In this document: piece after piece, positions 1 through 64,000 of the stretch
Layout: the number at the start of each line of letters is the position of its first letter
Numbering within the stretch: position 1 is the first letter of the stretch
Assembly (NCBI RefSeq): GCF_000024925.1
Contig: NC_013521.1
Coordinates: 1,302,001-1,366,000, forward strand
DNA length: 64,000 nt
Reading direction: 5' to 3'
Source of the DNA: Sanguibacter keddieii DSM 10542
GTDB taxonomy: Bacteria; Actinomycetota; Actinomycetes; Actinomycetales; Cellulomonadaceae
The notes under the pieces: model-generated
Seen by the model: only the letters and a program-made list of their open reading frames with translations
Databases searched by the model: none
Told to the model about the DNA's origin: nothing
Position numbers and translations under genes: made by a program

Positions 1-747
1 CCGCGGATCACCGGGGACGACTCGTCCGAGGACGACGCGACGCCCGCTCTCGACCCGGCAGCGCTCGCGGGCACCGACGAGGACCGCGACAACCCGGGCG
101 GTCCCGCCGCGTCTGCGGCGAGGTCGCGGACGCCCCTGCGCGCGGTCCTCGAGGTCGCCGCCGAGCTGGCGGCCCTCGAGGTCTTCCGCGGGGTGCGGAT
201 CGGCATCCTCCACGGGCAGATGCCCCAGGCTGAGAAGGAGGCTGCCATGGCGGCCTTCACGGCGGGCGAGGTCGACCTCCTCGTGTCGACGACGGTCATC
301 GAGGTCGGGGTCGACGTCCCCCGTGCCACCGCGATGGTCGTGCTCGACGCCGACCGCTTCGGCCTGTCGCAGCTGCACCAGCTGCGTGGGCGGGTCGGGC
401 GTGGGGCCGACGCCGGGATCTGCTTCCTCGTGTCGGAGATGGCCGACGCAGAACCGGCGAAGACCCGCCTCACCACGCTCGCGTCGACTACCGACGGCTT
501 CGAGCTCGCCGCCGCCGACCTCGAGATGCGCAGCGAGGGCGACGTGCTCGGCGCCGCGCAGTCGGGCCGCTCGACGTCGCTCCAGCTGCTGCGCGTGGTC
601 CGCGACACCGCCGTCATCGAGCAGGCCCGCGAGGACGCGGCCGCGGTCGTGGCCGTCGACCCGACGCTCGTCACCCACCCGGTGCTGCTGGCCGAGATCA
701 CCGGACGGGTGACGGGGGAGCGGGCGGAGTACCTCGACCGGTCGTGA
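1..747 (+). CDS. recG: ATP-dependent DNA helicase RecG, 3' part (5' end outside window)
   Basis: This is the C-terminal 248 residues of RecG, the superfamily 2 helicase that remodels stalled replication forks and Holliday junctions. The frame is open from the first base, so the start lies upstream of the window. Visible are the second RecA-like domain with LHGQM, the STTVIEVGVDVP segment (motif V) and QLRGRVGRG (motif VI), then the C-terminal region reading LEMRSEGDVLG. An Asp/Ala-rich stretch in the first 60 residues looks like a poorly conserved insertion inside the helicase domain, seen in some actinobacterial RecG. The next gene, rsmD, follows after 46 bp, an order common in Actinobacteria. 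Confidence 0.93.
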   Translation, partial: PRITGDDSSEDDATPALDPAALAGTDEDRDNPGGPAASAARSRTPLRAVLEVAAELAALEVFRGVRIGILHGQMPQAEKEAAMAAFTAGEVDLLVSTTVIEVGVDVPRATAMVVLDADRFGLSQLHQLRGRVGRGADAGICFLVSEMADAEPAKTRLTTLASTTDGFELAAADLEMRSEGDVLGAAQSGRSTSLQLLRVVRDTAVIEQAREDAAAVVAVDPTLVTHPVLLAEITGRVTGERAEYLDRS

Positions 748-781
748 CGCCCGTGCGGCACGACCACGGCCGGCCGCTCGC

Positions 782-787
782 TAGGCT
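782..787 (+). promoter_or_regulatory. -10 element of rsmD, leaderless type
   Basis: TAGGCT ends 6 nt before the GTG at 794. No ribosome binding site fits between them, so the transcript probably begins at the start codon. No good -35 is visible. Confidence 0.55.
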
Positions 788-793
788 GGTCCG

Positions 794-1405
794 GTGACTC
801 GGATCGTGGCAGGGCTCGTCGGCGGCAGGAGCCTCGCCGTCCCACCGAAGGGCACCCGCCCGACCAGCGACAGGGTGCGCGAGGCGATCTTCTCGCGGCT
901 CGAGCACTACGAGGTGCTCGACGGCGCCCGCGTGCTCGACCTCTGCGCCGGCTCGGGGGCCCTGGGGCTCGAGGCGGCGAGCCGCGGCGCGTCCGCGGTG
1001 GTGCTGGTCGAGGCGGGGAAGGTCGCCGCACAGGTCTGCCAGCAGAACGTCGCGACCCTCGGGCTCTCCGGCGTCCGGGTGGTCGCGGACCGGGCCGAGC
1101 GCTTCGTCGCGCAGCCCCCCGCGCAGCCGTGGGACCTGGTGTTCCTCGACCCGCCCTACGACATGAGCGACGCCGACGTCGCGGCGCTGCTCCTCGCGCT
1201 CGAGGGGCACGTCTCCGAGGATGCCGTGGTCGTGGTGGAGCGGTCCTCGCGGACCCCGGAGCCGACGTGGCCGGCCTCGTGGCGGCTCATCGTCACGAAG
1301 TCCTACGGCGAGACGCTGGTGCACTACGCAGAGCCCGTCGGGGCCGGCGAGGACGACGACGCGCCTGCCTCCGACGACGAGCCCGCCGGCGCCGCGTCCT
1401 CCTGA
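794..1405 (+). CDS. rsmD: 16S rRNA (guanine(966)-N2)-methyltransferase RsmD
   Basis: RsmD methylates G966 of 16S rRNA during 30S assembly, using S-adenosylmethionine. The 203-residue protein starts with the usual RIVAG motif. It carries the SAM-binding LDLCAGSGALGLEA segment near residue 50 and the catalytic DPPY motif (VFLDPPYD, about residue 118). The last 25 residues are an Asp/Ala-rich tail beyond the normal family end. The GTG start is supported by the family N-terminus and by the -10 element 6 nt upstream. It sits between recG and the coaD region, and its stop lies 2 bp from the stop of the convergent GNAT gene. Confidence 0.95.
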   Translation: MTRIVAGLVGGRSLAVPPKGTRPTSDRVREAIFSRLEHYEVLDGARVLDLCAGSGALGLEAASRGASAVVLVEAGKVAAQVCQQNVATLGLSGVRVVADRAERFVAQPPAQPWDLVFLDPPYDMSDADVAALLLALEGHVSEDAVVVVERSSRTPEPTWPASWRLIVTKSYGETLVHYAEPVGAGEDDDAPASDDEPAGAASS

Positions 1406-1407
1406 GC

Positions 1408-2265
1408 TCAGGCGCCGTCGCCCTCCGGCACGTGCGCGCCAGCAGCCGCCCACGCCATGCCGACCGGTACGGACGCGAGGTCTGACGGGTCGACGAGCGC
1501 GACGCTCGGTCCGCCGACCGCGTCGAGCAGGGCCCGGGTGTCCGCGTCGTCGCGCAGCGACCCCTCGGACCCCACGAGATACGACGTGAGGAAGTCGCGC
1601 AGCGGGCCGGCGTCGACCGCGGTCGGTGCGTCGAGTGGGCCCTCGACGACGACCTCCGGGGCGACGTGCAGCGTGGTGAGGAGCAGCGCCGGGACGCGGG
1701 CCGCGGTCGCGCCCAGCCCGGGCTGGAAGTACGGCACCGCGAGCAGCCGGGCGCCGTGCCGCGCGTAGAAGCGCAGCCGTGCCGCAGGGTCGCCGTGCGC
1801 CTCGCTCGCCTCGTGGTGGGCCGGGTGCTCGACCTCGGCGAGCAGCAGACCGGGCGACGACTCGGCGACCCAGGTCTGGACCGCGGCGTCGAGCAGCGCA
1901 CCACCGATGCCGCCGCCGCGCTGCCCCGGGGCGATCGCGAGGTAGACCAGCAGCATCGCCTCGCCGGGGGTGCCAGACCCCGCGGCGACAGCACCGGCCA
2001 CGACACGCCCGTCGCGCCGGACGCCGAGAGCGCGGGTGCCCCCCTGCGCGCAGCCCTCGACGAGCGACTCCAGGCTCTCGAGCTCTTCGGGCGGGAAGGA
2101 CGGGCTCAGCACGTCGCGGTGGAGCTCTTCGAGGTCGGCGGCCGTGACGAGCGGCTCGAGGTCGACCCCGGGCCGGTCGGCGCGCTCCGGGGCGGCGCCT
2201 GGACCGGTCGTCGTGGCGGAGGTCGGGTCAGGGGCGGTGGGCGGCTGCTCGGGCTCAGTCGTCAT
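1408..2265 (-). CDS. GNAT family N-acetyltransferase
   Basis: This 285-residue protein has a GNAT acetyl-CoA-binding core: LLVYLAIAPGQRGGGIGGALLDAA holds the Q/RxxGxG/A motif, followed by FYARHGARLLAVPYFQPG. Such enzymes acetylate amines or protein N-termini; the substrate here cannot be read from sequence. About 45 Pro/Thr-rich residues precede the domain, and a further region of about 90 residues follows it. I chose the ATG at 2265 because CATGAT lies 6 nt upstream, the leaderless arrangement seen at several neighbouring genes. It is convergent with rsmD and divergent from coaD, whose GTG is only 45 bp away, and so interrupts the usual rsmD-coaD pair. Confidence 0.8.
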   Translation of the reverse strand: MTTEPEQPPTAPDPTSATTTGPGAAPERADRPGVDLEPLVTAADLEELHRDVLSPSFPPEELESLESLVEGCAQGGTRALGVRRDGRVVAGAVAAGSGTPGEAMLLVYLAIAPGQRGGGIGGALLDAAVQTWVAESSPGLLLAEVEHPAHHEASEAHGDPAARLRFYARHGARLLAVPYFQPGLGATAARVPALLLTTLHVAPEVVVEGPLDAPTAVDAGPLRDFLTSYLVGSEGSLRDDADTRALLDAVGGPSVALVDPSDLASVPVGMAWAAAGAHVPEGDGA

Positions 2266-2298
2266 GGAGCCATCATGGGCCACCGGGTGGGCGTGTAC

Positions 2299-2304
2299 TA
2301 CCGT
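2299..2304 (+). promoter_or_regulatory. -10 element of coaD, leaderless type
   Basis: TACCGT ends 6 nt before the GTG at 2311. The divergent GNAT gene has its own CATGAT at 2277-2272, so two back-to-back promoters would share about 45 bp. Confidence 0.5.
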
Positions 2305-2310
2305 GAGCGG

Positions 2311-2907
2311 GTGACTCTTGCCGTCTGCCCGGGATCCTTCGACCCGATCACCCTGGGGCACCTGGACGTCGTCCGTCGGGCGTCCCTCCTCTTCGACGAG
2401 GTGGTCGTGGGCGTCGCCCGCAACGCCTCCAAGTCCGCGCTCCTCGACGTCGGGGCGCGGGTCGCGCTGGCCGAGGCGGCCTGCGCCGACCTGCCGACCG
2501 TCCGTGTCGTCGAGGTCCCGGGGCTGCTCGTCGACCTGTGCCGCGAGCTCGGCGCCGTCGCGGTCGTCAAGGGCCTGCGCGGGGGAGCGGACTACGACGC
2601 CGAGCAGCCCATGGCGCTGATGAACCGTCACCTCTCCGGGGTCGAGTCGGTGTTCCTCACCGCCGACCCGCGGTACGCGCACATCGCGTCGTCGATGGTC
2701 AAGGACGTCGCACGCCACGGCGGGCAGGTCGACGACCTCGTGCCGCCGGGCGTCGCAGACGCCGTCCGCCGCGCGCTGGGCGTCCCCCCGCCCGCGTCGC
2801 CCGCGTCGACCGCGACCGCCACGCACCCCACCGCCACCCCGCTCCCAGCACCCGGCGGGGACACCTCTCCCGGCTCCGCCGCCCACCCGAACCAAGGAGT
2901 CTCATGA
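2311..2907 (+). CDS. coaD: Phosphopantetheine adenylyltransferase CoaD
   Basis: CoaD converts 4'-phosphopantetheine and ATP to dephospho-CoA, the penultimate step of coenzyme A synthesis. The first 155 residues match the family: CPGSFDPITLGHLDVV contains the nucleotidyltransferase TxGH motif, then NRHLSGVESVFL and the SSMVKDVA motif. The protein is 198 residues, about 38 longer than usual, because of a Pro/Ala/Thr-rich tail with no recognisable domain. The GTG start gives the expected N-terminus and has a -10-like hexamer 6 nt upstream. Its stop overlaps the next start in an ATGA, so the two genes are probably translationally coupled. Confidence 0.94.
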   Translation: MTLAVCPGSFDPITLGHLDVVRRASLLFDEVVVGVARNASKSALLDVGARVALAEAACADLPTVRVVEVPGLLVDLCRELGAVAVVKGLRGGADYDAEQPMALMNRHLSGVESVFLTADPRYAHIASSMVKDVARHGGQVDDLVPPGVADAVRRALGVPPPASPASTATATHPTATPLPAPGGDTSPGSAAHPNQGVS

Positions 2908-3431
2908 CCCCCCACGACGACCACGAGACCTTCGTCGAGGGTGAGGGCGCCGGCGTGCCCGCGATCCTCGACGCGCTGACCGACCTCGTCGAGCGTGCCC
3001 GGACGATGCCCATGTCGTCCTCGGTGCTCGTCAACCGCAACGAGGCCCTCGACCTGCTCGACGAGCTCCGCGAGGCCCTCCCCACCCAGCTGACCCGGGC
3101 GGACGAGGTGCTCTCCGACGCTGACCAGGTCCTCGAGGACGCCCACTCCCAGGCCGAGGAGCTCATCGAGACCGCGCGGCGTCGTGCCGCCGAGCTCGTC
3201 GCCTCGGAGCAGGTGGTGCTCCAGGGGCAGGTCCAGGCCCGCGAGCTCGTCGCCGAGGCCGAGTCGACCGCTGCGCGCCTGCGCCGTGAGGCCGACGACT
3301 ACTGCGACCGCCGCCTCGCCGAGTTCGAGATCGACCTCGGCAAGGTGCTCGCGCAGGTGCACGCCGGACGTGACCGGCTCGCCGAGCGCCTCGACGAGGC
3401 CGGGGCGGGAGCTGCCGACCAGCAGCGCTGA
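2904..3431 (+). CDS. DivIVA-like coiled-coil protein
   Basis: This 175-residue protein is mostly helical: from about residue 45 to 165 it is an Ala/Glu/Arg-rich coiled coil (for example ARRRAAELVASEQVVLQGQV). The N-terminus has a conserved-looking LDALTDLVERARTMPMSSSVLVNR. Proteins of this type sit between coaD and yceD in many Actinobacteria and are annotated as DivIVA or septum-initiation-like; a role in polar growth or division is inferred from that, not shown. An AAGGAG ribosome binding site at 2893-2898 supports the ATG at 2904, which overlaps the coaD stop. Confidence 0.75.
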   Translation: MTPHDDHETFVEGEGAGVPAILDALTDLVERARTMPMSSSVLVNRNEALDLLDELREALPTQLTRADEVLSDADQVLEDAHSQAEELIETARRRAAELVASEQVVLQGQVQARELVAEAESTAARLRREADDYCDRRLAEFEIDLGKVLAQVHAGRDRLAERLDEAGAGAADQQR

Positions 3432-3540
3432 GCCGGCGCGCCAGCCGACCAGCACCGACGGGCCGGAGACCGACCGGGCAGCGCCGATCACGTCACACCG
3501 GCGGACCGCCCGACGGGTCTGGGCACGGCCGCAGATGGCG

Positions 3541-3546
3541 TAGTAT
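3541..3546 (+). promoter_or_regulatory. Candidate -10 of the yceD-rpmF-rnc-mutM operon
   Basis: TAGTAT is an AT-rich hexamer in a GC-rich intergenic stretch 100 bp before the preferred yceD start. No strong -35 is visible 17 bp upstream. Confidence 0.4.
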
Positions 3547-3645
3547 TGTCTGTTGGCCCTGCCGGAGACGGCGGGGTTGCTGGACGCCGGTGCGAGCCGG
3601 TCGACAGCAGACGGCCCCTCAGCACCCATCACCTTCGGACACACC

Positions 3646-4221
3646 GTGGAGCACCTCATCACTCTCGACCCTCGATCGCCGCTCGTTCTCGACACTCGTG
3701 AGCTCAGCAGGCGTCCTGGCTCGATGCGTGAGGTCCAGCTCACGGCTCCGGCGCCGGTGGACCTGGGGACTGTCGTCATCGGGATCCCCGAAGGTAGCGA
3801 CATCAGCCTCGACCTGAGGCTCGAAGCCGTGATGGAGGGTGTCCTCGTCTCCGGGACAGTCGCAGGCCAGTCGGTCGGCGAGTGCGTCCGGTGCCTGGAC
3901 GAGGTGGTCGACGACGTCGACTTCACCGTCACAGAGCTGTTCGTGTACCCCGAGCGCGCCAAGGCCGCAGAGGACGCGGGCGACGACGACGAGGAAGAAG
4001 AGGTGCGCGAGCTCGAGGACGATATGATCGACCTCGAACCCGTGCTTAGGGATTCGGTGGTGCTTGCACTACCATTCCAACCGTTGTGTTCGCCCGACTG
4101 CCCGGGGCTGTGCTCCGAGTGCGGTGCCCACCTGGCGGACGATCCTGATCACCAGCACGAACTGCTCGACCCCCGGTGGTCGACACTCAAGAGCATTATC
4201 GACGAGACGAAAGAGAGCTAG
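3646..4221 (+). CDS. YceD family protein (DUF177)
   Basis: YceD proteins are encoded next to rpmF across bacteria. In plants and E. coli they have been tied to 23S rRNA maturation, but the biochemical role is not settled. The C-terminal half has the family pattern: [12 protein letters not shown], then an acidic stretch, then [20 protein letters not shown], whose cysteines could bind zinc. I start at GTG 3646 ([20 protein letters not shown]), since the strongly conserved LDTRELxRRPGSM follows closely. A TTG at 3553 would add 31 unconserved residues. The stop lies 2 bp before rpmF, in one operon. Confidence 0.88.
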
Positions 4222-4223
4222 CC

Positions 4224-4418
4224 GTGGCTGTTCCGAAGCGCAAGATGTCGCGCAGCAACACCCGTGCGCGCCGTTCGCAGTGGAAGACGACCGCCGCGAA
4301 CCTCACCACGTGCCCGCAGTGCAAGGGCGACAAGCTGTCGCACGCTGCGTGCCCGACGTGCGGCACCTACAAGGGTCGTCAGTACGCCGAGGCGCTGCGC
4401 ACCGAGCACGCTAACTGA
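4224..4418 (+). CDS. rpmF: 50S ribosomal protein L32
   Basis: L32 is a small component of the large ribosomal subunit. The 64-residue protein begins [20 protein letters not shown], the classic L32 signature. It has a zinc-ribbon pattern CPQC...CPTC at about residues 30-46, so this is the zinc-binding form rather than a cysteine-free paralogue. It starts with GTG 2 bp after the yceD-type gene and is followed by rnc. The yceD-rpmF-rnc-mutM order is typical of Actinobacteria. Confidence 0.97.
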
Positions 4419-4467
4419 TTCGCCGGCGCCGCTGGCGTCGCACGGATTGGTCGAAGGAGAAGTTCCG

Positions 4468-5172
4468 GTGGCATCGCACGCAGGTCGTCAGGTCTCACCG
4501 GCAACGCACCTTCTCGAGGAGCTCGGGGTCCATCTGGACCCCGAGCTCCTCGTGCTTTCCCTGACCCACCGGTCCTTCGCGCACGAGGCCGGCGGGATCC
4601 CCACCAACGAGCGTCTCGAGTTCCTCGGTGACGCGGTGCTGGGGCTCGTGGCCGCCGAGGCGCTGTTCCGGCGCCACCCCGACCGCCCCGAGGGCGACCT
4701 CGCCAAGATGCGCGCGGCCTCGGTGTCGCAGCGCGCCCTGGCCGCCGTCGCCCGCAGGCTGTCCCTCGGGGACTACATCCTGCTCGGCAAGGGCGAGTCG
4801 CAGACGCGCGGGTTCGACAAGGACTCGATCCTCTCGGACACCGTCGAGTCGCTCATCGGCGCCGTCTACCTGAGCCACGGCCTCGAGGAGGCCCGCAGCT
4901 TCGTCCACCGGCTCCTGGACAGCACGCTCGACGCCGCGGCCGACCTCGGCGCAGGCCTCGACTGGAAGACCTCGCTGCAGGAGGCTGCTGCCGAGCGCAA
5001 CGTCGGTGCTCCCGAGTACACGAGCGAGGGCGAGGGCCCCGACCACGCCCGCATCTTCACGGCGCACGTGATCATCGACGGCGAGATCCTCGGCACCGGC
5101 CAGGGCACCGCCAAGAAGCACGCCGAGCAGATCGCCGCCGAGCAGGCCTACGTCGCCCTCACCGGGCGCTGA
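4468..5172 (+). CDS. rnc: Ribonuclease III
   Basis: RNase III cleaves double-stranded RNA in rRNA precursors and some mRNAs. The 234-residue protein has the catalytic domain in the first 150 residues: the signature [15 protein letters not shown] and the second acidic motif [12 protein letters not shown] supply the metal-binding carboxylates. A double-stranded RNA-binding domain follows from about residue 165 ([12 protein letters not shown] ... [20 protein letters not shown]). The GTG start at 4468 is preceded by GAAGGAGAAG at 4453-4462. It lies 34 bp before mutM in the same direction. Confidence 0.96.
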
Positions 5173-5206
5173 CCCTCCTCCGTGGACACCGCCCGCTGGC
5201 TGCACC

Positions 5207-6136
5207 GTGCCTGAGCTCCCCGAGGTCGAGACGGTCCGCGACGGCCTCGCCCGGCACGTGCTGGGCGCGCGCGTGGACTGCGTCGAGGTCCGCCGCGACT
5301 ACAGCGTCCGTCGGCACGAGGGCGGACCGGTCGACTTCGCCGCGCGCCTCTCGGGCCACCGCCTGGTCGAGGCCGCACGACGCGGCAAGTACCTCTGGCT
5401 GACTCTCGACGAGCCCGGCCTCGCGCTCCTCGGGCACCTGGGCATGAGCGGCCAGCTCCTCGTGCGCTCGGGGGACACCCTCACCGCCGAGTCGAGCCAC
5501 CTGCGGGTCCGGCTCCACCTCACCGCAGCAGACGGCACACCCCTCGCCCTCGACTTCGTCGACCAGCGGACCTTCGGTCACCTCAGCGTCACCGAGCTCG
5601 TCGCGACCCCCGACGGTCTGCCGGGCGGCCTCGGCACCGACGAGCCGCTCGTCCCCGAGCCCGTCTCCCACATCGCGCGCGACCTCCTCGACCCGGCCGT
5701 CGCCGAGGGGACCGCCGGACGGACAGCCCTCGTCGACCGGGTCCGCCGCCGGCGCACCGGGATCAAGCGGGCGCTGCTCGACCAGACCGTCGTCTCGGGC
5801 ATCGGCAACATCTACGCGGACGAGGCCCTGTGGCGGGCGTCCACGCACTACGCCCGGGGGACCGCCGGGATGTCCCGCGCCCAGGTCGCCGCGGTGCTGG
5901 CCGCCGCCGAGCAGGTGATGCGCGAGGCGCTCAGCCAGGGCGGGACCAGCTTCGACGCGCTCTACGTCAACGTCAACGGTGCGTCGGGCTACTTCGACCG
6001 GTCTCTCGCCGCCTACGGCCAGGCCGGCAAACCCTGCCGCAGGTGCGGTGCGACGATCCGGCGCGACGAGTTCATGAACCGTTCGTCGTTCAGCTGCCCG
6101 GTATGCCAGCCGCGCCCTCGGAACGCGTCGCGGTAG
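5207..6136 (+). CDS. mutM: Formamidopyrimidine-DNA glycosylase
   Basis: MutM removes 8-oxoguanine and formamidopyrimidines from DNA and cuts the abasic strand. The mature N-terminus PELPEVETV provides the catalytic proline and glutamate. The conserved lysine loop is RRGKYLWL, the helix-two-turn-helix reads [15 protein letters not shown], and a C-terminal zinc finger CRRCG...FSCPVCQ ends the 309-residue protein. The GTG start places Pro at position 2 as the mechanism requires. It is the last gene of the yceD-rpmF-rnc run; smc, often next in relatives, is absent here. Confidence 0.96.
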
Positions 6137-6158
6137 CGGGCTTCACCTGAGAGCCCGC
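6136..6158 (+). terminator. Hairpin after mutM
   Basis: GCGGGCT pairs with AGCCCGC across a 9-nt loop and begins at the last base of the mutM stop codon. There is no U-tract, as is usual in this GC-rich genome. Confidence 0.4.
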
Positions 6159-6320
6159 AGGGTACTAGTGTGCTCAGGCGGGCCTCACGTCAAGCAGATG
6201 GCGACCGCAGCCCGACGCAGCGCAGCGTCGAGCCGCGGGCGAGCAGGCGCACGGGCCGTGCGGCCCCCGAGCCGCCACGCGCAGCCCGCACGGGCACGAG
6301 GACGAGACGAAGGAAGCCGT

Positions 6321-6722
6321 ATGGGAGCCTGGAGCAGCGAGCCGTTCGGGAACGACGGGGCAGGTGACCTCGTGGCTGACATCGAGCGTGGCGAGTTCAC
6401 CTTCGACGCCCTCGGGTGGGCCTTCGAGGACGACTACCTCGAGGTCGACGGCGGGCAGTACGCGATCGCGCTCGTCGAGATCGCCCTCGTGCTCCAGGGA
6501 GACCGCGCGCCCCACCCGGCGCTCGCCGACGTCGACCTCTCGCAGGTCGCCGAGCAGTTCACCGAGGACAAGGTCCGGTGGATCGTCGAGATGGCCGACC
6601 GCGCTCTCACCGACAGCGAGACCTCCGAGCTCTACGAGCTCTGGGAAGAGGCCGGCGAGCTCGACTCGTGGCGAGCACCGTCGGTCGAGTCCCTGGACCG
6701 GCTCCGCTCGACGCTCGGCTGA
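6321..6722 (+). CDS. DUF4259 domain-containing protein
   Basis: This small acidic protein of 133 residues begins MGAWSSEPFGNDGAGDLVADI, the hallmark of the DUF4259 family, whose function is unknown. The rest is predicted helical, with conserved-looking ALVEIALVLQG and RWIVEMADRAL segments and an acidic C-terminus. I see no catalytic motif, signal peptide or membrane segment. GAAGGAA at 6309-6315 supports the ATG at 6321. A possible -10 (TAGTGT, 6166-6171) would leave a leader of about 145 nt. It is convergent with the hydroxyacid dehydrogenase gene. Confidence 0.75.
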   Translation: MGAWSSEPFGNDGAGDLVADIERGEFTFDALGWAFEDDYLEVDGGQYAIALVEIALVLQGDRAPHPALADVDLSQVAEQFTEDKVRWIVEMADRALTDSETSELYELWEEAGELDSWRAPSVESLDRLRSTLG

Positions 6723-6725
6723 CCT

Positions 6726-6761
6726 GCGGGACCTGCTCGCTCCGCGTGGGAGCGGTCCCGC
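6726..6761. terminator. Bidirectional hairpin between convergent genes
   Basis: GCGGGACC (6726-6733) pairs with GGTCCCGC (6754-6761), with an inner GCTCC/GGGAGC helix. A separate perfect 16-bp palindrome, CGCAGCCCGGGCTGCG, lies at 6783-6798. Confidence 0.5.
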
Positions 6762-6859
6762 GGCCTGAGCCCTGAAGCCGCCCGCAGCCCGGGCTGCGAG
6801 ACCCTGCGGCCCAGGGCGGAGAACCTGTGGCCCAGGCGGTCAGGCCGCGGGCAGCCCGC

Positions 6860-7816
6860 TCAGCGCGAGACGACGTTGCGGAGCGTCCGGCCCTCTCGGA
6901 AAGCGGCGACGTTCTCCGCGACGAGCTCGGTGGCGCCCTGGGGTCGTCCGCCGGCCGCGTGCGGCGTGAGGATGAGGTTCGGGGTCTCCCACAGCGTCGA
7001 CGACGCCGGGAGCGGCTCGGTGGCCACGACGTCGAGAGCAGCGCCCCCGAGGGTCCCGGCGCGCAGCGCCTGCTCGAGGGCCACCTCGTCGAGGGTCGCC
7101 CCGCGTCCGACGTTGACCACCCACGCGTGGTCCGGGAGCGCCGCGAAGACCTTCTCGGAGACGATCTTCTCGGTCTCGGGGGTGGCGGGGAGGATCGCGA
7201 CGAGCAGGTCCGTCTCCGCGAGCCGTGCGGGCAGCTCGTCCTCGGTGATCACGGGGAACCCGGACCGCTCGCCGGCGGTCGTGGCGACGCCGACGACGTC
7301 CGCCCCGAGCATCTGCAGGAGCGGCGCGAGCGCCTGACCGATCGACCCGAAGCCCCACACGGTCACCGCTGCCCCGGCGAGGGTCCCGAGGCCGGGGTAG
7401 GTGGCCCGGTCGCCGGACTGCGAGCCCCCGAGTTCGCCTGCCCACCGGGAGTCCCGCTGGGCGTCCACCATGAGGTCGAGGCGCCGTGCCGCCGACAGGG
7501 CCAGGGCGAGCGTGTGCTCGGAGACCGGGCCGTCGTGCAGCGAGCGGCCGGAGGTGACGACGACCTCGGGCGCGAAGCCCGCGGCGAGGATCGCGTCGGG
7601 ACCTGCGGCGAGGGCCTGGACCCACCGCAGGGCGGTGAGACGGCGCGCGGTGTCGGCCAGCTGCTCGGACGTGTTCCCCCAGGCGACGAGCGCGTCGGCG
7701 TCGGTGTGCGCGTCGGGCACCGGGGCGTCGGGCGCGTAGGAGACGTAGGTGACGCCGTCGACGGTCTGGTCGACGGGGAGGTCGAGGGACAGGGACGTGG
7801 GGAGGAGGACCTTCAT
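6860..7816 (-). CDS. D-isomer specific 2-hydroxyacid dehydrogenase
   Basis: An NAD(P)-dependent oxidoreductase of the D-2-hydroxyacid dehydrogenase family, 318 residues. The Rossmann motif is VWGFGSIGQALAPLL (GxGxxG). The catalytic elements are the RGATLDEVAL arginine region, the glutamate in ATEPLPASS, and the TPHAAG histidine near the C-terminus. The substrate cannot be assigned; a glyoxylate/hydroxypyruvate reductase or phosphoglycerate dehydrogenase-like role is possible. I chose the ATG at 7816 (MKVLLPTSL); CACAGT lies 7 nt upstream together with a GGAG. It diverges from the response regulator gene, 91 bp away. Confidence 0.88.
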   Translation of the reverse strand: MKVLLPTSLSLDLPVDQTVDGVTYVSYAPDAPVPDAHTDADALVAWGNTSEQLADTARRLTALRWVQALAAGPDAILAAGFAPEVVVTSGRSLHDGPVSEHTLALALSAARRLDLMVDAQRDSRWAGELGGSQSGDRATYPGLGTLAGAAVTVWGFGSIGQALAPLLQMLGADVVGVATTAGERSGFPVITEDELPARLAETDLLVAILPATPETEKIVSEKVFAALPDHAWVVNVGRGATLDEVALEQALRAGTLGGAALDVVATEPLPASSTLWETPNLILTPHAAGGRPQGATELVAENVAAFREGRTLRNVVSR

Positions 7817-7895
7817 GTGCTCCACTGTGCCAAAGATCGGCGCAGGCGCCCGGTGGGAGACCGCGTCGTGACCGCTCTGGCAGGCCCCGCACCGA

Positions 7896-7901
7896 TAGGA
7901 T
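7896..7901 (+). promoter_or_regulatory. -10 element of the response regulator, leaderless type
   Basis: TAGGAT ends 6 nt before the GTG at 7908. This spacing favours GTG 7908 over the in-frame GTG at 7902. Confidence 0.6.
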
Positions 7902-7907
7902 GTGGTC

Positions 7908-8582
7908 GTGGACACAACACCTGAGGGCCTGCAGACCGAGAGCATCAGCGTCATGATCGTCGACGACCACGAGGTCGTCCGACGAGGCATCGCCGAGGTG
8001 ATCGACAGGTCCGAGGGCATGAGCGTCGTCGCCGAGGCCGGCAGCGTCGCCGAGGGCGTCCGTCGTGCGAGCCTCGTGCACCCCCAGGTCATGCTCGTCG
8101 ACCTCCAGCTGCCGGACGGCACCGGGATCGACCTCATGCGCTCCGTCCGCGCCACCCAGCCCGAGACCCGCGCGATCGTGCTCACGTCCTTCGACGACGA
8201 CTCGGCCCTGGCCGCCGCCCTCGAGGTGGGGGCCGCCGCCTACGTGCTCAAGAGCGTCCGCGGCGCGGAGATCGCCGACGTCGTGCGCGCCGTCGCCGCC
8301 GGACGGGTGCTGCTCGACGAGCGCACCATCACGCGTCGTCGCCGCGAGCACGACGACCCGACCGAGGACCTCACCCCGAGCGAGGTGCGCGTCGTCGACC
8401 TCATCGGTGAAGGACTCTCGAACCGTGAGATCGCCGAGCGCCTGAGCATCGCGGAGAAGACCGTGAAGAACCACATCACCTCGCTGCTGGCCAAGATGGG
8501 CCTCCAGCGCCGCACCCAGGTCGCCGCCTGGGTCGCCGCACGCAAGCACCACGCCTGGGCGCAGGACTCCACGAACCGCTGA
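7908..8582 (+). CDS. DevR/DosR-like response regulator (NarL/LuxR family)
   Basis: A 224-residue two-component response regulator. The receiver domain (residues 13-130) opens with VDDHEVVRRG; the phosphoacceptor is Asp65 in VDLQLPDG, and the conserved Thr and Lys lie in VLTSF and YVLKS. The LuxR-type helix-turn-helix (about 153-210) reads LSNREIAERLSIAEKTVKNH then LLAKMGLQRRTQ. AEAGSVAE, GRVLLDE, EKTVKN and RRTQ are shared with mycobacterial DevR (DosR), including the lysines and asparagine that contact DNA there. Its likely partner is the convergent GAF kinase ending 75 bp downstream, and DosR-type boxes lie upstream of cydA. The match to DevR is from memory of the family, not from a search. 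Confidence 0.88.
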   Translation: MDTTPEGLQTESISVMIVDDHEVVRRGIAEVIDRSEGMSVVAEAGSVAEGVRRASLVHPQVMLVDLQLPDGTGIDLMRSVRATQPETRAIVLTSFDDDSALAAALEVGAAAYVLKSVRGAEIADVVRAVAAGRVLLDERTITRRRREHDDPTEDLTPSEVRVVDLIGEGLSNREIAERLSIAEKTVKNHITSLLAKMGLQRRTQVAAWVAARKHHAWAQDSTNR

Positions 8583-8625
8583 GCCGGGCCGCCACGGTCG
8601 GGGGAGTGCCCCCGGCGGGCTCGGC

Positions 8626-8656
8626 GGGGTGCTGGGCGGACGCCGCCCAGCACCCC
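8626..8656. terminator. Bidirectional terminator hairpin
   Basis: GGGGTGCTGGGCGG pairs perfectly with CCGCCCAGCACCCC (14 bp) across a 3-nt loop. It ends directly at the kinase stop codon (8657) and lies 43 bp past the regulator stop, so it can serve both convergent units. Confidence 0.8.
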
Positions 8657-9856
8657 TCAGCTGCGCTCGACGAGCGGCGCCGACCAGGTGAGGATCGTGC
8701 CCCGCCCGGTGGCGGAGTTCTCGAGGCTCGACGACCCGCCGTGCTGACGCGCGCGGGCGGCGACGTTCCAGGTCCCCGACTTGCGTCCGGTCGGTGCCCC
8801 GAGCCCGACGCCGTCGTCCTCGACCTCGACGGTGACGTCGCCCGGGCCCTCGTGGAGGGTCGCGACCGTGACGCGCACGGCCACGGACGACGCCTGCGCG
8901 TGCCGGGCGGCGTTCGCGAGCCCCTCGCGCACGACGGCGAGGATGTCGTCGGCCAGCGCCTGGGACACGAGCTCGTCGACGAGCTCTTCGTCGTCGTCGA
9001 TGGCGCCCAGGCTCCGGTCGTCGAGGGAGATGACGAGCGACGGGGCGAAGCCGAGCCCGGTGCGGGCGAGCGACGCCTCGCGGCGCAGCCGCTCGACGAG
9101 CCCGGTCGCCGCGTCGGGGTCGCGCAGGGAGTGGACGATGGCCCGGATCTCGCGCACCGAGTTGTCCACGTTGTCGAGGGCCTCGTCGAGGATGGAGATG
9201 AGCCCGGCCTTGTCGAGGCCGCGCGCCGCGCGGCGCCGGACCGTCTCGAGCTGCATGCCGGTGGCGAACAGCTGCTGGATGGCGAGGTCGTGGAGGTCCC
9301 GCGCGATGCGCTCGCGCTCCTCGACGAGCTTGGAGAGGTCCTGGGCCTGCCGGGCCTCCGAGAGCACGAGGGCGAGGGCAGCCTGGTCCGCGAAGGTCGA
9401 GGCACGCTCGAGGTCCTTGCTGATGAACGCCTCCTGCCCCACCTTGCGCAGCAGCACGAGGACGCCGACGGGCTTCTCCGCGGTCCCCATCGGGGCGTAG
9501 AGCGCGGGGCCGAAGCGCCGCATGGGAGGGAGCTGGAGGTTGCGCGCGACGGCGAGCGAGGGCACGAGCCGGCCCTTGCCGCTGCGCAGCGCGGTCCACG
9601 AGAGCCCGCCGTGCGGCATGGTCTGGCCGAGGAGCTCGTCGGAGTTCCAGCCGCGCACGATCTCCATCACCAGCTCGCCACCGAGCCCGGGGAGGACGAG
9701 GCAGGCCGCGTCGGCGTCGGCGATCTCGCGGGCGACCGAGACGATGTGCTCGAGCACGTCCTCCTCAGGTGCGCCCGACAGCAGCATCGTGGTGATGTGC
9801 GCGCCCGCGCTCAGCCACTTCTCTCGCTCCACAGCATCTGCCTCACCTGGTAGCAC
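8657..9856 (-). CDS. GAF-domain sensor histidine kinase (DevS-like), last gene of cyd operon
   Basis: A 399-residue cytoplasmic histidine kinase with no membrane segment. One GAF domain spans roughly residues 30-165. The HisKA_3 dimerisation helix follows with phosphoacceptor His189 in ERERIARDLHDLAIQQLFAT, very like mycobacterial DevS. The ATP-binding domain has the N box REGLANAARHA (about 310-320), EDDGVGLG and a final GRGTILTW. DevS has two GAF domains; here there is one, with His82 (TMPHGG) a conceivable heme ligand, which is speculation. The GTG start lies 14 nt inside the end of cydC, so it should be co-expressed with cytochrome bd. The response regulator gene converges on it. Confidence 0.9.
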   Translation of the reverse strand: MLPGEADAVEREKWLSAGAHITTMLLSGAPEEDVLEHIVSVAREIADADAACLVLPGLGGELVMEIVRGWNSDELLGQTMPHGGLSWTALRSGKGRLVPSLAVARNLQLPPMRRFGPALYAPMGTAEKPVGVLVLLRKVGQEAFISKDLERASTFADQAALALVLSEARQAQDLSKLVEERERIARDLHDLAIQQLFATGMQLETVRRRAARGLDKAGLISILDEALDNVDNSVREIRAIVHSLRDPDAATGLVERLRREASLARTGLGFAPSLVISLDDRSLGAIDDDEELVDELVSQALADDILAVVREGLANAARHAQASSVAVRVTVATLHEGPGDVTVEVEDDGVGLGAPTGRKSGTWNVAARARQHGGSSSLENSATGRGTILTWSAPLVERS

Positions 9857-11795
9857 CGGGGCTCCTCGTCGTCGTGGTGGTGTGCTCGCCGTCTACTGTC
9901 GCACGGTACGTCGCCTGCGTGACCAGCAGAGACGCGTGCGTGCCGCGGGCGACGACCCCGCCCTCGTCGATCAGCACGACCTCGTCGGCCGCGGCCAGGG
10001 CCGACAGCCGGTGGGTCGCGACCACCACCCCGCGGGGCTGGTCCGTGCCCCGCCCGGCACGCAGCAGGTCGGCCACGAGCTGGTCGGCCGTCGCGGGGTC
10101 CAGGTGCTCGGCGGGCTCGTCCACCAGCAGGAAGGTCGCGGGGGAGCAGAGAGCGCGCGCGAGCAGGAGCCGTCGGCGCTCGCCGCCCGAGATGGTGGCG
10201 CCGTCGGCGCCGAGCGTCGTGAGGACGCCGTCGGGCAGACCGGCGAGCCACTCCCCGAGCCCCGCCCGCTCGAGCGCGGCGACCGCCTGCGCCTCGGCGA
10301 CGTCTCCCCGGGCCACCCGGAGGTTCTCCAGGACCGTCGTGCTGAACACGTGGGCGTCCTCGGTGGTGAGCACCACGTGCTGTGCCACGGTGTCGTGCGA
10401 CGCGGTGCGGACCGGTCGGCCGTCGAGCGTGAGCGACCCGCCGACGGGGTCGACGAGCCCGGCGAGGGTGAGCAGGGTGGTCGTCTTGCCCGTCCCGCTG
10501 GGCCCCACCAGCGCCACCGAACGCCCGGGACGCAGGTCGAGGTCGAGCCCGGCCACGACCGGCGCCGTCCCGGGCCAGCCGCAGGCGAGGTCGCGAGCGG
10601 TGAGGGACAGGGCGGTGAGGGACCGGGCGGTCGAGCGCTGCGCAGGGATGCCGGCCTGCGGCTCTCGGTCTACCTCGGCGATGTCGTCGAGCACGTCGTC
10701 CTTCTCTGGGGGGCCGTCGCGGTCGGGTGCGCCGTCCCCCTCGGGCGTGGCGGCGTCCAGCAGCGCCATGATGCGCGCGGCGGCCTGCCGTGACCGGTGC
10801 ATCTGGATGGCGGCGGCGGGGAGCGTCTGGGTGATCTCGAAGACCGCGAGGGGCGTGAGCACCACGACGGCCAGCTGGACGGGGCCGAGGGTCCCGGCTG
10901 TCACGGAGGGGATGGCGAGCAGCATGGTGGCCACGACGGCGAGCCCGACCGCGAGCGTCCCGATCCCCGCGGCGAGCCCGGAGGTGCGGGCACCTGCGTC
11001 TGTGGCAGCGGCGAGACGACCGTCGGCCTCGGCGAGGGCCTCTCGCCGAGACCGGAGGTTCCCCGACACGGTGAGCGCGGCGGCGTCGTCGACGATCTCG
11101 AGGGCGACCGCCGCCATGTCGGACCTCGCCCGGGCCGTGCGCCGCTCGGTCGTGGCGGCACCGCGCGCGGCGAGCCACGGGCCGACGATCCCGGAGAGCA
11201 CGAGGCAGCCGGCCAGGGCCGCCGCGGCACCGAGGTGGAACACCCCGACGAAGGCCACGGACCCCACACCGAGCACGACGGCCACCGCACCGGGGAGGAT
11301 CGCACGGACCACCACGTCGCCGACCGCGTCGACGTCGGCGCCGACCCGGGCGAGCAGGTCGCCGCGCCGCAGCGCGGCGACGGCGTCGAGGCGCCCGCCC
11401 GCGAGGGCGGCGTAGATGCGGGTGCGCAGCGACGCCATGCCGCGCAGCGCGACGGTGTGCGAGGCCAGCCGCTCGAGGTAGCGGAACAGCCCGCGGGAGA
11501 TGCCGAACATCCGCACCGACACCGTCGCGACCGTGAGGGTCATGACCGGGGGCATCTGGGACGCCCGCGCGATGAGCCACGCGGAGACCGCAGCGAGGGC
11601 GATGGCGCTGCCCAGGGCGAGGACGCCCAGCAGCAGCGCTAGCGCCGCCCGCCGCAGGTCGACGTCGAGGAGCCGCACGGCTCGGCGCAGCGGGTCGGCG
11701 GAGCCGTGCGAGGAGCGTGGCTCGGTGGTGGCGGAGGGGTCGGTGGTGGCGGACAGGTCCGCCGCGACGGAGGTCTCGGGCGCTCGGGGGCTCAT
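9843..11795 (-). CDS. cydC: Thiol reductant ABC exporter subunit CydC
   Basis: CydC pairs with CydD in an ABC transporter in the cytoplasmic membrane needed for cytochrome bd assembly; cysteine/glutathione export and, more recently, heme have been proposed as cargo. The 650-residue protein has a membrane domain (about 45-340) including SAWLIARASQMPPV and FRYLERLASH. The ATPase domain carries Walker A GPSGTGKTTT, signature ISGGERRRLLLAR and Walker B FLLVDEP. A proline-rich linker of about 55 residues separates the two. The ATG overlaps the cydD stop (ATGA), and the 3' end overlaps the kinase gene. Confidence 0.93.
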   Translation of the reverse strand: MSPRAPETSVAADLSATTDPSATTEPRSSHGSADPLRRAVRLLDVDLRRAALALLLGVLALGSAIALAAVSAWLIARASQMPPVMTLTVATVSVRMFGISRGLFRYLERLASHTVALRGMASLRTRIYAALAGGRLDAVAALRRGDLLARVGADVDAVGDVVVRAILPGAVAVVLGVGSVAFVGVFHLGAAAALAGCLVLSGIVGPWLAARGAATTERRTARARSDMAAVALEIVDDAAALTVSGNLRSRREALAEADGRLAAATDAGARTSGLAAGIGTLAVGLAVVATMLLAIPSVTAGTLGPVQLAVVVLTPLAVFEITQTLPAAAIQMHRSRQAAARIMALLDAATPEGDGAPDRDGPPEKDDVLDDIAEVDREPQAGIPAQRSTARSLTALSLTARDLACGWPGTAPVVAGLDLDLRPGRSVALVGPSGTGKTTTLLTLAGLVDPVGGSLTLDGRPVRTASHDTVAQHVVLTTEDAHVFSTTVLENLRVARGDVAEAQAVAALERAGLGEWLAGLPDGVLTTLGADGATISGGERRRLLLARALCSPATFLLVDEPAEHLDPATADQLVADLLRAGRGTDQPRGVVVATHRLSALAAADEVVLIDEGGVVARGTHASLLVTQATYRATVDGEHTTTTTRSPGATR

Positions 11796-13519
11796 GCGTC
11801 GACCTCGTCACGGGTGCGGGGGGAGGAGGTGACCTCGACGACGTCGTCCGCGAGGGCGACGAGGCTCGGCCGGTGCGCCACGACCAGGACGGTGCGCCCC
11901 GCCTCGCGCAGCGCGGCGAGGGAGGCGAGCACCTGGTCCTCGGCGAGGGCGTCCAGGTGCGCCGTGGGCTCGTCGAGCACGACGAGCGGCTCGTCGCCGA
12001 GCAGCGCCGCGGTGAGGGCGACGCGCTGGCGCTGGCCGACGCTCAGGCCCACCCCGCCCTGACCGAGCACCGTGTCGAGGCCGTCGGGCAGCGCGGCGAC
12101 CACGGCGTCGAGCCCCGTGAGGCGCATGGCCCGGGCGGTCGCGGCAGCGGTCCCGGCAGCGGTGTCGTCAGGGTCGAAGGTGTCGCCCCGGGGGCCCTGG
12201 TGCTCCGCGCCCGAGCGGCGCGCGGCGTCGAGCGTCGCACGGATCGAGCCGGGTGGCAGCGCGCTGCGCTGGGGGAGCCAGGCGATCTGCCGCCACCAGG
12301 TCTCGAGGTCGACGGTCGCCAGGTCGGTGCCGTCCACCTGCACGGTCCCGGCGTCCGGGCTGACGAGGCCGAGCAGCGCGAGCACCGTCGTCGTCTTGCC
12401 CGAGCCGCTCGGCCCGGTGAGCGCGACGATGCGTCCGGGCGCGATCGAGGCGGTCAGCCCCGACGGGGCGCTGACGTCACGACCGGGAGCCACGACGCCG
12501 ACGCCCGAGAGCGTGACGGTCGACCGGGCGAGGTCGGGTGCGGCGACCGTGCCGCGGGGCCGCAGCGGCTCCTCGATCACGGCGAAGGCCTTCTGCGCCG
12601 CCGTGATGCCGTCGGTCGACGCGTGGAACTGCACGCCGATCTGCCGGATCGGCAGGTACACCTCGGGGGCGAGCACCAGGACGGCGATCGCGACCTCGAG
12701 GTCGACCTGCCCGTAGACCAGGCGCAGCCCGACCCCCACGGCCACGAGGGCGACCGACAGCGTGGTGAGCAGCTCGAGCACCATGCCGGAGAGGAAGGCG
12801 ACGCGCAGCGTCTTCATCGTCGAGCGCGTGTAGGCCTCGCCGAGCTGGCGGACCCGGGCGACGGGGCCGCGCTCGCGGCCGAAGGCCCGCAGCGTCGGCA
12901 GACCGGCGAGCAGGTCGAGCACCTGCGAGCCGAGCCGCTGCATGACCGCGAGCCTGCGCTCGGAGTACGCCTGCGTCAGCTGGCCCACCAGGATCATGAA
13001 GACCGGGACGAGCGGGATGGTGACGACGACGATCACCGCCGAGATCCAGTCGAGCCCGAAGACCACGACGAGCGTCGCGGGGGTGACCGTGACGGCCAGC
13101 AGGAGCTGGGGGAGGTAGCGCACGAGGTAGGGCTCGAGGTCGTCCAGACCTCGGGTCGCGAGGGTCACCACGTCGACGCCCTGACCGGTGGCGAGCCAGC
13201 GAGGCCCGAGCCCGGCGGCGTGCTCGAGCACCTGGCCGCGCAGGCTCGTGACGACCCGGGTCGCGGCGCGGTGCGCGTAGCGCTCCTGCAGGCCGTTGAC
13301 GACGGCCCGCGCCACGACGACCGCCGCGAGCCACCGGAGGTGGCCCGCGACGTCGCCGAGGGTGGCGCCGGAGGAGACGACCGGCGCGAGCACGGCCGCG
13401 ATGAGCAGGGCCTGTGCGATGACGAGCCCGGCGGTGACGATGCCGAAGGCCGTGGTCAGCAGCACGTACCCGCGGGCAGGCGCTGCGTACCGGAGCAGCT
13501 TCGGGTCGAGAGGCTTCAC
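11792..13519 (-). CDS. cydD: Thiol reductant ABC exporter subunit CydD
   Basis: This is the partner of CydC in the ABC exporter required for maturation of cytochrome bd oxidase. The 575-residue protein has the membrane-spanning domain in residues 1-310 and the ATPase domain after about 340. The latter shows Walker A GPSGSGKTTT, signature LSVGQRQRVAL and Walker B LVVLDEPTAHLD. A Pro/Thr/Gly-rich insertion lies between Walker A and the signature. The start is GTG, 1 bp after the cydB stop codon, and the order cydA-cydB-cydD-cydC is standard for Actinobacteria. Confidence 0.93.
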   Translation of the reverse strand: MKPLDPKLLRYAAPARGYVLLTTAFGIVTAGLVIAQALLIAAVLAPVVSSGATLGDVAGHLRWLAAVVVARAVVNGLQERYAHRAATRVVTSLRGQVLEHAAGLGPRWLATGQGVDVVTLATRGLDDLEPYLVRYLPQLLLAVTVTPATLVVVFGLDWISAVIVVVTIPLVPVFMILVGQLTQAYSERRLAVMQRLGSQVLDLLAGLPTLRAFGRERGPVARVRQLGEAYTRSTMKTLRVAFLSGMVLELLTTLSVALVAVGVGLRLVYGQVDLEVAIAVLVLAPEVYLPIRQIGVQFHASTDGITAAQKAFAVIEEPLRPRGTVAAPDLARSTVTLSGVGVVAPGRDVSAPSGLTASIAPGRIVALTGPSGSGKTTTVLALLGLVSPDAGTVQVDGTDLATVDLETWWRQIAWLPQRSALPPGSIRATLDAARRSGAEHQGPRGDTFDPDDTAAGTAAATARAMRLTGLDAVVAALPDGLDTVLGQGGVGLSVGQRQRVALTAALLGDEPLVVLDEPTAHLDALAEDQVLASLAALREAGRTVLVVAHRPSLVALADDVVEVTSSPRTRDEVDA

Positions 13520-13520
13520 G

Positions 13521-14627
13521 TCAGTGGGTGTCCTGCGGTGTCGGGGTCTCCGGCGTCCCGGACGACGGCGGCGTGCCCCGGCCGTCGGTGCGGCGCGGCG
13601 GGGTGAGCGACGGCAGGCCGATGGGCTCGGGGATGTGGTGCGTGCCGATGCGCTTGCGGAACACCCAGTACGTCCACGACTGGTAGAGCAGGACGAGGGG
13701 CGTGAGGAACAGCGCGACCCAGGTCATCACGGTGAGCGTGTACTCGGTCGAGGACGCGTTGCGGATGTTCAGGGAGTTGGCCGGGTCGTTGCTCGCCGGC
13801 ATGACGTCCGGGTACATCGAGCCGAAGATGAGCACGACGGCGGCGAGGATCGCGAGGGCGGACCAGAAGAACGCCCAGCCCTCACGGGCCCGTGCGTTCG
13901 AGACCACGACGGCGACGAGAGCCGCCGCGGCGACGGCGACCGCACCCCAGGTCCAGGTCGTCCCGTAGGCGAGCTGCGCCCAGAGGGCCCAGCCGCCGGC
14001 CGCGACCACCGAGGCGACCGAGAACATGCCGGCCAGGCGGCGGGCCCGGACGCGGATGTCGCCCTCGGTCTTGAGCGCCACGAACACGGCACCGTGCGTG
14101 AGGAAGAGCAGCATTGTGACGACGCCACCGAGCAGCGCGAAGGGGGAGAGGAGGGAGAAGAACCCGCCCGTCATCGTGTGGTTCGCGTCCATCTCGACAC
14201 CGCGGACCAGGTTGGCGAAGGCGACGCCCCAGAGGATCGAGGGGAGCCACGACCCGATGATCACCGAGGCGTCCCAGCGGCGGCGCCACGTGGCGTCGTT
14301 GATCTTCGAGCGGTACTCGAAGCCCATGCCGCGCACGATGAGGCAGATGAGGATGATGAACAGCGGGATGTAGAAGCCGGAGAAGAGCGAGGCGTACCAC
14401 TCGGGGAACGCCGCGAAGGTCGCCCCGCCGGCGGTCAGCAGCCACACCTCGTTGCCGTCCCAGACGGGGCCGATGGTGTTGATCATGACCCGGCGGTCCT
14501 TCTCCTTGCGACCGAGGATCGGCATGAGCATGCCGACGCCGAAGTCGAAGCCCTCGAGCACGAGGTAGCCCGTCCACAGGACGGCGATCAGTACGAACCA
14601 GAGCACCTGGAGTGTTTCGAGGTCCAC
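13521..14627 (-). CDS. cydB: Cytochrome bd ubiquinol oxidase subunit II
   Basis: CydB is the structural second subunit of the bd-type quinol oxidase, which reduces oxygen with high affinity without pumping protons. The 368-residue protein has about eight hydrophobic helices and the family motifs LVLEGFDFGVGML, GPVWDGNEVWLL and RGMGFEYR. A hydrophilic Pro/Thr-rich tail of about 30 residues follows the last helix and probably lies in the cytoplasm. The GTG start at 14627 is preceded by an AAGGAC-type ribosome binding site. It lies 30 bp after cydA. Confidence 0.96.
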   Translation of the reverse strand: MDLETLQVLWFVLIAVLWTGYLVLEGFDFGVGMLMPILGRKEKDRRVMINTIGPVWDGNEVWLLTAGGATFAAFPEWYASLFSGFYIPLFIILICLIVRGMGFEYRSKINDATWRRRWDASVIIGSWLPSILWGVAFANLVRGVEMDANHTMTGGFFSLLSPFALLGGVVTMLLFLTHGAVFVALKTEGDIRVRARRLAGMFSVASVVAAGGWALWAQLAYGTTWTWGAVAVAAAALVAVVVSNARAREGWAFFWSALAILAAVVLIFGSMYPDVMPASNDPANSLNIRNASSTEYTLTVMTWVALFLTPLVLLYQSWTYWVFRKRIGTHHIPEPIGLPSLTPPRRTDGRGTPPSSGTPETPTPQDTH

Positions 14628-14657
14628 GTCGTAGGTCCTTTCTCGCGGTGCGGAGGG

Positions 14658-16148
14658 TCAGTAGGCGAAGGACAGCGGACGGTCGGCCGTGTCGTCGTCG
14701 TCGGATCGGGCCTCGGGGGAGTCGTCGTGGACGGTCTCGGGCGCGCCCTCGACCATGTACCGCCAGATGAGGCGGACCCAGACGACGGTGAGGACGGTGT
14801 AGACGAGCGTGAAGATCGCCATCGAGGCGAAGACCACCCCCGCGCCCTGGGCGAGCGAGACACCGTTCTCGGTGAGCATGCGGATCTGGTCGATGCCTGT
14901 CGGGTTGGGCACCACGACCCACGGCTGACGCCCGGCCTCGGTGAAGATCCAGCCGAAGGACGACGCGAGGAACGGCATGGGGATCGCGATCAGCCCGACG
15001 CGGGCCAGCCAGGTGCTGTCGCTGACCCGCCCCTTGCGGGTGAGCCACAGCGCCATGACCGCGAGCAGGGCCGACCCGGCGCCCAGGCCGATCATGAGCC
15101 GGAAGCTCCAGTAGGTGAGGGCGAGGTTGGGCGAGTAGTCGATCGGGTTGCCTGCGGCGTCGGTGTCGCCGTAGCGCTCTTCCATCTGCTGCTGGACCTC
15201 GTCGATCCCCGGCAGCGGGGCGGAGAAGGACCCGTCGGCCAGGAAGCTGGTCAGCCCGGGGATCTCCAGGACGTGCGTGACGTTCTCGCAGTCGTTGGCC
15301 AGGTTGCCGAGGGTGAGGATGGAGAACGGCGCCCCGTTCGGCGAGGACTCGCACAGGGCCTCGGCCGCGGCCATCTTCATGGGCTGCTGCTGGAACATCA
15401 GCTTGGCCTGGGCGTCGCCCGACACGGCGATGCCGGCACCCGACACGATCATCACCACGAGCCCGAGGATCACCGCAGGCCGGTACACGTCCCGGGCGAC
15501 CTCCTTGCGCCCGCGACGGACCTCGCGGACCATCCACCAGGCGGCGATGCCGGCCACGAAGGTCCCGGCTGTCAACCACGCGGCGGTGATGGTGTGCGGG
15601 AACGCGGCGAGGAGGGTGTTGTTGGTGAGCACCGCCCAGATGTCGTTCATCTCCGCGCGACCGGTCTCCGGGTTGAAGACCGCCCCCACGGGGTGCTGCA
15701 TCCAGGAGTTGGCCGCGAGGATGAAGTAGGCCGAGAGGTTGGTCGCGACGGCCACGGCCCAGATGCACGCGAGGTGGATCTTCTTGGGGAGCTTGTCCCA
15801 CCCGAAGATCCACAGCCCCAGGAACGTCGACTCGACGAAGAACGCGGCGAGCGCCTCCATGGCGAGCGGGGCTCCGAAGACGTCGCCGACGAACCGCGAG
15901 TACTCGCTCCAGTTCATGCCGAACTGGAACTCCTGGACGATCCCGGTCACCACGCCGATGGCGAAGTTGATGAGGAGCAGCTTGCCGAAGAACTTGGTGA
16001 GCTTGAGCCAGCGCTCGTTGCCCGTGCGGACCCAGGCGGTCTGCATGATGGCGACCAGGGGTGCGAGCCCGATCGTCAGAGGTACGTAGAAGAAGTGATA
16101 GACGGTGGTGATGGCGAACTGCCACCGAGCTATGTCCAGGACGTCCAC
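14658..16148 (-). CDS. cydA: Cytochrome bd ubiquinol oxidase subunit I
   Basis: CydA carries the three hemes of cytochrome bd and the quinol site. The 496-residue protein begins MDVLDIARWQFAITTVYHFFYVPLT; His18 corresponds to the heme ligand His19 of E. coli. GRQPWVVVPNPTG marks the conserved segment after the quinol loop, which is of the short type. An acidic tail rich in Asp ends the protein. The GTG start has AGGAG about 6 nt upstream. It heads the cyd operon, and its upstream region has two DosR-type palindromes and a candidate -10. Confidence 0.97.
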   Translation of the reverse strand: MDVLDIARWQFAITTVYHFFYVPLTIGLAPLVAIMQTAWVRTGNERWLKLTKFFGKLLLINFAIGVVTGIVQEFQFGMNWSEYSRFVGDVFGAPLAMEALAAFFVESTFLGLWIFGWDKLPKKIHLACIWAVAVATNLSAYFILAANSWMQHPVGAVFNPETGRAEMNDIWAVLTNNTLLAAFPHTITAAWLTAGTFVAGIAAWWMVREVRRGRKEVARDVYRPAVILGLVVMIVSGAGIAVSGDAQAKLMFQQQPMKMAAAEALCESSPNGAPFSILTLGNLANDCENVTHVLEIPGLTSFLADGSFSAPLPGIDEVQQQMEERYGDTDAAGNPIDYSPNLALTYWSFRLMIGLGAGSALLAVMALWLTRKGRVSDSTWLARVGLIAIPMPFLASSFGWIFTEAGRQPWVVVPNPTGIDQIRMLTENGVSLAQGAGVVFASMAIFTLVYTVLTVVWVRLIWRYMVEGAPETVHDDSPEARSDDDDTADRPLSFAY

Positions 16149-16206
16149 GGTGCTCCTGAGGGTGTGGGTGGGGCGCGAGGCGGGGCGCGGGGTGCGGCTC
16201 GAACTG

Positions 16207-16212
16207 ACGCTA
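16207..16212 (-). promoter_or_regulatory. Candidate -10 of the cyd operon
   Basis: On the minus strand this reads TAGCGT, about 60 nt before the cydA GTG. Transcription would start near 16200. No good -35 is visible, which would suit an activated promoter. Confidence 0.4.
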
Positions 16213-16234
16213 TGCCGTGAAGATTTCGGGGTGT

Positions 16235-16248
16235 GGGACCAAGGTCCC
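16235..16248. promoter_or_regulatory. DosR-type box 1 upstream of cydA
   Basis: GGGACCAAGGTCCC is a perfect inverted repeat with a 2-nt centre. It fits the DosR/DevR box core GGGACTWWAGTCCC except for one symmetric change in each arm. Its centre is about 41 bp above the predicted cydA transcription start, the usual place for an activator touching RNA polymerase. Confidence 0.55.
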
Positions 16249-16277
16249 TGCCCCGTGCAGGAAGGCGTCCGGCCCGC

Positions 16278-16291
16278 GTGACCTAGGTCTC
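16278..16291. promoter_or_regulatory. DosR-type box 2 upstream of cydA
   Basis: GTGACCTAGGTCTC contains the perfect palindrome GACCTAGGTC and matches box 1 at the GACC-N2-GGTC core. The two centres are 43 bp apart, about four helical turns. Confidence 0.45.
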
Positions 16292-16392
16292 GAATCGCCC
16301 GTCAGGGTCAGTCTGGCCCGCGCCCTCCCGCGCGCGCCAGGGGCCCGACACGCGTGGGCGCGGTCTCGGCGGGCCGATCTGGACCGCTGTGC

Positions 16393-16398
16393 GATACT
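16393..16398 (+). promoter_or_regulatory. Candidate -10 of the RNase E/G gene
   Basis: GATACT is the best -10-like hexamer in the region. No clear -35 is seen. Confidence 0.3.
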
Positions 16399-16647
16399 GA
16401 ACGAGGCTCAAGGGCCCCACACGCCCTCGATGCCGAGCTTGTGAACGCAGCACGTGCGAATCGCGGATTGTGTCGCGCCGCAGCCGGGAGAACTGCCCGG
16501 CCGCCTGGCGCACACCGTCGCTCGCCCTGCCGCGTATCCACACCGACGACTTCCGTCGCGGCACACCAGTGCCGACGACGACTGAACAGCCCTGGGGGCA
16601 CCGCTCGTGTGGGGCGGAGCCGTATCAGGGCACCTGGAGCACACCAC

Positions 16648-19600
16648 GTGACGCTCGACCCCACGAACACGACCGAACCGACCGACGCGACAGCGAAGAA
16701 GCCCGCGCGTCGCCGCGTGACCCGCCCCGCCGCCGCCCCTGCGGCCGAGGCCGGAGACAGCACCAAGGACGCCACGAGCAGCGAGGCGCCCCGCAGCACC
16801 TCGACGACGAGCGCCCCGGCTGCCGAGACCGCCGCGCCGGCCCCCAAGACCCGCAGCCGACGTGCCACGTCCGCGAAGAAGACGGTCGAGACCTCCACGG
16901 CTCCGGCCGCCGAGGCTGCAGCCGCAGAGCCCGCCGCGGCCCCGGCGGCGGCCCAGAGCGCCGCACCGACCGAGGCTGCGACCTCGACCGAGGCCGCTGC
17001 ACCGGCGAAGGCCCCGCGCCGTTCGCGCCGGGTCACCAAGACCACCGAGCAGCTCGACGTGTTCGCCGAGCTCTCCGGCCCGACGAGCGCACCCGCTGCC
17101 GCTGCGAGCACCGCGCCGGCCGCCGCGGAGACCGCTCCCGCTGCCGTCGACACCACGGCCGCCGTCGACACCCCGGCCGCCGCCGAGACGACGGCGCCGA
17201 CCGAGGACGCCGCACCCCGTCGTCGCACCCGGGCAGCGACACGCAAGGCCTCGGCCCCTGCGTCCGCCGCCGCCCCGGCGTCTCAGGAGACCGAGCCGAC
17301 CGCCGGCACCACGGCCCCGGCACCTGTGTCCGACGCCCCGGCCGAGGCGCCTGCCCGTGCACCGCGGCGCTCGCGCTCGCGTGCGGCGGCCCCGGCCACG
17401 ACGCCGACCCACGAGGACGAGGTCGCCAGCCTCGACGTCGTGGCCTCGATCGAGGCCCTCGCCACCGAGCCCGCGTCGAAGCCGGCCCGTCGCAGCCGCA
17501 AGGCGGCCTCCGCGCCCGCGACCGCCCTCTTCGAGGACGCCGAGGTCTCCCGCCCCCGTCGTGCGGCGACCCGCGCCGCGTCGGCCCCTGCTGCGGTCGA
17601 GGCCGAGCAGACGGCCCCCGCCGCCGAGGCAGGCTCGACGAGCACCTCGACCAGCGACGTGCCTGCCGTGACCGCCACGGAGCCGCAGGCGGACGCGCCG
17701 CGCAAGACGCGCAGCCGTCGTGCCCGCAGCGCCGAGCCCGAGTCCCGTCAGGCACCGGCCGAGCCCGCCTCCGCCGAGCGCGACCACCAGGTCGCCGAGC
17801 CTGAGGCCGAGACGGTCGCCGAGGCCCCTGCCCGTCGCACCACTGCTCTGCTCTTCCAGGCACCCGACCCCGACGCCGGGCGTCCCCGACGTCGTCGGGC
17901 CCAGTCGCCTGCCGGCCCGCCCAAGGCGATCTCCGAGGCTGCTGCCGCCGTCGAGGTCGAGGAGGACGAGGACGAGGCCACCACCGACGAGGCGCTCGTC
18001 GCCGCGCAGGACCAGGACCTCGCCGGGTCCGACGAGGTCACGACGGACGAGTCCTCCGACGCTGACGACACGGACGACGCTGACGACTCCGACGGCTCTG
18101 ACGATGCGGACACCGACGGCTCGGGCGCGCCCCGACGTCGCCGCCGCCGTGGCGGTCGTGGACGCCGCAACCGCGGTGGCAACGACCAGCGTGACGAGGA
18201 CGACCGCGACTCCCGTCGGGACGACGACGCCGAGGGCGACGACGACTCCGACGACAGCACCGACGACTCGGGCGACACGCACACCGGCTCCTCGGACGAG
18301 GGCTCGCGCGGCGAGGGCGGGCGCTCGCGCTCGCGCCGCCGGTCCCGCGGTGCTGCCCAGCAGCAGACGTCCGACTCCGACGACGACGAGCCCGAGGGCT
18401 CGGAGGACTCCGACGACCACGACTCCGACGACTCTGACGACTCGGCGTCCAGCCGTCGTCGTCGTCGCCGCCGTCGTGGGTCGCGCGGGTCGGACAGCGA
18501 CTCGGCGCCCAGCAGCCCCGCGGCGGGGCGCAGCCAGGGTGGCTCGAGCCGTTCCGGCCGGACCGGCTCGGACGAGGTCACCGCGCTCAAGGGCTCGACG
18601 CGTCTCGAGGCCAAGCGCCAGCGCCGCCGCGAAGGACGCGACGCCGGTCGTCGCCGCTCGATCATCACCGAGGCGGAGTTCCTCGCGCGTCGCGAGTCCG
18701 TCGAGCGCTCGATGATCGTCCGCGAGCGGAACGGTCGCACCCAGATCGCGGTGCTCGAGGACGGCGTGCTCGTCGAGCACTACGTGTCGCAGCAGTCGCA
18801 GGCCTCGATGGCCGGCAACGTCTACCTGGGCCGTGTCCAGAACGTCCTGCCCAGCATGGAGGCCGCGTTCATCGACGTCGGCAAGGGCCGCAACGCCGTC
18901 CTCTACGCCGGCGAGGTCAACTGGGACGCCGCAGGCATGGAGGGGCAGCCCCGACGCATCGAGCAGGCGCTCAAGTCTGGCGACTCGGTCCTGGTGCAGG
19001 TCACCAAGGACCCGATCGGCCAGAAGGGCGCTCGCCTGACCTCGCAGGTCACGCTCGCCGGCCGCTACCTCGTCTACGTGCCCGGTGGTGGCATGACGGG
19101 GATCTCGCGCAAGCTCCCCGACACCGAGCGTGCGCGCCTCAAGAAGATCCTCCGCGAGGTCGTCCCCGAGACCGCGGGCGTCATCGTGCGCACCGCCGCC
19201 GAGGGGGCCAGCGAGGAGGAGCTCCGCGCTGACATCGCCCGGCTCCAGGGCCAGTGGGAGGCCATCGAGAAGAAGTCGAAGACCGCGTCCGCGCCGGCGC
19301 TCCTCCAGGGGGAGCCGGACCTCGCCATCCGAGTGGTCCGCGACATCTTCAACGACGACTTCACGTCGCTGACGGTCTCCGGCGACGGTGCCTGGTCCGA
19401 GATCTCGGAGTACGTCAACGCCCTCGCCCCGGACCTCGCCGAGCGCGTCAAGCGCTGGACGAGCGATAAGGATGTCTTCGCGGAGGCCCGGATCGACGAG
19501 CAGCTCGCCAAGGGCATGGACCGCAAGGTCTGGCTGCCCTCGGGTGGCTCGCTCGTCATCGACCGGACCGAGGCCATGACGGTCGTCGACGTCAACACCG

Positions 19601-20445
19601 GCAAGTTCACCGGCTCTGGCGGGACGCTCGAGGAGACGGTCACGCGCAACAACCTCGAGGCCGCCGAGGAGATCGTCCGCCAGCTCCGCCTGCGCGACAT
19701 CGGCGGGATCATCGTCGTGGACTTCATCGACATGGTCCTCGAGTCCAACCGCGACCTCGTCCTGCGCCGCATGGTCGAGTGCCTCGGCCGCGACCGCACC
19801 AAGCACCAGGTCGCCGAGGTCACCTCGCTCGGCCTCGTCCAGATGACCCGCAAGCGCGTGGGCCAGGGTCTCGTCGAGGCCTTCAGCGAGACCTGCGACC
19901 ACTGCAACGGCCGCGGGTTCATCGTCCACGACGAGCCGAACGAGAAGCACTTCCAGGGTGGCTCGCAGCCCTCGGGCGCCCAGGTCGCCGCGCAGTCCTC
20001 GGCCCCGGCCGACGGCGGCGACAGCAAGCGCTCGCGCCGCAAGCGCGGGGGAGCCAAGGAGACCGAGAGCACCACGGTCCCCGTGCTCCCCGAGGCCCGT
20101 GAGGCCGTCAAGGCGACCCTGGCGACCATCGCCGCGGCCGCGGCGCACGCCCACGAGCACGACGACGAGCACGGCCACGCGGCCGGGTCCGCCGAGCAGG
20201 GCGAGCTCGCGGTCGTCGAGGTGACGGTCGTCGAGACCGAGCAGGTCGTGGACGAGGTCGAGCAGGCCGAGCCGGCCGACGACGTCACGGTCGGCGAGCA
20301 GGCGACCGAGACCGAGACCGGGGCAGAGGACTCCGACGAGCAGGAGCCGAAGCGGCCCGTGCTCGACGTGGTCGCAGAGCTCCGGTCGGTCCGCCGACCG
20401 GTGTCCGGCCGCGGTCGTGGCGCCAAGAAGGCCGACCAGGACTGA
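16648..20445 (+). CDS. rne: Ribonuclease E/G
   Basis: RNase E/G is an endonuclease for mRNA decay and rRNA/tRNA processing. The 1265-residue protein has the actinobacterial layout with the catalytic core towards the C-terminus. Residues 1-435 are Ala/Pro/Thr-rich with Arg/Lys patches. Residues 436-620 alternate Asp/Glu/Ser runs with Arg runs such as RRRRRRGGRGRR. The core starts near 670: an S1 domain (GNVYLGRVQNVLPSMEAAFI), the DNase I-like site with VVDVNTGKFTG (about 980) and VVDFIDM (about 1025), and the zinc-link CDHCNGRGF (about 1083). An acidic tail ends it. GTG 16648 is the likeliest start but is uncertain because the N-terminus is unconserved. Confidence 0.93.
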   Translation: MTLDPTNTTEPTDATAKKPARRRVTRPAAAPAAEAGDSTKDATSSEAPRSTSTTSAPAAETAAPAPKTRSRRATSAKKTVETSTAPAAEAAAAEPAAAPAAAQSAAPTEAATSTEAAAPAKAPRRSRRVTKTTEQLDVFAELSGPTSAPAAAASTAPAAAETAPAAVDTTAAVDTPAAAETTAPTEDAAPRRRTRAATRKASAPASAAAPASQETEPTAGTTAPAPVSDAPAEAPARAPRRSRSRAAAPATTPTHEDEVASLDVVASIEALATEPASKPARRSRKAASAPATALFEDAEVSRPRRAATRAASAPAAVEAEQTAPAAEAGSTSTSTSDVPAVTATEPQADAPRKTRSRRARSAEPESRQAPAEPASAERDHQVAEPEAETVAEAPARRTTALLFQAPDPDAGRPRRRRAQSPAGPPKAISEAAAAVEVEEDEDEATTDEALVAAQDQDLAGSDEVTTDESSDADDTDDADDSDGSDDADTDGSGAPRRRRRRGGRGRRNRGGNDQRDEDDRDSRRDDDAEGDDDSDDSTDDSGDTHTGSSDEGSRGEGGRSRSRRRSRGAAQQQTSDSDDDEPEGSEDSDDHDSDDSDDSASSRRRRRRRRGSRGSDSDSAPSSPAAGRSQGGSSRSGRTGSDEVTALKGSTRLEAKRQRRREGRDAGRRRSIITEAEFLARRESVERSMIVRERNGRTQIAVLEDGVLVEHYVSQQSQASMAGNVYLGRVQNVLPSMEAAFIDVGKGRNAVLYAGEVNWDAAGMEGQPRRIEQALKSGDSVLVQVTKDPIGQKGARLTSQVTLAGRYLVYVPGGGMTGISRKLPDTERARLKKILREVVPETAGVIVRTAAEGASEEELRADIARLQGQWEAIEKKSKTASAPALLQGEPDLAIRVVRDIFNDDFTSLTVSGDGAWSEISEYVNALAPDLAERVKRWTSDKDVFAEARIDEQLAKGMDRKVWLPSGGSLVIDRTEAMTVVDVNTGKFTGSGGTLEETVTRNNLEAAEEIVRQLRLRDIGGIIVVDFIDMVLESNRDLVLRRMVECLGRDRTKHQVAEVTSLGLVQMTRKRVGQGLVEAFSETCDHCNGRGFIVHDEPNEKHFQGGSQPSGAQVAAQSSAPADGGDSKRSRRKRGGAKETESTTVPVLPEAREAVKATLATIAAAAAHAHEHDDEHGHAAGSAEQGELAVVEVTVVETEQVVDEVEQAEPADDVTVGEQATETETGAEDSDEQEPKRPVLDVVAELRSVRRPVSGRGRGAKKADQD

Positions 20446-20482
20446 CCGCAGGGACCGTAGGGCTCGAGACGAGGCCTCAGCA

Positions 20483-20523
20483 CGCCGCAGGCGCGGACGA
20501 CGACGTCGTCCGCGCCTGCGGCG
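20483..20523 (+). terminator. Terminator hairpin after RNase E/G gene
   Basis: Two 20-bp arms, perfectly complementary, flank a single central base, giving a very stable hairpin 38 bp past the stop. There is no U-tract. Confidence 0.8.
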
Positions 20524-20744
20524 TCTCCCGTGGTGGTGCGTCCCTGCACCGAGGCCTGCACCGGGCGCCGTCGGGGACGCCGATGAGTGCTGTCTCACAG
20601 GCCCGACGGGTGCCCGATGGTGGAGAGTGCCGTCGGAGTAGGGCATGATGGTCCTCGGAGCCTGACGGCTCCGTCTGTGCGCAGGTCGTGCAGGCACCTG
20701 CGAACCAGCCACCGAGAGCTGAGTAGCAGTGCTAGCAGTGGCAT

Positions 20745-20773
20745 TTGACCCTGAGCGCAAGATTCCGTAATCT
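20745..20773 (+). promoter_or_regulatory. Promoter of rplU-rpmA
   Basis: TTGACC (20745-20750), a 17-bp spacer and TAATCT (20768-20773) form the best sigma-70-type promoter in the window. An inverted repeat, AAGATT-CCGT-AATCTT at 20759-20774, covers the -10. Confidence 0.8.
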
Positions 20774-20912
20774 TGAACGTCGGCGCGTACTGAATCGCGC
20801 TGGTCCCTGTGTGCTCCCTGAGTCTGATGACGCCGCCAACGACCACGTCGATGGCCTGTCTACGAGTCAGGTGATGAGCATGCCGCAGACACTAAGAGAG
20901 ATGAGCAGCAAC

Positions 20913-21221
20913 GTGGTGTACGCGATCGTCAAGGCCGGTGGCCGCCAGGAGAAGGTTTCCGTGGGCGACGTCGTCGTCGTCGACCGACTTTCCGGCGACG
21001 CTGGCGAGTCCATCGAACTTCCCGCGCTGCTTCTGGTCGACGGGGAGAAGGTGACGACCAAGGCAGCAGACCTCGCCAAGGTCAAGGTCACCGCGGAGAT
21101 CGTCCGGGACGAGAAGGGCCCGAAGATCACCATCCTCAAGTTCAAGAACAAGACCGGCTACCGCAAGCGTCAGGGTCACCGTCAGCAGCTGACCCGCCTG
21201 AAGGTCACCGGCATCAAGTGA
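20913..21221 (+). CDS. rplU: 50S ribosomal protein L21
   Basis: L21 is a large-subunit ribosomal protein. The 102-residue product begins [19 protein letters not shown] and ends with [25 protein letters not shown], the conserved rRNA-binding tail. I start at GTG 20913 because the family normally begins MVYAIVKxGG; the in-frame ATG at 20901 would add MSSN, and neither has a strong ribosome binding site. It forms an operon with rpmA, 77 bp downstream, behind the promoter at 20745. Confidence 0.95.
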
Positions 21222-21298
21222 TTTTCTCGTCGCGGTAGGCCTGTGCCTCCTGCGAACGACCTCGTCAGACACTCTTCAGCAGGAAAGCAGGTTCGGCC

Positions 21299-21556
21299 AT
21301 GGCACACAAGAAAGGCGCGAGCTCCTCGCGCAACGGTCGCGACTCGAACGCACAGCGTCTCGGTGTCAAGCGCTTCGGCGGTCAGCTCGTCAACGCCGGC
21401 GAGATCATCGTCCGCCAGCGTGGCACCCACTTCCACCCCGGCAACAACGTCGGCCGTGGCGGGGACGACACGCTCTTCGCCCTGACCGCCGGTGCGGTCC
21501 AGTTCGGCACTCGTCGTGGCCGCAAGGTCATCGACATCGTCGAGGCTGGCGTCTGA
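21299..21556 (+). CDS. rpmA: 50S ribosomal protein L27
   Basis: L27 lies near the peptidyl-transferase centre of the 50S subunit. The 85-residue protein begins [20 protein letters not shown], with the flexible N-terminal arm directly exposed. It therefore lacks the cleaved leader found in Firmicutes. The body shows [22 protein letters not shown] and [11 protein letters not shown], both typical. The AGGAAAGCAGG stretch upstream supports the ATG. A strong terminator follows 23 bp after the stop, separating it from obg. Confidence 0.97.
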
Positions 21557-21579
21557 GCTTCAGACTCCTAGATCTTCCG

Positions 21580-21614
21580 CAAGAGGGGCGCACCGGTTCG
21601 GTGCGCCCCTCTTG
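21580..21614 (+). terminator. Terminator after rpmA
   Basis: CAAGAGGGGCGCACC pairs perfectly with GGTGCGCCCCTCTTG (15 bp) around the loop GGTTC. The downstream arm ends in CTCTTG, giving a weak T-rich tail. Confidence 0.9.
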
Positions 21615-21671
21615 CTCATGCTCGCCCCACCCTGTCGCGCTGCGGCAGCTCGCTCGATGATTGGTTGACCG

Positions 21672-23225
21672 ATGGCTTCGTTCGTAGACCGCGTGGTCCT
21701 GCACGCCTCAGGCGGCAACGGCGGGAACGGCTGCGCCTCGATCCGCCGCGAGAAGTTCAAGCCGCTCGCCGGCCCCGACGGCGGCGCCGGAGGGATGGGC
21801 GGGAGCATCATCCTGCGCGTCGACGGTCAGGTCACCACCCTCCTCGAGTTCCACCACCTGCCGCACCGCAGCGCGCCCTCGGGCACCCAGGGCATGGGCG
21901 ACTACCGCCAGGGCGCCAACGGCGAGGACATGATCCTCTCCGTGCCCGACGGCACCGTGGTCAAGGACACCGACGGCAACGTGCTCGCCGACCTCATCGG
22001 TCTCGGCGCGGAGTACGTGGTCGCCGAAGGCGGGCACGGTGGGCTGGGCAACAACGCGCTGGCCTCGAAGAACCGCAAGGCCCCGGGCTTCGCGCTCCTC
22101 GGCGAGCCGGGCAACGAGGCGTCCGTCGTCCTCGAACTCAAGACCATCGCCGACGTCGCGCTGGTCGGCTACCCGAGCGCCGGCAAGTCCAGCCTCATCG
22201 CCGCGATCTCGGCCGCACGGCCCAAGATCGCCGACTACCCCTTCACCACCCTCGTGCCGAACCTCGGTGTGGTCCAGGCCGGCTCCTCGCGCTACACGGT
22301 GGCCGACGTCCCCGGTCTCATCGAGGGTGCGAGCGAGGGCAAGGGCCTCGGCCTCGAGTTCCTCCGCCACATCGAGCGCTGCGCGGTCCTCGTGCACGTC
22401 CTCGACTGCGCGACCCTCGACCCGGGTCGCGACCCGGTGAGCGACCTCGAGGTCATCGAGCAGGAGCTCGCCGCCTACGCGCCGGACCTCCAGTCCGACG
22501 GCAGCCGCATCCCGCTCAACGAGCGCCCCCGCGTCGTGGTGCTCAACAAGGTGGACGTCCCCGAGGCCCGCGAGCTGGCCGAGATGGTCCGCCCGGAGTT
22601 CGAGGCGCGCGGCGTCAAGGTCTTCGAGGTCTCGGCCGCCAGCCACGAGGGTCTCAAGCAGCTCACCTACGTCCTCGCCGAGTACGTCGAGCGTGCCCGC
22701 AAGCTCGCGCCGAAGCCGAGCATGGCCCGCACGATCATCCGCCCGAAGGCCGCGGACGGCTCCGAGTTCACGGTGCAGCGCAAGGAGGCCGGCGGCCAGC
22801 CGTTCTTCGAGATCCGCGGCACCAAGCCCGAGCGCTGGGTCCGCCAGACGGACTTCACCAACGAGGAGGCCATCGGCTACCTTGCCGACCGCCTCGCGAC
22901 CCTCGGCGTCGAGAAGCAGCTCTTCAAGGCGGGTGCTGTCGCCGGCGACGAGGTGCGCATCGGCCCCGAGCAGAACGCCGTGATCTTCGACTGGGAGCCC
23001 ACCCTCGTCACCGGTGCCGAGCTCCTCGGTGGTCCGCGCGGTACGGACGCGCGCATCGCCGAGCAGCTGCGCCCCACCCGCGAGGAGAAGCGCCGCGAGT
23101 ACACGGACCGCATGGACGCCAAGGCCGAGGCCCGCGCCGAGCTGTGGACCGAGCGCGAGCAGGGGCTGTGGACCGACCCCGACGTGGCCGTCGACGCGAC
23201 TGTGGACACCAAGGCAGACGACTGA
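21672..23225 (+). CDS. obg: GTPase Obg/CgtA
   Basis: Obg is an essential GTPase acting in 50S ribosome assembly and stress signalling. The 517-residue protein has the glycine-rich Obg fold (residues 1-160, [16 protein letters not shown] and [11 protein letters not shown]). The GTPase domain follows, with G1 [10 protein letters not shown]3 DVPGLIEGA and G4 NKVD. An OCT domain covers about 360-440, then comes an acidic Glu/Arg-rich tail. The rplU-rpmA-obg-proB-proA order is the normal actinobacterial one, although the hairpin after rpmA implies that obg has its own promoter. Confidence 0.97.
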
Positions 23226-23235
23226 CCACCTGCGC

Positions 23236-23241
23236 CACAAT
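23236..23241 (+). promoter_or_regulatory. -10 element of proB, leaderless type
   Basis: CACAAT ends 6 nt before the ATG at 23248, just past the obg stop. Confidence 0.55.
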
Positions 23242-23247
23242 GGTCGG

Positions 23248-24507
23248 ATGAGCGATTCCGGAACATCGATCTCTGACCGACACGACTCCGACTCGACCAG
23301 CAGCACCCCCCAGCGCACGCCGCAGGCACCCGGCGAGGGCGCCTCGGAGCGTGACAGCCCGATCCTCCCCGTCCCGAAGACCCCGCGGTCCCTCATGGGC
23401 ACCGCGGGGCGGGTCGTAGTGAAGATCGGCTCGTCCTCCCTCACCCGTGAGGACGGCACGCTCGACTCCGACGCGCTGACAGCGCTCGTCCAGGTCATCG
23501 CCGCACGGCACGCCGCGGGGTACCAGGTCGTCCTGGTCACCTCGGGCGCCCTGGCGGCGGGCCTGGGCCCCCTCGGCCTCTCGGCCCGTCCCGGCGACCT
23601 CGCCACGGCCCAGGCCGCCGCGTCCGTGGGCCAGGGCCTCCTCGTGGCCCGGTACACCGCGGCCTTCGCGGCGCACGGCATCCAGGTCGGGCAGCTGCTG
23701 CTGACGGCCGAGGACACCGTCCGGCGCGGGCACTACCGGAACGCGCAGCGTTCCCTCGAGCGTCTTCTCGACCTGGGCGTCGTGCCCGTGGTCAACGAGA
23801 ACGACGCGGTCGCGACGGACGAGATCCGCTTCGGCGACAACGACCGCCTCGCGGCGCTCGTCTCGCACCTCGTGCGCGCCGACGCGATGGTGCTCCTCAC
23901 CGACGTCGACGGCCTCTACGACGGACCGCCGTCCCGTGAGGGCTCGAAGCGCATCCCCGAGGTGCGCAGCCCCGCGGACATCGAGGACGTCGAGGTCACC
24001 GGCAGCGGCAGCTCTGTGGGGACCGGCGGGATGGTCACCAAGCTCAACTCGGTCCTCATCGCGACGCAGTCCGGCATCCCGGTCGTGCTGACGCAGGCCG
24101 TGAACGTCGAGGGCGCACTGCGGGGCGACCTCGTCGGCACGTGGTTCCACGCGACCGGCCGCCGTACGACGCGACGCCGGCTCTGGCTCGCGTACGCGTC
24201 GAAGACCCGCGGCAGCCTGGTGCTCGACGACGGGGCCGTCCACGCGGTCCTCGGGGGCACGGCCTCGCTCCTGCCCGCGGGCATCACGGGGGTCGTCGGC
24301 GAGTTCGAGGCGTCGGACCCCGTCGAGCTCGTGGACCGCGAGGGGAGGGTCGTCGCCCGCGGGCTCTCGGCCTTCGACTCCGCGGAGATCCCCGACCTCA
24401 TGGGGCAGACCACGGGAGACCTGCGCGACTCCCTGGGGGAGGGGTACGACCGTGCGGTGGTGCACCGCGACGACCTCGTGCTCGTGCGGCGCCGCAGGCG
24501 CAGCTGA
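23248..24507 (+). CDS. proB: Glutamate 5-kinase
   Basis: ProB phosphorylates glutamate to gamma-glutamyl phosphate, the first step of proline synthesis and a target of proline feedback. The kinase domain begins near residue 54 (GRVVVKIGSSSLT), with VTSGALAAGLGPLG, PVVNENDAVATDE and GTGGMVTKLNSVLIAT as substrate and ATP motifs. A C-terminal PUA domain follows from about residue 310. The 419-residue protein has an N-terminal extension of about 50 Ser/Pro/Asp-rich residues. The leaderless-type hexamer before ATG 23248 supports that long form. Otherwise translation could begin further in, for example at the methionine of SLMGTAGR. Confidence 0.95.
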   Translation: MSDSGTSISDRHDSDSTSSTPQRTPQAPGEGASERDSPILPVPKTPRSLMGTAGRVVVKIGSSSLTREDGTLDSDALTALVQVIAARHAAGYQVVLVTSGALAAGLGPLGLSARPGDLATAQAAASVGQGLLVARYTAAFAAHGIQVGQLLLTAEDTVRRGHYRNAQRSLERLLDLGVVPVVNENDAVATDEIRFGDNDRLAALVSHLVRADAMVLLTDVDGLYDGPPSREGSKRIPEVRSPADIEDVEVTGSGSSVGTGGMVTKLNSVLIATQSGIPVVLTQAVNVEGALRGDLVGTWFHATGRRTTRRRLWLAYASKTRGSLVLDDGAVHAVLGGTASLLPAGITGVVGEFEASDPVELVDREGRVVARGLSAFDSAEIPDLMGQTTGDLRDSLGEGYDRAVVHRDDLVLVRRRRRS

Positions 24508-24514
24508 CCTCGGA

Positions 24515-24541
24515 CCGCCCGGGCCAGGACGGCCCGGGCGG
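24515..24541 (+). terminator. Hairpin between proB and proA
   Basis: CCGCCCGGGCC pairs perfectly with GGCCCGGGCGG (11 bp) around AGGAC. It lies just after the proB stop and ahead of the separate proA -10. Confidence 0.65.
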
Positions 24542-24583
24542 GACCACCCAGCGGACGTGTGTCGCGCTGCACGACGCAGTCGC

Positions 24584-24589
24584 TAGCCT
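24584..24589 (+). promoter_or_regulatory. -10 element of proA, leaderless type
   Basis: TAGCCT ends 6 nt before the ATG at 24596. The six bases between, GGAGGG, also look like a ribosome binding site but are too close to the start to work well. Confidence 0.5.
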
Positions 24590-24595
24590 GGAGGG

Positions 24596-25960
24596 ATGAC
24601 TCAGGCAGACGACGGCGCAGTGCGCCACGAGGTGACCGAAGCCGTGCTCGAGACCGCCCGACGCGCGAAGGTGGCGTCCCGCTCCCTCGCGGCGGCGACC
24701 CGCGCGACGAAGGACGCGGCCCTCAACGCCCTGGCCGACGCCCTCGTCGCGGCCACGACGGAGATCGTCGCCGCGAACGAGACCGACCTCGCGCGGGGGC
24801 GCTCCAACGGGACGTCCCCGGGGCTCCTGGACCGGCTCGCCCTGACGCCCGAGCGCATCGTCTCGATCGCCGACGCGCTGCGCGACCTCGCCGCCCTGCC
24901 GGACCCCGTCGGCGAGGTCGTGCGCGGCTCGATCCTGCCGAACGGGCTGCGCCTGCGCCAGGAGCGCGTCCCCATGGGTGTGGTGGGCATGATCTACGAG
25001 GCCCGCCCGAACGTCACCGTCGACGCTGCCGGGCTCGCTCTCAAGAGCGGCAACGCGGTGATCCTGCGCGGCGGCAGCGCCGCAGCCAGCTCGAACGAGG
25101 TCATCGTGCGGGTGCTCGCCAGCGCGCTCGAGGAGCAGGGCCTGCCCGCCGACCTCGTCCAGTCGATCGACGCGCACGGCCGCCCCGGCGCCGTCGCCCT
25201 CATGCACGCCCGTGGCCTCGTCGACGTCCTGGTGCCCCGCGGGGGTGCTGACCTCATCCAGACCGTGGTGCGCGAGTCGACGGTCCCCGTCATCGAGACG
25301 GGCGTCGGCAACTGCCACGTCTACCTCGACGCCTCGGCCGAGCTCGAGACCGCGGTCTCGATCGTGCTGAACTCCAAGACGCACCGCGTCGGCGTCTGCA
25401 ACGCGGCCGAGACGCTGCTCGTCCACGCGGACGCCGCGCAGGCCCTGCTGCCCGGGGTGCTCGCCGCGCTCGGCGCGGCCGACGTGGTGGTGCACGCCGA
25501 CGCGCTCACCGCCGCGCTCGCTCCGGAAGGCGTCACCGTCGTCCCGGCCACCGACGAGGACTGGGCCACCGAGTACCTCTCGCTCGACCTCGCGGTCCGC
25601 GTGGTGCCCGACCTCGACGGGGCCATCGAGCACATCCGCACGTGGACCTCGGGCCACACCGAGGCGATCGTCACCCGTGACCTGCGGTCGTCCGAGCGGT
25701 TCGTCGCCGAGCTGGACTCTGCCGCGATCATGGTCAACGCCTCGACCCGGTTCACCGACGGGGCCGAGTTCGGGCTCGGCGCGGAGATCGGCATCTCGAC
25801 CCAGAAGCTCCACGCGCGCGGCCCGATGGGTCTCGCCGAGCTGACCACCACCAAGTGGGTCGTCAACGGCGACGGGCACGTGCGCGGCGCGGTCGCCGCC
25901 CCTGCGCGGCCGGTGACCTGCGCTCCGGCCGCCGAGAGCTCCGGTGACCTCTCGGGGTGA
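24596..25960 (+). CDS. proA: Gamma-glutamyl phosphate reductase
   Basis: ProA reduces gamma-glutamyl phosphate with NADPH to glutamate semialdehyde, the second step of proline synthesis. The 454-residue protein shows the family pattern: [21 protein letters not shown], the glycine-rich [15 protein letters not shown], and the catalytic cysteine Cys268 in [39 protein letters not shown] is the conserved C-terminal block. The final 30 residues are an Ala/Pro-rich tail. It is separated from proB by a hairpin and has its own -10 element. Confidence 0.96.
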
Positions 25961-26034
25961 AGTGCGCGACGTTCCGTGCCGATAGGAGACGTGAGAGACT
26001 GGGCGCTCGAGAGACGCTCACGTCCCAGTGAGCG

Positions 26035-26060
26035 ACGGGCGGGCCCTCCGGGCCGCCCGT
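26035..26060 (+). terminator. Hairpin between proA and the small membrane gene
   Basis: ACGGGCGG pairs with CCGCCCGT, and inner CCC/GGG pairs extend the helix with a bulged G. It may end proA transcription or sit in the leader of the small gene 22 bp downstream. Confidence 0.5.
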
Positions 26061-26082
26061 GACCGACCCGATGGAGGATGAC

Positions 26083-26235
26083 GTGTTCGCAACAGTGCTG
26101 GCAGCCGCAGAAGAGCACGAGGTCGTGAACCACCTCGCGATGCCGCCCGTCGCCTTCGGCATCACGACCTTCGTGGTCCTCTCCGCACTGATGGCCGTGA
26201 CCTACGCCTTCCGCAGCGTGTGGACCCGTCACTGA
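26083..26235 (+). CDS. Small single-pass membrane protein, 50 residues
   Basis: A short gene begins at GTG 26083, with GGAGGA (26073-26078) correctly placed before it; an in-frame ATG at 26071 has no such site. The product starts [20 protein letters not shown], then has one hydrophobic helix (about residues 24-43, [21 protein letters not shown]), and ends in a short basic tail RSVWTRH. I do not recognise a function. Similar small membrane proteins stand between proA and nadD in related Actinobacteria as far as I recall, which suggests it is real. It lies 22 bp before nadD. Confidence 0.75.
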
Positions 26236-26257
26236 CCGTCGTCGAGATCCTGAGCTG

Positions 26258-26872
26258 ATGACCTCTGTGCGGCAGCGTGTCGGTGTCATGGGTGGCACCT
26301 TCGACCCCATCCACCACGGGCACCTCGTCGCGGCGAGCGAGGTCGCGGCTCGGTTCGACCTCGACGAGGTCGTGTTCGTGCCCACGGGCCAGCCGAGCTT
26401 CAAGCAGGGGCAGGACGTCAGCCCTGCGGAGCACCGGTACCTGATGACCGTCATCGCGACCGCGTCGAACCCGAGGTTCACGACCAGCCGCGTCGACATC
26501 GACCGGCCCGGTCTGACCTACACCGTCGACACGTTGCGCGACCTGCGGGACCAGCGTCCCGACGCCGACCTGTTCTTCATCACCGGTGCGGACGCGGTCG
26601 AGCAGATCGCGACGTGGAAGAACGCCCCCGAGCTCTGGGAGATGGCGCACTTCGTGGCTGTCACCCGACCGGGGCACGTGCTGTCGGTCGCCGGCCTGCC
26701 GAGCGAGCACGTGAGCCTCCTCGAGATCCCGGCACTGTCCATCTCGTCGACCGACTGCCGGGCCCGGGCCCGCGCAGGCGACCCGGTCTGGTACCTCGTG
26801 CCGGACGGTGTCGTGCAGTACATCGCGAAGTACCGTCTGTACCGAGAGTCAGCTGTGAAGGTGGCATCATGA
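26258..26872 (+). CDS. nadD: Nicotinate-nucleotide adenylyltransferase
   Basis: NadD transfers AMP from ATP to nicotinate mononucleotide, making deamido-NAD for NAD synthesis. The 204-residue protein has [18 protein letters not shown] with the HxGH nucleotidyltransferase motif, [11 protein letters not shown], and [13 protein letters not shown] near the C-terminus, matching the ISSTxIR motif in modified form. The ATG at 26258 gives the family N-terminus. Its stop overlaps the next ATG in an ATGA, tying it to the membrane protein and rsfS downstream. Confidence 0.95.
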
Positions 26873-28443
26873 CGAACCCAGCGGACGGCGCGCCTCTGAC
26901 GCGCCGCCAGCTCCGCGAGCAGGCTGAGGCCGAGGCCGCCCGCACGGCAGCGGAGGCGGCGCCACCGGCGTACGCGCAGCCCGCGCCGGCAGCCGCACCG
27001 GTCCAGCAACCGCCGTCCGCACGCGAGCAGCCGCCTGCGGCGCAGCGCCCGGCACCGACCGCAGCCGCCGAGCGCCCGGCACCGGCGGCGGAGCAGCCGT
27101 CCGACCCGTCGCAGCAGCGACGCGAGCCCGCGCAGCGCACCGCAGCGCCCGCAGCCCCCGCAGCGTCCCAGGCCGCCCCGACGGCGGCTCCCGCCGCCGA
27201 CCCGCAGGGGGCCGTGCGCCGTCCGACCGCCCAGGAGCGCCAGCCGGGGCTGTCACGGCGGTCGCTGCGAGAGCAGGCCAGCGCGGTCAGCGAGACCGGA
27301 GCGGTCATCGTGCCCCCGCACCAGACCGGAAAGATCCGGACCGTCGACGAGACGGGCGAGCTCACCGCGTCGCGCCCCGCCCGCCCGCAGGACGCCGCCG
27401 CTGCCACGACTGCCTCCGCGGCGCCCGGCGCAGGTCCGGCGTCCCCGAGCCCGACGGCACCGGCCGGGACCACCCCGTGGTCGTCGCCGGTCGCTGCCGG
27501 TGCGCGGACCGCGGGGCAGGGCTCCGCCGCGAGCGGTGCCGCGATGAGCTTCTCCCAGCGTCTGGCCGCCTCCGCGCCTCCCTCGGCGCGCCCTGCCGGA
27601 GCACGACCGCAGGCGTCGGCGCAGCAGCCCCAGGGGGTGCCTGCTGGTCAGCCGGCCGTGGCCCGCACCGGCACGCTCGACTACGCCTCGCGACAGCAGG
27701 CAGCGCAGCAGACCGCCGCCGAGCAGGGAGCACCGCAGGCGGCAGCAGGACAGCTGCCGTCGGTGCAGGCTCCGGTCCAGCCGGCGGCGCGTCCCGCGAC
27801 CCAGCAGCCGAACCAGCGCCTCGGTGTGCCCGCGACGGGCGCGGGACGGGGCGCGAGCCCGACCGCCGTCCCTGCGGGGAGCCAGACCTGGGCCCCGGTG
27901 GCCCCGGCAGACGCCCCGTGGACGGCCGTCGCGGCGCCCGCGGTCGACACGTCGGCTGCGGCCGCCCGTGAGACCGACACCGGCGTCCAGCCCGGCAGCG
28001 CGACCGACCCCGACGCGACGGGCGTGCTCAGCCCTGTCGACGTGACGTCGGCGACCAAGGACGTCCCGCCGCGGCTCGCGGAGGAGCCCGAGTCGTTCTC
28101 CGGCATGCCGCGCTGGGACGCCATCACCACCGGCCCTGCCGCCCCGGCGGCCGGGGCGCTGCACGACGACGTCGAGACCGACCACGACGTCGACGAGCAC
28201 GACGATGACGACTACGACGACGAGCCGGACCACAAGTACACCTGGCTGCACTACGTGATCCTCGTCGCGGTGGCCTTCGTCCTCGGGCTGATACTCTGGA
28301 AAGTCGCCCTGGAGGGCGAGAGCGGTGCGTCGTCTGCGTCTTCGGCCTTGTCGGTCACGTCGACCGACGCCTCGCGGACCTCGGCGGACCAGCCCGGCTG
28401 GACCACCGACACCTCCGGCGCCCCCGACACCGAAGACCTCTGA
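26869..28443 (+). CDS. Pro/Ala-rich protein with C-terminal membrane helix
   Basis: This 524-residue protein is of unknown function. Most of it (residues 1-450) is low-complexity Ala/Pro/Gln/Thr sequence, probably disordered and cytoplasmic. Two near-identical short motifs stand out: [10 protein letters not shown] close to the N-terminus and [10 protein letters not shown] at about residue 125. Near the C-terminus an acidic His/Asp stretch is followed by one membrane helix ([21 protein letters not shown], about 462-482) and a Ser/Thr-rich outer tail of about 40 residues. It overlaps nadD by 4 nt and lies 8 bp before rsfS; such proteins occur at this position in related genomes. Confidence 0.8.
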
Positions 28444-28451
28444 GGAGACCT

Positions 28452-28898
28452 GTGCCTGCAACCGAACGTGCCGTCGAGCTGGCGATCGCCGCGGCCCGCG
28501 CCGCATCTGACCGCAAGGCGGCCGAGATCATCGCCCTGGACGTCAGCGAGCAGCTCGTCCTGACCGACGTGTTCCTCATCGCGTCCGGCAACAACGAGCG
28601 ACAGGTGTCGGCCATCGTCGACGCCGTCGAGGAAGCCCTCCACGGGCTCGGCGTGAAGCCGATCCGCCGTGAGGGCAAGGGCGAGTCACGCTGGGTCCTC
28701 ATCGACTTCGGCGACATCGTCGTGCACGTCCAGCACACGGAGGACCGCGTGTACTACGCGCTCGAGCGCCTCTGGAAGGACTGCCCCGTCATCGAGCTGC
28801 CCGAGGACGCCCGCGGCGGCGACGGCATCGCGCCCGAGTACGAGGCCGACGACTTCGGCTACCCGGTCCCGGCCGACACGCGCGACGACACCGTATGA
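28452..28898 (+). CDS. rsfS: Ribosome silencing factor RsfS
   Basis: RsfS (Iojap family) binds L14 of the 50S subunit and blocks joining with 30S when nutrients are short. The 148-residue protein contains the family core: AAEIIALDVSEQLVLTDVFLIASGNNERQV, then GEGKGESRWVLIDFGDIVVHV-like sequence (here REGKGESRW) and RVYYALERLWKDCP. An acidic tail of about 25 residues follows. The GTG start has AGGAGACC upstream, and the stop overlaps the next start in an ATGA. Confidence 0.95.
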   Translation: MPATERAVELAIAAARAASDRKAAEIIALDVSEQLVLTDVFLIASGNNERQVSAIVDAVEEALHGLGVKPIRREGKGESRWVLIDFGDIVVHVQHTEDRVYYALERLWKDCPVIELPEDARGGDGIAPEYEADDFGYPVPADTRDDTV

Positions 28899-29575
28899 GT
28901 GCCGGCTCCGTCGTCTTCCTGCGGCACGGCCGGACCGCGTACAACGCGGCCGGGCGTCTGCAGGGGCAGGTCGACATCCCCCTCGACGAGGTCGGGCACT
29001 GGCAGGCCGAGCACGGCGCACGCGCGCTGGCCAACCTGCACGGCTGCGCGCGCGTGGTCGCGTCCGACCTCGTCCGCGCCCGGGTGACGGCGGAGCACTA
29101 CGCACAGGTGGGCGGTCACGACCTCGTCATCGACGAGCGTGTCCGTGAGCGCAGCTTCGGTGACTGGGAGGGACTGACCCGCCCGGAGATCGAGGAGGGC
29201 TGGCCCGACGAGTTCGCCCAGTGGCGACGCGGCGAGCAGCCTGCCGGCGCGAGCATCGAGACCCGCACCGAGGTGGCCGAGCGCATGCTCGCGGCCGTCG
29301 AGGAGCACGGCGCCGACCTCGCGTCGGACGACACCCTCGTGATCGTCTCGCACGGGGCGGCCATCACCATCGGCGTCACCGCGCTCATCGGGCTGGACCC
29401 GGAGGCGTGGCGTGGTCTCAACGGGCTGCACAACGTCCACTGGAGCCACGTCGAGCGCTCCGGACCTGCGTCGGGGACTCCGTGGAGGCTCCTCGCGCAC
29501 AACGTCGGGGCCGGTTTTCCGCTAGATCACTGGAACGCGGGACCCGATTGGAACTTGGAGCCAACTTCGGTCTAA
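28895..29575 (+). CDS. Histidine phosphatase family protein
   Basis: A 226-residue member of the phosphoglycerate-mutase-like histidine phosphatases. The catalytic pocket is visible: FLRHGRTAYN supplies the phosphorylated histidine and its arginine, ERSFGDWEGL the acid, and VSHGAAITI the second histidine. In mycobacteria and their relatives a protein of this kind follows rsfS and acts as glucosyl-3-phosphoglycerate phosphatase; that activity is possible but not provable here. It overlaps rsfS by 4 nt and ends 47 bp before the tRNA gene. Confidence 0.88.
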   Translation: MSAGSVVFLRHGRTAYNAAGRLQGQVDIPLDEVGHWQAEHGARALANLHGCARVVASDLVRARVTAEHYAQVGGHDLVIDERVRERSFGDWEGLTRPEIEEGWPDEFAQWRRGEQPAGASIETRTEVAERMLAAVEEHGADLASDDTLVIVSHGAAITIGVTALIGLDPEAWRGLNGLHNVHWSHVERSGPASGTPWRLLAHNVGAGFPLDHWNAGPDWNLEPTSV

Positions 29576-29622
29576 GATTGCAACGCCTCGGCAACGGGGA
29601 ACAAGAACTTCTTGAAGTTCTT

Positions 29623-29695
29623 GGGGCTGTGGCGCAGCTGGTAGCGCACCTGCATGGCATGCAGGGGGTCAGGGGTTCGAGTCCCCTCAGCTCCA
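29623..29695 (+). tRNA. tRNA-Ala (anticodon GGC)
   Basis: A 73-nt cloverleaf can be drawn. The acceptor is GGGGCTG with CAGCTCC, the anticodon stem CCTGC/GCAGG holds loop ATGGCAT with GGC at the anticodon, and the T-arm contains GGTTCGAGTCC. The discriminator is A; the following bases are CCG, so the terminal CCA is not encoded. It reads alanine GCC codons, the commonest in this genome. Confidence 0.93.
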
Positions 29696-29702
29696 CCGAG
29701 AA

Positions 29703-29736
29703 CGAAGGGCCCGACCGGAAACGGTCGGGCCCTTCG
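29703..29736 (+). terminator. Terminator after tRNA-Ala
   Basis: CGAAGGGCCCGACCG pairs perfectly with CGGTCGGGCCCTTCG (15 bp) around a GAAA tetraloop, followed by TCGTTCT. Confidence 0.9.
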
Positions 29737-29811
29737 TCGTTCTCGCGACGGGTGGTGCGAGCCGAGAACAGGGGTGTGAGACGCCTCACAGGTGGTCGCC
29801 CGCCGGGTCTC

Positions 29812-29817
29812 TATGCT
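29812..29817 (+). promoter_or_regulatory. -10 element of the amidase gene, leaderless type
   Basis: TATGCT ends 6 nt before the ATG at 29824. Confidence 0.6.
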
Positions 29818-29823
29818 GGGTCG

Positions 29824-31311
29824 ATGACCAGCCTGCACGAGCGCACCGCGACCGAGCTCAGCCGTCAGCTCCGGTCGGGAGAGCTCTCACCGACCGACGT
29901 CACCGAGCACTACCTGGGACGCGTCGCCGAGCGTGACGGCGCGCTCGGAGCCTTCGTCACCGTCACGCCCGAGGCCGCCCGTGCGCAGGCCGCTCGGCTC
30001 TCCGCAGAGGGTCCGCCGCCCGAGCCCGGCACCGCCCCGCTGTGGGGCCTGCCGACCGGCGACAAGGACCTCTCAGACCGCGCAGGCGTGGCGACCGGGT
30101 TCGGGTCGCGTGCCTTCTCGGGCTCGTACCGCTACGTGCCCGAGGTGAGCAGCGACGTCACCCAGGTCCTCGACGCGGCGGGGGTGGTGTCGCTCGGCAA
30201 GACCGCTGCACCCGAGCTCGGCTTCCCGTCGTACACGGAGACGCTCGTCGGGCCGCCGGCCCGCAACCCGTGGGACCTCACGCGCGGGTCCGGCGGGTCG
30301 AGCGGGGGTGCCGCCGTGGCCGTTGCCGCCGGGCTGCTGCCCGTCGCACCGGGCTCGGACGGCGGAGGGTCCATCCGCATCCCGGCCGCTGCCTGCGGTC
30401 TCGTGGGCCTCAAGCCGACCCGTGGGCTGCTGCCTGCCGGGGGAGGCGTCGAGTCGCTCGGCGGGCTCGTGGTCCACGGGCCGATCGCCCGGACCACCGC
30501 CGACGCCGCGCTCCTGCTCGAGGGCATGCTCCCGCGCACCGCAGGAGGCCTCGTGGACCACCCCCGCACGCTGCGCACGGCCGCAGGACCGGCCGGCTCG
30601 TACCTGGCGGCGGCCGAGACCGGGGAGGCGCCTGAGGGGCGTCCGCTGCGCATCGGGCTCAGCACCTTCAGCTCGTGGGACGGTGCGTACGACGTAGTGC
30701 TCGGCGACGAGGCGCGAGCCGCCCTCGACGCCGGGGTGCGGGCGCTGGGGGACCTCGGGCACGAGGTGGTCGACGCCGACCCCTGGGAGCCCGACCCGAC
30801 CTACGCACCCGCCTTCAGGACGCTGTGGATGGCCGGGGCGGCTGCGGTGCCCATCGACGAGCCCGAGCGCCTCGCGCTGCTCGAGCCGCTCACGCAGTGG
30901 CTCGTCGAGCGCGGGCGAGCGGTGTCCGCACGCGAGCTCGTCGAGGCGCTCGGGGCGCTGTCCGCCTTCGAGCGGACGATGGTCGCCCGGGTGTCGGCCT
31001 ACGACGCGGTCTTGCTCCCGGCGATGGCGCAGACCCCGCGGCCCGTCGGGTGGTACGACGCCACCGACCCGGAGCGGAACTTCGCGCAGCAGTGCGAGTA
31101 CACGCCGTACACCTCGATGATCAACGTGTGCGGTCTGCCCGCGATCACCGTCCCGACGCACTGGACGGAGCCCGACGCGACGGCGCCGGCCGGCCTGCCG
31201 ATGGGTGTGCAGCTCGTCGGACGCCCCGGTGCGGAGCGGACCCTGCTGGCCGTGGCGGCGCAGCTCGAGGCCGGCCTGCGCTGGCCGGACCGTCACCCGC
31301 CTGCCTGGTGA
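29824..31311 (+). CDS. Amidase (amidase-signature family)
   Basis: A 495-residue hydrolase of the amidase-signature family, related to GatA, which cleaves amide bonds through a Ser-cisSer-Lys triad. Lys81 (TGDKDL), the GGSSGG serines (159/160) and the nucleophile Ser183 (GGGSIRIPAA) are all present. There is no GatB or GatC nearby, so it is not the tRNA amidotransferase subunit and the substrate is unknown. No signal peptide is seen. The ATG at 29824 is preceded by TATGCT at leaderless spacing. The next gene follows after 152 bp. Confidence 0.9.
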   Translation: MTSLHERTATELSRQLRSGELSPTDVTEHYLGRVAERDGALGAFVTVTPEAARAQAARLSAEGPPPEPGTAPLWGLPTGDKDLSDRAGVATGFGSRAFSGSYRYVPEVSSDVTQVLDAAGVVSLGKTAAPELGFPSYTETLVGPPARNPWDLTRGSGGSSGGAAVAVAAGLLPVAPGSDGGGSIRIPAAACGLVGLKPTRGLLPAGGGVESLGGLVVHGPIARTTADAALLLEGMLPRTAGGLVDHPRTLRTAAGPAGSYLAAAETGEAPEGRPLRIGLSTFSSWDGAYDVVLGDEARAALDAGVRALGDLGHEVVDADPWEPDPTYAPAFRTLWMAGAAAVPIDEPERLALLEPLTQWLVERGRAVSARELVEALGALSAFERTMVARVSAYDAVLLPAMAQTPRPVGWYDATDPERNFAQQCEYTPYTSMINVCGLPAITVPTHWTEPDATAPAGLPMGVQLVGRPGAERTLLAVAAQLEAGLRWPDRHPPAW

Positions 31312-31463
31312 GATCTTGCCGTGGTCGCAGAGCCCAGACGGCTGCCGGCGGGTACATTGACGCAGGGTCGACAGCGATGCCGCCGCGACCCGCCCCGACC
31401 GGCGGCGCCCGTCGTGCCGCCACCTTCCTCGCCCGGTGGACCCCCACCTGATCGGAGCCTCCC

Positions 31464-32306
31464 ATGACCGAGCCGCTCACCGACGCCCCCGCCCAGCCTG
31501 CCGCCGCCCGACGCCCCGTGCGCATCGGCGTGCAGATCGCGCCGCAGCACGCCTCCTACGAGAAGATCCGCGAGACCGCCGCGGCCCTCGAGGACCTCGG
31601 CGTCGACATCCTCTTCAACTGGGACCACTTCTACCCGCTGTCTGGTGAGCCCGACGGCCTGCACTTCGAGTCGTGGACCATGCTCGCGGCGCTCGCCGAG
31701 CAGACCAGCCGTGTCGAGATCGGCGCCCTGGTCAACTGCAACAGCTACCGCAACGCGAACCTCCAGGCCGACATGGCCCGGACCATCGACCACATCAGCG
31801 CCAAGGGCGGGCAGGGCCGGTTCATCTTCGGCACCGGCTCCGGCTGGTTCGAGCGCGACTACGACGAGTACGGCTACGAGTTCGGCACCGTCGGCACCCG
31901 CCTGGACGCGCTGGCTCGTGACCTCCCGACGATCGAGGACCGCTGGGGGAAGCTCAACCCGGCGCCCACCCGCAAGATCCCGGTGCTCATCGGCGGTGGT
32001 GGCGAGAAGAAGACCCTCCGGATCGTCGCCCAGCACGCCGACATCTGGCACAGCTTCAGCGACGCGGAGACCCTCGAGCGCAAGCTCGGGATCCTCGCCG
32101 AGCACGCCCGCGTGGTGGGTCGCGACGTGACCGAGATCGAGATCTCCACCGAGATCGGCAAGCGCAGCGTCGAGGAGGTCGAGCAGCAGCACGCCCTCGG
32201 CGCGACGCTCTTCACCATCGGTATCTCCGGCCCGGACTACGACATCTCCGGTGTCGCCGACTGGCTCGCCTGGCGCGACGCCAAGAACGCCCAGCACCAG
32301 GGCTGA
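31464..32306 (+). CDS. LLM class flavin oxidoreductase, probably F420-dependent
   Basis: A luciferase-like monooxygenase fold protein of 280 residues. The N-terminal strand RIGVQIAPQHASYEKI, the FNWDHFYPL segment, the RVEIGALVNCNSYRNANLQADMARTID block and RFIFGTGSGW are characteristic of actinobacterial F420-dependent members of the class. The C-terminus has IPVLIGGGGEKKTLRIVAQHAD. The substrate is unknown. The ATG at 31464 has GGAGCC upstream. A possible -10 (TACATT, 31353-31358) would give a leader of about 100 nt. A hairpin separates it from the convergent LacI gene. Confidence 0.88.
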   Translation: MTEPLTDAPAQPAAARRPVRIGVQIAPQHASYEKIRETAAALEDLGVDILFNWDHFYPLSGEPDGLHFESWTMLAALAEQTSRVEIGALVNCNSYRNANLQADMARTIDHISAKGGQGRFIFGTGSGWFERDYDEYGYEFGTVGTRLDALARDLPTIEDRWGKLNPAPTRKIPVLIGGGGEKKTLRIVAQHADIWHSFSDAETLERKLGILAEHARVVGRDVTEIEISTEIGKRSVEEVEQQHALGATLFTIGISGPDYDISGVADWLAWRDAKNAQHQG

Positions 32307-32330
32307 CGGACACCTGGCTCACGATCCCCC

Positions 32331-32365
32331 GACGGCCCGTCGCGCAGCACGCGCGGCGGGCCGTC
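32331..32365. terminator. Bidirectional hairpin between convergent genes
   Basis: GACGGCCCG (32331-32339) pairs with CGGGCCGTC (32357-32365), with an inner CGCG/CGCG helix. It lies between the LLM gene and the LacI-type gene. Confidence 0.65.
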
Positions 32366-32377
32366 GTCGCTCGCGGC

Positions 32378-33373
32378 TCAGACGGCTCGGGTGGTCCCGC
32401 GGACGACGAGGGAGGTGGGGAGCGTGACGTGGGTCTGCTCGGCCGGGGTGCCGCTGAGGAGGCCGACGAGGAGACGGACGGCGGTCGCGCCCATCTGCTG
32501 GATCGGCTGGTGGACGGTGGTCAGCGGGGGAGTGGTCGCCGTCGACTCGGGGATGTCGTCGAACCCGACGACGGAGAGGTCGCCGGGGACGTCGATGCCG
32601 AGGTCACGGGCGACGTCCATCACGCCGATCGCGGAGAGGTCGTTCGCGGCGAAGATCGCCGTGGGCCGGTCCGCCATGGTGAGCAGCTCGGTCGCAGGCT
32701 GGTGGGCACCGTCGGTCCGGTAGTCGCCGGTGCGCACGAGCGCCGGGTCGACGCGGACGCCCACCTCGCGCAGCGCCTCGACGTAGCCGGCCTCGCGCAG
32801 CGCGGACGACGCGAGGTCGGGCCGTCCGGTGAGGAACCCGATGCGGCGGTGACCGAGCCCCGTGAGGTGCCGGGTCGCCAGGAGCGCGCCGGTGTAGCTG
32901 TCCGAGTCGACCGTCGGGATGCCGACGGGGCCCGTGTGCGGGTCGATCGTGACCACGGGGATGTCGGTGTCGGGCTCGACGACCGTGGGGGTGACGACGA
33001 GGGCGCCGTCGATGAGCGTGCCGCTGAGCCGTGAGAGGTACCGCTGCTCCCACCCGGCGCCGCCGCTCTGGCGTGCCCCGGTGTAGGCGAGCAGCTCGTA
33101 GTCGGTCTCGAGCAGCGCCGAGGCGGCGCCCTTGAGGATCTCGGCGCTGAAGGGCTCGAACTCGGCCACGAGGATCCCGATGACGTGGGTGCGGTGCGAG
33201 CGCATGCTGCGCGCGACGAGGCTCGACTCGTAGCCGAGCTGCTCGATGACCTCCTGCACGCGCGAGCTCGTCGCGGCGGCGACGCCGTAGCGGGCGTTGA
33301 TGACCTTGGAGACGGTCGCGACCGAGACGCCCGCGGCGTCGGCGACGTCCGTGATGGTGACCCGGCGCTTCAT
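32378..33373 (-). CDS. LacI family transcriptional regulator of the GH3/ABC locus
   Basis: A 331-residue LacI-type repressor. The N-terminal helix-turn-helix reads VTITDVADAAGVSVATVSKVIN and the hinge helix is SSLVARSMRS. The periplasmic-binding-protein-like domain includes GILVAEFEPF, TAIFAANDLSAIGVM and the usual SVVGFDDIPES. It is transcribed away from the binding protein gene, with the operator CGTTATCGATAACG between them, so it likely represses both itself and the transporter operon. The layout resembles bxlR-bxlEFGA of Streptomyces (xylobiose), but the sugar is not certain. TAGTGT lies 7 nt upstream of its ATG. Confidence 0.9.
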   Translation of the reverse strand: MKRRVTITDVADAAGVSVATVSKVINARYGVAAATSSRVQEVIEQLGYESSLVARSMRSHRTHVIGILVAEFEPFSAEILKGAASALLETDYELLAYTGARQSGGAGWEQRYLSRLSGTLIDGALVVTPTVVEPDTDIPVVTIDPHTGPVGIPTVDSDSYTGALLATRHLTGLGHRRIGFLTGRPDLASSALREAGYVEALREVGVRVDPALVRTGDYRTDGAHQPATELLTMADRPTAIFAANDLSAIGVMDVARDLGIDVPGDLSVVGFDDIPESTATTPPLTTVHQPIQQMGATAVRLLVGLLSGTPAEQTHVTLPTSLVVRGTTRAV

Positions 33374-33398
33374 GCTGGCGACACTACCTTGTGTAAAA

Positions 33399-33412
33399 CG
33401 TTATCGATAACG
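33399..33412. promoter_or_regulatory. LacI-type operator, perfect 14-bp palindrome
   Basis: CGTTATCGATAACG is fully symmetric with a central CG-type step, as LacI-family operators are. It sits 13 bp upstream of the minus-strand -10 (TAGTGT, 33386-33381) and 2 bp before a plus-strand TTGACA (33414-33419), so it can control both directions. Confidence 0.8.
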
Positions 33413-33413
33413 A

Positions 33414-33419
33414 TTGACA
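33414..33419 (+). promoter_or_regulatory. -35 element of the GH3/ABC operon
   Basis: TTGACA is a consensus -35. The matching -10 about 17 bp on is poor (near TCAGAG, 33437). Confidence 0.5.
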
Positions 33420-33483
33420 CGCACCGTGTCGCGCTGTCAGAGTCCTCTCACACCCACTGTCGACGATGACAAGGAGCACTTCG

Positions 33484-34770
33484 ATGAAGAAGACGACACT
33501 GCGCACGGCTGTGGCGCTCACAGCCGCTCTCGGCCTGCTGGCAGGCTGCAGCTCGGGCGGCGGCGAGGCCGCCGACGACGGCGACGGCTCCACCCTCACC
33601 TGGTGGCACAACTCGAACACCGCGCCCGGCAAGGACTACTACGAGCAGGTCGCGGCCGACTTCGAGGCGGCCAACCCCGGCGTGACCATCACCATCAGCG
33701 CGATGCAGCACGAAGACATGGGCACCAAGCTCAACGCCGCGTTCCAGACCGGCGACACCCCCGACATCTTCATGGAGCGCGGCGGCGGCGAGATGGCCGC
33801 CCACGTCGAGGCCGGCCTCATCAAGGACATCTCCGAGCCCGCAGCGGCCGAGATCGAGAACCTCGGCGGCGCGGTCGCCGGCTGGCAGATGGACGGGCAG
33901 ACCTACGCCCTGCCGTTCTCCCTGGGGCTCGTCGGCTTCTGGTACAACAAGGCGCTCTTCGCCGAGGCGGGCATCACCGAGGCCCCCGAGACCATGGACG
34001 ACCTCTACGACGCCATCGACAAGCTCAAGGCCGCGGGCATCGCGCCGATCTCCGTCGGTGCGGGCGACGTCTGGCCGGCGGCGCACTACTGGTACTACTT
34101 CTCGCTGCGCGAGTGCTCCTCCGACGTCCTCAAGGACGCCGTGACGTCCAAGGACTTCTCCGACCCGTGCTTCGTCGCGGCAGGGGAGGACCTCGAAGAG
34201 CTCATCGCGGCCGAGCCCTTCAACGCCGGGTTCCTCGCGACCCCGGCGCAGGCCGGCCCGAGCTCGGCCTCGGGGCTCCTCGCCACCGAGCAGGTGGCGA
34301 TGGAGCTCGCCGGGCACTGGGAGCCCGGCGTGATGCAGGGGCTCACCGAGGACCAGCAGGGGCTGGGTGAGGACACCGGGTGGTTCGCCTTCCCCGAGGT
34401 CGACGGCGGCGCGGGAGACCCGACCGACCAGCTCGGCGGCGGTGACGCGTGGGCCTGCTCCGAGCAGGCTCCCGACATCTGCGTGGACTTCATCAGGTAC
34501 CTGCTGAGCGACGAGGTGCAGCAGGGCTTCGCCGAGAACAGCATGGGCCTGCCGACCAACCCGGCAGCGTCCGCGTCGGTCGCCGACCCGGTCCTCGCCG
34601 ACCTGCTCGCCGTCCGCGACGAGGCGCCCTTCGTGCAGCTGTACTTCGACACGGCCTTCGGCGAGAACGTCGGCGGTGCGATGAACGACGCGATCTCGCT
34701 GCTGTTCGCCGGGCAGGCGACCCCGCAGGACGTCGTCGACCAGGCGCAGACCGCAGCCGACGGCGAGTGA
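33484..34770 (+). CDS. Sugar ABC transporter substrate-binding lipoprotein
   Basis: An extracellular solute-binding protein of the CUT1 (oligosaccharide) class, 428 residues. The signal peptide ends in a lipobox LLAGC, so it should be anchored by lipidated Cys. The mature part begins with TLTWWHNSNTAPGKDYY, then VTITISAMQHEDMGTKLNAAFQTG, a typical arrangement. I chose ATG 33484 because AAGGAG (33471-33476) is well placed; an upstream ATG-less extension has no support. It heads an operon with two permeases and a GH3 hydrolase, which points to uptake of a beta-linked oligosaccharide such as xylobiose or cellobiose. Confidence 0.92.
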   Translation: MKKTTLRTAVALTAALGLLAGCSSGGGEAADDGDGSTLTWWHNSNTAPGKDYYEQVAADFEAANPGVTITISAMQHEDMGTKLNAAFQTGDTPDIFMERGGGEMAAHVEAGLIKDISEPAAAEIENLGGAVAGWQMDGQTYALPFSLGLVGFWYNKALFAEAGITEAPETMDDLYDAIDKLKAAGIAPISVGAGDVWPAAHYWYYFSLRECSSDVLKDAVTSKDFSDPCFVAAGEDLEELIAAEPFNAGFLATPAQAGPSSASGLLATEQVAMELAGHWEPGVMQGLTEDQQGLGEDTGWFAFPEVDGGAGDPTDQLGGGDAWACSEQAPDICVDFIRYLLSDEVQQGFAENSMGLPTNPAASASVADPVLADLLAVRDEAPFVQLYFDTAFGENVGGAMNDAISLLFAGQATPQDVVDQAQTAADGE

Positions 34771-34771
34771 G

Positions 34772-35836
34772 ATGGCCGGCAACATGACCGCGCGACAGGG
34801 AGCCGGTGCCGGCAGCACGAGCACCGGCAGCACGACCGCCAGCACCAGCACCAGCACCGCCGACCGGGCCGCGCGCCCGGCGGCGGTGCCCGCGGGCGGC
34901 CGACGGCGCCGCGCGCCCCTCACCTCGCGCTGGCGCACCCGGCTGGAGATCGCGTTCTTCGTGACGCCCGCCCTCGCGCTGCTCGCGCTGTTCGTCGTGG
35001 TGCCGGTGCTCCAGGCCGGGCACTACTCGCTGTACAAGTGGAACGGCCTCGGGCCGATGGACAACTTCGTCGGGCTGGCCAACTACGTCCAGGCCCTCGG
35101 GGACGACGTGTTCACGGGAGCGCTGCGCCACAACCTCACGATCATCGTGCTCTCGATCGTGGTCCAGCTGCCGCTCGGTCTGGCGATCGCGCTACTGCTC
35201 AACCGGAACATGTGGGGGCGCACCGCGCTGCGCGTCATCATCTTCGTGCCGTACGTCCTCGCCGAGGTCGTGGCCGGTGTCGTCTGGTTCATGCTGCTCC
35301 AGCCCGGTGGGGTGGTCGACGCGCTCTTCGCGGCGGTCGGCCTCGAGCGGTATACCCAGCTGTGGCTCGGGAACCCCGACGTCGCGCTCTACACCGTGAT
35401 GTTCGTGCTCACCTGGAAGTACCTCGGTCTCGCGGTGATCCTGTTCCTCGCGGGGCTGCAGGGCGTGCCGCCCGACCTCCACGAGGCCGCCCAGATCGAC
35501 GGGGCGTCGTGGTGGCAGGTGCAGCGCAAGATCACCGTGCCGCTGCTCGGCCCGACCATCCGCACCTGGGGGTTCCTGTCGATGATCGGCTCGCTCCAGC
35601 TGTTCGACATGGTGTGGATCCTCACCAAGGGCGGCCCGGCCAACTCGACCATGACGATGGCCACCTACCTCATCAGCCGTGGCACCGAGCGCAGCCAGTA
35701 CGGGTACGGCTCTGCCGTCGCCGTCCTGCTCTTCGCCTTCTCGCTGGTGCTCGCGCTGCTCTACCAGCTGTTCATCCTGCGCCGCGACAACAGCGACGGC
35801 GCTCATACCCCGTCGAGCGAGAAGGTGAAGCGATGA
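34772..35836 (+). CDS. Sugar ABC transporter permease (MalF type)
   Basis: This is one of the two membrane subunits of the CUT1 importer, 354 residues. An unusual N-terminal stretch of about 50 residues, rich in Ser, Thr and Arg, precedes six predicted membrane helices. The cytoplasmic EAA loop that docks the ATPase is visible as LHEAAQIDGASWWQVQRKITVPLL. It starts 1 bp after the binding protein gene and its stop overlaps the next ATG, so the four genes form a tight operon. No ATP-binding subunit is encoded in the locus. Confidence 0.92.
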   Translation: MAGNMTARQGAGAGSTSTGSTTASTSTSTADRAARPAAVPAGGRRRRAPLTSRWRTRLEIAFFVTPALALLALFVVVPVLQAGHYSLYKWNGLGPMDNFVGLANYVQALGDDVFTGALRHNLTIIVLSIVVQLPLGLAIALLLNRNMWGRTALRVIIFVPYVLAEVVAGVVWFMLLQPGGVVDALFAAVGLERYTQLWLGNPDVALYTVMFVLTWKYLGLAVILFLAGLQGVPPDLHEAAQIDGASWWQVQRKITVPLLGPTIRTWGFLSMIGSLQLFDMVWILTKGGPANSTMTMATYLISRGTERSQYGYGSAVAVLLFAFSLVLALLYQLFILRRDNSDGAHTPSSEKVKR

Positions 35837-36738
35837 GCGCCACCACGACCGCCGCACCGACCCCGGCGGTGGCTCCTCCCGGTGCACGCGCACCGCGGGC
35901 ACGCCGCCGCAGGTCGGGGCCGAACGCCGGCGGGACCCCGCTGGTCTACCTGGCGGCGCTCGTCGTCGCCGCGATGACCCTCGGACCCGTCCTCTACGCC
36001 GTCCTCGGCGGCTTCCGGTCGAACGCCCAGCTGGCCAACGACCCCGTGGCGCTGCCCGACCCGTGGGTGCTGAGCAACTACACGGACGTGCTGCAGTCCT
36101 CGCAGTTCTGGCAGCTCGCCCTCAACTCCTCGGTCATCGCGCTCGTCACGACGGCCATCGTGTCGGTCTTCGGGGTCATGGCCGCCTACCCGCTGGCCCG
36201 CTACGCCTTCAAGGGGCGCGACGCGCTCTTCATGGTGTTCACCCTCGGGCTGCTGTTCCCGCTGACCGTCGCGATCATCCCGCTGTTCCTCATGGTCCGT
36301 GACCTCAACCTCTCGAACACCTTCTGGGGCGTCGCGCTGCCCCAGGCAGCCTTCGCGCTCCCCATGACCGTCGTGATCCTGCGACCGTTCCTGCGGGCCC
36401 TCCCCAAGGAGCTCGAGGAGGCGGCGATGCTCGACGGCACGTCGCGCGTAGGCTTCTTCTGGCGGATCCTGCTGCCGCTGTCTGGCCCGGCGCTCGTGAC
36501 CGTCGGGGTGCTTGCCTTCGTCGGCTCGTGGAACGCGTACCTGCTCCCGCTCCTCGTGCTCAACGACCCGGCGGCGCAGACGCTGCCGCTCGGTGTCGCG
36601 ACCTTCTCGAGCGAGCACGCCCAGGACACCGCGGGTGTCCTGGCCTTCACCTCGCTGGCCATGATCCCCGCGCTGGTGTTCTTCTTGGCCATGCAGAAGC
36701 GCATCGTCAACGGCCTCCAGGGAGCGGTCAAGGGATGA
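35833..36738 (+). CDS. Sugar ABC transporter permease (MalG type)
   Basis: This is the second membrane subunit of the same importer, 301 residues. After a basic Ala/Pro-rich N-terminus there are six predicted helices. The EAA motif reads LEEAAMLDGTSRVGFFWRILLPL. Its ATG overlaps the stop of the MalF-type gene. Its own stop lies 74 bp before the preferred GH3 start. The typical C-terminal FFLAMQKRIVNGLQGAVKG is intact. Confidence 0.92.
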   Translation: MSATTTAAPTPAVAPPGARAPRARRRRSGPNAGGTPLVYLAALVVAAMTLGPVLYAVLGGFRSNAQLANDPVALPDPWVLSNYTDVLQSSQFWQLALNSSVIALVTTAIVSVFGVMAAYPLARYAFKGRDALFMVFTLGLLFPLTVAIIPLFLMVRDLNLSNTFWGVALPQAAFALPMTVVILRPFLRALPKELEEAAMLDGTSRVGFFWRILLPLSGPALVTVGVLAFVGSWNAYLLPLLVLNDPAAQTLPLGVATFSSEHAQDTAGVLAFTSLAMIPALVFFLAMQKRIVNGLQGAVKG

Positions 36739-36812
36739 CCGGACGACAGCACCGCAGCGCCCCAGCACCATCCACGCCGCTCGTCGGACGTGGCACCGAA
36801 GGAGGACCGCAC

Positions 36813-39170
36813 GTGAACCACCAGGCCACCGCCCCGGCGCGGATCCCGCTGCCGCAGGTCTCCGAGAGGGTCGCGCGGCTGCACGCCCAGATGACCCTCG
36901 ACGAGAAGCTCGCCCAGCTGGTCGGCTACTGGGTGGACCAGGGCGGCGAGGTCGTCGCGCCCATGCAGGGGGAGATGGCCACCTCGGGCCACTACGAGGA
37001 GGCGACCGCGCACGGGCTCGGGCACCTCACCCGGGTGTACGGCACCCGGCCGGTCGACCCGGTCGAGCGCGCCGCGTGGCTCTGGGGAGAGCAGCGCCGG
37101 CTCGTCCGCGAGACACGGCTGGGCATCCCCGCGCTCGTCCACGAGGAGTGCCTCACCGGTCTCGCCGCCTGGAAGGCCGCGACCTTCCCGACACCGCTCG
37201 CCTGGGGAGCGTCCTTCGACCCGGGCCTCGTCGCGGAGATGGGCGCCGCGATCGGTACCTCGATGCGCACGCTCGGCATCCACCAGGGGCTCGCCCCCGT
37301 CCTCGACGTGATCCGCGACCCCCGCTGGGGCCGGGTCGACGAGTGCATCGCCGAGGACCCGTACGTGGTCGGCACCATCGGCACCGCCTACGTCCAGGGC
37401 CTCCAGTCCGAGGGCGTGCACGCCACGCTCAAGCACTTCGTCGGGTACTCCGCCTCTCGTGCCGGCCGCAACCACGCCCCCGTCCACGCCGGTCCCCGGG
37501 AGATCGCCGACGTGCTCCTGCCGCCCTTCGAGATGGCGGTGCTCGACGGCGGGGTGCGGTCGGTGATGAACTCCTACGCCGAGATCGACGGCATCCCCGT
37601 CGCCGCGGACCCCACCTATCTCACGGGTGTGCTCCGCGACCTCTGGGGCTTCGACGGCGTCGTGGTCTCCGACTACTTCACCGTCGCGTTCCTCGAGGTC
37701 ATGCACGCGGTCGCCGCCGACCGCGGCGAGGCGGCCTCCCTCGCGCTCGCGGCCGGCATCGACGTCGAGCTGCCCACCGGCGACGCCTACACCGGCCCGC
37801 TCGCCGAGAAGGTCCGTGCCGGGCTGGTCGACGAGGCGCTCGTCGACCGTGCCGTGCTGCGTGCCCTCGCGCAGAAGGAAGAGCTCGGTCTGCTCGACGC
37901 CCGCTTCGACGACGCGCCGCCGACCGCGGTCGACCTCGACCCCGCCGGGCACCGGGACGTCGCACGACGCCTCGCCGAGGAGTCCCTGGTGCTGCTGACC
38001 AACGACGGGACACTGCCGCTCCTGCCAGGAGACGGGCCGGCGCCCTCCCGCGTCGCCGTGATCGGTCCGAACGCGGACCGGGCCGAGGCGCTCATGGGCT
38101 GCTACTCCTTCGCGAACCACGTGCTCGCGCACCACCCGGACCACGAGATCGGCATCGAGATCCCGACGGTCGTCGAGGCGCTCCGCGACGAGCTCCGCGG
38201 CGCAGCGCCGGGGACCGTCGTCGAGCACGCACCCGGCTGCGCCGTCGAGGGCGAGGACAGGTCGGGGTTCGAGGACGCCGCGGCGCTCGCGGCCCGCTCC
38301 GACGTCGCCGTCGTGGTGCTCGGCGACCAGGCCGGGCTCTTCGGCCGCGGCACGGTGGGAGAGGGCAACGACGTCGAGTCCCTCGACCTGCCCGGGGTCC
38401 AGCGGGAGCTGGTCGAGGCGGTCGCCGCCACGGGCACGCCGGTGGTCGTGGTGCTGCTCACCGGCCGGCCGTACGCCGTGGACTGGGCGGTCGGTGGACC
38501 TGGAGCACCGCGAGCGGTGGTCCAGTCGTTCTTCCCGGGGGAGGAGGGTGGCCGCGCGATCGCCGGGGTCCTGTCGGGACGGGTCGCCCCCTCGGGGCGC
38601 CTTCCCGTGAGCATGCCGCGCTCTGCCGGTGCGCAGCCGTACTCGTACCTGCACCCCGTCCTCGGCGGACCGTCCGAGGTGACCAGCACGGACAGCACAC
38701 CGCTGCTGCCCTTCGGTCACGGTCTGACGTACACGACCTTCGAGCGCACAGCGCTCACGGTTGACGCCGAGGTGCTCGCCGGCGACGCCTTCTCCGCCAC
38801 GGTCCAGGTGACGAACACGGGGGAGCGCGCCGGGACGGACGTCGTCCAGCTCTACGCCCGCGACGTCGTCGGGTCGGTGACACGGCCCGTCGCGCAGCTG
38901 CTCGGCTACGCCCGGGTCGACCTCGACCCGGGGGAGAGCGTCGTGGTGCGCCTCGACGTCCCGACCGCGCGCCTGGCGTTCTCGGACCGCTCGATGGTGC
39001 GGGTCGTCGAGCCCGGCGAGGTCGAGCTGTGGGTCGGCCCGTCGTGCGCCGAGAAGGAGACCACGGCGTCGCTGACGATCACCGGTCCTCTGCACGAGGT
39101 GACGCTCGCCGACGCGCGGACCGTGCGCACCGAGGTGCTGCGGACCACAGAAGCAGCGCTGGGGCGCTGA
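36813..39170 (+). CDS. Glycoside hydrolase family 3 protein (beta-xylosidase/beta-glucosidase)
   Basis: GH3 enzymes release single sugars from beta-linked oligosaccharides with a retaining mechanism. The 785-residue protein has the TIM-barrel domain first (ERVARLHAQMTLDEKLAQLVG, KHFVGYSAS), with the nucleophile Asp287 in GFDGVVVSDYF. The alpha/beta sandwich follows (VAVIGPNADRAEALMGCYS), and a fibronectin III-like domain lies near the C-terminus. I chose GTG 36813 for the AAGGAGG at 36799-36805; an ATG at 36735 overlapping the permease stop would add 26 poorly conserved residues. No signal peptide is seen, so it acts on imported sugar. Confidence 0.92.
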   Translation: MNHQATAPARIPLPQVSERVARLHAQMTLDEKLAQLVGYWVDQGGEVVAPMQGEMATSGHYEEATAHGLGHLTRVYGTRPVDPVERAAWLWGEQRRLVRETRLGIPALVHEECLTGLAAWKAATFPTPLAWGASFDPGLVAEMGAAIGTSMRTLGIHQGLAPVLDVIRDPRWGRVDECIAEDPYVVGTIGTAYVQGLQSEGVHATLKHFVGYSASRAGRNHAPVHAGPREIADVLLPPFEMAVLDGGVRSVMNSYAEIDGIPVAADPTYLTGVLRDLWGFDGVVVSDYFTVAFLEVMHAVAADRGEAASLALAAGIDVELPTGDAYTGPLAEKVRAGLVDEALVDRAVLRALAQKEELGLLDARFDDAPPTAVDLDPAGHRDVARRLAEESLVLLTNDGTLPLLPGDGPAPSRVAVIGPNADRAEALMGCYSFANHVLAHHPDHEIGIEIPTVVEALRDELRGAAPGTVVEHAPGCAVEGEDRSGFEDAAALAARSDVAVVVLGDQAGLFGRGTVGEGNDVESLDLPGVQRELVEAVAATGTPVVVVLLTGRPYAVDWAVGGPGAPRAVVQSFFPGEEGGRAIAGVLSGRVAPSGRLPVSMPRSAGAQPYSYLHPVLGGPSEVTSTDSTPLLPFGHGLTYTTFERTALTVDAEVLAGDAFSATVQVTNTGERAGTDVVQLYARDVVGSVTRPVAQLLGYARVDLDPGESVVVRLDVPTARLAFSDRSMVRVVEPGEVELWVGPSCAEKETTASLTITGPLHEVTLADARTVRTEVLRTTEAALGR

Positions 39171-39183
39171 GCCACAGCCGGTG

Positions 39184-39212
39184 CTGGGTCCCGCGCAGGG
39201 GGCGGGACCCAG
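39184..39212 (+). terminator. Terminator after the GH3 gene
   Basis: CTGGGTCCCGC pairs perfectly with GCGGGACCCAG (11 bp) around a 7-nt loop, starting 14 bp past the stop. Confidence 0.75.
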
Positions 39213-39319
39213 GGCCGCCGGCGGGCTGCCGCGGCTTCACCCGCGCGTGTACCTTGGGCCTGGACCACGGCCGACGGAGACCGGGACGGTGGCCGCTGAC
39301 CTCTGAGCTGGAGCCCCTC

Positions 39320-40465
39320 ATGAGCACCCTGCCGACCATCTACGACGTCGCCCTGCGAGCCGGCGTCTCGATCTCGACGGTCTCCCGCGTCCTGCAGCAG
39401 TCCCACCGCGTGAGCGAGCACCGTCGAGCGCTCGTCGAGGCGGCGGTCGCCGAGCTCGGGTACATCCCGTCGGCGTCGGCACGCGGCCTCGTCGCACGGC
39501 ACACGGGGCTCATCGGGCTCTGCTTCCCGGAGGTCGCCCCGGTCGTCGTCGAGCCCGACGACGTCCTCGGCGTCGCAGCGGGGGCGAGCGGGAGCGCGGT
39601 CGCGACAGGCGGTGGGCGCGAGGTCGAGATCGTCCGGGACGAGTCCGCGGTGCCGACCGTCGCCTGGGGCAACCTCTACTTCGGCGAGGTGATCCGCGGC
39701 GCCGAGCACGCAGCGTGGCGCGCCGGGCTCTCGGTGACCATCACCGTGGTCCGGGGCGCCGACGGTGCGAGCCTCGTGCAGGACCTCGCCGGCCGGGTCG
39801 ACGGCCTCGCGGTCGTCTCTGCGGCCCTCGGCGACGAGCTCCTCGACCACGTCGCGCACCGCGTGCCCGTGGTGGTCATGGCGGGCCCGGACCGGTCCGT
39901 GGACCACGACAGGATCCGGGTCGACAACGAGCGCGGGATGGCGGCGCTCGTCCGGCACCTCGTGGTCGACCACGGGTACACCGACGTCCGGTACGTCGGC
40001 GGCACGAGCTGGGCTCGCGACGACCAGGAGCGCTTCGCCGGGTTCAGGTCCGCCCTGCTGGGCGCCGGGCTCGACGCCCCCGAGGTCCCGACCCTGCGCG
40101 CGGACTACTCCCGAGCGGTCGCGCGCGAGGTCGTGCGCGGGCTGGTCGAGGAGAGCCGGCGAGGCGGGCCGCCGCTCCCTCGGGCGCTGGTGTGCGGCAA
40201 CGACCAGATGGCCCTCGGCGTGCTCGACGTGCTGGTCGAGGAGGGGGTCGGCGTCCCCGGCGAGGTGGCGGTCACCGGGTTCGACGGTGTCGACGAGACG
40301 CAGTCGACGACCCCGCGGCTGACCACCGTCCAGCAGCCCATGACCGAGCTGGGACGGATCGCCGTCGAGCGCCTCGTCGCCCGGATCGCAGCACCGACCG
40401 GCGCACCGACGACCGTCGACGTCCCCGTCCGGGTCTTGCTCCGTGGGAGCTGCGGGACGCACTGA
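39320..40465 (+). CDS. LacI family transcriptional regulator with inserted segment
   Basis: A 381-residue LacI-type regulator. The DNA-binding domain reads PTIYDVALRAGVSISTVSRVLQ with hinge SASARGLVAR. In the ligand domain, the first strand (LIGLCFPE) and the first helix (NLYFGEVIRGAEHAA) are normally adjacent. Here about 45 residues of Val/Gly/Ala/Asp-rich sequence lie between them, making the protein longer than usual. The rest is standard (RALVCGNDQMALGVLD, VAVTGFDGVDET). It stands alone after the GH3 terminator, and I see no palindromic operator before it. Its target is unclear; the GH3 locus already has a regulator. Confidence 0.88.
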   Translation: MSTLPTIYDVALRAGVSISTVSRVLQQSHRVSEHRRALVEAAVAELGYIPSASARGLVARHTGLIGLCFPEVAPVVVEPDDVLGVAAGASGSAVATGGGREVEIVRDESAVPTVAWGNLYFGEVIRGAEHAAWRAGLSVTITVVRGADGASLVQDLAGRVDGLAVVSAALGDELLDHVAHRVPVVVMAGPDRSVDHDRIRVDNERGMAALVRHLVVDHGYTDVRYVGGTSWARDDQERFAGFRSALLGAGLDAPEVPTLRADYSRAVAREVVRGLVEESRRGGPPLPRALVCGNDQMALGVLDVLVEEGVGVPGEVAVTGFDGVDETQSTTPRLTTVQQPMTELGRIAVERLVARIAAPTGAPTTVDVPVRVLLRGSCGTH

Positions 40466-40561
40466 GGGCCCACCGACGCCGCGTGCACGGGGTCGTGCGC
40501 TCCCTGGCGGTCGACGAGGCCGCAGGTCTCTGCTGGTGGCAGACGTGTTCTCTCCCACCTC

Positions 40562-40590
40562 TTGACTACGTAGTCACCGCGTGTGAACCT
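40562..40590 (+). promoter_or_regulatory. Promoter of the GH42/ABC locus regulator
   Basis: TTGACT (40562-40567), a 17-bp spacer and GAACCT (40585-40590) form a plausible promoter. The first operator covers the -35 and the second lies just past the expected transcription start. Confidence 0.55.
40563..40576. promoter_or_regulatory. LacI-type operator copy 1
   Basis: TGACTACGTAGTCA is a perfect 14-bp palindrome that overlaps the candidate -35. Confidence 0.85.
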
Positions 40591-40597
40591 CTCTGTG

Positions 40598-40611
40598 TGA
40601 CTACGTAGTCA
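40598..40611. promoter_or_regulatory. LacI-type operator copy 2
   Basis: This is an identical copy of TGACTACGTAGTCA, 35 bp from the first (centre to centre), between the promoter and the regulator ATG. Confidence 0.85.
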
Positions 40612-40657
40612 TGCGGTCGCCGGCACCAGCCGGCGGTCCTGGAGCGAAGGAGCCCCG

Positions 40658-41746
40658 ATGAGCGCAGACCACGAGCCCGCGGCCGCAGCACCGCCGCCTG
40701 CCGAGCGCTCCCGCAGCACCCGTCCTCCGTCGATGGTCGACGTCGCCCGCGCTGCCCAGGTGTCGCAGAAGACCGTCTCCCGCGTCGTCAACCGTGAGCC
40801 CAACGTCAGCCCCGAGGTCCGCACCCGCGTCCTCGAGGCGATCGCCAGCCTCGGCTTCCGTCCTAACTCCGCGGCCCGCGCGCTGGTCACCAACCGCACC
40901 CGGACCATCGGCATGGTGAGCATCGGCTCCTCCCTGCTCGGCCCTGCCTCGATCGTCGACGGGGTCGAGAAGGCCGCACGCGGCGCCGGCTACAGCCTCA
41001 CGCTCGTGCGCACGGCCTCGGGCGGTGCCGACGACATCGGGGCAGCGATGGACGCGCTCGTCGCCCAGGGCGTCGAGGCGATCGTCATCTCCGAGCCGGC
41101 GGACAGCCTCCAGCGCATCGGGCACTCCGTCCCCGGCATCCCCGTCCTCGCCGTCGAGCACCGCGAGAACGAGGACGACGACTGGATCCTCGTCGGCGCC
41201 GACACGTGGGGAGGTGCCCGCAGCGCCACCGAGCACCTGCTCGGCCTCGGCCACCGGACCGTCTGGCACGTGGCCGGGCCCGACGGGTGGGGGACCAGCG
41301 AGAACCGCGTCGACGGGTGGCGCGCCGCGCTCCTCGAGTCCGGCTGCGCCGTCCCCGACGTGGTCCGCGGCGACTGGACGGCGTCGTCCGGCTACGAGAT
41401 CGGCTTGTCGCTGGCGACCCGCGACGACCTCACCGCCGTCTTCGCGGCGAACGACGACATGGCCGTCGGGCTCATCCACGCCTTCGAGCGGTCCGGGCTC
41501 AGCGTCCCTGACGACGTGAGCGTCGTCGGCTTCGACGACATCGGCACCGCAGGCTTCCTGCACACCCCGCTCACCACCGTGCGGCAGGACTTCGCGGAGA
41601 TCGCCCGGCAGGGCATGCGACGTCTGATCGCCGCGATCGAGGGACGGCACGTCGGCTCCCGCCAGGCCTCCGTCCCCGTCCAGCTCATCATCCGCGAGAG
41701 CACGGCCCGGGCAAACCCTCGGCGCCGCACCCTCACCGGCCTCTGA
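40658..41746 (+). CDS. LacI family transcriptional regulator of the GH42/ABC locus
   Basis: A 362-residue LacI-type regulator. About 25 Ala/Pro-rich residues precede the helix-turn-helix PSMVDVARAAQVSQKTVSRVVN; the hinge is NSAARALVTN. The ligand-binding domain has GMVSIGSSLLGP, TAVFAANDDMAVGLIHAF and SVVGFDDIG. AAGGAG upstream supports the ATG. Two identical palindromic operators lie in its own promoter, so autoregulation is very likely. The transporter genes follow in the same direction after 195 bp with no clear promoter, so they may depend on this one. Confidence 0.92.
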   Translation: MSADHEPAAAAPPPAERSRSTRPPSMVDVARAAQVSQKTVSRVVNREPNVSPEVRTRVLEAIASLGFRPNSAARALVTNRTRTIGMVSIGSSLLGPASIVDGVEKAARGAGYSLTLVRTASGGADDIGAAMDALVAQGVEAIVISEPADSLQRIGHSVPGIPVLAVEHRENEDDDWILVGADTWGGARSATEHLLGLGHRTVWHVAGPDGWGTSENRVDGWRAALLESGCAVPDVVRGDWTASSGYEIGLSLATRDDLTAVFAANDDMAVGLIHAFERSGLSVPDDVSVVGFDDIGTAGFLHTPLTTVRQDFAEIARQGMRRLIAAIEGRHVGSRQASVPVQLIIRESTARANPRRRTLTGL

Positions 41747-41941
41747 CAGCGCTCGGCGGCCCGACCGGCAGCCACGCACGCCACCGCACGTCCCCGGGCC
41801 CAGCGGCCCACCCCGAGCTCACCAGACCCCACACCCACCGGTACGACCCTCGACGGTCGGCGCCACGGCACCTCCATGCCCGCCGCCCTCCGCCACACCC
41901 CCCCACCACCTGTGCAGAGCCCCCGACGACGAGAGGCACTC

Positions 41942-43276
41942 ATGACCGACATCACCCGCCGGAGCATGCTCCGAGCGAGCCTGGCCCTGGGCGGCGCCGC
42001 CGTCCTCGGCGGGCTGCTCGGCGGCTGCGCCCCCGGCAGACCCCAGCCCTCGAGGACCGACGGTGCCGTCGACCTCAGCTTCTGGACGCACGACGCCGGC
42101 TACATCGACTTCTTCACCGCGGCGACGGCGCTCGCGTCCCAGGAGACCGACTTCGACTACACCCTCGACGTCACGCAGATCGCCGCCACCGACCTCGTCA
42201 CCAAGATCATCGCGCAGGCGGTCGCCGGCCGCGGCACCCCCGACGTCGCGGGCATCGAGCTCGGCAACTTCGCCCGGCTCCTCCGCGGCGACATCGCCGA
42301 CGAGCTCATGGTCGACCTCACCGGCACGGTCGCCGACGTGCGCTCCGACCTCGTCGAGGCCCGGCTCGCCCCGTTCAGCAAGGACGGGAAGCTCTACGCC
42401 CTCGACTCCGACTCGCCGCTCGTCGTCTACTACTACCGCGACGACCTCACGTCGTCTCTCGGCGTCCCGACGGACCTCGAGACCTGGGAGGAGTACGCCG
42501 AGTTCGGCGCCGGCTTCTACGCCAAGACCGGGAAGTCGCTCGGCGCCGTGGCGACCGGCAGCGACCTCGGGCAGGTCATGCAGATCTTCTGGATGCTGCT
42601 GCTCCAGCGCGGCGGAGGGCTCTTCGACGCCGACGGCACGCTGACCATCCAGACACCCGAGGCAGAGGAGGTCCTGACCTTCCTCGTCGACGGCGTCCAG
42701 TCCGGGTTCCTCACGACGGTCGCCGACTTCTACGGGCCGAGCATGCAGACGGCGCTCAAGACCGAGAAGGTGCTCGGGCTCTGGATGGCCAACTGGTACA
42801 AGACCTTCGGGCTCGAGCCCAACGTCCCCGAGCAGTCCGGGGCGTGGCGCATCGCCCCCATGCCGAGGTTCGCCGGGGGAGGCGGCCGGACGAGCTTCTC
42901 GGGCGGGACCGGCTTCACGGCGATCGCGGGCAAGCCGAACTCGCTCGCCGCGCAGGAGTTCGTGCGGGCCGCGTACCTCGACCCGGACCAGCAGGTGAAG
43001 CGCTACCTCGACCTCGGATACCTGCCGACCATGCGCTCCGTCTTCGAGCGACCCGAGCTCCTCGACGCCCAGGACGAGTACTGCGGCGGGCAGAGGCTCT
43101 TCGAGGTCTACACCGACATCATCGACGAGGCACCGCCCGTCTACATGAGCCCGGACCTGTTCATCCTCCAGACGGCCCTGGCCGGCGCGCTCGTCGACGC
43201 CTACCGCGGTCGGCTCACCCCGCGCGAGGCGCTCGACTCGGCCGCCGAGTCCTTCGCCGCCCAGGCGAACAAGTAG
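41942..43276 (+). CDS. Sugar ABC transporter substrate-binding lipoprotein
   Basis: A CUT1-type solute-binding protein of 444 residues. The N-terminus MTDITRRSMLRASLALGGAA looks like a twin-arginine signal (RRSMLR) and ends in the lipobox LLGGC, so it may be a Tat-exported lipoprotein. The mature part starts VDLSFWTHDAGYIDFF and includes PLVVYYYRDDL and GLFDADGTLTI. The 195 bp before it are GC-rich with no evident operator. It is followed after 10 bp by two permeases and a GH42 beta-galactosidase, suggesting a galactoside as ligand. Confidence 0.9.
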   Translation: MTDITRRSMLRASLALGGAAVLGGLLGGCAPGRPQPSRTDGAVDLSFWTHDAGYIDFFTAATALASQETDFDYTLDVTQIAATDLVTKIIAQAVAGRGTPDVAGIELGNFARLLRGDIADELMVDLTGTVADVRSDLVEARLAPFSKDGKLYALDSDSPLVVYYYRDDLTSSLGVPTDLETWEEYAEFGAGFYAKTGKSLGAVATGSDLGQVMQIFWMLLLQRGGGLFDADGTLTIQTPEAEEVLTFLVDGVQSGFLTTVADFYGPSMQTALKTEKVLGLWMANWYKTFGLEPNVPEQSGAWRIAPMPRFAGGGGRTSFSGGTGFTAIAGKPNSLAAQEFVRAAYLDPDQQVKRYLDLGYLPTMRSVFERPELLDAQDEYCGGQRLFEVYTDIIDEAPPVYMSPDLFILQTALAGALVDAYRGRLTPREALDSAAESFAAQANK

Positions 43277-43286
43277 GAGCCCGACG

Positions 43287-44222
43287 ATGACCACCCTCAC
43301 CGCACCCGCCGGCTCGACCGGTACCCGGACCAGCCCGCCGGGGAAGCGCCGCTCCGTCGGCCCGACCCTCGCGCCCTACGCCTTCATCGCACCGTTCTAC
43401 CTGCTGTACGTGCTGTTCATGATCGTGCCGATCCTCGCTGCGATGGTCCTCAGCACCACGCAGTGGGCCGGCCTCGGCTCGCCGACCTTCGTCGGCCTGC
43501 GCAACTACGCCGGGCTGCTCACGGACACGAGCTTCTGGACGGCGATGGGCAACTCCGGCATCTACGTCCTCGTCAGCGTGCTCGTCGTCGTCCCGCTGTC
43601 GCTGCTCGTCGCGCAGGCGCTCAACGCCAAGGGGCTGCGAGGACGCGACCTCTTCCGCGTCACCTACTTCATCCCGATGGTCATCTCGCCGATCGTCATC
43701 TCGCTCATCTTCTCGATGATGCTCGACACCGAGTTCGGGCTCGTCAACACCCTGCTCCAGTCCGTCCTCGGCTTCGGCGGCGTCGACTGGCTCGGCGACC
43801 CGACCTGGGCCAAGGTCTCGCTGAGCTTCGTCATGCTGTGGCGCTGGGTGGGGTACCTCACCATCTTCTTCCTCGCCGGGCTGCAGGCCGTCCCGCGCGA
43901 GCTCTACGAGGCGGCGGAGCTCGACGGCGCCGGGACCGTCCGGAAGTTCACCACGGTGACGCTGCCCGCCATCCAGCCCGTCACCGCCTTCGTGGTGGTC
44001 ACGTCCTTCATCAGCGCGGCGCAGATCTTCGACGAGCCCTACCTGCTGACCCGCGGCGGCCCGGGGGAGTCGACGCTGTCCATCGCCATGTTCGTGTTCC
44101 GCGCCGCCTTCGAGCGCCAGCAGTTCGGCTACGCCGCGGCGGCCGGCATCGTCCTGTTCGTCGTCGTCTTCGCGGTGAGCCGGCTGCTCAACCGCGCCCT
44201 GAGCATCGGGAAGGCATCATGA
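43287..44222 (+). CDS. Sugar ABC transporter permease (MalF type)
   Basis: First membrane subunit of the second CUT1 importer, 311 residues with six predicted helices after a basic, Thr/Gly-rich N-terminus. The EAA loop reads LYEAAELDGAGTVRKFTTVTLPAI. The segment ILTRGGP-like LLTRGGPGEST is typical of the class. It lies 10 bp after the binding-protein gene. Its stop overlaps the next ATG (ATGA). As with the first locus, there is no ATPase gene. Confidence 0.92.
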   Translation: MTTLTAPAGSTGTRTSPPGKRRSVGPTLAPYAFIAPFYLLYVLFMIVPILAAMVLSTTQWAGLGSPTFVGLRNYAGLLTDTSFWTAMGNSGIYVLVSVLVVVPLSLLVAQALNAKGLRGRDLFRVTYFIPMVISPIVISLIFSMMLDTEFGLVNTLLQSVLGFGGVDWLGDPTWAKVSLSFVMLWRWVGYLTIFFLAGLQAVPRELYEAAELDGAGTVRKFTTVTLPAIQPVTAFVVVTSFISAAQIFDEPYLLTRGGPGESTLSIAMFVFRAAFERQQFGYAAAAGIVLFVVVFAVSRLLNRALSIGKAS

Positions 44223-45139
44223 CCACCCAGGCCACAGCCTCCGAGAGGCCTTCTGCCCGCACCGCACCCAGCACGCCTCGGAAGCGCCGCGACCGGCGCC
44301 CCAGCAGCGACAGCCGCCGGCTCACCCCACAGCGCTTCGTGCTCTACCTGACGCTCACCGTCCTCATGGGCGTGTTCGTCATGCCGCTGCTCTTCGCGCT
44401 CTCCGGCTCCTTCAAGGAGCGCGGCGAGATCTTCACGAACCCGCTGCAGCTGGTCCCGGGCTCGCCGACACTCGAGAACTACCGGAACCTGCTCACCCAG
44501 CAGCCCTTCTGGTCGTGGTTCGCCATGAGCACCGCCGTGGCGACCATCGCGACGGTCGTGTCCGTCTTCGTCTGCGCGCTCGCCGGCTTCGCCTTCGCCA
44601 AGTACCGGTTCCGCGGCAAGGGGCCGCTCTTCACCATCATGTTCAGCTCGTTGTCGATCCCCTTCGCGGTGATCCTAGTGCCGCTGTTCGTCCTGCTCGT
44701 GAAGTCCGGCCTCGGCAACCCGTTCTTCGCGCTCATCGTGCCGTGGGTCGCCCCGGCCTTCGGGATCTTCATGATGCAGCAGTTCATCGTGCAGTCTGTC
44801 CCGGACGAGCTCCTCGAGGCCGCGCGCATCGACGGCACGTCCGAGTTCGGGATCTTCTGGCGCGTGGTGCTCCCGCTGCTGCGGCCCTCCCTCGGGGCGC
44901 TCGGGGTGTGGAGCTTCCTGCAGAGCTACAACAGCTTCCTGTGGCCGCTCGTCATCGTGTCCGACGTCGACCAGTACACGCTGCCGCTCGGCCTCAACAT
45001 CCTCTACGGCTCCGAGAACCGCGCCTTCGACCTGGTCCTGGCCGGGTCGGTCCTCGCCTCGGTGCCGATGATCATCGTCTTCCTGCTGCTGCGCAAGCAG
45101 CTGCTCGAAGGTCTGTCCGCCGGGGCCGTCAAGGGCTGA
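44219..45139 (+). CDS. Sugar ABC transporter permease (MalG type)
   Basis: Second membrane subunit of the same importer, 306 residues. The N-terminal 35 residues are rich in Arg, Ser and Pro; six predicted helices follow. The docking loop is LLEAARIDGTSEFGIFWRVVLPLL. ATG 44219 overlaps the preceding stop. The end, LLLRKQLLEGLSAGAVKG, matches the usual MalG-type C-terminus. The GH42 gene follows after 100 bp of C-rich sequence. Confidence 0.92.
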   Translation: MTTQATASERPSARTAPSTPRKRRDRRPSSDSRRLTPQRFVLYLTLTVLMGVFVMPLLFALSGSFKERGEIFTNPLQLVPGSPTLENYRNLLTQQPFWSWFAMSTAVATIATVVSVFVCALAGFAFAKYRFRGKGPLFTIMFSSLSIPFAVILVPLFVLLVKSGLGNPFFALIVPWVAPAFGIFMMQQFIVQSVPDELLEAARIDGTSEFGIFWRVVLPLLRPSLGALGVWSFLQSYNSFLWPLVIVSDVDQYTLPLGLNILYGSENRAFDLVLAGSVLASVPMIIVFLLLRKQLLEGLSAGAVKG

Positions 45140-45148
45140 GACGCCGCC

Positions 45149-45210
45149 CGCGCTGCCCCGCCCCACCGCCCCGCCCCGCCCCACCGCACCTGCTCCGCAC
45201 CTGCTCCGCA
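45149..45210 (+). repeat. C-rich low-complexity stretch with short tandem repeat
   Basis: CCCCGCCCC/CCCACCG runs are followed by two exact copies of the 11-mer CCTGCTCCGCA (45189-45199 and 45200-45210). It lies between the permease and GH42 genes; no hairpin or promoter is evident. Confidence 0.6.
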
Positions 45211-45239
45211 TCACTGCACCGCACCACTGGAAGGACGTC

Positions 45240-47339
45240 ATGACACTCCCACCGAAGGTCCTGTTCGGCGCCGCGTACTACCACGAGTACCAGCCCTCGC
45301 CGCGGCTCGAGACCGACCTCGACCTCATGGTCGAGGCCGGGTTCTCGGTGATCCGCGTCGGCGAGTCCGTCTGGTCCACCTGGGAGCCCGAGGAGGGCCG
45401 TCTCGACCTCGAGTGGCTCGCCCCGGTGCTCGACGGCGCCCACGAGCGCGGCCTGAGCGTCATCCTCGGGACCCCCACCTACGCGGTCCCGATGTGGCTC
45501 GCCCGGCGGTACCCGGAGATCGCGGGGGAGCGCCGCACCGGGGAGCGCAGCGGGTGGGGCGCACGCCAGGAGGCCAACTTCACGCACGCCGCCTTCAGGT
45601 TCCACGCCGAGCGCGTCGTCCGCGCCGTCGTCGCGCGCTACGCCGACCACCCCGCGGTGATCGGCTACCAGGTCGACAACGAGCCCGGCAACGAGATCTT
45701 CCACAACCACGACGTCTTCGAGCGCTTCGTGGACGAGCTCCGCGAGACCTACGGCGACGTCGAGACCCTCAACCGCGAGTGGGGCCTCACCTACTGGTCG
45801 CACCGTCTCTCGACCTGGGCCGACCTCTGGACACCCGACAACAACGCCCAGCCGCAGTACGACCTCGCCTGGCGACGGTTCCAGGCGAGCCTGACCACCG
45901 AGCTCATCGAGTGGCAGGCCGACCTCGTGCGGACGCTCGCCCGCCCCGAGCAGTTCGTCATGACCTGCCTGTCCTACGACCGTCCCGCCCTCGAGGACGA
46001 CGCCGTCGGCGCGGTCCTCGACGTCACGGCGGGTAACCCGTACTACCGGGTGCAGGACCACCTCGCGGTCCCGGCGACCGGCGACCCCGAGCAGAAGTGG
46101 TTCACCACCGGGACCTGGGCCATGTACCGCACGGCCGACCGCATGTACTCGACGCGGCAGGAGCCCTTCCTCGTCACCGAGACCGCGGCCGCGTCGATCT
46201 GGGGCTCGAACCTCAACGAGGCGCCGTACGACGGGCAGCTGCGCCAGGCCGCCTGGGCGCTCGTCGCCCGGGGTGCGCAGATGGTCGAGTACTGGCACTG
46301 GCACACGCTCCACTACGGCACCGAGACGTACTGGGGTGGCGTGCTCCCGCACAGCCAGCAGCCCGGGCGCATCTACGAGCAGGTCGCCGAGCTCGGCGCC
46401 GAGCTCGCGGCGGCGGGCCCGGTCGTCGCCGGGGCGGTGCCCGAGGCCGACCTCGGCATCGTCTACGACAACGCGAGCAAGTGGGCGATGGCCTTCCAGC
46501 CGCCGCTCGGCGACGACACCGAGCCGCTGCCGCGGTCCTACGAGATGATCGTCGACGCCTACTACCGGGGTGCCTTCGAGGCCGGGCTCCAGGTGCGGGT
46601 CGTCCACCCCCGGCACCTGTTCGACCGGCCCGCGGCCGAGGTCGCCGCAGAGCTCCCGACGCTCGTCGTCGCCGGCTTCTACGTGACGACCGACGCGCAG
46701 CTCGACTGGCTCGACGCCTACGCCGAGGCCGGCGGGCACCTCGTCCTCGGCATCCGCACCGGGTATGCCGACACCGAGGCCCGGGCCCGTCTCGACGTCA
46801 AGCCGTCACGACTCACCGAGGCCGCGGGCGTGATGTACGACGAGTTCTCCAACCTCCAGGTGCGTCTGCCCGTGGTCGCCCCGACGGGCAGCTCTTTCGT
46901 CGTCCCCGAGGGCGCGACGGCGGGCCGGTGGGTCGACGGCTTGAAGGTCGTCGGAGACGCCGAGCCTCTGCTCGAGTACGTCCACCCGCACTTCGGCCGG
47001 TGGCCGGCCGTCACCTCCGCGGCACGCGGGGCCGGGCGGGTCACCTACGTCGGGACCCTCCTGGACCCGACGACGACGGGCTCACTGCTCCGCTGGGCCA
47101 CCCCGGCCAGGGCCGCTGGGGAGTGGTCCGACGCCGCAGCCGCCCACCCGTCGGTCACCGTCTCCGGCGCGACGCTCACCGACGGCCGGACCGTGCGCTA
47201 CGTCCACAACTGGTCGTGGGAGACCGTCTCCTTCGTGGCGCCGCGCGACGTCAGCGACGCGGTCGACGGTCGTGCGCTCGCGGCGGGCGAGACGCTCGAG
47301 CTGGGCGCGTGGGACGTGCGCGTGCTCGTCGAGGGCTGA
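45240..47339 (+). CDS. Beta-galactosidase, glycoside hydrolase family 42
   Basis: GH42 enzymes hydrolyse terminal beta-galactosides, often from galactan or galacto-oligosaccharides. The 699-residue protein starts with FGAAYYHEYQPSPRLETDLDLM and has the acid/base Glu148 in GYQVDNEPGN and the nucleophile Glu314 in FLVTETAAAS. The trimerisation domain with its Rossmann-like fold follows (LVVAGFYVTTDAQLDWLDAYAEAGGHLV), then a small C-terminal beta domain. There is no signal peptide, so it works on imported sugar. GGAAGGA precedes the ATG. It is the last gene of the second sugar locus, before a terminator. Confidence 0.94.
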   Translation: MTLPPKVLFGAAYYHEYQPSPRLETDLDLMVEAGFSVIRVGESVWSTWEPEEGRLDLEWLAPVLDGAHERGLSVILGTPTYAVPMWLARRYPEIAGERRTGERSGWGARQEANFTHAAFRFHAERVVRAVVARYADHPAVIGYQVDNEPGNEIFHNHDVFERFVDELRETYGDVETLNREWGLTYWSHRLSTWADLWTPDNNAQPQYDLAWRRFQASLTTELIEWQADLVRTLARPEQFVMTCLSYDRPALEDDAVGAVLDVTAGNPYYRVQDHLAVPATGDPEQKWFTTGTWAMYRTADRMYSTRQEPFLVTETAAASIWGSNLNEAPYDGQLRQAAWALVARGAQMVEYWHWHTLHYGTETYWGGVLPHSQQPGRIYEQVAELGAELAAAGPVVAGAVPEADLGIVYDNASKWAMAFQPPLGDDTEPLPRSYEMIVDAYYRGAFEAGLQVRVVHPRHLFDRPAAEVAAELPTLVVAGFYVTTDAQLDWLDAYAEAGGHLVLGIRTGYADTEARARLDVKPSRLTEAAGVMYDEFSNLQVRLPVVAPTGSSFVVPEGATAGRWVDGLKVVGDAEPLLEYVHPHFGRWPAVTSAARGAGRVTYVGTLLDPTTTGSLLRWATPARAAGEWSDAAAAHPSVTVSGATLTDGRTVRYVHNWSWETVSFVAPRDVSDAVDGRALAAGETLELGAWDVRVLVEG

Positions 47340-47350
47340 TCCGGAGCGAC

Positions 47351-47380
47351 GTCGGGCCCCGCAGGCGAGCGGGGTCCGAC
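47351..47380 (+). terminator. Terminator after the GH42 gene
   Basis: GTCGGGCCCCGC pairs with GCGGGGTCCGAC (12 bp with one G-U) around a 6-nt loop. It may also serve the convergent ArsC-like gene. Confidence 0.75.
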
Positions 47381-47387
47381 ATCTGCC

Positions 47388-47804
47388 TCAGAGGCGGCGG
47401 CGCAGGTCGCCGACCCGTGCCCGGATGTCGTCCCGGACGAGGCGCATGCGCTCTGCGCCGGTGATGCCGCGGTCGGAGGGCTCGTCGGTGACCCAGGTCT
47501 CGAGAGGCGTGCCGTCCGGGGCCTGCACCTGGGCCTCGGTGCCGAGGACCACGACGAGGTCGGCGGCCTCGAGCATCTCGGGGGTCAGGGCCTTGGGGTG
47601 CTCGTCGCCGACACCGACGCCGATCTCGGCCAGCGACTCGACCGACTGCACGTTGAGCGCGGTCCCGGGGAGCGTGCCGGCGGAGGTGACGACGACGCTG
47701 TCACCGGCCAGGTCGCGGAGAAGGGCGGCGGCCATCTGCGACTTGCCGCCGTTCTTCTGGCACACGAAGACGACGTGCGGGGTGCGGGAGGTGGGGCTGG
47801 GCAC
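47388..47804 (-). CDS. Arsenate-mycothiol transferase-like, low-molecular-weight phosphatase fold
   Basis: A 138-residue protein of the LMW protein tyrosine phosphatase/arsenate reductase fold. The loop reads VVFVCQKNGGKSQMAAAL: the nucleophilic Cys is present, but the usual loop arginine is Lys. This resembles the GNGGKSQMAAAL loop I recall for the arsenate-mycothiol transferase of Corynebacterium glutamicum. ERMRLVRDDIRARV is also shared. It would couple arsenate to mycothiol for reduction, though phosphatase activity is possible. GTG 47804 has AGGAG upstream. No arsenite pump or ArsR is nearby. It diverges from a GNAT gene. Confidence 0.82.
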   Translation of the reverse strand: MPSPTSRTPHVVFVCQKNGGKSQMAAALLRDLAGDSVVVTSAGTLPGTALNVQSVESLAEIGVGVGDEHPKALTPEMLEAADLVVVLGTEAQVQAPDGTPLETWVTDEPSDRGITGAERMRLVRDDIRARVGDLRRRL

Positions 47805-47883
47805 GGGGACTCCTGAGAGGGCGAGGGGAGGAGAAGGGGCGGACACGATCCTCCCACCGCGCACCTGCCCGCGTCGCGCCTGC

Positions 47884-47889
47884 GAAGAT
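47884..47889 (+). promoter_or_regulatory. -10 element of the GNAT gene, leaderless type
   Basis: GAAGAT ends 6 nt before the ATG at 47896. Confidence 0.4.
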
Positions 47890-47895
47890 CGTCCG

Positions 47896-48366
47896 ATGAC
47901 TCTCGCACTGCGCCCGCTCGCGCCCCACGACCTCCCCGCCTGGATCGAGCGGAGCGTCGCCGAGTACGCGGCGGACCTCGTCACCATGGGTGCGACGCCC
48001 GCCGAAGCGCAGCGTCGCGCACGGGCGAGCATCGAGGACGACGTCGCCGAGGGCAGCCTCCCTGACGGGCACGTCGTCTTCGACCTCCTCGACGGGTCCG
48101 AGGCGCCGGTCGGTTACCTGTGGGTCGGCCCCGACACCTCAGACGACCCGACTGCCTGGTGGGTCTGGGACGTCGTGGTCGACACCGAGCACCGAGGCCG
48201 CGGCTACGGCCGGCAGGCGATGCTGCTGGGCGAGGACTACGCGCGCTCGCAGGGTGCCCGCACCCTCGGGCTCAGCGTCTTCGGGTTCAACACCGGCGCG
48301 CGACGCCTCTACGAGTCGCTCGGCTACGAGACCACGTCGGTCAAGATGGCCAAGACGCTCGCCTGA
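47896..48366 (+). CDS. GNAT family N-acetyltransferase
   Basis: A single-domain acetyltransferase of 156 residues. The acetyl-CoA loop is VWDVVVDTEHRGRGYGRQAMLLGEDYAR (Q/RxxGxG motif as RGRGYG), followed by FGFNTGARRLYESLGYE, a classical GNAT ending. The N-terminal half carries an amphipathic region PAEAQRRARASIEDD. The acceptor substrate is unknown. ATG 47896 is at leaderless distance from GAAGAT. It is divergent from the ArsC-like gene and converges on the glycosyltransferase gene. Confidence 0.88.
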   Translation: MTLALRPLAPHDLPAWIERSVAEYAADLVTMGATPAEAQRRARASIEDDVAEGSLPDGHVVFDLLDGSEAPVGYLWVGPDTSDDPTAWWVWDVVVDTEHRGRGYGRQAMLLGEDYARSQGARTLGLSVFGFNTGARRLYESLGYETTSVKMAKTLA

Positions 48367-48397
48367 CGCGCCGTCTGAGACGCGGGTACCACCGCCG

Positions 48398-49261
48398 TCA
48401 GGTCTGGGACCGGACGGACGCGATGCGCACGGCTGCGGCCATCCCGCCGTCACCGAAGCTGACCCGTCCGACGTCGAGCGCGGGGTCGTCGGCGACGATC
48501 TCCTCCCACGCGGCGAGCCGGGTGATCGAGGTCCGCTCGAGCCCGAGGAGCGCTGACTCCAGATGCGCGGTGAAGGTCTCCCGGTGGTTCGCGACGACCT
48601 GCGCGTAGCGTGCGAGCCGGTCCTCCATGCTGCGGACGTTTGCCGAGGCCGGGTGCGTGCGGTACCTCAGCAGAGGCTCGGGGACGACAGCCACCCGGGA
48701 CCCGTCGCGCCGCAGGAGCCGGAGGAAGAAGTCCCAGTCCTCGAAGCCCTGCCGCATCGACTCGTCGTACCCGCCGGCCTCTCCCCAGTGCGCCCGCCGG
48801 AACAGGGCCGACGCGGGGGCGGCGTTGCGCGGCAGGAACGCCTCGACGGTGCCGCCGGTGGGCTCGACGACGCCCTGGGCGACGCCGAACATCGACAGCC
48901 AGCTGGACGCCGCGACGGTGCTGTCGTCGGCGAGCAGCGCCAGGGTCTTCTCGACGAAGGTCGGCTCCCAGAGGTCGTCACCGTCGAGGACGGCGACGAC
49001 CTCGGTGCCCGACGCCGCGATCCCGGTGTTGCGCGCCGCTGAGACCCCGCCGTTCGGCTGGTGCAGCACGCGCACGACGGGGGCGGTCCCACCGAGGCGG
49101 GGGAGCCCGGCCAGCACCTCGAGGCTCTCCGGGGCGGTCGACCCGTCGTCGACCACGACGACCTCGTCGACCGGGTGGCTCTGCGCGAGCACCGAGAGGA
49201 CGGCGTCCTCGACGGTGCGCCCCTGGTCGTAGGCCGTGACGACCACCCCGACGGATGACAT
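48398..49261 (-). CDS. Glycosyltransferase family 2 protein
   Basis: A 287-residue GT-A fold glycosyltransferase. It has the nucleotide-sugar motifs VVVTAYDQGRTVEDAVLSVL, VVVVDDGST and the metal-binding DxD region AVLDGDDLWEPTF. QGFEDWDFFLRLL is the ED(W/Y) acceptor motif. No membrane segments follow, so it is probably soluble or peripheral. The sugar and acceptor are unknown. AGGAG precedes the ATG. It lies 36 bp downstream of the GntR gene on the same strand, so the two may be co-transcribed. Confidence 0.9.
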   Translation of the reverse strand: MSSVGVVVTAYDQGRTVEDAVLSVLAQSHPVDEVVVVDDGSTAPESLEVLAGLPRLGGTAPVVRVLHQPNGGVSAARNTGIAASGTEVVAVLDGDDLWEPTFVEKTLALLADDSTVAASSWLSMFGVAQGVVEPTGGTVEAFLPRNAAPASALFRRAHWGEAGGYDESMRQGFEDWDFFLRLLRRDGSRVAVVPEPLLRYRTHPASANVRSMEDRLARYAQVVANHRETFTAHLESALLGLERTSITRLAAWEEIVADDPALDVGRVSFGDGGMAAAVRIASVRSQT

Positions 49262-49297
49262 GGCTGCTCCTGACGTGCGTCTGGCTCGGGCGGACCC

Positions 49298-49930
49298 TCA
49301 GAGAGCGGTCGACGCCGCGGGGGCTGGGCGGAGACGCCGTTCTGCGCCCTCGAGGTGCTGGACGAACAGTGCTGCGAGCCGGTCAGAGTCGTGGGCGCGG
49401 AGGGCGTCGACGATCGAGCGGTGCTCGACGTCGGCCTGTTCCTTGCCCCCGAGGTCCTCGATGTTGCGACGGGAGTAGGGCTGCACGGCGCTCAGCAGCG
49501 AGGTGAGGATCGACGCGGTCCTCGGGAGCCCGGAGAGCACGTACAGGCGTTGGTGGAACGTGTAGTTGAGCTCCATCCACTGGGGGATCCGCGGCTCGTC
49601 GGCCATCGCGGTGGCCATCGAGTCGAGCTCCGCGACGGCGCGCTGCGTCGAGCTGTCGACGAGGGCCTCCGCGATGGTCGGCTCGAGGACCTTGCGCAGG
49701 CCGTACAGCTCGACGAGGTCGTCGGAGGAGAGCGTGCGGACCGTGGCGCCACCGCCACCGCGGATCTCGACGAGCCCGTTGGCCTCGAGGAGGCGCAGGG
49801 CCTCGCGGATGGGGTTGCGGCTGACGCCGAAGCGTCGGGCGAGGTCCTCCTGGACGAGCTGGGCGCCCTGGCCGAACTCGCCCTCTCGGATCGCGCGCGC
49901 GATCTGGTCCGCGATGAGATCTGGCGTCAT
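49298..49930 (-). CDS. GntR family regulator, FCD (FadR) subfamily
   Basis: A 210-residue regulator. The winged helix-turn-helix reads LVQEDLARRFGVSRNPIREALRLLEANGLVEI. The helical FCD effector domain has LYGLRKVLEPTIAEALVD, ELNYTFHQRLYVLSG and DVEHRSIVDALRAHD, containing Asp and His residues that usually bind a metal and a carboxylate ligand. The ATG at 49930 has AGGAGGGG upstream. It diverges from an MFS transporter gene, and the 139 bp between them hold several TGTCC half-sites, so it probably controls the MFS-esterase pair. Confidence 0.88.
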   Translation of the reverse strand: MTPDLIADQIARAIREGEFGQGAQLVQEDLARRFGVSRNPIREALRLLEANGLVEIRGGGGATVRTLSSDDLVELYGLRKVLEPTIAEALVDSSTQRAVAELDSMATAMADEPRIPQWMELNYTFHQRLYVLSGLPRTASILTSLLSAVQPYSRRNIEDLGGKEQADVEHRSIVDALRAHDSDRLAALFVQHLEGAERRLRPAPAASTAL

Positions 49931-49991
49931 CACCCCTCCTGTCGTGGTCGGGGCGAGATCGACCCCGATGCCACTGTACTCAGTGCGCGCG

Positions 49992-50020
49992 TTGTCCTCG
50001 CTGCGGACAGTGCGTACAGT
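49992..50020 (+). promoter_or_regulatory. Promoter of the MFS-carboxylesterase operon
   Basis: TTGTCC (49992-49997), a 17-bp spacer and TACAGT (50015-50020) form a good promoter. Transcription would begin near 50027, giving a leader of about 43 nt. Confidence 0.65.
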
Positions 50021-50036
50021 GAGGACATTCGTGTCC
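49993..50036. promoter_or_regulatory. Cluster of TGTCC/GGACA half-sites (probable GntR operator)
   Basis: TGTCC-N7-GGACA (49993-50009) overlaps the -35, and GGACA-TTCG-TGTCC (50023-50036) covers the expected transcription start. Four half-sites flank the -10. Confidence 0.55.
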
Positions 50037-50069
50037 GGCACTGGAGCCGGACCAGTTCGAAGGAGAGAC

Positions 50070-51389
50070 ATGATGGGTGCGAGACAGCGGCCGCACTTCG
50101 CCTGGATGGTCTTCGCGGCAGCGTGCGTCATCTCGTTCGTCGGTTTCGGCCTGACGCTCAACACGGCCAGCCTCTACTGGGGCTCCGTGAGCGAGGAGCT
50201 CGGGATCTCCCTCTCCGACGTCGCCCTCATGAGCACGGTGTCCGGCATCGCGGGCGCGGTCGCGCTCGGCGTGGCGTCGCCGCTCTTCGAGCGGATCAAC
50301 CTCAAGATCTTCCTCAGCATCATGGTCGTCCTGACCGCGTGCGCCTACTTCGCCTCGGCCGGTGCCACGAGCATCTGGGTGCTCTACGCCGCGAACCTCG
50401 TGCTCGGCGTGACGAAGGCCGTGGCGATCCTGCTCTCCGTGCCGATCCTGCTCGGGAACTGGTTCGAGAAGCACCTCGGTCTGGTCACCGGCATCGCAGG
50501 CGCCATGACCGCGGTGGGCGGAGCCGTCTTCAGCCCCATCATCGGCGACATCATCACCGACCACGGGTGGCGCTCGGCCTACGTGGTCACCGGAGTCATC
50601 GTCCTCGTGACGCTCCTGCCCTTCACCCTGTTCGTCACGAAGCTCCGACCCACGGGGGAGCAGCGACCGTTCGGCTTCGAGCCCAAGGACGGCGCGAACG
50701 TGACGCTCACGGGGATCCCGGCCCGGCGCGCGTTCCGGACCCTGCCCTTCGTGTGCTTCGCCGCGGTCGGCGTGATCCTGCAGCTCGCCGGCTCCCTCGT
50801 CCAGCACCTCCCCACGTACCTGACCCAGGGAGGCCTCACGCTCACCGCGGCCGCCGCGATCTTCTCCGCGCTGCTCATCGGGGCGTCGGTCGGCAAGTTC
50901 GCCATCGGTGCAGCGCTCGACCACATGCGACCGATGCTCGCGGTCGGGATCTTCACGCTCGTGGCACTGTTCGGCTGGTCTGGGCTGTGGGCGTTCTCGG
51001 GACAGCTGCCGCTGTCGGTCGCGAGCTTCTCGAGCGGGATGGGCCAGGCGATCAACCTCGTCGCTGTCGTCGTCCTCGTCCGCAACGTGTTCGGGGCGCT
51101 CGAGTACAGCAAGATCCTCGGTCCGATCCTCATGGTCGGGTCGCTCGCGAACGCGGCCGGCGTGTACGTGCACGGGCTCGTCTACGACAGCACCGGCAGC
51201 TACGACCTGTCGTTCGCGGCCAACCTGGTGATCTTCGTGGTGGCCTTCGGGATCCTCGCGGTGGCACTGCGTTCTGGGGCACGTCTCACCCCGTCCGATG
51301 CCGTGCCCGGTGCCTCGGCACCGGCGATCGACCCGGCGGGGGAGCGCGACGACGACGCTGCTCCCGTGTCGCCTGTGGTGACGCGATGA
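50070..51389 (+). CDS. Major facilitator superfamily transporter
   Basis: A 439-residue secondary transporter with twelve predicted helices. The opening PHFAWMVFAAACVISFVGFGLTLNTASLYWGSV and the VTGIAGAMTAVGGAVFSPIIGDII helix resemble carboxylate or oxalate/formate-type MFS members, but the substrate cannot be fixed. A 45-residue hydrophilic tail follows the last helix. GAAGGAG (50059-50065) supports an ATG at 50070; a second ATG follows immediately. Its stop overlaps the esterase start (ATGA), and a divergent GntR-type regulator lies upstream. Together they suggest uptake of an ester or organic acid. Confidence 0.88.
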   Translation: MMGARQRPHFAWMVFAAACVISFVGFGLTLNTASLYWGSVSEELGISLSDVALMSTVSGIAGAVALGVASPLFERINLKIFLSIMVVLTACAYFASAGATSIWVLYAANLVLGVTKAVAILLSVPILLGNWFEKHLGLVTGIAGAMTAVGGAVFSPIIGDIITDHGWRSAYVVTGVIVLVTLLPFTLFVTKLRPTGEQRPFGFEPKDGANVTLTGIPARRAFRTLPFVCFAAVGVILQLAGSLVQHLPTYLTQGGLTLTAAAAIFSALLIGASVGKFAIGAALDHMRPMLAVGIFTLVALFGWSGLWAFSGQLPLSVASFSSGMGQAINLVAVVVLVRNVFGALEYSKILGPILMVGSLANAAGVYVHGLVYDSTGSYDLSFAANLVIFVVAFGILAVALRSGARLTPSDAVPGASAPAIDPAGERDDDAAPVSPVVTR

Positions 51390-52849
51390 GCGACGACGTC
51401 TCCCGGCCGGACAGCGGCCGAGCGCACCAGGACCAGAGCGCAGGGGTCCGCAGCTGGCTCGGCATCCGCTACGCGACCGCCGAGAGGTTCCGCCCGCCGG
51501 TCCTGGTCGAGCTCGACGAGAGTGCCCCGACCTCCGCCTACGGGGCCGCCCCGTTCCAGACCCCGCCTCCGGTGCCTCCCCTCGGGGCAGAGCCTGACGA
51601 GGACTGCCACTTCCTCAACGTCTGGGCTCCGGAGCACGTCACCGACGAGCCGCTGCCCGTCTACGTCTCCGTCTACGGCGGTGGCTTCGAGCACGGCGCA
51701 GGGTCGGCCTGGACTCAGGACGGCGCCGTCCTGGCCGCGACCGGGCGCGTGGTCGTCGTCTCGCCGAGCTACCGGGTGGGAGCGCTCGGTTTCGTGTCGC
51801 TCGACGCGTACGGGTCCCCGTTCGAGGGGGCCCACAACCTCGGGCTGCAGGACCTGGTGACGGCGCTCGCCTGGGTCAAGGAGAACATCCGGGCCTTCGG
51901 CGGAGACCCAGACCAGGTCTGCGTCGTCGGTGAGAGCGCCGGAGGGTTCCTCACGGCGGCGCTCCCCGCCGTCCGGGCTGCTGACGGGCTGTTCGCACGT
52001 CTGTCCGTCCACTCCGCCGGTGCCTCGCGCATCGTCCCGCCGCAGCGGGCGGAGTCGATGGCAGCAGACCTGCTGAGCGACCTCGGGGCGACGGACGAGC
52101 TCGCTCGTCTGATGGGTGTGCCGGCCGCCGACCTGGTCGACGCCCAGAGCAGGATCGTCGCGAGAGACATCGGGATCCGCAACGGCCCCTCGCCGCACGC
52201 GCTGGGTGTCGTCGACGACTCCGCGTCCCTGGCGCCTGTGCTGTCTGAGCACCCCCTCGAGAGCTTCGCGTCGGGGCGGGTCGCCCACGTCCCGCTCCTC
52301 GTGAGCGCGACGCAGGACGAGATCGCGCTGTTCCGAGCGGCTGCTCAGGACACGTTCGACCCCGACAGCCTCAGCGCCGTCGTGGCGGAGGTGACCTCGT
52401 GGGGCGTCGGCGACGAGCGTGCCCGGCGCCTCGTCGACGGGTTCTCCGCGACCCTCGGCGAGGGCGCCTCGCCAGGAGAGATCAGAGAGCGGATCCTCAG
52501 CGACTACGTCTACCGTCTGCCGGTCGTGCGTCTCGCCCAGACGCACGCCGCGTCGGGCGGGCAGGCGCACCTCCTGCTGATCGGCGGTGCCGACGGCCTG
52601 CCCGCCGGGCACGCCTGCGACGTACCTGGGTTGATCGGACGGCACCTTCCCGACGCGTCAGCGGCTGCGGTGAGGCGTGACGACCAGCTCACCGATGCCG
52701 TGCTGGACTTCGTCACCGGTGATGGCCCGTCCTGGGGGTGCACCGAGGTCGACGAGCTGCGGGCGCACGGGATCGGTGAGCTCCGCGAGGACGCCACGGC
52801 CCAGCTCCGGACCGTCCTCGAGGTCTGGGACGGGATCCCGCGCCCCTGA
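51386..52849 (+). CDS. Type B carboxylesterase
   Basis: An alpha/beta-hydrolase of the carboxylesterase/lipase type B family, 487 residues. The oxyanion motif is SVYGGGFEHGAG, the nucleophile Ser is in CVVGESAGGFL, the acid is likely in LVSATQDEIALF, and the His in PAGHACDVPGL. EDCHFLNVWAP is the conserved N-terminal block. No signal peptide is present, so it would act in the cytoplasm on an imported ester. It overlaps the MFS gene by 4 nt, which supports a common catabolic role under the GntR regulator. Confidence 0.9.
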   Translation: MSDDVSRPDSGRAHQDQSAGVRSWLGIRYATAERFRPPVLVELDESAPTSAYGAAPFQTPPPVPPLGAEPDEDCHFLNVWAPEHVTDEPLPVYVSVYGGGFEHGAGSAWTQDGAVLAATGRVVVVSPSYRVGALGFVSLDAYGSPFEGAHNLGLQDLVTALAWVKENIRAFGGDPDQVCVVGESAGGFLTAALPAVRAADGLFARLSVHSAGASRIVPPQRAESMAADLLSDLGATDELARLMGVPAADLVDAQSRIVARDIGIRNGPSPHALGVVDDSASLAPVLSEHPLESFASGRVAHVPLLVSATQDEIALFRAAAQDTFDPDSLSAVVAEVTSWGVGDERARRLVDGFSATLGEGASPGEIRERILSDYVYRLPVVRLAQTHAASGGQAHLLLIGGADGLPAGHACDVPGLIGRHLPDASAAAVRRDDQLTDAVLDFVTGDGPSWGCTEVDELRAHGIGELREDATAQLRTVLEVWDGIPRP

Positions 52850-52875
52850 GGAGGGGGCGGCTGCCGCGGGACCGG

Positions 52876-53253
52876 TCAGAGGGGCTCTTGGAACCACCGG
52901 CTGAGGGTGATCTTCGCGAGCACACGCGGTCCGTCGGTCGCGGGGTCCGCCCCGTCCCACCCGTCGTAGCGCGCGGCGAACGCCCGAGCGACGTCGGGAC
53001 GCGAGCCGACCTCGACGAGCTCGGCCGTGCCCTCCCCGACGAGTCCGCCCGCCGGTGCCGTGCCCTCGACCGCGAGGCTGACCCGCGGGTCGAGCCGCAG
53101 CAGCCGGGCCTTCCACGACGTCTGCCGGACCGACACCCACAGGGCGTCGTCGTCGTGCACGAACCACAGCGGGGTGGTGTGCGGAGGTCCGTCGGGCCGG
53201 TTCGCCGTGAGCCACAGGTGCAGCGAGGCGTCGAGGAGGGCTGAGTGGCGCAT
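52876..53253 (-). CDS. Pyridoxamine 5'-phosphate oxidase-fold protein, likely F420-binding
   Basis: A 125-residue split-barrel flavin/F420-type protein. The pattern LWLTANRPDGPPHTTPLWFVHDDDALWV followed by KARLLRLDPRVSLAVEG is typical of small actinobacterial enzymes often annotated as TIGR03618-type F420-dependent. The reaction is not known. The ATG at 53253 is preceded by CAGACT at 6 nt, with GGGGGG between them. It is a single gene between the carboxylesterase (convergent) and the PepSY gene downstream on the same strand. Confidence 0.8.
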   Translation of the reverse strand: MRHSALLDASLHLWLTANRPDGPPHTTPLWFVHDDDALWVSVRQTSWKARLLRLDPRVSLAVEGTAPAGGLVGEGTAELVEVGSRPDVARAFAARYDGWDGADPATDGPRVLAKITLSRWFQEPL

Positions 53254-53304
53254 CCCCCCAGTCTGCCGGTCGGCGGCAGACCGGGGGACGCGCCTCGCAG
53301 CCGG

Positions 53305-54765
53305 TCAGGCAGTCGACCGGCCGTGCCGGGCCTGCCGCCACCCGACGACAGCGTCGACGACCAGGAACGCCGCGAGCGACAGCCCCATGAGCGGGAGGAA
53401 CACCCCGACAGCAGCTGCGACCACGACCGCCGCGACGGTGCCCCACCAGGGGGCTCGGCGCAGCACCCCGCGTGCGGGGGCCTTGCCGACGCGGCGCTGC
53501 GGGTCGCGGACCGGTCGCCGCTGCCACCACATGACGTAGCCCCAGACGACCATGGCGGCGATCGCGGAGCCTGCGACGAACAGGACGAGCTGGTTGGCGA
53601 GGCCGAACATCGAGCCCATGTGCAGGTCGATGCCCCACCGGCTCAGCTTCGCCACGATGCCGAAGTCCGCGAAGTCGACCCGGTCGACCACCTGCATGGT
53701 CTGCCCGTCCACCGCGACGGCGTCGACCTCGGTCGGGTAGCTGCGCTGGATCTCCTGGACGACCCACGCCGTGCCCGGCCCGGAGGGCGGGCGGATCTCC
53801 ACGAGACCGGTGGTGATGTTGACCTCCTGCCCGATGCGCAGGACGGTGTCGAACGCGCCGGGGTTGAGGTCTGACGTGTCCGCACCGGTCGTGGGAACCG
53901 GCGCCGGCGCACCGTGGTGCGCGTGCTCGTCGACGGGACCCTCGGCGGACCCGGTGAGGTCGGTGCTGACCGACGGGGTGGTCCACCCGACCGCGGTCCG
54001 CAGGTCCGAGAAGTTCCCACCGCCGTGCTGCGACCAGGTGATGCCGGTGACGGACAGGAACAGGGCGGCTCCCAGCACCCAGATCCCGGTCGAGGTGTGC
54101 CACGAGCGGGTCTTGGCATAGCCGGAGGCGCGGGTGTCGGGCCGCAGCATGGACCTCTTGGTGCGGGTCTTGCGGAACCGCACCACCCACAGCCCGGCGC
54201 CGGCGAGCGCGACGACCCCGAGCCACGAGGCGGCCAGCTCGCTGTACAGGCGCCCGGCGTCCCCGAGGTGCAGGGACCGGTGCAGGTCCGAGACCCAGTG
54301 GCGCAGCGGGAGTGCGCCCGAGGTCCCGTAGACGGGGAGGTCACCGCGGATCTCGGCGGTCCCCGGGTCCACGAGCACGGCGCGCGTCTGGCTCTCGCCG
54401 AGCCGCGCGTCGGCGTACATGACCCGGGTGGTGTCGCCGGGCTCGGGGGCGGGGCGCACCGCCACGACCTGCTGCCCGTCGCCCACGTACGCGTCAGCCG
54501 CCCGGACCTGCTCGGCCAGGGTGAGCGTGGTGGCAGTCACGGGGGCCGTCAGCTCGTGGGAGTAGACGATCTTCTCGACCTGCGGGGTCAGGGCGTACAG
54601 CGCACCGCTGGTCGCCGCGACCAGGATGAACGGCCCGACGAAGATCCCGGCGTAGAAGTGCAGGCGCAGGAGCAGCGGTGCCAGCCAGCCGGTGCGACGT
54701 CGTGGTCGCTGGTCCCCACCCAGAGGTGCGCCGCCGCCGGGGTGGACGTCCGTGGTGGTGGTCAC
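53305..54765 (-). CDS. PepSY-associated transmembrane protein
   Basis: A 486-residue membrane protein of the PepSY-TM type, which includes ferric reductase-like and metal-uptake proteins. Four main helices are seen: LHFYAGIFVGPFILVAATSGALYAL, the SWLGVVALAGAGLWVV region, one after RSWHTSTGIWVLGAALFLSVTGITW, and one near WGIDLHMGSMFGLANQLVLFVAG. Histidines at helix ends (LHFYAG, SDLHRSLH, RSWHTSTG, IDLHMG) are placed as heme ligands are in this family. GTG 54765 has GGAGGAGG upstream and overlaps the Dyp stop (GTGA). A reductase role for iron or copper is inferred from context. Confidence 0.85.
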   Translation of the reverse strand: MTTTTDVHPGGGAPLGGDQRPRRRTGWLAPLLLRLHFYAGIFVGPFILVAATSGALYALTPQVEKIVYSHELTAPVTATTLTLAEQVRAADAYVGDGQQVVAVRPAPEPGDTTRVMYADARLGESQTRAVLVDPGTAEIRGDLPVYGTSGALPLRHWVSDLHRSLHLGDAGRLYSELAASWLGVVALAGAGLWVVRFRKTRTKRSMLRPDTRASGYAKTRSWHTSTGIWVLGAALFLSVTGITWSQHGGGNFSDLRTAVGWTTPSVSTDLTGSAEGPVDEHAHHGAPAPVPTTGADTSDLNPGAFDTVLRIGQEVNITTGLVEIRPPSGPGTAWVVQEIQRSYPTEVDAVAVDGQTMQVVDRVDFADFGIVAKLSRWGIDLHMGSMFGLANQLVLFVAGSAIAAMVVWGYVMWWQRRPVRDPQRRVGKAPARGVLRRAPWWGTVAAVVVAAAVGVFLPLMGLSLAAFLVVDAVVGWRQARHGRSTA

Positions 54766-56087
54766 GAGGCCTCCTCCAGCAGCGTCTCGCCGACGTAGCC
54801 GCCCTCGGAGCAGCCCGGAGGGATCGCGAAGACGGCCGAGCCGATGGGCGTGGTCCACTCGTTGAGCAGGTCGAGCTCGTCGAGCCGCTGCTGGAGCGGC
54901 ACGAACTGGGCGTCGACGTCGGCCTGGAAGGACACGAAGAGCAGGCCCGACTCCGAGACGGCGTCGCCGGTCGGTGCGTCGTCGTAGTTGTACGCGCGGC
55001 GGAAGATCCGCTGCGACGTGTCGTCCGAGCGCGAGCGCCGGACGTGCGAGAACTCGGCGATCACCGGGAAGCCGATCGCGGTGGTGGCCTCGAAGTCGGG
55101 CTCGTCGTGCTCCTCGGTGCCGGTCAGCGGGGCGCCGTTGGACAGGAACCGCCCGACCGACTGCTCGCGCCCGCCGCGGTCGAGGCGGTCCCACCCGTCG
55201 AGGTCCATGCTGATCCGCCGGACGACCATGCTGGTGCCGCCGGCGAGCCAGCCGTCGCGGACCCACACGAGGCCGTCGAAGTCCTCCGTGGTCGGCGCAG
55301 GGTTGACGGTCCCGTCGACCTGGCCGAAGAGGTTGCGCATGGTCGTGCCGGACCTCTCCGAGCCGTGGGCACGCCGGAACCCGGTCTGCGTCCAGCGCAC
55401 CGTCGCGAAGCTCCGGGCGTCCTTGAGCAGCATCCGCTGCGCGTGGGCGACGGTGAAGGCGTCGTCGGCGCCGATCTGCAGCAGCAGGTCGCCGTCGCTC
55501 CACGCCTCCTCGAGCCGGTCGACGGTGAAGGCAGGGAGCGGGCGCAGCCAGGTGGGCAGCGCCACGGAGGCGGTTCCTCCAGCGCCCACGCCGTCAGAAC
55601 CTGCGTCGTCGGTGGCCCGGCGGACGAGCCCGGGCCCGAACCCGAAGGTCACCGTGAGGCGGGCCGGGACGTGCGCGAGCTCGGGCTCGGAGTCGGCGAG
55701 CGCCGCCGTGCCCTGGGTGAGGCGGGCGGCATCGTCGGTCAGCAGACGCATGAGGCGGCGCAGGCCGTCGCGGTCGACCTCGGGGCGCAGGTCGAGGGCG
55801 ACGAGGGTCGCGTGCGCCTGGGGCGGGGTCTCGACCCCTGCCTGGTGCTCCCCGTAGAAGGGCACGGTGAGGCTCCCGTGGAGTGCCTGCGCGGCCTCGT
55901 CGGTCGCGTCCGGGCGGTCGTCGCGTCGGGTCAGCGTGTCGACGCCGATCGCGGCGACGGCACCGATCCCGGCGACAGCCCCTCCGAAGAGGAGCTGTCG
56001 CCGCGTCGGTCCGCCGCGACCGGCCTCGGGTGCCTCGGCCGCACGGGGCGCGCCAGGGGCGTCAGAGGTCAGGTCGCGGCCCATCAC
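54762..56087 (-). CDS. Dyp-type heme peroxidase, Tat-exported
   Basis: A dye-decolourising peroxidase of 441 residues. The N-terminus carries a twin-arginine signal (TRRQLLFGGAVAGIGAVAAIG). The Dyp GxxDG motif is GQVDGT, followed later by the heme-ligand region HVRRSRSDDTSQRIFRRAYNY. It resembles EfeB of the iron-uptake system, but no efeU or efeO is present. The neighbours (PCuAC and CopC) rather recall the DtpA-ECuC copper-trafficking genes of Streptomyces. GTG 56087 or ATG 56084 may be the start; both overlap the PCuAC stop. Confidence 0.9.
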   Translation of the reverse strand: MMGRDLTSDAPGAPRAAEAPEAGRGGPTRRQLLFGGAVAGIGAVAAIGVDTLTRRDDRPDATDEAAQALHGSLTVPFYGEHQAGVETPPQAHATLVALDLRPEVDRDGLRRLMRLLTDDAARLTQGTAALADSEPELAHVPARLTVTFGFGPGLVRRATDDAGSDGVGAGGTASVALPTWLRPLPAFTVDRLEEAWSDGDLLLQIGADDAFTVAHAQRMLLKDARSFATVRWTQTGFRRAHGSERSGTTMRNLFGQVDGTVNPAPTTEDFDGLVWVRDGWLAGGTSMVVRRISMDLDGWDRLDRGGREQSVGRFLSNGAPLTGTEEHDEPDFEATTAIGFPVIAEFSHVRRSRSDDTSQRIFRRAYNYDDAPTGDAVSESGLLFVSFQADVDAQFVPLQQRLDELDLLNEWTTPIGSAVFAIPPGCSEGGYVGETLLEEAS

Positions 56088-56767
56088 TCGTCGTCCGTGC
56101 CGGTGTGCTCGGAGTGGTCAGAGCCGTCGTGGTCGGTGCTGGACCCCGCGTCGCCGTGGTCCATGCCCTCCATCCCCTCCATGTCGTCGTCGCCCTCTCC
56201 GCCCTCGTAGCTCTCGTTGGCGCCCGCGTAGTCCTTGACGGGGGCGGTGAGGTCGAGGGTCGAGTCGTCGGAGAAGGTGAGCGTCACCGTCACCTCGTCA
56301 CCGGCGACGAGCGGCTCGGTGAGGTCCATGAGCATGATGTGGTTGCCGCCAGGCTCGAGCAGCAGCTCGCCGCCGGCGGGGATGGTGAACCCGTCCTGCT
56401 TCTCGCGCATGACCATCGCGCCGCTCTCGTTCTCGACCGTCTCGTGGAGCTCGAGGGCGGTCGAGGCGGGCGAGGTGACGGACACGACGGTGACGTCGTC
56501 CGTCCCGGTGTTGGTGAGGTCGCCGAAGGCGGCAGACATGCCGCTGTCAGCAGCCTTGACCCAGGCGTCGTCGACGGTCACGGAGTCTCCGGCAGAGGCT
56601 CCCGACGCGGCCGGCTGGTCGGCGTCGGCGGTGGAGCACCCGGCGAGGACGACCAACGACGCGACGGCGAGGGCGAGGGACGGGACGCTCCTGCGCTGCG
56701 ACAGGCGCGGAGCGGGCAGGCTCGGCGCAGCGGCGGGGCGAGCGGGGTGCGTGGTGCGTGCAGACAT
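56084..56767 (-). CDS. Copper chaperone PCuAC-domain lipoprotein
   Basis: A 227-residue extracytoplasmic copper carrier. An extended N-terminus and signal helix end in the lipobox VVLAGC. The PCuAC domain has the copper pattern LELHETVENESGAMVM ... GGNHIMLMDL (H-Xn-M-X21-H-X-M). A C-terminal tail of about 50 residues is rich in Asp, Glu, His and Met (DDDMEGMEGMDHGD), which could bind extra metal. Proteins of this type deliver Cu(I) to cytochrome oxidase or other cuproenzymes. It lies 43 bp after the CopC gene and overlaps the Dyp gene. Confidence 0.9.
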   Translation of the reverse strand: MSARTTHPARPAAAPSLPAPRLSQRRSVPSLALAVASLVVLAGCSTADADQPAASGASAGDSVTVDDAWVKAADSGMSAAFGDLTNTGTDDVTVVSVTSPASTALELHETVENESGAMVMREKQDGFTIPAGGELLLEPGGNHIMLMDLTEPLVAGDEVTVTLTFSDDSTLDLTAPVKDYAGANESYEGGEGDDDMEGMEGMDHGDAGSSTDHDGSDHSEHTGTDDE

Positions 56768-56810
56768 GGTGGTTCCTTACGAGAAGAGAGTGGTGGTGCC
56801 GGAGGTCGCG

Positions 56811-57437
56811 TCAGAGGGACGCGTCGTCGGGCGGGGAGGGGCGGCGGCGCGTGGCGCGCGTGACCACCCAGAAGAGGACCGACGCGACGACCGCGCCGCC
56901 GGCTCCGACGAGCACGGGGCGCACCCAGGCGGGCGAGGCGTCAGACGGCAGGGGTGCTGCTGCGTCTGCGGTCGCCGCCGAGGTCGGGTCGCCTGCCGGG
57001 GCCGGTGGCCCGGCGACCGGTGCCGCGTCGGGCTCGCCCACGGTGAAGGGGACGACCCCGCTGATGGGGTGCCCGTCGGAGGACACGACGCGCCAGCGCA
57101 CCTCGTACGCCCCGTCGGGGAGGTCGTCGGCGAGCGGGGTGACCACGTCGGGTCCGTCGAGCTCGGGGTCGCCGTCGGTCCAGGAGGTCCCGTCGGTGTC
57201 GACGACGAGCACCGCGGGGCCGATGGTGAGGATCTCGTCGGAGAACCTCAGGGCGACCTCCGTCGGTGCTGTGTCGAGGTGCTCGCCCTCGCTGGGCGAG
57301 CTGTCGAGCAGCTGGTCGTGCGCGGCCGCCGGGGTCGCGCCGACCGCGACGAGGAGCGCGAGGAGCGCCCCCGTCCCGGCCGTGCGCAGGGCAGCGCCAC
57401 GGGGTGTCAGGGCAGCACGAGGTGTCAGAGCAGTCAT
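56811..57437 (-). CDS. CopC domain protein with C-terminal membrane anchor
   Basis: A 208-residue CopC-type protein. After a signal peptide ending AAAHDQ, the mature protein starts at or near the His that binds Cu(II) in the family. HDQLLDSSPSEGEHL and WRVVSSDGHPISGVVPFTVG are conserved CopC elements. An Ala/Pro linker leads to one C-terminal helix (WVRPVLVGAGGAVVASVLFWVV) and a basic end, so it is displayed on the outer face of the membrane. ATG 57437 is the likely start. It is the first gene of the CopC-PCuAC-Dyp-PepSY run. Confidence 0.87.
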   Translation of the reverse strand: MTALTPRAALTPRGAALRTAGTGALLALLVAVGATPAAAHDQLLDSSPSEGEHLDTAPTEVALRFSDEILTIGPAVLVVDTDGTSWTDGDPELDGPDVVTPLADDLPDGAYEVRWRVVSSDGHPISGVVPFTVGEPDAAPVAGPPAPAGDPTSAATADAAAPLPSDASPAWVRPVLVGAGGAVVASVLFWVVTRATRRRPSPPDDASL

Positions 57438-57629
57438 GTCAGGCCTTCGTCGAGGCCCGCGCACGCGTCCCGGGGGCACGTCGTCGCAGGAGACCAGGCG
57501 GCCCCGAGGCTCAGGTGCCAGGGAGCCTGGTGCGACGGCGGGGCGCCGGTGTGCGGGCGCGGGAACGTCAGGGCACAGCGCGGTGGCCGGGCGCGACGGG
57601 CGTGCCTCGGTCAGGTGCTGGCGTGGGTG

Positions 57630-58325
57630 TCAGACGTACGACGGGACGGGCGGTCCTCTGCGGACCGTCCCGGTGGTCACCACCGGGAGCGGTGACGGCG
57701 TCCAGACGCCCTCGACGCCCGTGAGCGCCGCGCGCGGCTGGGTCGGGAGGACGAGGAGCCGGACGACCGGCAGGAAGAGGACGGCGACGAGGCGGTCGGC
57801 GAGCTCGGCGAACCGCGCCAGGACGGCCTCGCCCTGGCGCAGGGTGACGACGGTGACGAGGGCGGCGACCGCGTGCGCGAACCACATCCAGGCCCCGGAG
57901 TGCCCGGCGTGCGCCATCGACGACCCGGCGGACCCGACGGCCATCACCATCGGCTCGGCGCCGTGGCCCGCATGGGCCCCGCCGGTGCCGGTCACGACGG
58001 TCGACGTGGTGGCGGCACCGACGACGAACAGCGTGTGGAAGAGGACCTGGCTGAGGGCGACCGACACCGACAGGCGCAACCACGAACGCCGTAGCCCGGC
58101 GAGGGCGATGCACGTGGAGGTCGCGAAGACCAGCGGGACGACGATCCCGAGCAGGCCCGGGACCTCGCCGCCGGCGAGCACGTGCGAGGCCAGGGCGACG
58201 AAGGTCGAGAAGCCGGCTGCTGCGAGGCCGCGGGTGGCACGTGCCGTGCGCTCGGCGCGGGACCGCCCAGAGGTCGTGGGGTCCACTGCGGGCACCTCTA
58301 GCACCTCGCTGCCCTGACCGGTCAT
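57630..58325 (-). CDS. Membrane protein with His/Met-rich loop, unknown function
   Basis: A 231-residue integral membrane protein with about five helices that I do not recognise. Between two helices lies an outward or inward loop rich in His, Met and Gly (HAGHG, EPMVMAV, SSMAHAGHSG), followed by WMWFAHAVAA. Such loops often bind copper or other soft metals. It lies 192 bp upstream of the copper/Dyp operon on the same strand, supporting a metal-related role. The ATG at 58325 has TAGGAT 7 nt upstream, the leaderless arrangement. A copper importer or sensor function is only a guess. Confidence 0.72.
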   Translation of the reverse strand: MTGQGSEVLEVPAVDPTTSGRSRAERTARATRGLAAAGFSTFVALASHVLAGGEVPGLLGIVVPLVFATSTCIALAGLRRSWLRLSVSVALSQVLFHTLFVVGAATTSTVVTGTGGAHAGHGAEPMVMAVGSAGSSMAHAGHSGAWMWFAHAVAALVTVVTLRQGEAVLARFAELADRLVAVLFLPVVRLLVLPTQPRAALTGVEGVWTPSPLPVVTTGTVRRGPPVPSYV

Positions 58326-58370
58326 GACCAAGATCCTAGGTGATGGCCCAGAGGTCCTGCGCTTATTCCG

Positions 58371-58399
58371 TTGACCGGCTGACCTGCGCTGACCAGCAT
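58371..58399 (+). promoter_or_regulatory. Promoter of the double-GNAT gene, leaderless type
   Basis: TTGACC (58371-58376), a 17-bp spacer and CAGCAT (58394-58399) end 7 nt before the ATG at 58407. The -35 supports this start over the ATG at 58398. Confidence 0.55.
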
Positions 58400-58406
58400 G
58401 GTGGCC

Positions 58407-59570
58407 ATGAGCACCACCCAGGGGACGACCCCCGACCGAACCATGCCCAGCCCGAGCGACCGGTGGACCGTGTCCCTCGTCGCCCTGCCCGAGTCCCTCG
58501 AGAGCCCGCAGGCGCAACCCTTCCTCGGGGCCTGCGACGTCCAGCACGCGGTCGAGACCGCGACGTGGGGCCACGGCGACCTGTACCTGCCCGCAGAGAT
58601 GCGGCTCCCGATCATGCGCGACGCGAGCTCGACCGAGCGTCTCGTGCTCGTCGCGACCCGCCCCGGGACCGAGGGCGAGCCGGCGCGGGAGGACGTCGTG
58701 GGCGCGGCCTTCCTCGCGATGGAGCTCACCGGCAACACCCACCTCGCGACCTTCGGCGTCTACGTCCGCCCCGACTCGCTCCGCTCGGGGATCGGCACGG
58801 CGCTGGCCGACGCCGTCGAGGCGCTCGCAGCAGAGCGCGGCCGGACGACCCTCATCCTCGACGTCGGGCACGCGGGCGAGCCGCCGGCCGACGCCGTGGA
58901 CGTCGTGACGCCGCCGACCGGTGCCGGACGCATCGCCGGGGACGCGCCCGCCGTGGCCTTCGCCCGGGGGCGTGGCTACGCGCTCGAGCAGGGTGAGCGG
59001 TACAGCGTCCTGTCCTTCCCCCTGGCCGACGACGGCGTCGTCGACCGGTACCTCGCCGAGGCCCTGGTCGCGGCCGGCCCCGACTACGAGGCCCTGACCT
59101 GGTACGACCGCTGCCCCGACGACCTCGTCGAGCAGTACGCCGCGCTCTCGACCCTCATGTCGACGGCGGTCCCCGTCGCGGGGCTCGACCTCGTCGAGCA
59201 CGTGCAGACGGTGGAGGACGTCCGGCAGGCGGAGCAGACCTCGCGGGAGTCGGGGAACGACGTCATGACGACCGCGGTCCGGCACCGGCCCTCGGGCGAG
59301 CTCGTCGGGTACAGCGAGATCCAGATGCCGTCGTCCTACGGCTTCCTGGCGTTCCAGGACGACACCCTCGTCGCCCCGGCGCACCGTGGGCACCGCCTGG
59401 GCATGCTCATGAAGGCCCAGAACCTCGTGGCGCTGCGCACCCTGCGCCCCGCGCTCGAGCGCCTGCACACCTGGAACGCCGAGGAGAACCGGCACATGCT
59501 GTCCATCAACGAGGCGCTCGGCTTCGCCCCCACCGGCGTCGTCGCCCTCTGGCAGAAGCGGCTCGCCTGA
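58407..59570 (+). CDS. GNAT family acetyltransferase with two GNAT-like halves
   Basis: A 387-residue protein made of two GNAT-like domains. The first (about 20-200) has ATFGVYVRPDSLRSGIGTALADAVE, a recognisable acetyl-CoA loop. The second (about 210-387) has LVAPAHRGHRLGMLMKAQNLVALR and ends NEALGFAPTGVVALWQKRL. Two-domain members of this kind resemble mycothiol synthase in layout, but I cannot confirm that function and the RxxGxG loops differ. It is a single gene, divergent from the His-rich membrane protein gene and convergent with the DMT-like gene. Confidence 0.82.
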   Translation: MSTTQGTTPDRTMPSPSDRWTVSLVALPESLESPQAQPFLGACDVQHAVETATWGHGDLYLPAEMRLPIMRDASSTERLVLVATRPGTEGEPAREDVVGAAFLAMELTGNTHLATFGVYVRPDSLRSGIGTALADAVEALAAERGRTTLILDVGHAGEPPADAVDVVTPPTGAGRIAGDAPAVAFARGRGYALEQGERYSVLSFPLADDGVVDRYLAEALVAAGPDYEALTWYDRCPDDLVEQYAALSTLMSTAVPVAGLDLVEHVQTVEDVRQAEQTSRESGNDVMTTAVRHRPSGELVGYSEIQMPSSYGFLAFQDDTLVAPAHRGHRLGMLMKAQNLVALRTLRPALERLHTWNAEENRHMLSINEALGFAPTGVVALWQKRLA

Positions 59571-59586
59571 CCTCAGGCGCCCCGGC

Positions 59587-60411
59587 TCAGGCCGGGGCGC
59601 TCGCGACGGGCGCCTCCTCGGCGGTCGCGCTCGCGGGGCTCGTCGCGAGCACCCAGCAGGCCCCGAGCGCTGCCACGAGCCCGAGGGCGACCGGGACGGC
59701 CCAGCCCTCGCGCACCACGTCGCCGAGCACCACGAGTCCGACCGCCCCGGGGACCACGACCTCGGTGACCGACAGCACGGCGGCGATCGACCCGGCAGAG
59801 CCGCGCTCGAGCGCCCGCAGCGAGGCGAGCACCCCGCACGCCCCGCAGACGAGGATCGCCACGGTCAGCGGCTGCAGCACCGTCCCCAGGAGGTCGTCGG
59901 CGCCGTGCGCGCCGCGGGCCGCGATCGCCGCACCGGAGAACCCCAGCCCGGAGAGCAGGGCGAGCAGGGCGGGGGAGCCCTTCGCGTAGGCGACGGCGGT
60001 CACGACCGCGAGCAGCACCGAGGCGGCGATCATCGAGGCGTCGAAGCCCTGCGGCGGGGCGCTCGCGGGCTGCTCGCCCGAGCCGCCGGCCAGCGCGACG
60101 AGCGCGAGGACCACCACGACGACCGCGGCCACGTCGCGTCGCCGGGTCGGGGCGTCGAGGACGACGCGGGCGAGCAGCACCACGACCACGACGGACGCGG
60201 CGAGGACGGCCTGCACCACGAACAGCGGGAGGCGGTCGAGGGCCACCAGGGAGAGCAGCCACGCGGCGCCGTCGAGCACGAGCGCGGCGACGACGAGCGG
60301 CTGGGCGACCCCGGCGAGGCCGTGGGCGCGACGCATGGCGACCGCCTGCATGACGGTGCTCACGCCGTAGGCGACCGCGGCGACCGCTGCGGCGAGGAGT
60401 GCGAAGGTCAT
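59587..60411 (-). CDS. DMT-superfamily-like membrane protein
   Basis: A very hydrophobic 274-residue protein with nine to ten predicted helices, resembling drug/metabolite (EamA/NIPA-like) transporters: FALLAAAVAAVAYGVSTVMQAVAMRRA at the N-terminus and a repeat-like second half with AVVTAVAYAKGSPALLALLSGLGFSG. The substrate is unknown. It starts 15 bp after the lysX stop on the same strand, so it is probably in the lysX transcript. A link to lysyl-lipid metabolism is possible but there is no direct evidence. Confidence 0.75.
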   Translation of the reverse strand: MTFALLAAAVAAVAYGVSTVMQAVAMRRAHGLAGVAQPLVVAALVLDGAAWLLSLVALDRLPLFVVQAVLAASVVVVVLLARVVLDAPTRRRDVAAVVVVVLALVALAGGSGEQPASAPPQGFDASMIAASVLLAVVTAVAYAKGSPALLALLSGLGFSGAAIAARGAHGADDLLGTVLQPLTVAILVCGACGVLASLRALERGSAGSIAAVLSVTEVVVPGAVGLVVLGDVVREGWAVPVALGLVAALGACWVLATSPASATAEEAPVASAPA

Positions 60412-60426
60412 GGTCGGCCCTGACCC

Positions 60427-63400
60427 TCAGGCCCGACCGGTCGGACGGATGAACGGGAAGGTCAGGGTGTCGCGGATCGAGGCGCCCACGAGCATCATCA
60501 CCACCCGGTCCACACCGATGCCGAGACCACCGGTCGGCGGCATGGCGAACTCGAGGGCGGAGAGGAAGCCCTCGTCGACCTCCATGGCCTCGGGGTCGCC
60601 CGCCGCCGCGAGGATCGACTGCTGGGTCAGCCGGGCCCGCTGCTCGACCGGGTCGACGAGCTCGGAGTACGCGGTGCCGAGCTCGGCGCCGAAGGCCACG
60701 AGGTCCCACCGCTCGGCCAGGCGCGGGTCGCGCCGGTGCTGGCGGGTCAGCGGGGAGGTCTCCACGGGGAAGTCCATGTAGAAGGTCGGCCGCTCGGTCT
60801 GCCCCTCGACGAACCTGTCGTACAGCTCGGTGACGAGCGCCCCGTGGGTCTCCTGGGCGTCCCAGGCGACGTCGTGGGAGTCGCAGACCTTGCGCAGGTC
60901 GGCCAGCGGGAGGTCAGGGGTGACCTCGACCCCGACGGCGCGGGAGACCGCGTCGTGCACCGTGATGCTCGGCCACGGCTCGTCGAGACGGACCACGGTG
61001 CCGTCGGCCCTGCGGGAGACCGGCTCGCCGTGCACGGCGACCGCCGCGGCCACGACGAGGTCACGGGTGAGGTCGCGCATGGTGAGGTAGTCGCCGAAGG
61101 CCTCGTAGGCCTCGACCGAGGTGAACTCGGGGTTGTGCGTGCTGTCGACGCCCTCGTTGCGGAAGTTGCGCCCGAGCTCGAACACCCGCCCCGCACCACC
61201 GACCATGAGCTGCTTCAGGTAGAGCTCGGGGGCGATCCGCAGGTACAGGTCCATGTCGTACGCGTTGATGTGCGTGGTGAAGGGGCGCGCGTTGGCGCCA
61301 CCGTGGATCCGCTGCAGGATCGGGGTCTCGACCTCGAGGAAGTCGCGGCCGACCAGCGTGCTGCGCATCGACCACACCGCGGCCGACCGGGCGCGCAGCA
61401 GCTGCTGGGCGCGGTCGTCGAGGGCCAGGTCCATGTGGCGCAGTCGCAGTCGCGTCTCCGGGTCGACGAGCCCGCGGTGCTTGTCCGGGGGCGGCGTGAG
61501 CGCCTTCGCGGCCATCCGCCAGGAGGTCACCTGGACCGTCGGCTCGCCGCTGCGGCTGCGGGTCACGGTCCCGCTGACCCCGACCTGGTCGCCGAGGTCG
61601 ACGGCGCGACGCCAGAGCGCGACGTCGGCGCTCCCGTCGGCCGTGAGCATCGCCTGCACCTGGTCGGTGCCCTCGCGCAGGACGGCGAACAGCACGCCGC
61701 CGAGGTCGCGCAGGCGCACCACGCGCCCCACGACCTCGACCTGCTCCGTCGCCGGCCCGGTCTCGGGGCTCGTCCCGACCTGCACTGCCAGGGCCCTCGC
61801 CTCGCCCACCGTGCAGCTGCGGGGGACCGCCACCGGGTAGGGGTCCATGCCGGCGGCGCGCAGCACGTCGAGCCTGCGGTGCCGGTTGCGCTGCTGCTCG
61901 GTGAGGCGGCGCTCCGGTCCGGCGACCGCGAGCAGCGCGGTCTCCTGCGCGACGACCTCGGCAGCCTGCTCGGGGCTGCTCAGGCTCGGCTCGTCCTCGC
62001 GCTCGTCCGTGCCGGCGAACCAGCGGGGGTTGCGGGGCAGGAAGCCCTCGGCCTGCCCGAGGGCGAAGATCACGCGCGTCAGCTGGCTGGTGGCCTCGTA
62101 GCAGAGCAGGCGCGGACGCCAGTCGGGCAGGTACTTCTCGTTGGACCGGTACAGCTGCTCGAGCTGCCAGTACCGGGACGCGAGGAGCAGCACGCGACGG
62201 TTGAGGCGCTGGAACGGCGTGGCACCGATGCGCTCGCCGAGCTCGAAGGTCTCCCGGAACATCGCGAAGTTCATGGACACCTCCTCGACGCCGAGCTCGC
62301 GGGAGGAGCCGACCAGGCCCGCGACCATGATCTCGGTGACTCCGGAGACCGCGTCGGGAGACCGGCGCATCACGTCGAGCGAGAGCCCCCGCCGTCCCCA
62401 CGGGACGAAGGACAGCAGCCCCTGGCACGTCCCGTCGGCGTCGTGCGCGGTGACGACCACCTCGCGTGGGTCGACGGGCGACCCGAGCCGGTCGAGGGCC
62501 ATGGAGTACCCGCGCTCGTCGCCGTGCCGCCACGTCTCGGCGAGCTCGACGAGCCCGGCGAGCTCGGCCGGGGCGACGGCAGACTGCCGGCGGACGCGCA
62601 CCGTGTACCCGGCCGTCTTCCCACGCTCGACGCTGCGCCGGACCGGGCGCATCGCCGGGTTCGACAGGTCGAACCGGCGCGTCTCGACGACCGCCTCGTC
62701 GCCCATGGGCAGCGGGTGCAGGCCGGCGTCGCGGTAGGTGCGTGCGCCGGCGGGCGTGGCCGAGGTGACGGCGGGGATCCACCCGTGCGCGCGGGTGTGG
62801 TCGAGCCAGCGGGCCACGGCGTCGGGCCACGAGGCGGGGTCACCCACCGGGTCGCCGGCCGCGAGGCTCACGCCCGAGACCACCCGGTAGGACACGGCGG
62901 CTTCGCCGTCGGCCGACAGGACCGCCGACCTGTCGTCACGCGTCGCGAAGTACTCGAGGGAGTCGGCCGACGGGTAGGTGAGGAGCAGGCGTCGCACGGC
63001 GAGCGCGTCGTCCGAGCGGCGTCGGGGGTCACCCGCGGCTGATCGGAGGAACACGGCGATGCCGAGCAGCAGCCCGGCGGCGGAGAACACGCTCGCCACG
63101 ACCGCGACCCACGCGGGGACGCTCGGGTCGGCGGGCGACGTCGCGACGTGGATGCCGACAGCGTTCGCGAGGCTCCACCGCAGGCGCTCCGCCGGTCCGC
63201 TGAGGGAGTGCGTGACGACCTGGAGGAGCGACATCGCGACGACCGTGCTCACGACCGCGCCGGTGAGCATCACCAGGACTGCGCCGCGCCACGCGCGCGG
63301 CCGCAGGCGGGCGGGGAAGGCCTCGCGGGAGAGCACCAGGACGGGGATGGCGACGAGGGCCACGACGCCCGCGACGAGGTCGACCGGCGGGACCTCGAGC

Positions 63401-63870
63401 TCGGCGAGCGTCGACTGCCGGGTCCCGACGACCAGCGCGGTGAGGACGGCGAGCAGCATCGGCGGCACCTGCCACGCGAGGATCACGAACCACAGCGCGG
63501 CACGGAGCCGGCGCAGCAGGCCCGAGGCCACGACCCCCACGAGGATCACCGTGAAGAAGCTCGGCTGGCTCGGGACGTTGAGGACCGACAGCCACCGGCC
63601 GACGTCGTGGACGACGCCCGGGGCGAAGGGCAGGAGCAGCAGCCCGACGAGCAGCCAGATCGCGACTGCCTGGACGACGCGCCCGGTGAGCCTGGCGACG
63701 GTGCGGGCCCAGGGACGTCCGGGCGTGACCGGCTCTGACGGGGCACGGGGAGCGGTGGGCGGCGCGGTGGTGGTCGACGTGCTCGGCGGCGTGGCCCCCA
63801 GCACGCTGCTCGCACCGTGCGCGACGGGCGCGGCCGGGTCGTCGGTCAGGTCGGTCGCCGGGTGTCTCAT
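60427..63870 (-). CDS. lysX: Bifunctional lysylphosphatidylglycerol synthase/lysine-tRNA ligase LysX
   Basis: LysX charges tRNA with lysine and transfers it to phosphatidylglycerol, giving a positive lipid that protects against cationic peptides. The 1147-residue protein has an N-terminal membrane region (about 50-290, seven or so helices) and the MprF-type transferase domain (about 300-620, for example GAGARTYRDAG-like TPAGARTYRDAG). A class II lysyl-tRNA synthetase follows: an OB-fold (about 690-800) and the core with motif 2 FRNEGVDSTHNPEFTSVEAYEA and motif 3 GLGIGVDRVVM. ATG 63870 has GGGGGG upstream; a TTG at 63882 would add four residues. Confidence 0.93.
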   Translation of the reverse strand: MRHPATDLTDDPAAPVAHGASSVLGATPPSTSTTTAPPTAPRAPSEPVTPGRPWARTVARLTGRVVQAVAIWLLVGLLLLPFAPGVVHDVGRWLSVLNVPSQPSFFTVILVGVVASGLLRRLRAALWFVILAWQVPPMLLAVLTALVVGTRQSTLAELEVPPVDLVAGVVALVAIPVLVLSREAFPARLRPRAWRGAVLVMLTGAVVSTVVAMSLLQVVTHSLSGPAERLRWSLANAVGIHVATSPADPSVPAWVAVVASVFSAAGLLLGIAVFLRSAAGDPRRRSDDALAVRRLLLTYPSADSLEYFATRDDRSAVLSADGEAAVSYRVVSGVSLAAGDPVGDPASWPDAVARWLDHTRAHGWIPAVTSATPAGARTYRDAGLHPLPMGDEAVVETRRFDLSNPAMRPVRRSVERGKTAGYTVRVRRQSAVAPAELAGLVELAETWRHGDERGYSMALDRLGSPVDPREVVVTAHDADGTCQGLLSFVPWGRRGLSLDVMRRSPDAVSGVTEIMVAGLVGSSRELGVEEVSMNFAMFRETFELGERIGATPFQRLNRRVLLLASRYWQLEQLYRSNEKYLPDWRPRLLCYEATSQLTRVIFALGQAEGFLPRNPRWFAGTDEREDEPSLSSPEQAAEVVAQETALLAVAGPERRLTEQQRNRHRRLDVLRAAGMDPYPVAVPRSCTVGEARALAVQVGTSPETGPATEQVEVVGRVVRLRDLGGVLFAVLREGTDQVQAMLTADGSADVALWRRAVDLGDQVGVSGTVTRSRSGEPTVQVTSWRMAAKALTPPPDKHRGLVDPETRLRLRHMDLALDDRAQQLLRARSAAVWSMRSTLVGRDFLEVETPILQRIHGGANARPFTTHINAYDMDLYLRIAPELYLKQLMVGGAGRVFELGRNFRNEGVDSTHNPEFTSVEAYEAFGDYLTMRDLTRDLVVAAAVAVHGEPVSRRADGTVVRLDEPWPSITVHDAVSRAVGVEVTPDLPLADLRKVCDSHDVAWDAQETHGALVTELYDRFVEGQTERPTFYMDFPVETSPLTRQHRRDPRLAERWDLVAFGAELGTAYSELVDPVEQRARLTQQSILAAAGDPEAMEVDEGFLSALEFAMPPTGGLGIGVDRVVMMLVGASIRDTLTFPFIRPTGRA

Positions 63871-64000
63871 CGTGCCCCCCAAGAGCTCGGCAGGTGGCCT
63901 GCCCCGACGAGGCTCGGGCGCCGGCGTCCTGCACCACGCGGACGGCGGCCCGTCCCCGGTCCGCCGAGACCCAGTGTGGTCGGACCTCCCGTGCTCCGCA

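Follow-up and report, generated by a model that had tools for sequence, protein, structure and literature searches.

The window analysed here is a stretch of 64,000 nucleotides of the single-contig genome (4,253,413 bases) of Sanguibacter keddieii DSM 10542 (NC_013521.1, forward strand, 1,302,001-1,366,000); window coordinates are used throughout. The nearest named relatives are Sanguibacter species, and the histidine kinase encoded at the locus is 93% identical to the S. inulinus kinase. Profile matches gave a family assignment for all six genes of the locus. Coordinates and families agree with the order proposed in the initial annotation, cydA-cydB-cydD-cydC followed by an overlapping kinase gene and a convergent NarL-type regulator gene. 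The GTG start of the kinase gene sits within cydC, and the two genes share 14 nt. The two palindromic boxes proposed upstream of cydA, 43 bp apart, are both present. The features are as follows:

7902..8582, plus strand: NarL/LuxR-type response regulator, DevR-like, 226 aa (domain and structure matches)
8657..9856, minus strand: soluble histidine kinase, 399 aa, with a GAF-B-like domain, HisKA_3 (H189) and HATPase_c, and without GAF-A
9843..9856, minus strand: overlap of the cydC end and the kinase start, 14 nt
9843..11795, minus strand: cydC (TIGR02868)
11792..13519, minus strand: cydD (TIGR02857)
13521..14627, minus strand: cydB (TIGR00203)
14658..16148, minus strand: cydA, GTG start, AGGAG at 16153-16157 (PF01654)
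16207..16212, minus strand: predicted -10 hexamer TAGCGT, with the transcript start predicted near 16200
16235..16248, no strand: primary box GGGACC-AA-GGTCCC, with its centre 41.5 bp above the predicted start
16278..16291, no strand: secondary box GTGACCTAGGTCTC, 43 bp above the primary box, at this place only in Sanguibacter

The regulator has a receiver and a GerE domain, and its best solved-structure match was DevR of M. tuberculosis (PDB 3c3w; 176.1 bits, query residues 15-214). Scores were lower for VraR (134.7 bits, the next match), NarL (104.1 bits) and ChrA (102.8 bits; HrrA was not among the matches listed). The motifs VDDHEVVRRG, AEAGSVAE, EKTVKN and RRTQ, on which the likeness to DevR had first been proposed, were all found and align with DevR (PDB 3c3w). 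None of the best 25 of 94 NCBIfam models reached its cut-off for this protein. The phosphoacceptor Asp lies within VDLQLP. The recognition helix, EKTVKNHITSLLAKMG, has the KxxKN residues that we take to be the DNA-contacting ones in DevR/DosR regulators, and EKTVKN is present in 76/76 regulators of cyd-linked loci (96/98 of all regulator rows). Autoregulation of the regulator gene was considered and dropped, as no box with two mismatches or fewer was found between 6266 and 10527, the span holding this gene.

The domain search resolved the kinase into one GAF, HisKA_3 and HATPase_c, and the best matches of the ATPase domain were DosT and DevS. The sole GAF matched 2vjw from M. smegmatis (E 7e-5), a structure identified as GAF-B of DosS in a review (PMC4082495), and it aligns to the second GAF of related kinases. 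Cellulomonas-type relatives have ORFs of mostly 570-660 residues with an extra GAF in front, most with an HPPM motif. This front GAF matched the DevS heme GAF-A structures at 2e-29, and the histidine before PPM aligns to a DevS histidine that, by count, is His149, the heme ligand of DevS GAF-A (PMC4082495). Neither a GAF-A nor its proximal heme histidine was found in the ORF of the window's kinase. The kinase had been described as DevS-like with a single GAF; the GAF-B, the HisKA_3 and the ATPase nearest to DosT/DevS bear this out, but the heme GAF-A is missing, so that the protein is not a full DevS and its one GAF is GAF-B-like. Since the heme GAF-A is missing, direct heme O2 sensing by this kinase is unlikely.

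A quick-method tree of 109 kinases (without G012, three partial-match rows and three duplicates) placed the 13 single-GAF rows (Sanguibacter, g16, g18 and g5) in one clade with SH-aLRT 99, and its sisters have two GAFs. This nesting among two-GAF kinases indicates that GAF-A was lost in the ancestor of the 13-row clade. The label for GAF-A presence needs three changes on the tree, so the domain went missing outside this clade as well, in f11 and in L178 (f13). The G012 kinase likewise lacks GAF-A; its ORF is split over two frames (L077), as by a pseudogene or a sequencing error. A Cellulomonas-type GAF-A query found no copy in 12 of the 13 single-GAF genomes, and the remaining one (G040) carries one DevS-type GAF-A in another gene. 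No Cys of GAF-B is conserved across the clade, and thiol sensing by this domain was dropped because its only Cys is not conserved. No 19-residue Kyte-Doolittle window of the kinase exceeded 1.6 (35 windows in cydA, used as control). An AlphaFold model of the kinase from five sequences (mean pLDDT 44.8) was set aside.

Other kinases of this type were seen on the way. In nine loci (L168-L172 in f20; L155-L157, L162 and L164 in f3) there is a GAF-A match, weak or partial in some, without the H-x-x-M motif, and heme binding may have been lost there too. The G063 locus L079 has two tandem DevS-like kinases, a regulator and a hydroxyacid dehydrogenase, with no cyd genes in the stretch. Four Cellulomonas-type genomes have a second, two-GAF DevS paralogue with an exact box near the gene start (L252 in G013, G101:C1:2824865, G114:C1:995253 and G130:C1:3672283), placed as it might be for autoregulation; the second kinase copies of G098 and G063 have no exact box nearby.

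The kinase was matched at 1e-40 in 132 of the 297 genomes of the order sample. cydC adjoins the kinase gene in 52/75 fetched family loci (three of the 75 being duplicates) and in 37/40 loci of the order outside the family (the script cut-off gave 36; L175, with a short cydC match, was added), counts that differ from frequencies among all genomes, as loci were picked by kinase similarity. The remaining 23 family loci are 20 distant matches or second copies, one on a short contig (L086) and two without cyd genes (L079, L108). The placement beside cydC, initially noted as a difference from the mycobacterial system, is thus not special to this genome but recurs through much of the order. The hydroxyacid dehydrogenase gene lies past the kinase and regulator genes in the window; in L257 (G011), L367, L369 and L373 it directly follows cydC, and the kinase and regulator are missing from the locus.

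The sequence upstream of cydA in the window is GGGACCAAGGTCCC. It reads GGGACC-WW-GGTCCC, two letters different from the DosR consensus with which it had been compared, and the DevR/DosR box is presumably a near-identical palindrome. The number of boxes in the window was unremarkable (83 matches with two mismatches or fewer vs. 119.6 expected). Since window motif statistics were unconvincing, conservation was used as evidence. GGGACN4GTCCC, with at most one mismatch and within 250 bp of cydA, was found in 43/49 family upstreams that are cyd-linked and non-identical (exact in 30; shuffles gave an expectation of 2.35), in 21/33 upstreams from the order (exact in 11; expectation 1.1) and in 7/30 unlinked family upstreams (exact in 3; expectation 1.1). 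All 30 unlinked controls were directly seen to lack linkage, 18 from a cyd locus that has neither kinase nor regulator and 12 from the nearest kinase's locus, which has no cyd genes. RGGACNWWNGTCCY within 300 bp of cydA was present in 44/49 linked and 5/30 unlinked family upstreams (Fisher 5e-11, kinship uncorrected) and in 21/33 of those from the order, with related genomes treated as separate, so that these counts are not independent; 12/33 order loci have no RGGACNWWNGTCCY at cydA. At the sequence level, the cydA upstreams thus show the palindromic box GGGAC-N4-GTCCC of DevR/DosR targets.

A scan for consensus promoters found nothing, and it was the box-anchored alignment that revealed a hexamer. 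Counted from the box start, TANNNT follows at 36-38 bases in 44/44 linked family boxes (at 36 in 30 of them), in 0/5 unlinked ones and, at 35-38 bases, in 18/21 order boxes. If TANNNT is the -10 hexamer, from which all start sites given here are predicted, the centre of the cydA box would be at -41.5 to -43.5, the position of a class II activator. The start based on TAGCGT puts the window's nearer box at -41.5, close to the distance of about 41 bp first suggested. The secondary, weaker box is found 43-44 bp above the primary one in 6/6 Sanguibacter genomes, and no other family locus in the box comparison had a match with two mismatches or fewer at that distance.

Five linked loci of Cellulomonas type (L062, L064, L065, L068 and L107) have no box, with the recognition helix nearly unchanged. 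The kinase tree unites them in a single clade and, by eye, the hexamer is changed too in four of them; this clade, which keeps the cyd-linked pair, amounts to a natural experiment. The five unlinked genomes with a box upstream of cydA (including G011) have it farther up and without the hexamer. That the box might serve the divergent rne gene alone was dropped as an explanation because of the near-fixed spacing to the cydA-side hexamer across genera. In nine family loci (L096, L100-L106 and L109) and three from the order (L163, L167 and L173), the DevR-type box upstream of cydA is preceded by a second inverted repeat, TGAC-N5-GTCA, whose start lies 19-20 bp before it; this repeat is perhaps the site of another regulator.

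The same box is also found at ctaC and other genes with the opposite promoter geometry, an observation that goes beyond the initial annotation. All six Sanguibacter genomes have AGGACGAAGGTCCT upstream of ctaC (aa3 oxidase). CtaC was found in 30/30 family genomes searched, and its gene has the box in 25/25 cyd-linked genomes, in G063 (where the pair is away from cyd) and in 1/4 unlinked genomes (G058). TANNNT lies 15-17 bases before the box in 27/27, which predicts a box at about +5 to +18, just past the start, the geometry of a repressor. The three genomes G011, G023 and G031, which have no linked pair, keep AGGACGAAGGTTCT at the same place, one letter off the palindrome; because this near-copy persists without the pair, something else may conserve part of the ctaC element. 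In other families of the order, 32 genomes were searched and ctaC was found in 23, with the box in 6/23 (both f12 genomes, all three ctaC-bearing f3 genomes and one of f13). TANNNT lies 13-16 bases before five of these six boxes and 16 bases after the start of the sixth. The centres and flanks of these sites differ, which favours selection on the palindrome itself.

A genome scan for GGGAC-N4-GTCCC, suggested in the initial annotation, gave 26 occurrences of GGGACN4GTCCC vs. 8 of the reversed pattern. In the six Sanguibacter genomes RGGACNWWNGTCCY occurs 63 times vs. 11 for the reversed pattern, and the target genes named here stand beside only part of these boxes. The exact GGGACCWWGGTCCC is found at three places in the S. 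keddieii genome, at cydA and upstream of a Dcu C4-dicarboxylate transporter gene and of kgd; six of 12 related genomes carry a single copy, which is at cydA in five and at nrdD in one. At kgd, TANNNT starts 21 bases beyond the beginning of the box, and at dcu there is none; both boxes were seen in the S. keddieii genome only. The acs box is present at +1, with TANNNT at -12, in four of the six Sanguibacter genomes (G000, G019, G040 and G070) and was not seen in the stretches looked at in the other two. nrdD (anaerobic ribonucleotide reductase) has a box in G039, G040, G082 and G126, without TANNNT at the cyd spacing. An acetate uptake gene also has a box, as does ilvD (dihydroxy-acid dehydratase) in S. 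keddieii and S. inulinus. Upstream of ilvD (L016, L328) there are tandem box-like palindromes, GGGCCGTAGGTCCC and GGGACGTAGGTCCC, kept in S. inulinus.

Gene order, the absent domain, box conservation and spacing, all directly observed, are probably best explained by a DevR-family two-component pair acting as a terminal-oxidase switch, bd on and aa3 off, in an ArcA-like manner and with feedback on its own kinase. Phosphotransfer within the pair would yield the phosphorylated regulator, which would bind RGGACNWWNGTCCY. From the cydA box, at -41.5 over the -35 region, it would activate cydABDC and the kinase gene; from the ctaC and acs boxes, which start at about +5 and +1, it would repress both acetate activation and the aa3 oxidase. 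Feedback would be positive on the kinase, whose gene stands at the operon end, and absent on the regulator, because there is no box at the regulator gene. That the operon makes its own sensor, as first proposed, gains support from the comparison, the kinase gene standing at the end of the operon that the kinase is expected to control. Of the proposal that the regulator activates cyd at low oxygen, the DevR-type regulator tied to cydA and the box at an activator position stand, but low oxygen sensed by heme is unlikely with GAF-A missing. Sanguibacter and its neighbours would have lost the DevS heme domain and kept GAF-B and the kinase core, with an input other than O2 on a DevS-type heme. Most likely the input is a signal of respiratory-chain state, or else the kinase is constitutively active; we prefer a respiratory-state signal to heme O2 and regard constitutive activity as its main rival.

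This rival, in which the kinase is a degenerate DevS that is always on, control comes from elsewhere and the loss of GAF-A is decay, appears unlikely but deserves weight. A mycobacterial construct of GAF-B and kinase showed activity in every condition and no response to gas (PMC4082495), and the GAF-B of the clade offers no conserved Cys; against decay, GAF-B and kinase are 79-93% identical within the Sanguibacter/g16/g18 group, the phosphorylated-His motif is intact and the box is in place across the clade. It is somewhat less probable again that the pair activates cyd only, the boxes at ctaC, acs and elsewhere being functionless or bound by another regulator. The exact GGGACCWWGGTCCC does occur at most once in the 12 related genomes, mostly at cydA, and the ctaC near-copy is found in three genomes without the linked pair, yet the full ctaC palindrome is present in every one of the 25 linked genomes, and in f12 and f3 it reappears with other centres and other flanks, as would be expected of an operator.

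We regard as improbable that the boxes belong to a different NarL-type regulator, with some other role for the linked pair. Motif conservation names no protein, and the genome has 17 HisKA_3 matches, but both box (44/49 vs. 5/30) and hexamer spacing (44/44 vs. 0/5) track the linked pair, and the recognition helix matches that of DevR, whose known box is, we assume, close to this one. Least credible, to a degree that makes it very improbable, is heme-responsive control of both oxidases of the HrrSA type known from Corynebacterium glutamicum: HrrS is membrane-bound, whereas the window's kinase has no membrane segment, and the regulator scored 102.8 bits to ChrA vs. 176.1 to DevR (HrrA was not among the matches listed). 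What speaks for it is that HrrA controls both the aa3 and the bd genes (PMC7337898). Coming back to the oxidase switch, a wider form of it is doubtful but worth stating: in much of the Actinomycetales, the DevRS line may be the equivalent of ArcAB, a switch dedicated to respiration that activates bd together with the anaerobic genes nrdD and dcu from upstream of the start and represses aa3 and acetate activation from downstream of it, with the Sanguibacter clade having swapped heme O2 sensing for a signal to GAF-B or the kinase core, e.g. quinol-pool redox. If true, a gas sensor would have become a respiratory-state sensor without change of the operator code.

Among the titles and abstracts listed from one open-access library, which lacks most subscription papers, none described this wiring. 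HrrSA resembles the pair as an actinobacterial two-component system acting on both oxidases, but differs in being heme-responsive and activating both oxidase branches (PMC7337898); membership was dropped on the scores and the lack of a membrane segment given above. OsdKR of Streptomyces coelicolor is a relative of DevRS with a palindromic box. Its published consensus, AGGGCCGATCGGCCCT (PMC5069765), differs from the box here, and the main text of that paper does not contain the term cyd.

The likeness to ArcAB of enterobacteria is that one regulator would be expected to raise the bd oxidase and lower the low-affinity oxidase together with acetate and TCA genes. ArcA in enterobacteria acts in this way, with the bd oxidase up and the low-affinity oxidase, acetate and TCA genes down. 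The parts are unrelated, ArcA having an OmpR-type winged helix and ArcB being a membrane hybrid kinase, whereas the DNA-binding domain of our regulator is GerE/LuxR; the pair works like ArcAB, and no homology is claimed.

DevRS/DosRST provides the closest parts: a DevR-like regulator with a shared recognition-helix motif, a kinase ATPase nearest to DosT/DevS and a GAF like 2vjw. The differences are that the kinase here has no heme GAF-A, follows cydC and converges with the regulator. The DevR/DosR regulon is one of dormancy, with universal stress proteins and hspX; the same parts look here like housekeeping control of oxidase choice. cydA, which looks like a target here, is none in M. smegmatis. 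According to PMC7739888, cydAB is outside the 49-gene DevR regulon there, and normal cydA induction in a devR mutant is reported as data not shown; the wiring therefore differs from that mycobacterium. GAF-B structures leave the role of this domain unclarified (PMC4082495), and what GAF-B and kinase of DevS sense alone is an open point in the mycobacterial field. A clade without the heme domain that keeps operator, spacing and gene order offers a direct test of sensing by the GAF-B and kinase of DevS.
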